Below, piece after piece: positions 1 to 20,478 of a stretch of DNA of 20,478 bases. A model generated the notes under the pieces. That model saw only the letters and a program-made list of their open reading frames with translations. It was not told where the DNA came from and did not search any database. The stretch is from positions 473,662-494,139 of the forward strand of contig JADLKH010000004.1 of assembly GCA_015657435.1 (NCBI GenBank). Direction: 5' to 3'. The translations under genes were made by a program, and so were the position numbers. The DNA comes from Synergistales bacterium. Lineage in GTDB: Bacteria > Synergistota > Synergistia > Synergistales > 79-D21. Each line of letters begins with the position of its first letter. Within the stretch, counting starts at the first letter, position 1.

Positions 1-1125
1 ATGAGACGCCTGCGAGCGCTCCTGGTGAAGGAATTCATCCAGATGGGGAGGGATCGGCTCACGCTGGCCATCATGGGCCTTCTGCCGGTCATCCAGCTTC
101 TGATCTTCGGGTTTGCGATCAACACGGAGGTCAAGCACCTGCCAACCGTGGTCTTCGACCAGTCGGTCTCCGCGGAGAGCCGCGAATTGATCCGGGGCTT
201 CCAGTCGACGGGGTATTTCGACATCCGCCGCGGGGCGAACAGTCTCCCTGAAATGAACGCCCTTGTGCAGTCGGGCAGGGTGAAGGTGGGCATCTCGATC
301 CCCCCGGATTTTCAGGAACGGCTTCGTTCCGGCCGCCAGGCCGCGGTCCAGGTGATCGTCGACGCCTCCGATTCCATGTCCGCGGCTTCGGCGATCAGCA
401 CGGCGCAGATGATCGGCCTGGTGCGGTCGCAGCAGGTCCTTTACCAAAGGCTTTCCCCCGGTTCGTCCGAAAACCCGGCCCCGGCCGTGGACGTGCGCAT
501 CCGGCCCTGGTACAACCCCGACATGGTTTCCTCCCACTACATGGTTCCGGGCATTCTCGCCATCGTCCTGGCGATGACGATGATGATGATCACCTCCATG
601 GCCATCGTCCGCGAGAGGGAGCGGGGCACGCTGGAGCAGCTGATCGTCACGCCCCTGAGGAACTGGGAGCTCATGGTGGGGAAAATCCTCCCGTACGTGG
701 TGGTGGGGTACGTGCAGCTCACCCTCGGGTTGCTGATCGGCATCGTGGTCTTCAGGATCCCGGTGAGGGGGAGCCTGGTGCTGTATTACGGCCTGACCTC
801 GCTCCACATCCTGGCCAGCCTGGCCTGGGGGCTTCTGATCTCCAGCGTGGCGAAGACCCAGATGCAGGCCATGCAGATGTCGTTTTTTGCCCTGATGCCC
901 AGCATCCTCCTGTCCGGGTTCATGTTTCCCCGCGAGGCCATGCCGGCCTTTTTCCGGGCCGTCAGCAACATCCTCCCGGTGACGTTCTTCCTGCAGATCA
1001 GCCGGGGCATCCTCCTGAAGGGGGTGGGCCTTTCCGCCCTGTGGCCTCAGGTGCTGTCGCTTTTCGGGCTTCTGGTCTTCTTCCTTGGCCTGAGCATTCT
1101 CAAGTTCAGGAAAACCATCGCCTGA
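1..1125 (+). CDS. ABC-2 type transporter permease (YbhR/YbhS/YhhJ-like)
   Basis: This is an inner-membrane permease subunit of an ABC-2 exporter, the kind that pairs with an ATPase and a membrane-fusion protein to export drugs or envelope material. The 374-residue protein has a cytoplasmic N-terminus, a first membrane segment near residues 22-40, and a large extracytoplasmic domain to about residue 175. A cluster of hydrophobic helices then runs to the end. The segment RERERGTLEQLIVTPL, after the second helix, is the typical ABC-2 membrane signature. The window opens exactly on its ATG, so the usual upstream partners (ATPase, HlyD-like subunit) would lie outside and cannot be seen. The length is normal for the family and the substrate cannot be told from sequence. 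Confidence 0.9.
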   Translation: MRRLRALLVKEFIQMGRDRLTLAIMGLLPVIQLLIFGFAINTEVKHLPTVVFDQSVSAESRELIRGFQSTGYFDIRRGANSLPEMNALVQSGRVKVGISIPPDFQERLRSGRQAAVQVIVDASDSMSAASAISTAQMIGLVRSQQVLYQRLSPGSSENPAPAVDVRIRPWYNPDMVSSHYMVPGILAIVLAMTMMMITSMAIVRERERGTLEQLIVTPLRNWELMVGKILPYVVVGYVQLTLGLLIGIVVFRIPVRGSLVLYYGLTSLHILASLAWGLLISSVAKTQMQAMQMSFFALMPSILLSGFMFPREAMPAFFRAVSNILPVTFFLQISRGILLKGVGLSALWPQVLSLFGLLVFFLGLSILKFRKTIA

Positions 1126-1135
1126 AAGAGGGAAA

Positions 1136-1165
1136 TAGACGCTTCGGCCGGCGATCGGATAGAAT
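1136..1165 (+). promoter_or_regulatory. Possible sigma70-type promoter for glyA
   Basis: The gap before glyA holds TAGACG (1136-1141) and TAGAAT (1160-1165) with an 18-base spacer. The -10 is good and the -35 is partial. It would start transcription near 1172 and give glyA its own promoter. The call rests only on motif match and position. Confidence 0.35.
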
Positions 1166-1203
1166 AGTCGCGACAAATCCACCGGACCGAAAGGAGAATC
1201 TGC

Positions 1204-2463
1204 ATGAGCATGCTGAGCCTGGTCGACCCTGAGATGGCTGCCCTCCTGGACAAGGAAGCGGCGCGGCAGAACTGCACCCTGGAGATGATCGCCTCCGAGA
1301 ATTTTGTCCCCCCGGCGATTCTGGAAGCGCAGGGCTCCATCCTGACGAACAAGTACGCGGAAGGCTACCCGGGCAACCGCTATCACGGCGGGTGCGAGTT
1401 CATCGACGGCATCGAGGCCCTGGCCATCGAGCGGGCAAAGAGCCTCTTCGGAGCGGACCACGCCAACGTTCAGCCCCATTCGGGCGTCAACGCGAACCTC
1501 GGGGTCTATCAGGCGGTGCTTCAGCCGCACGATACGATCCTCTCCATGGACCTGCGCCACGGGGGGCATCTCTCCCACGGGGCGAAGGCCTCCATCACGG
1601 GCCGTTTCTTCAACATCGTCCACTACGGCGTTCACCCGCAGACCGAGCGGATCGACATGGACCAGGTGGAAACCCTGGCCCTGGAGCACAGGCCCAGGCT
1701 GATCGTCGCGGGCGGCAGCGCCTACCCGAGGGTGATCGATTTCGCCCGTTTCCGCGAGATCGCCGACAAGGTCGGGGCCCTTTTCATGGTCGACATGGCC
1801 CACATCGCGGGACTGGTGGCGGCGAAGGTTCACCCGAGTCCGGTGCCGTTCGCGGACTTCGTCACTTCCACGACGACCAAGACGCTTCGCGGCGCCCGCG
1901 GAGGGTTCATCCTCTGCCGGAAGGAATACGCACAAAAGATCGACAAGGCCATTTTCCCCGGGACTCAGGGTGGCCCCATTCTCCAGAACGTCATGGCCAA
2001 GGGCGTGACGTTTAGGATCGCGGGGACGGCGGAGTTCGCCCGCATGCAGGCCCAGGTGGTGAAGAACGCCTCCACTCTGGCCGGAACGCTTTCCGCGGCG
2101 GGCTACCGGATCGTGTCCGGCGGCACGGACAATCACCTCATGCTCGTGGACATGCGTCCCCGGGGCATGACGGGCGTCTTCGCGGAGGAAACCCTGGCGA
2201 AAATCGGAATCATGGTCAACAAGAACCTCATTCCCTTCGACACGGCTCCAGCCACCGTCACCTCGGGGATCCGCATCGGTGCGGCCGCCGTCACCACCCG
2301 GGGCCTGCGGGAGGACGACATGAAGCAGGTCGGGGCGCTGATGGACCGGGCGATGACGAACGCCTCGGACGAAAGGCTCCTTGAGGGTTTGCGCGAAGAA
2401 GTCAGGCAGATCTGTCTGCGCAGGCCGCTGTACCTTCACTTCGGGGAAGGGGCCTTGCTGTAG
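1204..2463 (+). CDS. glyA: Serine hydroxymethyltransferase
   Basis: This PLP enzyme interconverts serine and glycine with tetrahydrofolate, supplying one-carbon units in the cytoplasm. The 419-residue length is normal. Visible landmarks are EMIASENF (27-34), YAEGYPGNRYHGG (51-63), GGHLSHG (120-126), VDMAHIAG (196-203), the PLP lysine K226 in STTTKTLRGARGG, and VTSGIRIG near the C-terminus. The start is fixed by AAGGAG at 1191-1196. Several blocks depart from the common bacterial consensus: HSGVNANLGVY where most GlyA proteins have HSGSQAN-AVY, and GIRIGAAAVTTRG where GTPAVTTRG is usual. It therefore belongs to a divergent branch, but the core catalytic residues look intact. A related aldolase with altered substrate range, such as alpha-methylserine hydroxymethyltransferase, is a less likely alternative. 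Confidence 0.92.
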   Translation: MSMLSLVDPEMAALLDKEAARQNCTLEMIASENFVPPAILEAQGSILTNKYAEGYPGNRYHGGCEFIDGIEALAIERAKSLFGADHANVQPHSGVNANLGVYQAVLQPHDTILSMDLRHGGHLSHGAKASITGRFFNIVHYGVHPQTERIDMDQVETLALEHRPRLIVAGGSAYPRVIDFARFREIADKVGALFMVDMAHIAGLVAAKVHPSPVPFADFVTSTTTKTLRGARGGFILCRKEYAQKIDKAIFPGTQGGPILQNVMAKGVTFRIAGTAEFARMQAQVVKNASTLAGTLSAAGYRIVSGGTDNHLMLVDMRPRGMTGVFAEETLAKIGIMVNKNLIPFDTAPATVTSGIRIGAAAVTTRGLREDDMKQVGALMDRAMTNASDERLLEGLREEVRQICLRRPLYLHFGEGALL

Positions 2464-2487
2464 CGGAGGGCAAGGGAAGAGAACGCG

Positions 2488-2520
2488 GGGAGGGGCCGTC
2501 GAGCGGTCCCTCCCTTTTTT
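2488..2520 (+). terminator. Rho-independent terminator after glyA
   Basis: GGGAGGGGCCG (2488-2498) pairs with CGGTCCCTCCC (2504-2514) across a 5-base loop, with one G-T wobble, and is followed by six T. It lies 24 bases past the glyA stop and separates glyA from the TamB-like gene. Confidence 0.9.
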
Positions 2521-2573
2521 GTGTTAAAATAACTTTACCTTAGTGACGTATCTTTCAGAAAGAGTGATGCTCC

Positions 2574-5500
2574 ATGACGAAGACGAAGAAAGTGTCGATC
2601 GCCATCGCAGCGGTACTCGCTGTTCTTGCCGGAGGAGCGTTCTGGGTTCTCGGCAAAGGGAACCTGGCCGCCGACCTTGTGGCGCAGAAGGCCCGCGAGA
2701 TCGCGCGTGAGCGGCTGGGGGCAGAACTGTCCCTCGATACCGTGTCGGGGAACCCGCTCGCGGGGTTCCATTTCGGCCGGATTTCCCTGGCCTACAAGGG
2801 GAGCCCGGTCCTCTCCGCGGGGGACCTGTCGGTTTCCTTCAAGCTCCTGTCCCTGCTCGGCTCGAATCCTGCCGTGAAGAGGCTGGCCCTGTCGGGCCTC
2901 GAGATGGACCTGGAACGGGCGACGGACTTCATGAAGCAGTTCGAGGGAGGCGGGGCCTCCCGGCTTGAGGTGAACCGACTGGTGGTGGAACAGGGGACCC
3001 TGAAGACCCGTTTCGGTGAGGTCAGGCTGCCGAAGTTGCAGGCCTCCATTGCGGGGTCGCGCTACCAGGCCGATTTCGAGGCCGAAACCCGGGGCGTGCC
3101 GTTTTCCGGAAAGGTCCGCCTCGTACACGAAGGAAGCCGGACGGAGCTGGATAGCCTGGACCTGTCCATCCGGAAGGGGAAGGCCTCCTTCTCGGGAGCC
3201 GTCCGACCGGGCCTGGACCTCAAGGGTTCTCTGGAAGCCGTCGACGTTGCGGATGCTCCGGCCTTCTGGCCGAAAGCCGGCCGTGCCGGCGACTACAAGG
3301 GGACGGTTTCCGGCCCGGTGTCCCTGGCCGGGACGTGGGAGGACCCGCGGATCCGGGGGAACCTGAAGCTGGCCGGTGGTGAGGTGTACGGTTTCACCGT
3401 CGATTCCGCCGAAGCCGCCCTATCCTACGCCTCGGGCAGGCTGAAACTGGACGGGCTGACGGGAAAATCCGGGGAGGGAACGTTTTCCGGGGCTCTCGAC
3501 CTGTCCCTCGAAAAGGGCCCTGCCAGGGCAAGCGGAAACTTCGCGGCGAAAGGCATCCCCCTCGGGACGCTCGCGACCCGGCTCGGCGGCCTGGAGGGCG
3601 TGAAGGGAACGCTGAACGTCCCGCGGATGACCTTCACAGGGACGCTGCCCGCGATTGCCCTGCGCGGCAGGGTTGAATCGCCCTCGATCGAGTTCAGGGG
3701 TGAGGTCCTCGAAAAGGCTGCGGCGGATTTGGCTCTATCCGAAAACCGGCTCCTGTCCGTGTCCGGCACGGGGCTCTGGATGACCGGTCCGGTCCGCTTC
3801 CAGGGGACGGTCAGCCTCGCGAAGGCTCCCGTGATGGACCTTTCGGTGAAGGCTTCCGGTTTGTCGATCGAGAAGATGTCGAGCCGTTTTTCCGGCCTGA
3901 AGGGCATGGAGGGGAAGGGCCTCGTGAACGCGGAACTGACCCTTTCCGGAAGCCCGAAAAACCCCAGGATCAGCGGGAAAGCCGCTTCGGACCGCCTTGT
4001 GGCGAAGGGTGAAACCATCGATTCGGCCTCGGCGGGTTTTTCCCTCGCCGGGGAAACGGTGACGGTGTCGTCCCTGACGGCCCGCTGGCACCAGGCGGCC
4101 GTTTCGGGTTCCGGGACGATCGGCAGAATTCGTTCCGAGAGCCCGGTCTTCGCCTTTTCCGGAACGGCCAGAGGGCTTGAGGCGGGGGGGCTTGCCTCCC
4201 GGCTTCCGGATCTGGAAAAGCTGCAGCTTTCCGGGACGGGTTCGGCCGACTGGAAGGTTTCGGGCACCGCGAAGGATCTCTCCTACAGCGTCTCTTTTTC
4301 TTCGAGCCGGATCGAAACTCCGGATTTCCGGATCGCCGGCGTCAGGGCCGACGTGAACGGGCGCCTGCAGGAGAAGGCCGAGTCGCCTCCTCTGGAGGTG
4401 CGTTTCTCGTCCGAAGCCGCGGCGCTCGGGAAGGCCCGGGCCGAAGCCCTCTCGGGGACCCTCGTCCGCACGAAGGAAGAGATCGCGGTCCCGGCTTTTT
4501 CCGCACGGCTGGCCGGGGGGCAGGTCAAGGGCTCGGGCAGGATTTTGCCGGGGAAGGGGAACGAACCCGCGAAGCTCGATTTCAGCGCTTCGGCCGCGGG
4601 CGTCGGTCTCCAGACCCTCTCTTCATGGGCCGGGCTGAAAGAGCCCGTTTCGGGAAAGGCCGACCTGTCGCTGACCTTCGGAGGGACGACGAAGGATCCC
4701 GTCCTGGGGGTGGAGGCCGCCGTCGGGACGTTGATGGCCTCCGGCCTGAAGTTGACGGAAGTGCGGCTGAAGGGATCGGGAAAACCTTCCGATATGGTTT
4801 TCGACCCGGTCACGGCGTCGGTGGGCGAAGGACGCATCGCGGCTTCGGGACATCTTCGGTCGAAGGAGGGTGCTCCCCTTTCGGTGGAGTTCAACGCGAA
4901 GGGAACCGATCTCGACCTGAAGACCCTGGCCTCCGGAATGCAGGGAGCCGGAGAGTCCGCGCCCACGGGAAGGATCGACCTTTCCCTGAAGGGGCGCTTT
5001 GCAGACGGCAGGGTCGATGGGAGCGGAGAGCTGGCTTCGAAGGGAACCATCCGGTTCATGGGAACCACCCTGGCCGACCTGAAGACCCCGCTTGTCCTTG
5101 AGAAGGGGCGGCTTGCCGCTTCGAACCTGACCGGTCTCGCTTACGGCGGAAGGCTTGAGGGGAACCTCGCCCTCGGGGACGGAAAGAAATGGACGGCACG
5201 ATTCAGCCTTTCCGGCGCGGATCTGGACGCCTACCTGAGAGAGCAGATGAAGCTCGAGGGGCGCGTGACCGGCCGCTTCGACCTCGACTTCCAGGGCGGC
5301 GGAACGCTTGGGAGCGAAAACTCGATGGAGGGGTCCGGACTGTTCAGCGCGAAAGGCGGCGAGGTTTCGGGCTTCCGGTACGTGAAGGCCATCTCGGCCC
5401 TCTACGGCCGCTCGACCGTCCGCTACAAGGTTCTCGATGCCCCGTACCGCCTGCAGGGGGAGCGGCTGATTCTCTCGGACGGAAGAGCGGAGGCCGTCGA

Positions 5501-5924
5501 GGGCGACCCGCTTTTCGAATACGTTGATTTCGAGGGCACCGTGGGTCCGAAGAAGGTCCTGGCCCTCAACGTGAGCGGCAGGGTCAACGTCCAGGCCGTC
5601 AACGCCCTCGTGGGGGGAGTCCGAGGAGGCGTCCTTCAGGCGGGCAAGTCGGTCCAGGAGATCCTCCAGGGGTTTCTCCAGGGCGCGACCGGAGCCATGT
5701 CGACCCGGGACATCCGGACGGTTCGCGGGCGGGTCGTGGGAACCACCGACAAACCCAGCCTGACGGACCTCAGGATCGAGGGAGCTGCCCAGCAGGAGAC
5801 TCCGGCCCAGTCCGATGTTCCCGAGACCGGCCCGTCGGAGCCGGCCGCGCAGCCGACGCAGCCGGACCTCCAGGACGTGATCCAGCAGGAGATCCTGAAA
5901 CGGATCTTCAACCCGTCTCCATGA
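2574..5924 (+). CDS. TamB/AsmA-like (DUF490-type) envelope protein
   Basis: This is a large repeat protein of the AsmA/TamB superfamily. Members are anchored in the inner membrane, span the periplasm as a long beta groove, and are implicated in phospholipid transfer or outer-membrane protein assembly. The 1116-residue chain starts with KTKK and one membrane anchor (about 6-27). More than 900 residues of short amphipathic beta-strand repeats follow, with recurring patterns such as LSGSPKNPRISGK and VSGTAKDL. A conserved-looking block near 910-1010 ends with GVLQAGKSVQEILQGFLQGA. A low-complexity Pro/Glu/Gln linker leads to a final amphipathic helix, LQDVIQQEILKRIF. The Shine-Dalgarno sequence is weak (AAAGAG). 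No TamA/BamA-type gene is adjacent. The family assignment is firm, but the exact subfamily and cargo are not. Confidence 0.8.
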   Translation: MTKTKKVSIAIAAVLAVLAGGAFWVLGKGNLAADLVAQKAREIARERLGAELSLDTVSGNPLAGFHFGRISLAYKGSPVLSAGDLSVSFKLLSLLGSNPAVKRLALSGLEMDLERATDFMKQFEGGGASRLEVNRLVVEQGTLKTRFGEVRLPKLQASIAGSRYQADFEAETRGVPFSGKVRLVHEGSRTELDSLDLSIRKGKASFSGAVRPGLDLKGSLEAVDVADAPAFWPKAGRAGDYKGTVSGPVSLAGTWEDPRIRGNLKLAGGEVYGFTVDSAEAALSYASGRLKLDGLTGKSGEGTFSGALDLSLEKGPARASGNFAAKGIPLGTLATRLGGLEGVKGTLNVPRMTFTGTLPAIALRGRVESPSIEFRGEVLEKAAADLALSENRLLSVSGTGLWMTGPVRFQGTVSLAKAPVMDLSVKASGLSIEKMSSRFSGLKGMEGKGLVNAELTLSGSPKNPRISGKAASDRLVAKGETIDSASAGFSLAGETVTVSSLTARWHQAAVSGSGTIGRIRSESPVFAFSGTARGLEAGGLASRLPDLEKLQLSGTGSADWKVSGTAKDLSYSVSFSSSRIETPDFRIAGVRADVNGRLQEKAESPPLEVRFSSEAAALGKARAEALSGTLVRTKEEIAVPAFSARLAGGQVKGSGRILPGKGNEPAKLDFSASAAGVGLQTLSSWAGLKEPVSGKADLSLTFGGTTKDPVLGVEAAVGTLMASGLKLTEVRLKGSGKPSDMVFDPVTASVGEGRIAASGHLRSKEGAPLSVEFNAKGTDLDLKTLASGMQGAGESAPTGRIDLSLKGRFADGRVDGSGELASKGTIRFMGTTLADLKTPLVLEKGRLAASNLTGLAYGGRLEGNLALGDGKKWTARFSLSGADLDAYLREQMKLEGRVTGRFDLDFQGGGTLGSENSMEGSGLFSAKGGEVSGFRYVKAISALYGRSTVRYKVLDAPYRLQGERLILSDGRAEAVEGDPLFEYVDFEGTVGPKKVLALNVSGRVNVQAVNALVGGVRGGVLQAGKSVQEILQGFLQGATGAMSTRDIRTVRGRVVGTTDKPSLTDLRIEGAAQQETPAQSDVPETGPSEPAAQPTQPDLQDVIQQEILKRIFNPSP

Positions 5925-5953
5925 TCCGATTCCTTTTGCGGGAGGGATGCGCG

Positions 5954-6298
5954 ATGATCATTCGTTCGGACCAGATGGAACACGTGACCTGCACGGTGAA
6001 CCCCAACTTCACGGAAGGAGTCTGCGCCAAGGTTCTCCTTCCGGCTGACATCCTGGAGGGCAGCCCCTTCCGCGAAGTCTCGTGGATCGAGCTGCAGCCG
6101 GGGAGCGCGGTGAACGAACATTCCCACGAGGAGATGGCCGAGATGAAGGTCATCGTGGGCGGATTCGGGGTTTGCGTCGAGGAAGGGGTCAGCACGGAAG
6201 TCGGGGCGGGTGACGTCATCCTCACGGAGAAGGGCGTCCGGCACTCCATCCTCAACAACGGGAAACACCCGCTCGTCTACGTGGCGATCCGGTCCTAG
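5954..6298 (+). CDS. Small single-domain cupin protein
   Basis: This is a 114-residue single cupin barrel. Motif 1 is PGSAVNEHSHEEMAE, with metal ligands H56, H58 and E63. Motif 2 is GAGDVILTEKGVRHSILN, with H97. The full metal-binding set is present, so it is probably a metal-dependent small-molecule binder or enzyme, but the fold alone does not give a substrate. An in-frame ATG at 5921 overlaps the TamB-like stop as ATGA. The ATG at 5954 is preferred because GGAGG at 5941-5945 sits 8 bases upstream of it. Transcription is probably shared with the TamB-like gene. Its stop overlaps the stop of the opposing MFS gene by three bases. Confidence 0.8.
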   Translation: MIIRSDQMEHVTCTVNPNFTEGVCAKVLLPADILEGSPFREVSWIELQPGSAVNEHSHEEMAEMKVIVGGFGVCVEEGVSTEVGAGDVILTEKGVRHSILNNGKHPLVYVAIRS

Positions 6299-7449
6299 AA
6301 ACGGCGGAAGAGAATCGGAAGAGAAACCAGCGGAAGAAGGGCGAAAACCCGCATGGTCGCCGTGAGGCCGAAAATATCGGCGACCATGCCCGCGGGGTAG
6401 GTGGCGATTCCCGCCAGTCCCCAGGAGAATCCCATGAGAAGGGAACTGGCGACCCCCCGCGCGTGGGGGGCCATCTTTTGTCCCATGGCGAGGGTCATGG
6501 GGGAGCTGGCGTCGAGCAGGGCCGTCCCCACGATGAAAAGCGCGAGGGAAAGGTTCCCTGTGGCGAAGGTCGCACCGAAAATGATGGCGGGCGAAAGGGC
6601 CAGGGTGAGGGCGATCACGTTCCGGGGGCCGAAACGGTCCGCGCACCACCCTCCCACGAGGGATGCAGCGACGGCCAGGATCGTGATGGCGAAGATCGAA
6701 AAGCCGCCCTGAGCCAGGGTTCCTCCCCGCAGAGTCAGGAGGAGGGGGAGGAAGAAACGGACGCCCTGGAAGGTCGCGTCGCGGGCAAGCGAGATGGCCC
6801 AGACGGGCCAGATGATACGGCCCACCTGCCAGATTTTGGAAAAAAATCCGCCGTCTTTGGCCTGCCTCGACGGCGTGTAGCCGATCCTCGGCATAAGCCG
6901 GTGGACGACGATCCCCAGGGCAAGCGTCGGCACCAGAACGACCGGAAGGCTTCCGTACCCGAAGTTTTTCACGAGAAACACGGCGTAAAGAGGGCTGAAC
7001 GCGGCTCCAAGCATCCCGGCTCCGCTGAAGAGGGAAACGAACAGGGCGTGCCTGGCCTCGCCGGCCACCGCCCCGGAAGAGCCCTGCCCCTGGGGGTGGA
7101 ACGTGGAGCTTCCCAGCGAGAAGATTCCGAGGCACAGGAGGAGCGAGCCGTAACCGGGTGCGAAGGGGATCAGGGCGATCCCCAGGGAGGAGAGGATCGG
7201 CCCGGCGATGACGTACACCGATCGGTTCGTCCGGTCTGCGAGGACGCCCATGAACGGGATGGTCAGCATCTGGACGAGGCCTGTCGTCGAATTCAGGAAG
7301 CCCGCCTGGGTCATCGAAAGGCTGAGTTTCCGGATGATTTCCGGCAAAAGGGTCGGAAGGAACGCCGAGTGGACGTCGTTCAGGAAATGCCCTGCGGAGA
7401 GCAGGGCCAGCTGCAGCAGCGGCTTCTTTTCACGGCTTTCCGTTTCCAT
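6295..7449 (-). CDS. MFS transporter, fosmidomycin-resistance (Fsr)-like
   Basis: This is an inner-membrane major facilitator superfamily exporter of 384 residues with about 12 hydrophobic helices. The N-terminal block SAGHFLNDVHSAFLPTLLPEI, the loop GVLADRTNRS, and FSLGSSTFHPQG in the fourth-helix region resemble the Fsr group, where HxLNDxxxxxLPxxxP and HP motifs are typical. Drug or small-molecule efflux is likely and the substrate is unknown. The open frame extends upstream to 7641, but the ATG at 7449 is chosen because GGGAGGG lies 7 bases before it and because the longer version would invade the divergent gene. A TGCTAAAAT extended -10 lies just upstream. Confidence 0.87.
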   Translation of the reverse strand: METESREKKPLLQLALLSAGHFLNDVHSAFLPTLLPEIIRKLSLSMTQAGFLNSTTGLVQMLTIPFMGVLADRTNRSVYVIAGPILSSLGIALIPFAPGYGSLLLCLGIFSLGSSTFHPQGQGSSGAVAGEARHALFVSLFSGAGMLGAAFSPLYAVFLVKNFGYGSLPVVLVPTLALGIVVHRLMPRIGYTPSRQAKDGGFFSKIWQVGRIIWPVWAISLARDATFQGVRFFLPLLLTLRGGTLAQGGFSIFAITILAVAASLVGGWCADRFGPRNVIALTLALSPAIIFGATFATGNLSLALFIVGTALLDASSPMTLAMGQKMAPHARGVASSLLMGFSWGLAGIATYPAGMVADIFGLTATMRVFALLPLVSLPILFRRF

Positions 7450-7478
7450 CGTTTCGCCCTCCCTTGCGGTTGCAACAA

Positions 7479-7484
7479 ATTTTA
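7479..7484 (-). promoter_or_regulatory. Extended -10 element for the Fsr-like MFS gene
   Basis: Reading the minus strand, TGC followed by TAAAAT (7479-7484) forms an extended -10 about 30 bases before the ATG. No convincing -35 lies at the right spacing, which is tolerated for extended -10 promoters. Confidence 0.4.
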
Positions 7485-7518
7485 GCAGAAATCCGCTCAC
7501 CGTGGGGTCTTTCTGGCA

Positions 7519-7524
7519 TACAAT
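7519..7524 (+). promoter_or_regulatory. Likely -10 element for the DUF2156 gene
   Basis: TACAAT lies 30 bases upstream of the ATG at 7555 in the divergent intergenic region. The hexamer 17 bases upstream (CTCACC) is a poor -35, so activation or another sigma preference is possible. Confidence 0.4.
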
Positions 7525-7554
7525 GCTCCTGAAATAAGAGGGAGGAACGCTCGG

Positions 7555-8436
7555 ATGGAATTGAACTGGGAACCCCTGTTCCTCGGGAAGCGGGAGGATT
7601 ACCGGTCGCGTTTCGGCAGAACGCCGGAACCTTCCGCCCACTACACTTTTGCCAGTCTCTGGGGCTGGAACGTCAACTGCGCCTACGAATGGGCCTGGGA
7701 CGGGCCTCTCGTTTGGATCCGCGCCAACAGACCCTCGCGGACTTGTATGGCTCCCGTGGGCGACTGGGATGCGGTCGACTGGGCCGAGACATTGCCGAAG
7801 AGATGGTCACCGGGTACGGTTTTCAAAGACGTGCCGATGGGGCTGGCCCGCAGGTGGGAGCAGGCTCTCCCCGGCAGAATCCGGCTGGAGCCATCCCGGG
7901 GGGAATGGGAATACGTCCACCGGGTCGAAGATCTCGTCACTCTGAAGGGGAACCGGTTCCGGACCAAGGCGCAGAAACTCAGGCGGTTCGTCACGACGTA
8001 CCACCCCGAATTCGTTTCCATCGGGCCGGAAAACCTTGCGGAGGTGGCGGCTTTCCAGGAAAAATGGTGCCGGGTCCGGTCCTGCGGAAGTGAAAAGGCC
8101 CTGGAGGAAGAAAACCGGGCCATCGAGGCGACGTTCAGAGATTGGGACAGACTGCCGGGGCTCTTCGGGGGGGCCTTGAAAGTCGATGGGCGAATGCTCG
8201 CCTATACCCTGGCGGAACCGCTGGACGGCTTGACCGTGGTGATCCGTTTCGAAAAGGGCTGTCCCGATTTTCGCGATGTCTACCAGGCCATGAATCAGCT
8301 GTTCCTGGAGCGCTGCTGCGGGGCCTTTGTCTGGGTCAACCGGGAGGAGGACCTGGACGACCCCGGGTTGAGGGAAGCCAAGATGTCCTACCGGCCGGAC
8401 CGGTTCCTGGAAAAGGCGACGGTGACGCTGGAGTAG
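7555..8436 (+). CDS. DUF2156 / phosphatidylglycerol lysyltransferase C-terminal-like protein
   Basis: This 293-residue soluble protein has the GNAT-like fold found in the C-terminal domain of MprF-type lipid aminoacyltransferases, here without membrane helices. Family hallmarks are EDLVTLKGNRFRTKAQKLRRF (about 129-149), matching the usual DLxxLxGxKYxxKRNxIxxF, and VNREEDLDDPGLREAKMSYRP near the C-terminus, matching the NREQDLGxxGLRxAKxSYxP signature. Stand-alone DUF2156 proteins are of largely uncharacterised function. Acyl or aminoacyl transfer is inferred from fold only. The start is supported by GGAGGA at 7541-7546. Its TAG stop forms the first three bases of a long hairpin. Confidence 0.85.
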   Translation: MELNWEPLFLGKREDYRSRFGRTPEPSAHYTFASLWGWNVNCAYEWAWDGPLVWIRANRPSRTCMAPVGDWDAVDWAETLPKRWSPGTVFKDVPMGLARRWEQALPGRIRLEPSRGEWEYVHRVEDLVTLKGNRFRTKAQKLRRFVTTYHPEFVSIGPENLAEVAAFQEKWCRVRSCGSEKALEEENRAIEATFRDWDRLPGLFGGALKVDGRMLAYTLAEPLDGLTVVIRFEKGCPDFRDVYQAMNQLFLERCCGAFVWVNREEDLDDPGLREAKMSYRPDRFLEKATVTLE

Positions 8437-8483
8437 AAGCGGAAGCGGGATTCCGGAAGGCCGGAATCCCGCTTCCGCTTCTA
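8434..8483. terminator. Perfect 23-bp-arm hairpin, probable bidirectional terminator
   Basis: Bases 8434-8456 and 8461-8483 are exact inverted repeats around an AAGG loop. The left arm begins with the TAG stop of the DUF2156 gene. The hairpin lies between two converging genes and ends 15 bases from the carbonic anhydrase stop. T-rich sequence is modest on either side (CGTGTTTT on the plus side), so it may terminate both transcripts or protect their 3' ends. Confidence 0.7.
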
Positions 8484-8498
8484 CTCGTGTTTTCAGGT

Positions 8499-9047
8499 TC
8501 AGCAGACCCTGTCCCAGTCCTTTCCGTTGTAGCGGGCCAAACCGAGAGTGCCCAGGTCGAAAAAGAGCAGCCCGACTTCAAGATGGCCTGCCTCTACCGC
8601 GGCCTTGACCGCCGGATGGGTGGAAATGCGTTCGAACTGCCGGATGCCCGAGGCCTTGATGGCGCTGTCCAGGTCGCAACCGTCGAAGCATTCCTCGCAG
8701 AGCCAGTCGACGAGCCCGGGGGAGTCGAGGTGTTCCTTGTGCTCGACGGCCTTGACGGCCCCGCAGTCGGAATGGGCCAGCACGACGAGAGAGCCGACCT
8801 TCAGGTGGTTGACCGCGTACTCCACGGCGCAGGCCACGGAAGGGTCGTCCAGCCGACAGACGTTGCCGACATTCCGGAGAACGAACAGTTCCCCCGGCTT
8901 GGCCGAGAAGATCGCTTCGGGGATGATCCGGCTGTCCGAGCAGGAGACGACCAGGGTGTGGGGCGCCTGTCCTTTAGCCAGCCGCCCGTACGCTTCACGA
9001 TCTGCGGTTTTCTTGAATTCGCGGTATCCGTCCAGGATTCTTTCCAA
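8499..9047 (-). CDS. Beta-class carbonic anhydrase
   Basis: This zinc enzyme interconverts CO2 and bicarbonate in the cytoplasm. The 182-residue protein has the complete beta-class active site: C36, D38 and R40 in CSDSR, and H92 and C95 in HSDC. It also has the usual FVLRNVGN and VEYAV blocks. The start is TTG at 9047, chosen because AAGGAGG lies exactly 8 bases upstream. It is the last gene of the minus-strand unit beginning with the EamA gene, 52 bases after the glycosylase stop. The role is probably supply of bicarbonate to carboxylases, or CO2/pH balance. Confidence 0.93.
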   Translation of the reverse strand: MERILDGYREFKKTADREAYGRLAKGQAPHTLVVSCSDSRIIPEAIFSAKPGELFVLRNVGNVCRLDDPSVACAVEYAVNHLKVGSLVVLAHSDCGAVKAVEHKEHLDSPGLVDWLCEECFDGCDLDSAIKASGIRQFERISTHPAVKAAVEAGHLEVGLLFFDLGTLGLARYNGKDWDRVC

Positions 9048-9099
9048 CGGTGTAACCTCCTTCAGCGTTCTTGTCGGTTCGGCCTGAAGCGGCCCCTTT

Positions 9100-9675
9100 C
9101 TACAGCAATTGCACCTGCCGGTGCCGGAAGCAGGACACCAGGTGGTCGTTGACCAGGCCGGCGGACTGGAGGAAGGCGTAGCAGGCGATTGGCCCGAGGA
9201 AGGAAAAGCCCCGGGATTTCATGTCACGGCTGAGGGTTTCCGAGAGGGCCGTTTTCGCGGGAACCTCGGCAATTTCCTTCCAGCGATTGACGACGGGCTG
9301 TCCGTCCACGAACCCCCAAAGATAGGACGCGAAGGAACCGAAAGCCTCCTGTACGGACCGGTAGGCCCGGGCGTTCGAAACGGCCGACTCGACTTTCTTC
9401 CGGTTGCGGATGATTCCCGTATCGCAAAGAATCTCCGCGATCTTTTCCTCCCCGTATGAAGCCACGCTCACCGGGTCGAACCCCTCGAAGGCTCTCCGGT
9501 AGCCCTCCCGCCGCCTGAGGATCGTGATCCAGCTCAGACCCGCCTGGGCGGTTTCGAGCACCAGAAGCTCGAAAAGCGCCCGGTCGTCCCGCAGGGGGAC
9601 TCCCCACTCCCGGTCGTGGTAGTCCAGGCAGAGAGGGTCGTTCCCCGGCCAGGGGCATCGGGTGGTCTCAGGCAT
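9100..9675 (-). CDS. tag: DNA-3-methyladenine glycosylase I
   Basis: This base-excision repair enzyme removes 3-methyladenine from alkylated DNA. The 191-residue length is normal. It starts with CPWPGNDPLCLDYHDREWGVP. The zinc-site residues C7, H20, H178 and C182 keep the same spacings as in E. coli Tag (13 and 4). ETAQAGLSW and GFSFLGP are family blocks. The ATG overlaps the helicase stop as ATGCCTGA, so the two are probably translationally coupled. This gives a small nucleic-acid maintenance pair within the unit. Confidence 0.95.
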   Translation of the reverse strand: MPETTRCPWPGNDPLCLDYHDREWGVPLRDDRALFELLVLETAQAGLSWITILRRREGYRRAFEGFDPVSVASYGEEKIAEILCDTGIIRNRKKVESAVSNARAYRSVQEAFGSFASYLWGFVDGQPVVNRWKEIAEVPAKTALSETLSRDMKSRGFSFLGPIACYAFLQSAGLVNDHLVSCFRHRQVQLL

Positions 9676-11260
9676 CGTTTCCGTCTCCTTCCTCGAATTC
9701 CGGCGCGCTCGTCACGTTCAGCCTTTCGAGCTTTTCCTCGAAACCGTAGACGGTGGCGTCGATCCGGCGCACCGTTTCGTCCAAAGCGTCCATGGCGGAA
9801 AAGCCGTATCCGTCGGGCAGACGGTTGGCGTAGCGTTTCACCTTCAGGAGAGCCTGAAGGTAGTTCCGTTCCTCCTGCTTCAGGATCTCGGCCACGGCCA
9901 GGGCGTTGGGGAAATTTTCGTCAAGAAAGAGCTTCGCGACGGCGATGTTCGCGCTCACCGACATCTCGTCGAACCAGACGTCCGCCAGGATCCGCCGCAG
10001 GCGAGTCCGTTCGTGCGGGCTGGGAAGGCGCCGGATGAAGCGGCTGATGGTCCGGAGCAGGTCTTCCACCTGGCCCAGCACCAGGCCGAAATCCTGGTGG
10101 GGGAGCGAACAGTTCGCCACGAGGCGGGCTTCCTCCTCGGGAGAGGCCTCCCTACGGAGGAGGCGGGCGACCGCGGGCTGGACGGTCACGCGGGCCGGTT
10201 CGCAGGGCGCGTGAAGGATCTCGCGGTAGAGGGATTCGGTGTCGTAGTCGTAGTGCTCCGCTTTGCTTCGTGGGAGAAACGTGACGTAGCCGATGTCGAA
10301 GAAGCCCTTGCGGCCGGCCCGGCCCGACATCTGCAGGAACTCGTTCTTCTTCAGGGGGCCGTCGATGAACTTGGCCATCTGACCGAAGACCACGGTTTCC
10401 GCGGGGAGGTTCACTCCCAGCGACAGGGCGTCCGTTCCCACGACCACGTCGATGATCCGTTCGCGGAAGGCCATCTCCACCAGAAGCTTTTCCTTCGGCA
10501 GGAGGCTTCCGTGGTAGACTCCCACTCCGCGGAGCATGACGCCGGGAACCCATTTCACCTCCAGGATCTGGGCCATCTGCTTCAGCCGGCTCCTGGCGTC
10601 GGCGTGGATCTTCTTTCGCGTCGCGGCGACCTGGTCGGCCAAAAATTCCGCACCCTTGCGGGAAAAGACGAAGACCAGGGCGTCCTTGATCCGGGCGAAC
10701 TTCGTTCCCTTTTTCAGGAAAACCAGTTCCGTGGCCCGTTCGCGGGTCTCGTAGAGGACGAAGTCCCTCCGGGCCATTTCCTGGAGGTATTCCTTGAGCA
10801 CCTCCGGTTCGCCGAAGGTCGCGGACATGACCAGGATTTCCGTCAGGGGATGGGTGGCGCGGATTCCGTCGATGTAGGCCCGGGTCCGGTCGAGGTCGTT
10901 GAAGATGTAGTGGAACTCGTCGACGATGACGCGCCCTACGGGTTTTCTCGCGTACTTCAGGGTGTAGATTTCCATCGTGCAGCAGAGAACCGCTGCGTCG
11001 GCGTTCTTCTTGAAGTCCCCCGTTTCGAGGCCCACGTCGAAGCCCATGCGCTTGAGGTCCAGGTAGCGCTCGTTGGAAAGGGCCTTGATGGGCGCCGTGA
11101 AGATGACGCGGCCCCTGGGCAGGCGGGTCTTTCCCTCCAGGTCCAGCAGGCCCGCCCAGAGGTAGGCCACCCAGGTCTTCCCGCTTCCCGTGGGGGCTGA
11201 GAGGATGGCGCTTCCCCCGTCGATGGCCGCGTAGGCCTTCAGCTGCCAGTCGTAGAACAT
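9668..11260 (-). CDS. Compact Ski2-like DExH helicase
   Basis: This is a superfamily 2 DNA or RNA helicase of 530 residues. Motifs in order: WQLKAY (5-10), Walker A APTGSGKT (22-29), TAPIKALSNERY (55-66), DEFH Walker B (114-117), MSATFG (145-150), YHGSLLP (249-255), GTDALSLGVNLP (275-286) and motif VI QMSGRAGRKGF (310-320). TAPIKALSN and QMSGRAGRKG are typical of the Ski2/Mtr4/Hel308 group. The C-terminal 200 residues are helical, and I see no DSHCT-type domain of Ski2/Mtr4. The start ATG has AAAGGA about 6 bases upstream, and the protein begins right at the motif preceding Walker A, so it looks complete. It overlaps tag by 8 bases. Whether it acts on RNA or DNA is not decidable here. Confidence 0.88.
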   Translation of the reverse strand: MFYDWQLKAYAAIDGGSAILSAPTGSGKTWVAYLWAGLLDLEGKTRLPRGRVIFTAPIKALSNERYLDLKRMGFDVGLETGDFKKNADAAVLCCTMEIYTLKYARKPVGRVIVDEFHYIFNDLDRTRAYIDGIRATHPLTEILVMSATFGEPEVLKEYLQEMARRDFVLYETRERATELVFLKKGTKFARIKDALVFVFSRKGAEFLADQVAATRKKIHADARSRLKQMAQILEVKWVPGVMLRGVGVYHGSLLPKEKLLVEMAFRERIIDVVVGTDALSLGVNLPAETVVFGQMAKFIDGPLKKNEFLQMSGRAGRKGFFDIGYVTFLPRSKAEHYDYDTESLYREILHAPCEPARVTVQPAVARLLRREASPEEEARLVANCSLPHQDFGLVLGQVEDLLRTISRFIRRLPSPHERTRLRRILADVWFDEMSVSANIAVAKLFLDENFPNALAVAEILKQEERNYLQALLKVKRYANRLPDGYGFSAMDALDETVRRIDATVYGFEEKLERLNVTSAPEFEEGDGNDA

Positions 11261-12158
11261 AGGGGTCCTTTCGGAGGGAGACCAGGGCGATGGAAAGGAT
11301 GATCAGCGCGGCGGCAGCCAGTTCGTTGGGGGCTGCCGGGGAGCCCATGGCGAAGAAGGAGAGGGCGAAAGCCGTCACGAGTTCCGATGTCCCGATGACT
11401 CCGGCCGTTGCGGCGGTCACGTGACGGAGGCCAAGGTAGAAGGAAGCGTATCCCACGAGGGTGGCCCCCAGGCTGAGGTAGAGAATCCAGCCGATTTGCA
11501 TCGGGGACAGGACGGCGAGGTCGCTCCAGCCTGTCGTGAAGGTTTTTCCGATGCCCATGATCACGGCTCCGAACAGCATCCCGTAGACGAAGAGGGTGCC
11601 CTGGGGGACGTTGCCTCCCCTGGCGGCCATGCGGGCGAAGAGGGAGTAGAGGGTCATGCCCAGGGCGGACAGGGCGGCCCATCCGAGCCCAGGCAGGGAA
11701 AAGGCCAATCCTCCCGAAAGAAGGGAGGGCAAAACGGCCAGGATCACCGCGAAGAAGATGATGACGGCTCCGGCCACCTCCACGCGCGCGGGCTTTTCCC
11801 CGGTGACGGCGGGGGAAAGAAGGGCGATCAGGAGGGGGTAGGAGAAGAAGATCACTTCAGTCAGGGCCACGGACAGGAAGTTGAGCGACATGAAGAAGCC
11901 GCAATACATGGCCGACACGCCGAAGACGGAATAGAAAAGCAGGAGGGGAAGCTGGGTCCCTTTCAGGCGGAGATTCATGGGCGCTTTCCAGGCCATGAAG
12001 AGAAAGGCCGCGATCCCGGCGAGGAAGGCCCTGCTGAAAACAACGGTCATCGTGTCCGTCCCGGCCAGGGACAGGGCCTTGCCGACCGGGGCCATCGTTC
12101 CCCACAGGATGCCCGCCAGAAGCACGAGCGAAAGTCCTTTCATGTTCGTTCCGGACAC
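10152..12158 (-). CDS. EamA/DMT-family permease; open frame continues into helicase gene
   Basis: This is a drug/metabolite transporter (EamA) protein of the inner membrane. The recognisable protein covers 12158 to about 11268 (297 residues): two repeats of five helices, from MKGLSLVLLAGILWG through GLGWAALSALGMTLYSLFARM to ALIILSIALVSLRK. This is the usual EamA length. The start is taken as GTG at 12158, with GAGGGGG about 7 bases upstream. An ATG at 12143 has a weaker site. Oddly, no stop follows the last helix. The frame stays open for about 1.1 kb inside the helicase gene, in another frame, until 10152, encoding Arg/Pro/Gly-rich sequence that looks like a shadow. A lost stop, a small indel or an assembly error is more likely than a real 668-residue protein. 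Confidence 0.75.
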   Translation of the reverse strand: MSGTNMKGLSLVLLAGILWGTMAPVGKALSLAGTDTMTVVFSRAFLAGIAAFLFMAWKAPMNLRLKGTQLPLLLFYSVFGVSAMYCGFFMSLNFLSVALTEVIFFSYPLLIALLSPAVTGEKPARVEVAGAVIIFFAVILAVLPSLLSGGLAFSLPGLGWAALSALGMTLYSLFARMAARGGNVPQGTLFVYGMLFGAVIMGIGKTFTTGWSDLAVLSPMQIGWILYLSLGATLVGYASFYLGLRHVTAATAGVIGTSELVTAFALSFFAMGSPAAPNELAAAALIILSIALVSLRKDPYVLRLAAEGLRGHRRGKRHPLSPHGKREDLGGLPLGGPAGPGGKDPPAQGPRHLHGAHQGPFQRALPGPQAHGLRRGPRNGGLQEERRRSGSLLHDGNLHPEVREKTRRARHRRRVPLHLQRPRPDPGLHRRNPRHPSPDGNPGHVRDLRRTGGAQGIPPGNGPEGLRPLRDPRTGHGTGFPEKGNEVRPDQGRPGLRLFPQGCGIFGRPGRRDAKEDPRRRQEPAEADGPDPGGEMGSRRHAPRSGSLPRKPPAEGKASGGDGLPRTDHRRGRGNGRPVAGSEPPRGNRGLRSDGQVHRRPPEEERVPADVGPGRPQGLLRHRLRHVSPTKQSGALRLRHRIPLPRDPSRALRTGPRDRPARGRPPPP

Positions 12159-12263
12159 GAGTTTTCCCCCTCGGTGGAAACCGCCGAATTGCACCCCACG
12201 TATTCTCCCACACGTTCGGGATTGTTCCCAGCCTGAATTGGAAAAGAAAAGGCCTCCTCAGTC

Positions 12264-12269
12264 TATAAT
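12264..12269 (+). promoter_or_regulatory. Consensus -10 element upstream of panB
   Basis: A perfect TATAAT lies 54 bases before the panB ATG. TTGGAA at 12238-12243 is the best -35-like hexamer but would need a 20-base spacer. At the normal 17-base spacing the hexamer is GAAAAG. This is a probable panB promoter with an imperfect -35. Confidence 0.5.
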
Positions 12270-12323
12270 CGGAAGGAAGAGGTGGCCTTGTGGCGGCCGG
12301 AAAAAATCGGAAGGGGGATCATC

Positions 12324-13178
12324 ATGGCGAAGAAGAAGGGGCGTCTGGAACTGATGCAGATGAAGCAGGCCGGAGAGAAGGCGGCCTGGATCACGGCGTA
12401 CGATTTTCCCACGGCTTCGTTTGCGGAAGCGGCAGGGATGGACATGATCCTGGTGGGAGACTCGCTGGGCATGGTCGTGCTGGGTTACCAGGGGACGGTG
12501 CCGGTGACGATGGACGACTGCATCCGTCATGCCCAGGCGGTGCGCCGGGGTGCGCCGAACACGTTCTGCATCGGGGACATGCCGTTTTTGAGCTACCAGG
12601 TTTCCGACGAGAAGGCCGTGGAGAACGCGGGCCGCTTTTTGAAGGAAGCGGACATGGACGCGATCAAGCTGGAGGGCGGTCGTCGGGTGGCGGGCCGGAT
12701 CCGTGCGATCACGGACGCGGGGATCCAGGTGATGGGTCACATCGGCCTGACGCCGCAGAGTTCGGGGCAGCTGGGGGGATTCAAGGCCCAGGGGCGTGAC
12801 CCGGACAGCGCGCGGGAGCTGATCAGGGACGCGCTGGCCGTGCAGGAGGCGGGTGCGTACGCGCTGCTGCTGGAGGCGGTTCCGCCGGAGCTGACGGAAT
12901 ACATCTGGAAGAAGCTGACGATCCCGGTGTACTCGATCGGAGCCGGTGAGCCGTGCGACGGCCAGCTGATCATCTGCGGGGACATGCTGGGTCTTTTCCA
13001 GGCGTTCACGCCGAAGTTCGTCAAGAAGTACGCGTCGGTGGCGGAGGTGGAGATCGCGGCCTTCAAGGAATACGTGTCGGACGTGAAGAAGTCCGTGTTC
13101 CCGGCGGACGAGCACGTCTACCACATCCTGAAGGGCAGGGAGGAAGACTTCGCCCGCATGCTCCAGGAGTTCGAATAG
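12324..13178 (+). CDS. panB: 3-methyl-2-oxobutanoate hydroxymethyltransferase (ketopantoate hydroxymethyltransferase)
   Basis: This enzyme catalyses the first committed step of pantothenate/CoA synthesis, transferring a one-carbon unit from methylene-tetrahydrofolate to 2-oxoisovalerate. The 284-residue TIM-barrel protein carries VGDSLGMVVLG with metal ligand D46, then D85 in IGDMPF, E117 in KLEGG and the general base E184 in LLLEAV, matching E. coli D45, D84, E114 and E181. The start at 12324 is supported by AAGGGGG 6 bases upstream; an in-frame ATG at 12282 lacks such a site. panC and panD are not adjacent. By eye the gene prefers G-ending codons (GCG, GTG, CTG, ACG) more than its neighbours. 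Its substrate is a valine-pathway intermediate. Confidence 0.95.
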   Translation: MAKKKGRLELMQMKQAGEKAAWITAYDFPTASFAEAAGMDMILVGDSLGMVVLGYQGTVPVTMDDCIRHAQAVRRGAPNTFCIGDMPFLSYQVSDEKAVENAGRFLKEADMDAIKLEGGRRVAGRIRAITDAGIQVMGHIGLTPQSSGQLGGFKAQGRDPDSARELIRDALAVQEAGAYALLLEAVPPELTEYIWKKLTIPVYSIGAGEPCDGQLIICGDMLGLFQAFTPKFVKKYASVAEVEIAAFKEYVSDVKKSVFPADEHVYHILKGREEDFARMLQEFE

Positions 13179-13190
13179 AGTCTGTCAGGG

Positions 13191-13217
13191 ACCGGGGGCC
13201 TTCGGGCCCCCGGTTTC
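13191..13217 (+). terminator. UUCG-loop hairpin after panB
   Basis: ACCGGGGGCC (13191-13200) and GGCCCCCGGT (13205-13214) form a perfect 10-bp stem with a TTCG tetraloop. Only a short T stretch (TTTC) follows, so termination may be partial, allowing some read-through into the esterase gene 18 bases on. Confidence 0.65.
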
Positions 13218-13234
13218 ATGAGGAGGAATGAACC

Positions 13235-13834
13235 TTGATCCTGAACATCCATGGCTTTCGTTCATGGGGAGCCAACGCCAAAGCGGCCTTCCTGAAGGAA
13301 ACCTTCCCGGAGGTCGAGATCCTTTCTCCCTCCCTGCCGCTATCCCCGCTGGAATCGCTCGCCGTTCTGGAGAAGGCGGTGGACGATTGTCCGGAGCCCT
13401 TGGAGATGATTGTGGGTTCCAGCCTCGGGGGATTCTACGCCTACGTGATGTGCTGCCGCCGCCGGGTCCCTGCGGTCCTGCTCAACCCGGCCGTCGTTCC
13501 GTTCATCCACCTGGCGGAGGCGATCGGACCGGTCGAGAACGTCTACACGAAGGAGATCGCCGAGTGGACCCGGGAGCACTGCCTCGCCCTGAGGGACCTC
13601 TTCTGCGAGAACGCCTACCGGGCCGACGGGCGACTTGTTCACGCCTTCGTCGTCCAGGACGACGAGACGCTGGAGCCGCGGCTTGCCCGGAATTTCTTCC
13701 GCTTCCACGGAACGCTGGTCGAGCTGCCCTGGGGGACTCATCGCTTCGAGGGTCTTGACCGCATCAGGGAGAGTGTGAAAAGGATCTACCTTTTTGGCTC
13801 GCAAGCCGTGAAAGACCGGAGCCTGTTGGATTAA
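13235..13834 (+). CDS. YqiA/UPF0227-like alpha/beta-hydrolase (esterase)
   Basis: This is a small 199-residue alpha/beta-hydrolase of the YqiA type. It starts ILNIHGFRSWGANAKA, close to the family's N-terminal strand and oxyanion region. The nucleophile elbow is GSSLGG with S63. The acid is probably D142 or D143 in VVQDDE, and the catalytic histidine is H169 in GTHRFEG. Known members hydrolyse short acyl esters in vitro, and the physiological substrate is unclear. The start is TTG at 13235, placed 8 bases after AGGAGG (13221-13226). An ATG at 13228 opens a different frame whose product is not hydrolase-like. It probably shares leaky transcription with panB. Confidence 0.82.
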   Translation: MILNIHGFRSWGANAKAAFLKETFPEVEILSPSLPLSPLESLAVLEKAVDDCPEPLEMIVGSSLGGFYAYVMCCRRRVPAVLLNPAVVPFIHLAEAIGPVENVYTKEIAEWTREHCLALRDLFCENAYRADGRLVHAFVVQDDETLEPRLARNFFRFHGTLVELPWGTHRFEGLDRIRESVKRIYLFGSQAVKDRSLLD

Positions 13835-13854
13835 ATAAAGTAACATGCTATCAT
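13826..13854 (+). promoter_or_regulatory. Sigma70-type promoter for the UspA gene
   Basis: TTGGAT (13826-13831) and TATCAT (13849-13854) are separated by exactly 17 bases. The -35 overlaps the last codons of the esterase gene. Transcription would begin near 13861, giving a short leader of roughly 25 bases. Confidence 0.6.
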
Positions 13855-13884
13855 GATAAAACGACAATGAGAGGGGGGATTTCC

Positions 13885-14361
13885 ATGAAAAAGGTGGTTG
13901 TGGCGATCGACGGCAGCGAAACGAGCAGGGCGGTGGTCGATTACGCCCTCTACTACGCGAATCGGGAGATCGACGTGAAGATCGTCTTCCTTCACGTCAT
14001 CGAACCCTACAAGAGCCTCTGGCGCTCCGTGGCCATGAAGCCCTACGAAGACCTCATGGCGGCGGTGGAGGTGAGCTTCAAGAGGTTCGTCGAGGAGGAA
14101 ATGGACAAGATTCCCGCGGACCGGGAAAAGATGTCCCTCGTGACGCGGCTGGGAGTCCCCTACGTGGAAATCGTCCGTTTCGCGGAAGAGGAGGAGGCCG
14201 ACATCATCATGATCGGCCATCGGAGTTCCTTTACCGGCATGGAGCGCTTCCTGGTGGGGAGCGTGGCGGCGAAGGTGGTCGCACACGCGCCGTGCAGCGT
14301 TTTCGTTCACAGGCCCAAGGAGGATCGGACCGTCGCCGCGCCGCTGCCGGCCGATTTCTAG
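13885..14361 (+). CDS. Universal stress protein (UspA family)
   Basis: This is a 158-residue cytoplasmic UspA-fold protein. It opens with KKVVVAIDGSETSRAVVDYAL, the family's first strand and ligand loop, and ends with FLVGSVAAKVVAHAPCSVFVHR. The nucleotide loop before that strand reads GHRSSFTGMERFLVGS, where ATP-binding members usually have G-x2-G-x9-G-(S/T). The second glycine is replaced and there is one extra residue, so ATP binding is uncertain. The ATG at 13885 follows GAGGGGGG by 6 bases; an ATG at 13867 lacks a site. It has its own promoter and converges with the next gene with only 3 bases between stops. Confidence 0.9.
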   Translation: MKKVVVAIDGSETSRAVVDYALYYANREIDVKIVFLHVIEPYKSLWRSVAMKPYEDLMAAVEVSFKRFVEEEMDKIPADREKMSLVTRLGVPYVEIVRFAEEEEADIIMIGHRSSFTGMERFLVGSVAAKVVAHAPCSVFVHRPKEDRTVAAPLPADF

Positions 14362-14364
14362 GCT

Positions 14365-14781
14365 TCAGCGGTCGAAGGAGAACTCCAGCAGGGTCCAGCC
14401 GGATTTCTCTTCCCACCTTTCCAGGACCCTGAAGCGTTTCCGCCCGGCGGGAAGTCCGTCCGCGTCCAGCAGGTCCAGGGGGGCGGAAACTTCCCATGTG
14501 CCGGGCGACGGCTGGCGGATGAAGGCCGGGTTGTAAACGGGAAACAGGATTCGTTCCGTGTGGTCGATGCGGGTTTTCGCGAAGCCGACGGCCTGGTTCC
14601 AGGCTTCGATTCCGGAAATGATCCGCATTGGCGGATTGGAGGGGGAAAGGCGGCCGAATTCGAGGACGGCGATCACTAGGATCGCGGCAAGAAGCCCGAC
14701 AAGCAGGGCAATTCCGCAAAATCCCCTCTGTCTTCCGGGAAGGTCATTTTTTTGCGCCGTGCTGCCCGACGATTTCTTCAT
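14365..14781 (-). CDS. Hypothetical membrane-anchored protein
   Basis: I do not recognise this 138-residue protein. It has a 20-residue polar and basic N-terminus ending in GRQRG, then a hydrophobic stretch from F21 to about residue 42. The soluble part of about 95 residues is rich in Trp, Arg and Glu and would face the periplasm. A basic leader ending in Gly before a Phe-led hydrophobic helix recalls prepilin cleavage sites, but the usual Glu at mature position 5 is missing. It overlaps the upstream HNH-like gene by 38 bases, so the two are likely coupled in the HD-GYP unit. AAGGG lies 7 bases before the ATG. Confidence 0.6.
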   Translation of the reverse strand: MKKSSGSTAQKNDLPGRQRGFCGIALLVGLLAAILVIAVLEFGRLSPSNPPMRIISGIEAWNQAVGFAKTRIDHTERILFPVYNPAFIRQPSPGTWEVSAPLDLLDADGLPAGRKRFRVLERWEEKSGWTLLEFSFDR

Positions 14782-15037
14782 CGCGTGCCCTTGCGCATTG
14801 CAGGCAGAGGATCCGACAGTTTTCAGCCGTAAGGGGACCGGAGGGGTCGATGAGGCGTGCGACCCATTTCTCCGCCCGCTCGGGAAAAAAGAACGTTCGC
14901 GAACACCGGCTGTCTCCCTTCGCGAGGGTCAGGGGACTGCGGCCGTGCCCCCTGCAATCGAGAAGCGAGCATTCGCAGCGTCCTCTTGCCCTGAGAAAGG
15001 CCTCCCTGACGACTTCCGCCGAAAAAAGTCCGGACAT
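14744..15037 (-). CDS. Degenerate HNH-nuclease-like zinc protein
   Basis: This 97-residue protein resembles small HNH proteins. RARGRCECSLLDCRGHGR has an N-terminal Cys set, and ENCRILCLQCARA carries the second CxxC-type zinc knuckle. In related HNH proteins the block between them has a WxAHHI-like strand followed by NCRxLCxxCH. Here the corresponding segment reads WVARLI, and the residue after the last Cys pair is Ala rather than His, so the usual catalytic histidines are missing. The ATG at 15037 follows GGAGG with good spacing; the longer open frame to 15184 has no such support. It starts 31 bases after the HD-GYP stop. The fold call is moderate, and loss of nuclease activity is inferred. 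Confidence 0.6.
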   Translation of the reverse strand: MSGLFSAEVVREAFLRARGRCECSLLDCRGHGRSPLTLAKGDSRCSRTFFFPERAEKWVARLIDPSGPLTAENCRILCLQCARARDEEIVGQHGAKK

Positions 15038-15068
15038 GTTCACTTCCTCCGTTTCTCTCCGGAAAAGG

Positions 15069-16142
15069 TCAATTGAAGTCGCTTCCGGGCAGGGTGAAGC
15101 GAAACCCTTCGTCAAAGAGCGCAAGGCAGGCGTCGACGACGTCGGCGTCAAAGCGTTTCGCGCGGTTCGACCGGATTTCGTCAAGGGCGATCCGGGATCC
15201 GAGGGCCGGCCTGTAGGGGCGATCGGCCGAGATTGCCTCGACCACGTCCGCTACGGCGATGATGCGTGCCTCGATCAGGATCTCCTCTCCCCTGAGCCCA
15301 TCCGGGTAGCCCGAACCGTCGATCCGCTCGTGGTGCTGCAGGACGGTTTTCGCCAGCGGCCAGGGGAAATCGACCTGTTCCAGGATTTCGTACCCGCTCC
15401 GGCTGTGGGTTTCGAGCAGGTTTTTCTCGATCCCCGTCAGGGCCTGGGGCTTGGTCAGGATCTCCGCCGGGATCGAGATCTTGCCGATGTCGTGGACGAG
15501 CGAGGTCAGGTAGATCCTGTGGCAGAAGGCCTCGTCGAGGCCGAGGCGTACACCGATGGCTTTTGCCAGCTGGGCGACCTTCTTCTGGTGTCCCACCGTG
15601 TAGGGGTCCCTTTTTTCGATCGTGGTCGAGAGCAGGCCGATCGTCTGTTCCAGGAGCCGATCCAGCTTTCCGACACTGTCCGACAGCGCTTCCGCGGCTC
15701 TGCAAAGCTCTTTTTCCGTCTCCTTCTGCCGGCTGATGTCGCGATAAATCCAGAAAGAACCCCGGTCGGAAGCCTCGATGTTGAGAGGGACCCCCATGAT
15801 GGAGACGAAAATGAGCGAGCCGTCCTTGCGGGCGCGGGGGGCCTCGGCAAGGATCCGGTCCTTTTCGAGGATGCCCGACCAGAGGGATCCCGAGTGAAGG
15901 GCCATTTGGGGGGTTCGGATGACGAGGTCGTCAAGCGGGCGCCCCAGGATTTCGTCTTCTTCGTAGCCGAAAATGCGGCAGAATTCGGTGTTCACCATCC
16001 TGACGACGCGCTTCGAGTCGCAGAGGACGGTTCCCTCCGGCAGCGTTTCGAACAAACGGCCGAACAAGCCGGTTTCCTTTTGCCGTGTCTTTTCCGTCGT
16101 GCCCAGGAGAATCGCCTCCGTTGAACCTCTTGATGGGAACAC
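15069..16142 (-). CDS. PAS/HD-GYP protein, probable cyclic-di-GMP phosphodiesterase
   Basis: This 357-residue cytoplasmic signalling protein probably degrades cyclic di-GMP. A PAS domain (about 28-140) includes FETLPEGTVLCDSKRVVRMVN and the PAC-like end WIYRDISRQKETEKE. A short coiled linker leads to a complete HD-GYP domain: H185, the HDIGK metal motif (217-221), HHERIDGSGYPDGLRG (270-285) and IIAVADVVEAI. No receiver or membrane domain is present, so the PAS domain is the input. The longest reading starts at GTG 16142, only 5 bases after a good -10 box. An in-frame CTG at 16106, 8 bases after GGAGG, is an alternative start losing 12 residues. It probably heads a unit with the next two minus-strand genes. 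Confidence 0.88.
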   Translation of the reverse strand: MFPSRGSTEAILLGTTEKTRQKETGLFGRLFETLPEGTVLCDSKRVVRMVNTEFCRIFGYEEDEILGRPLDDLVIRTPQMALHSGSLWSGILEKDRILAEAPRARKDGSLIFVSIMGVPLNIEASDRGSFWIYRDISRQKETEKELCRAAEALSDSVGKLDRLLEQTIGLLSTTIEKRDPYTVGHQKKVAQLAKAIGVRLGLDEAFCHRIYLTSLVHDIGKISIPAEILTKPQALTGIEKNLLETHSRSGYEILEQVDFPWPLAKTVLQHHERIDGSGYPDGLRGEEILIEARIIAVADVVEAISADRPYRPALGSRIALDEIRSNRAKRFDADVVDACLALFDEGFRFTLPGSDFN

Positions 16143-16147
16143 CGTTC

Positions 16148-16176
16148 ATCTTAAGGCAACGTTCAACCGTTTGCAA
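16148..16176 (-). promoter_or_regulatory. Sigma70-type promoter for the HD-GYP gene
   Basis: On the minus strand, TTGCAA (16171-16176) and TAAGAT (16148-16153) are 17 bases apart. The predicted transcription start falls on or next to the GTG at 16142. Confidence 0.6.
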
Positions 16177-16205
16177 TTCACCGAGACAACGAGATGGGAA
16201 GGGAC

Positions 16206-16255
16206 AAAAAAACGGCGCGTCCCGGATCCCTTTGGGGATGAATCCGGTCGCGCCG
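16206..16255 (-). terminator. Rho-independent terminator after the 55-residue ORF
   Basis: Reading the minus strand, CGGCGCG pairs with CGCGCCG and CCGGAT with ATCCGG. Single-base mismatches separate the two stems, and a run of seven T (16206-16212) follows. It lies about 30 bases past the small ORF's stop and insulates it from the HD-GYP gene. Confidence 0.88.
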
Positions 16256-16285
16256 TGCGCTTTCCCGCCCGGGCAGGTTCGGCTT

Positions 16286-16453
16286 CTACCGATATCCCTC
16301 GAAGGGGCCCCGGAAGGCCATCCAGGACCAGGGGATGCCTCGACGGTGCTCAGCGGGTTTTTCCTGGAACTGCGCGAGCTCGTCCGCAAGGGTGTTCGCC
16401 GGAAGGTTCTCCGCTCTTCTCAATGCCTGGAATATCAGTTTTTCGTTCAACAT
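16286..16453 (-). CDS. Small unrecognised protein downstream of a branched-chain attenuator
   Basis: I do not recognise this 55-residue protein. It begins MLNEKLIFQALRRAENL, a likely amphipathic helix followed by a charged segment, and ends with an aromatic-rich tail, IPWSWMAFRGPFEGYR. It has no membrane segment and no cysteines. The ATG at 16453 has AAAGGGGAG about 6 bases upstream. A longer version would start at 16489 without a site. It is the only open frame between the leader terminator (16563) and the next terminator (16206-16255), so it would be expressed when the attenuator is read through, or from an unseen internal promoter. The coding call rests on its ribosome site and flanking signals, since the chain is short. 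Confidence 0.55.
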   Translation of the reverse strand: MLNEKLIFQALRRAENLPANTLADELAQFQEKPAEHRRGIPWSWMAFRGPFEGYR

Positions 16454-16562
16454 GGAACTCTCCCCTTTCCGTATGATCGTCTTATTCATCAGATTAGGCC
16501 GCCTGTTCCGTGCACTCGTCTCAACCTTTTCCGGTCCGGTTCCCTCGCCTCCCCTCGAAATG

Positions 16563-16599
16563 AAAAAAGGCCGGGACCCGAATTTTTCGGGTCCCGGCC
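16563..16599 (-). terminator. Intrinsic terminator of the leader RNA (attenuator)
   Basis: A perfect stem with 14-base arms (16569-16582 and 16586-16599) around a 3-base loop is followed on the minus strand by six T (16563-16568). It lies about 20 bases after the leader peptide stop, the usual position of an attenuator. The plus strand has no T run, so it acts on minus-strand transcription. Confidence 0.92.
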
Positions 16600-16620
16600 T
16601 GGGTTTGCGGTCAACGGCGC

Positions 16621-16713
16621 CTAAACGCCGGCCACCCCAGGAGGGGACCCGCGGCTAATAATCAGGGCTACGACTACGAGCAGTCCATTGTTCAAGGCGC
16701 TGAAGCCCTTCAT
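16621..16713 (-). CDS. Leader peptide with Leu/Val/Ile control codons
   Basis: This is a 30-codon ORF starting with ATG, preceded by AAGGAGG, and ending in TAG. Residues 11-19 read LLVVVALII, so eight of nine are branched-chain residues, as in the enterobacterial ilvL leader. The remainder, SRGSPPGVAGV, spans the region that can form the antiterminator. A ribosome slowed at the early Leu/Val codons would leave 16644-16651 free, while one reaching the stop would cover it. The peptide itself probably has no other function. It is too short to score by coding statistics, so the call rests on codon content plus promoter, ribosome site and terminator. Confidence 0.8.
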   Translation of the reverse strand: MKGFSALNNGLLVVVALIISRGSPPGVAGV

Positions 16714-16764
16714 GTGGCGTCTCCTCCTTCCGGGTCAAGCCCAAGGGTTTAATGAATTTTGGGA

Positions 16765-16793
16765 ATTGTACAGGACAGCGGCTTGCGTGTCAA
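16765..16793 (-). promoter_or_regulatory. Consensus sigma70 promoter of the leader RNA
   Basis: On the minus strand, TTGACA (16788-16793, perfect) and TACAAT (16765-16770, one mismatch) are separated by exactly 17 bases. The start would be near 16758. It is the best promoter match in the window, expected for a biosynthetic operon controlled mainly by attenuation. Confidence 0.85.
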
Positions 16794-16883
16794 GCTGAAT
16801 ACTGCATGCCGTTGATTTTGAAGATCCTGGAGGTTGCAGGGATCGACCGATGATGACAAGATGAACGCAAGGAGGTGTTGATT

Positions 16884-17759
16884 TTGAATTTTTCGTGGCT
16901 GTTCTGGTTTTTCATTTTGGCGAGCATGCTGACACCGGTGTTCCGGCAGAAACTCCTGGAATCGCAGAGGCGATCGGTCCTCATGAGGCTGGAGAAGAAG
17001 CGCGCTTCACGGGTGATCACCCTGATCCACCGGCAGGAAACGGTTTCCTTCCTGGGAATCCCGGTTTCGCGCTACATCAACGTGGACGATTCCGAGGAGA
17101 TTCTCCGGGCGATTCGGCTGACTCCGTCCGATCTTCCGATCGATCTGGTTCTCCATACTCCGGGCGGGCTTGTCCTGGCCGCGGAACAGATCGCCTGCGC
17201 CCTGATCCGGCATGAGGCTCCGGTGACGGTGTTCGTCCCCCATTACGCCATGTCGGGCGGAACGCTGCTCGCCCTGGCGGCCGACCGCATCGTCATGGAC
17301 CCGAACGCGGTGCTGGGGCCCGTCGATCCGCAGCTTGGACAGATGCCCGCCGCGTCCATCCTGAAGGTCCTGGAACAGAAGGACATCAACGAGATCGACG
17401 ACCAGACCCTCATCTTTGCCGACATTTCCCGAAAGGCGATCAGGCAGGTCCGGGAGACGGTCGTCACCATCACGACGGCCAACGGGATGGAAAAAGAGAA
17501 GGCCGAGGCCCTTGCGGACAAGCTGACCCTGGGGAACTGGACCCATGATTATCCGATCGGCGCCGAGGAAGCCGTCGAGATGGGGTTCCCGGCCGACACG
17601 AACATGCCCGAAGAAGTCTACGCGCTCATGATGCTCTACCCGCAGCAGGCGGCCATGAGGCCTTCCGTCATGTATATCCCGATGCCCTACGAGGGCCCGA
17701 AGGGACCTCGGAAGGCCCGAGGGCTGCTGGGCCTCTTCCGCGGGGGCGAGGACCGTTGA
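16884..17759 (+). CDS. Membrane-anchored ClpP-fold serine protease (SDH/SppA-like)
   Basis: This 291-residue protein belongs to the ClpP/crotonase-fold serine peptidases known as the SDH (serine dehydrogenase proteinase) family. An N-terminal hydrophobic anchor (about 2-20) is followed by a basic stretch and the protease domain. It carries the oxyanion loop HTPGG (91-95), the nucleophile S124 in HYAMSGGT, then AADRIVMDPNAVLGPVDPQLGQ, a typical family block. The active site probably sits at the inner membrane. The start is taken as TTG at 16884, 8 bases after AAGGAGG. An in-frame GTG at 16875 overlaps that site and is unlikely. Its stop overlaps the rhomboid start, so the two are co-translated. 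Targets are unknown. Confidence 0.85.
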   Translation: MNFSWLFWFFILASMLTPVFRQKLLESQRRSVLMRLEKKRASRVITLIHRQETVSFLGIPVSRYINVDDSEEILRAIRLTPSDLPIDLVLHTPGGLVLAAEQIACALIRHEAPVTVFVPHYAMSGGTLLALAADRIVMDPNAVLGPVDPQLGQMPAASILKVLEQKDINEIDDQTLIFADISRKAIRQVRETVVTITTANGMEKEKAEALADKLTLGNWTHDYPIGAEEAVEMGFPADTNMPEEVYALMMLYPQQAAMRPSVMYIPMPYEGPKGPRKARGLLGLFRGGEDR

Positions 17760-18463
17760 TCCCGATTGGAGACGATGTTCCCGGAGAACGCTTCCCGTTT
17801 CTGACCTATGTCCTGATCGGCCTGAATGTGCTGGTGTTCCTTTTCCAGATCAGCCTTCCCCAGGCGGAGCTTCGAGATCTGATCCTCACCTGGGGGGTCA
17901 CTCCCCGGGCCGTGATGGCCTGGAGCGAAGACCCACGGATCCTTTTGACCCTCTTCACAAGCCTATTCCTGCACGGCGGGTGGTTTCACCTCATCGGGAA
18001 CATGCTCTACCTCTGGATTTTCGGGAACAACGTGGAGGACCGGATGGGGCATGTGGGATTTTTGCTGTTCTACCTGCTTTGCGGACTGACCGCCAGCCTG
18101 GCGGAAGTGTTCCTCAAGCCGGGATCGGTTCTTCCGACGATCGGGGCCAGTGGGGCGATCGCCGGGGTGCTGGGCGCGTATTTCCTTCTTTACCCGAGGG
18201 CAAAGGTCATTCTGCTCGTTCCCGTGTTCCTGTTCTTTTTCTTCACCGTCCAGGTGCCTGCGGTGGTCGTGCTGGGACTTTGGTTCGTCATGCAGCTTTT
18301 CAGCGGGGTTTCGCAGCTCGGCATCGGCACGGAAAGCGGCGGTGTGGCCTATTGGGCGCACGCAGGGGGCTTCGTGGCGGGCATGGTCCTGATGCCCTTT
18401 TTCCGGTGCAGCCGAAGGTCCGCCCTGCGCTATGTCTATCAGTGCGACCGCCGGAAGAAATAA
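17756..18463 (+). CDS. Rhomboid-family intramembrane serine protease
   Basis: This 235-residue polytopic membrane protease cleaves transmembrane segments of other proteins. It shows the rhomboid signature FLHGGWFHLIGNMLYLWIFG (71-90), the catalytic serine S132 in GASG, and the catalytic histidine H202 in AHAGGFVAG, with six or so hydrophobic helices. The N-terminus IPIGDDVPGERFPFLTYVLI is typical of short bacterial rhomboids. The TTG start overlaps the stop of the preceding protease as TTGA, implying coupling. Pairing of a soluble-domain membrane protease with an intramembrane protease suggests stepwise cleavage of shared substrates, which is inference. The 3' end overlaps the opposing MFS gene by 25 bases. 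Confidence 0.92.
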   Translation: MIPIGDDVPGERFPFLTYVLIGLNVLVFLFQISLPQAELRDLILTWGVTPRAVMAWSEDPRILLTLFTSLFLHGGWFHLIGNMLYLWIFGNNVEDRMGHVGFLLFYLLCGLTASLAEVFLKPGSVLPTIGASGAIAGVLGAYFLLYPRAKVILLVPVFLFFFFTVQVPAVVVLGLWFVMQLFSGVSQLGIGTESGGVAYWAHAGGFVAGMVLMPFFRCSRRSALRYVYQCDRRKK

Positions 18464-19599
18464 CGGGGGTTCCAGAGCAGAAAGACGCCGAAGGAAGAGG
18501 CGAAAAGCGCGAGAGTGAGCGCCCGGAAAGCCCCGGCAGTCCCGAGAAGCCCGGCGAGGCTTCCAAGCAGGATCGGAACGATGAAGAAGCACGCTCCCAT
18601 CAAAAACCAGACGAGGGAGGCTACTCCGGCTCTGTGGCGGGGTTCGGCCACGTCTCCGATCAGCGCCATGTGCAGAGGGAAGCCGAACCCCATGGCGACT
18701 CCGAAGAGGATGCCGCAGAGGGCGTAGGCGACGTTCCCTTCCGAGAAGGAGGCGGCGAAGAGCCCCAGGGAAGTGACGGCGATCGCAGGGGCGGCCATCT
18801 GCCTGCGGGGGAGGACATCCAGGATTTTTCTCCCGCCGATGCGGACCAGAAGGCCGATCGTGGCGTTCGCCGTCAGAAAAAGGGAGGGGAGGAGCCCTCG
18901 CTCGGAGGCGACTCCCCCGATCGCCAAAAGACAGGCATCGGTCATCGAAAAGACGGTGACCGACGCGAGAAGGACCCTTATACCGGGTTTTTTCGCCAGA
19001 GCCGGCAGGCTGAGATCCCTTTCTCCGCCCTCCTTCTGCGGGATGTCGATCTCAGGGAGCCGCAGTCCGCAGGCAAGGGCGTAGAGGGTGAGCAGCGGAA
19101 CAAACCAGACATAGGATAGGGGCCAGCCCTTTTTGAGAAAAAAGTCCGCCAGTGGGACGAAAGTCACCAGGGGGACGATACCGCCGGCCGAGATCAGCGA
19201 AAAGGCGGAACCCCGGATCGAGTCGGGAATTCCCAGGGTCTGGTAGGTCGTCAGGGCGACGACGTAGAGGCCTGAACCGACGCCCATCAGGACCCGCCAG
19301 AAGATCAGCCACCGGAAACTCGGCCCGGTCAGGGCGAAGGCCGCGCTTCCGGCGAGACAGAGAACCGAACCGACCAGGAACGTTTTTCGGAAACCCAGCC
19401 GGACGACGACGTCCCCGGCGAAAGGCCGGCAGCAGGTTTGGGCCGCGTAGAAGGCGCCCATGATCCACCCGATCTGAGCCGGCGTGGCCATTCCCCTCAT
19501 CGCCAGGTAGATTCCCAGCAGGTAATAGACGTTCGAGAATCCGAAGATGGCGGTGTATCCCTCCGCCAACCCCAGGACCGTGCGGCCTTCCTTCGTCAT
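18439..19599 (-). CDS. MFS transporter
   Basis: This is a major facilitator superfamily transporter of 386 residues with about 12 hydrophobic helices. MFS features include GAFYAAQTCCRPFAGDVVVRLGFRK between helices 2 and 3, and the matching loop VRIGGRKILDVLPRR in the second half. RALTLALFASSFGVFLL forms the last helix. It resembles general small-solute or drug MFS proteins, and the substrate is unknown. The ATG at 19599 is preferred because AAGGAGAGG ends 5 bases before it; an in-frame ATG at 19617 would lie on that site. It has its own promoter and an inverted repeat farther upstream, so regulation by a dedicated factor is possible. The neighbouring response regulator is one candidate. Confidence 0.87.
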   Translation of the reverse strand: MTKEGRTVLGLAEGYTAIFGFSNVYYLLGIYLAMRGMATPAQIGWIMGAFYAAQTCCRPFAGDVVVRLGFRKTFLVGSVLCLAGSAAFALTGPSFRWLIFWRVLMGVGSGLYVVALTTYQTLGIPDSIRGSAFSLISAGGIVPLVTFVPLADFFLKKGWPLSYVWFVPLLTLYALACGLRLPEIDIPQKEGGERDLSLPALAKKPGIRVLLASVTVFSMTDACLLAIGGVASERGLLPSLFLTANATIGLLVRIGGRKILDVLPRRQMAAPAIAVTSLGLFAASFSEGNVAYALCGILFGVAMGFGFPLHMALIGDVAEPRHRAGVASLVWFLMGACFFIVPILLGSLAGLLGTAGAFRALTLALFASSFGVFLLWNPRYFFRRSH

Positions 19600-19631
19600 G
19601 AGGACCTCTCCTTGCATACATTGTCGGGTTC

Positions 19632-19660
19632 ATTCTATCGGATCGGCCTCCCCTTGTCTT
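19632..19660 (-). promoter_or_regulatory. Sigma70-type promoter for the MFS gene
   Basis: On the minus strand, AAGACA (19655-19660) and TAGAAT (19632-19637) have a 17-base spacer. The predicted start is near 19625, about 25 bases from the ATG. Confidence 0.55.
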
Positions 19661-19686
19661 GGTGGTCGCGGACGGAAAGGGGAATC

Positions 19687-19709
19687 GCTCCATTGGGACA
19701 CAATGGAGC
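19687..19709. promoter_or_regulatory. Perfect inverted repeat, candidate operator
   Basis: GCTCCATTG (19687-19695) and CAATGGAGC (19701-19709) are exact inverted repeats around a 5-base centre. The site sits 27 bases upstream of the MFS -35 box, at about -73 from the predicted start, a position suited to an activator. No T run follows on either strand, so a terminator is unlikely. Confidence 0.45.
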
Positions 19710-19801
19710 AATCTTGCGGGGAGCGTTCAAAACTGAGACTTAAGGGGCGTTTCGGGGAAGGAATGCGACGGAGGAGGGATCCTGCAGGGATCGGAGGGGG
19801 C

Positions 19802-20475
19802 TCAGGGGTCGATAAGCCCCTCTCGGATGGCGAGCCGGACCAGATCCGTCATCCGGTTGAGGCTCAGCTTTTTCAGCAGGTTGCATCGATGGGTCTCCAC
19901 GGTTTTATGGCTGATGCCGAGCTGCTTGGAAATCTCCCTGGGGGAGAGGCCGAGAGCCAGATGCCTAAACACCTGCTTTTCCCGGGGACTGAGGCGGGAT
20001 AGCGATCCCCCGTCCGTTTCGGGTCCTGGGCGGCGGGGGAGGGTGGACCGCCGGATATAGGAGTCGACGACCGGCCCCGCGATCCCGCGGAAAGGTAGGT
20101 CCGACCTTCGTTCACCGTGCGGATGGCGCGTAGGATCTCGCCGGGCTCGCAATCCTTCGTCAGATAGGCGTGAGCCCCGGCTTTCAGGATTTCGGCCGCG
20201 AGGTAGGCGTCATCGTGCATCGAGAGGGACACGATTTTCGGGGGGGTCGGCAGGCTGGAAAGGGCTCGGGCCGCTTCCACCCCGTTCATCCTCGGCATGG
20301 AGATATCCAGGATGACGAGGTCGGGGTTCGCCCGGCTGCAAAGGTCCACCGTGGCTACGCCGTCTTCGGTTTCCCCGATGACGACGATCTCGGGGGTTTC
20401 CGCGAAAATTCTCCGCAGCATCGTCCGGACGGATTTCTGGTCATCGGCGATCAAAATCCGGATGGTCAGGGTCAT
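19802..20475 (-). pseudogene. NarL/LuxR-type response regulator, split by a one-base frameshift
   Basis: The 5' part encodes a receiver domain: IRILIADDQ with acidic pair D11/D12, phospho-acceptor D57 in PDLVILDISMPRMNG, S85, and K107 in AYLTKD. After YLSAG the frame turns to nonsense and stops at 19873. A second frame carries the matching output domain: GPVVDSYIRR, a linker, then the LuxR helix-turn-helix LSPREKQVFRHLALGLSPREISKQL-to-KTVETHR, ending at 19802. Adding one base to the GGG at 20084-20086 would join them as YLSAGIAGPVV. Either this is a real inactivating deletion or a sequencing error in a short G run. If intact it would be a DNA-binding regulator of about 223 residues. Its sensor kinase is not in this window. 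Confidence 0.85.
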
Positions 20476-20478
20476 CGC

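Follow-up and report, generated by a model that had tools for sequence, protein, structure and literature searches.

A Leu/Val/Ile-type attenuator lies upstream of a micropeptide gene with a conserved C-terminus in Synergistales

The ilvL and leuL regions of E. coli are ribosome-mediated attenuators of ilv/leu genes. A ribosome-mediated ilv/leu attenuator has also been reported at ilvBNC of Corynebacterium (PMC11857589, PMC10272879), and Bacillus is reported to make the small protein anti-TRAP (rtpA) in response to uncharged tRNA-Trp, by way of a T-box (PMC11255114). Candidates for regulation by uORFs and short ORFs have been surveyed in five genomes including that of Thermovirga lienii, a member of the phylum considered here (PMC6429828). 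An attenuator is taken to serve the operon of its sensed amino acid; the locus described here ties one to a family of micropeptides.

The window, a 20,478-nucleotide stretch of DNA at 473662-494139 of contig 2 of a Synergistales genome assembly (2.68 Mb, 85.6% complete), has the established layout of ilv/leu attenuation that an earlier note had recognized in it, with promoter, leader, antiterminator and terminator all in place on the minus strand (Table 1). The promoter was located as that note had it, with TTGACA at 16793-16788, 17 bases, and TACAAT at 16770-16765; scanning 3.5 kb turned up a single site of this kind where shuffled sequence would give 0.8, and the match by itself is not significant. 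Three congeners (G001, G003 and G004) retain both hexamers and their spacing while the spacer sequence is altered. The 30-codon leader was also confirmed, a short ORF that is preceded by a ribosome site and contains a stretch of codons for the amino acids it would sense. Conservation of leader and terminator in relatives, a check named beforehand, was borne out: the leader is kept in three congeners and the terminator covaries. Among loci, the leader peptide varies apart from the codon run and a GSPPG-like part. We attribute the conservation of this part to RNA pairing: it reads GGPPSGG in family f3 and VLPG or SLPG elsewhere, yet the RNA beneath retains a comparable element, and CCTGG can pair with CCAGG ahead of the terminator. 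Stalling at PPG is thus less likely to be the main cause.

Table 1. Features of the attenuator and peptide locus and its neighbours, in positions of the window
Feature	Positions	Strand	Basis
ClpP-like serine proteinase gene (SDH_protease), divergent, on the other side of the leader	16875..17759		Pfam
Promoter TTGACA-17-TACAAT, sigma-70 type	16765..16793	(-)	11/12 consensus matches; kept in 3 congeners
Leader Shine-Dalgarno GGAAGGAGGAG, also proposed segment 1 able to pair with segment 2	16721..16731	(-)	sequence, MFE fold, cognate-versus-permuted pairing
Leader ORF, 30 codons and stop, MKGFSALNNGLLVVVALIISRGSPPGVAGV	16621..16713	(-)	sequence; conserved in 3 congeners
Regulatory codons LLVVVALII	16657..16683	(-)	translation; Leu/Val/Ile run in 32/32 peptide-locus leaders
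Segment 2, CGGGTCCC-CT-CCTGGG, antiterminator 5' side	16636..16651	(-)	pair counts, permutation test, fold
Segment 3, CCCAGG-CC-GGGACCCG, antiterminator 3' side, overlapping terminator 5' arm	16588..16603	(-)	pair counts, fold
Intrinsic terminator, 15-pair stem, loop of 3, T run	16563..16600	(-)	terminator scan, covariation, fold
Peptide-gene ribosome site GGAAAGGGGA, continuing GAG	16461..16470	(-)	sequence
Target peptide, 55 aa, MLNEKLIFQAL...PWSWMAFRGPFEGYR and stop	16286..16453	(-)	translation, conservation, pN/pS
C-terminal signature RGPFEGYR	16289..16312	(-)	motif scans, peptide comparison
Peptide-gene terminator, hairpin 16256-16212 and T run	16205..16256	(-)	fold z -3.56, 0/200 shuffles
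PAS/HD-GYP gene	15069..16142	(-)	Pfam

Between leader and gene lies an intrinsic terminator conserved as a structure, whose hairpin (16600-16568) folds at -32.2 kcal/mol (z -6.55, 0 of 200 shuffles as good); terminator-like sites in the scanned region number 8 against 5.3 expected. The perfect stem and the T's reported by the earlier note are there, but the terminator scan gives an arm of 15 pairs, not 14. Its antiterminator also pairs perfectly over 8 bp (16651-16644 with 16595-16588), but the extent was understated: a second block, CCTGGG at 16636-16641 with CCCAGG at 16598-16603, adds a further 6 bp. The 74-nt segment 16656-16583 folds as the antiterminator at -43.6 kcal/mol (z -2.93, 1 of 200 shuffles as good). 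In the full-length minimum free energy (MFE) fold, the leader Shine-Dalgarno pairs with CCTCC (segments 1:2), and segment 1 may be the leader ribosome site itself; folded in isolation, 1:2 does no better than shuffled sequence (z +0.60, 138/200). Neither a T-box nor any other Rfam element matched the window at gathering scores.

Covariation supports a mutually exclusive antiterminator on alignment A3, whose 33 rows are the 32 peptide loci and one leu-type attenuator. There, 79.1% of cells are paired against 71.7% in shuffled alignments, 48 cells are two-sided against 20.6, and covariation is 0.305 against 0.173 (0/500 shuffles reach each of these); pairs with two-sided change number 7 against 5.3 (10/500), and further pair types, 16 against 15.6 (285/500), are not above shuffles. 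Sliding the partner by one column lowers pairing, two-sided changes and covariation, a comparison that is tilted toward the original structure by its having been drawn from the window's own sequence. Two of the three pairs in the last block mostly fail. The signal is weaker on A1, the alignment that made the covariance model of the attenuator core: 83.7% of cells are paired against 81.6% (0/500) and the covariation score is reached by 2/500 shuffles, while two of five measures are not above shuffles (3 pairs with two-sided change against 2.8, 356/500; 10 further pair types against 11.6, 479/500), and the second-block pairs (columns 43/94 and 45/92) fail in many rows. The terminator structure is strongly supported, with 44 two-sided cells against 15.1 shuffled (0/500). 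Cognate segments also pair better than permuted ones in two tests, both inflated by sequence relatedness: segments 2 and 3 pair at -19.35 versus -16.52 kcal/mol in 127 attenuators (of 130 rows, leaving out an antisense shadow, a partial match and one duplicate), and segment 2 pairs with its own leader ribosome site (1:2) at -19.9 versus -17.3 kcal/mol in the 120 of the 127 for which a leader was found by rule (7 without), each with 0/5000 permutations as good. The own terminator arm is not the single best partner of segment 2, with a median rank of 25 of 127.

The same module recurs in the source genome and across the order. Looking for ilv/leu operons with a leader of their own, as the earlier note had proposed, we found a second copy (G000:C1:101584, leader VKPSNRVSKQLVLVLALIIGHGFPPGAAGA, locus L047) on a contig other than the window's, preceding ilvN, ilvC and leuA, with an aconitase-family piece (leuC) further behind. 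Among these genes, one 944-aa frame (L047:10726-13560) joins domains of isopropylmalate dehydrogenase with those of a thiamine-pyrophosphate enzyme (acetolactate-synthase-like) and may be a leuB-ilvB fusion. Directly downstream of the attenuator in the window there are no branched-chain biosynthetic genes. A DNA search of 41 genomes, most of whose weak matches are probably chance, recovered the leader module in three congeners and partially in other families. The covariance model, R1, was built from 29 sequences with mainly Leu/Val/Ile leaders, and the window leader, itself one of the 29, scores 114 bits with it. R1 matches occur in 135 of 180 genomes of the order (E up to 0.1). The targets read are mostly amino-acid genes, such as ilvN- or ilvC-like, leuA-like and transporter-like genes, and leader type and target combine as Val-rich with panB-like, Thr or Met with homoserine-dehydrogenase-like, Met with Met-ABC-transporter-like, and Phe/Tyr with phenylacetate-CoA-ligase-like genes; these names were given by eye, with Pfam matches behind those of the L047 ilv/leu genes and of one AMP-binding ligase, and one transporter-like target protein had no match in Pfam.

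Several of these loci are worth recording in their own right. Phe/Tyr-rich leaders precede phenylacetate-CoA-ligase-like genes (one with Pfam AMP-binding matches, the others assigned by eye) at L048, L163, L167, L168, L169, L190, L194, L213, L215, L216 and L218, which suggests that aromatic amino acids are reached through arylacetates. L050 (G011:C4:107907-) has a panB-like gene (by eye) behind a Val-rich leader of this class; in the window, R1 matches only the leader (16562-16680) and its antisense shadow and nothing ahead of panB (12282-13178). Genome G011 has 22 R1 matches, the most of the 14 genomes searched (3-16 in the others, antisense shadows counted); two of its leaders, at C8:513395 and C8:513635, encode the same peptide and lie 240 bases from each other.

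What lies downstream of the window's attenuator is, as described in the earlier note, a 55-residue ORF, its own terminator and an HD-GYP gene. That note called the attenuator an orphan and offered, among other options, that its ilv/leu operon had moved away. The name is misleading, given the ORF behind it and the joining of peptide and attenuator at 32 of 32 loci, and the move is contradicted by the ilv/leu genes elsewhere with their own attenuator and by the retention of the locus in three other species. The 55-residue ORF is present in three of the four other genomes of the genus at 65-75% identity (genus searches did not find the locus in the fourth, G002), and in three other species leader, peptide and neighbouring protease gene are kept together, as a synteny check proposed in advance had asked. 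Within the genus pN/pS is 0.25-0.37 (0.13-0.60 over all pairs compared), and against G001 and G004 the last ten codons show 7-8 synonymous and 0 nonsynonymous changes; by this substitution pattern the ORF is under purifying selection as a coding sequence. An in-frame alternative start at 16489 would give a version of 67 aa; purine-rich sites like the window's precede most peptide starts. The window peptide has no Pfam match, five family members scanned had none in NCBIfam, the peptide profile had none in PDB sequences, and structure prediction gives no confident fold (pLDDT 59.9, pTM 0.21).

The cassette could in principle be a remnant, an attenuator that lost its ilv/leu operon and is followed by a spurious or decaying ORF. 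Many attenuators of this class do precede ilv/leu genes and the peptide is without a known domain, but the purifying selection, the conservation of the peptide across 14 genera and the presence elsewhere in the genome of ilv/leu genes behind an attenuator of their own make this highly improbable. By these comparisons the locus does not look like a leftover.

The peptides make up a family of 39-74 residues with little in common beyond a C-terminal [FWY]RGPFEG-x-R-stop. Across 185 genomes of the phylum we count 33 ORFs at 32 loci, which belong to 31 genomes from 14 genera and 5 families (the second G011 peptide is counted from an inner start, 49 aa, rather than from the outer, 75 aa); in the other families, the short ORFs behind the same attenuator resemble the window ORF in the C-terminus alone. 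The pattern RGPFEGY[R/S] followed by TRR has 14 matches in 12 of 180 genomes (0 in the reversed control), each of which, on reading, ends a tiny ORF behind an attenuator. Searched in 84,980 species, it returned nine stretches, all from this phylum and titled Synergistales, Synergistaceae, Thermovirgaceae or Acetomicrobium, all Synergistetes bacteria. A wider pattern (a codon for an aromatic residue, or also Leu or Cys, and RGPFEG) has 45 matches in 32 of the 185 genomes, with 8 in the reversed control, and 43 of the 45 fall in the 33 short ORFs. The remaining two were set aside as chance, one in an unrelated frame without an attenuator (G173, L298) and one out of frame in a metal-ATPase-like gene (G179:C23, by eye).

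While the RGPFEG residues are fixed by the search pattern, and the preceding aromatic partly so, the final Arg and the position before the stop are not, and every one of the 33 ORFs has x-R-stop at the end of its last motif copy. The motif occurs twice in 11 of 13 f3 peptides (one with KGPFEG as first copy), and all six f4 peptides have a first copy altered to [KR]GPFVG. All four Gly codons, all four Pro codons and four to six Arg codons are used in the motif, so it is the protein, not the DNA, that is conserved there. Leu, Ile and Val make up 9.4% of the 33 peptides on average (range 1.9-21.7%), against 21.5-26.5% in six proteins of the window, a composition that would suit a product made during Leu/Val/Ile shortage; the window peptide itself is not very poor in Leu/Ile (8/55). 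Two other origins of the motif were considered and rejected. For a phage origin, the pattern had no match in viral_contigs; for copying from a larger protein, GPF[E/D]GY had 19 matches in 180 genomes (10 in the reversed control), of which 14 read GPFEGY and are the 14 peptide matches, and 5 read GPFDGY.

At each of the 32 peptide loci the attenuator precedes the peptide gene in the same orientation, and 19 of these attenuators are absent from A1; this association selects one of the options left by the earlier note, that the small ORF is the target. Starting instead from 40 attenuators taken from the ranked list in other genomes (three of them, L233, L250 and L259, cut short by contig ends), a short ORF follows in 10, and the motif is present in 10 of those 10. 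Leaders at peptide loci are of the Leu/Val/Ile type in 32 of 32 cases whereas 25 of 88 other leaders are classed as aromatic, Met or Thr, a contrast to be read with R1 itself having been built mainly on Leu/Val/Ile leaders.

A further option held that the terminated leader RNA or the leader peptide acts in trans, the small ORF being secondary. A stable terminated RNA of about 190 nt is indeed expected (structured fold, z -2.73, 4 of 200 shuffles as good), and peTrpL of Sinorhizobium is a published precedent (PMC7298713). But what is kept from locus to locus is the C-terminus of the downstream peptide, not the leader peptide outside its codon run and GSPPG-like part; the GSPPG part is accounted for by RNA pairing, and every one of the 32 peptide loci pairs the attenuator with the peptide; we regard an acting leader as very unlikely.

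Neighbouring genes differ between families, mostly as judged by eye. They are protease and HD-GYP genes in f1 (Pfam), addB/addA-like genes in f10 and a hydratase-like gene with leu-like genes in f8 (both by eye; the hydratase-like gene has no Pfam match), a TRAP-transporter-like set or, on the other strand, iscS/iscU-like genes in f3 (by eye), and others in f4. In five f10 genomes, G013 (L231), G022 (L312), G036 (L056), G174 (L227) and G177 (L228), an addB-like and then an addA-like gene follow within about 200 nt after the peptide gene (by eye); the arrangement is not clear in a sixth, G179 (L229). Read-through in f10 could couple amino-acid starvation to DNA repair genes.

Such neighbours bear on whether the peptide might be a second cis element, in which translation of RGPFEG-x-R-stop stalls ribosomes and regulates what follows. 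TnaC is an arrest peptide, and strict C-terminal conservation right before the stop together with a variable N-terminus resembles such peptides; the addB/addA-like arrangement in f10 would give such a stall something to control. In the window, however, a strong terminator separates the peptide gene from the HD-GYP gene behind it, which is unrelated; what lies downstream also changes from family to family, and the internal second motif copy of f3 and f4 peptides does not suit arrest at a stop codon, which leaves regulation in cis unlikely. The same variable N-terminus and invariant C-terminus, with one or two motif copies per peptide, could also mark a precursor undergoing cleavage or modification, either RiPP-like or secreted as a signal, its C-terminus serving as core or recognition end. 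This we find rather doubtful, as no modifying enzyme recurs at the loci looked at (where neighbours were mostly judged by eye and few run against families) and no signal-peptide-like hydrophobic stretch was seen by eye.

The reading we favour, and hold to be probably correct, is that a ribosome-mediated attenuator responds to the level of charged Leu/Val/Ile tRNA and governs a micropeptide gene whose product, made on shortage, would act in trans through its C-terminus. Sequence comparison establishes what this reading builds on: the anatomy, the alternative structures, the conservation, the coding selection and the pairing of peptide with attenuator. The direction of control would be that of established attenuation biology. 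With charged tRNA plentiful, the ribosome would clear the LLVVVALII codons and segment 2 would be covered or re-paired with the leader's own Shine-Dalgarno, so that the terminator (3:4) forms and transcription stops. With charged tRNA scarce, the ribosome would stall before segment 2, leaving it free to pair with segment 3 and block the terminator, and polymerase would read through to the 55-residue gene. The peptide so made would then act on a partner in trans through its [FWY]RGPFEG-x-R C-terminus.

Two f8 loci carry what may be an aromatic parallel. At L176 (G011:C14:72507+) and L200 (G020:C163:4171+), aromatic leaders (SYYFYYWF and SYYFYFWF) each precede two tandem tiny ORFs that share the C-termini [IV]P[RH]WW[KR]Y-stop and LPCLR-stop. 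The PxWW[KR]Y-stop pattern occurs in 3 of 185 genomes, the two f8 genomes and G155 (3 in the reversed control); the G155 match ends in TGG, not a stop, and stop-ended matches are confined to the two f8 genomes.

With slightly less than even confidence, we propose that Synergistales may own a dedicated starvation-peptide system, in which the amino-acid attenuator module also drives micropeptide genes with a C-terminal docking motif in one or two copies, the RGPFEG peptide being the trans effector of branched-chain starvation; the aromatic parallel would make this a general class. If so, the micropeptides behind aromatic attenuators in two genomes (P[RH]WW[KR]Y, LPCLR) would point to one peptide type per amino-acid group. 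For the peptide, Leu/Val/Ile starvation is now a likely inducer and the C-terminus a likely functional end; with a set of natural variants available as well, its role is directly testable. The locus further suggests that where an attenuator seems an "orphan" in gene-poor surroundings, it may be regulating a gene small enough to be overlooked.

Among the matches listed from open-licence literature, the available text contained nothing on this element or on RGPFEG peptides in Synergistetes, Thermovirga lienii or comparative attenuator work; the survey of short-ORF elements concerns short ORFs too, but the portion available makes no mention of this attenuator class or of RGPFEG peptides (PMC6429828). 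With the ilv/leu attenuators the locus shares the promoter, the leader peptide with Leu/Val/Ile codons and the mutually exclusive antiterminator and terminator; unlike them, it controls a micropeptide rather than biosynthetic genes, through a sequence module of its own without an Rfam match. It resembles Sinorhizobium trpL (peTrpL) in that an attenuator output is proposed to work away from its own operon, but there (PMC7298713) the leader peptide is the product and here it is a separate downstream gene. With anti-TRAP it shares a small protein switched on by uncharged tRNA, through a leader-peptide attenuator here rather than a T-box; anti-TRAP binds zinc, whereas the window peptide is without Cys and so lacks an anti-TRAP-like zinc-binding Cys motif, and no sequence relation was seen as far as tested. 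The simplest model would be a small effector, induced by starvation and docking by its C-terminal end, with a logic like that of anti-TRAP. The kind of switch is already known; what is new is the kind of target, a micropeptide behind a standard attenuator.
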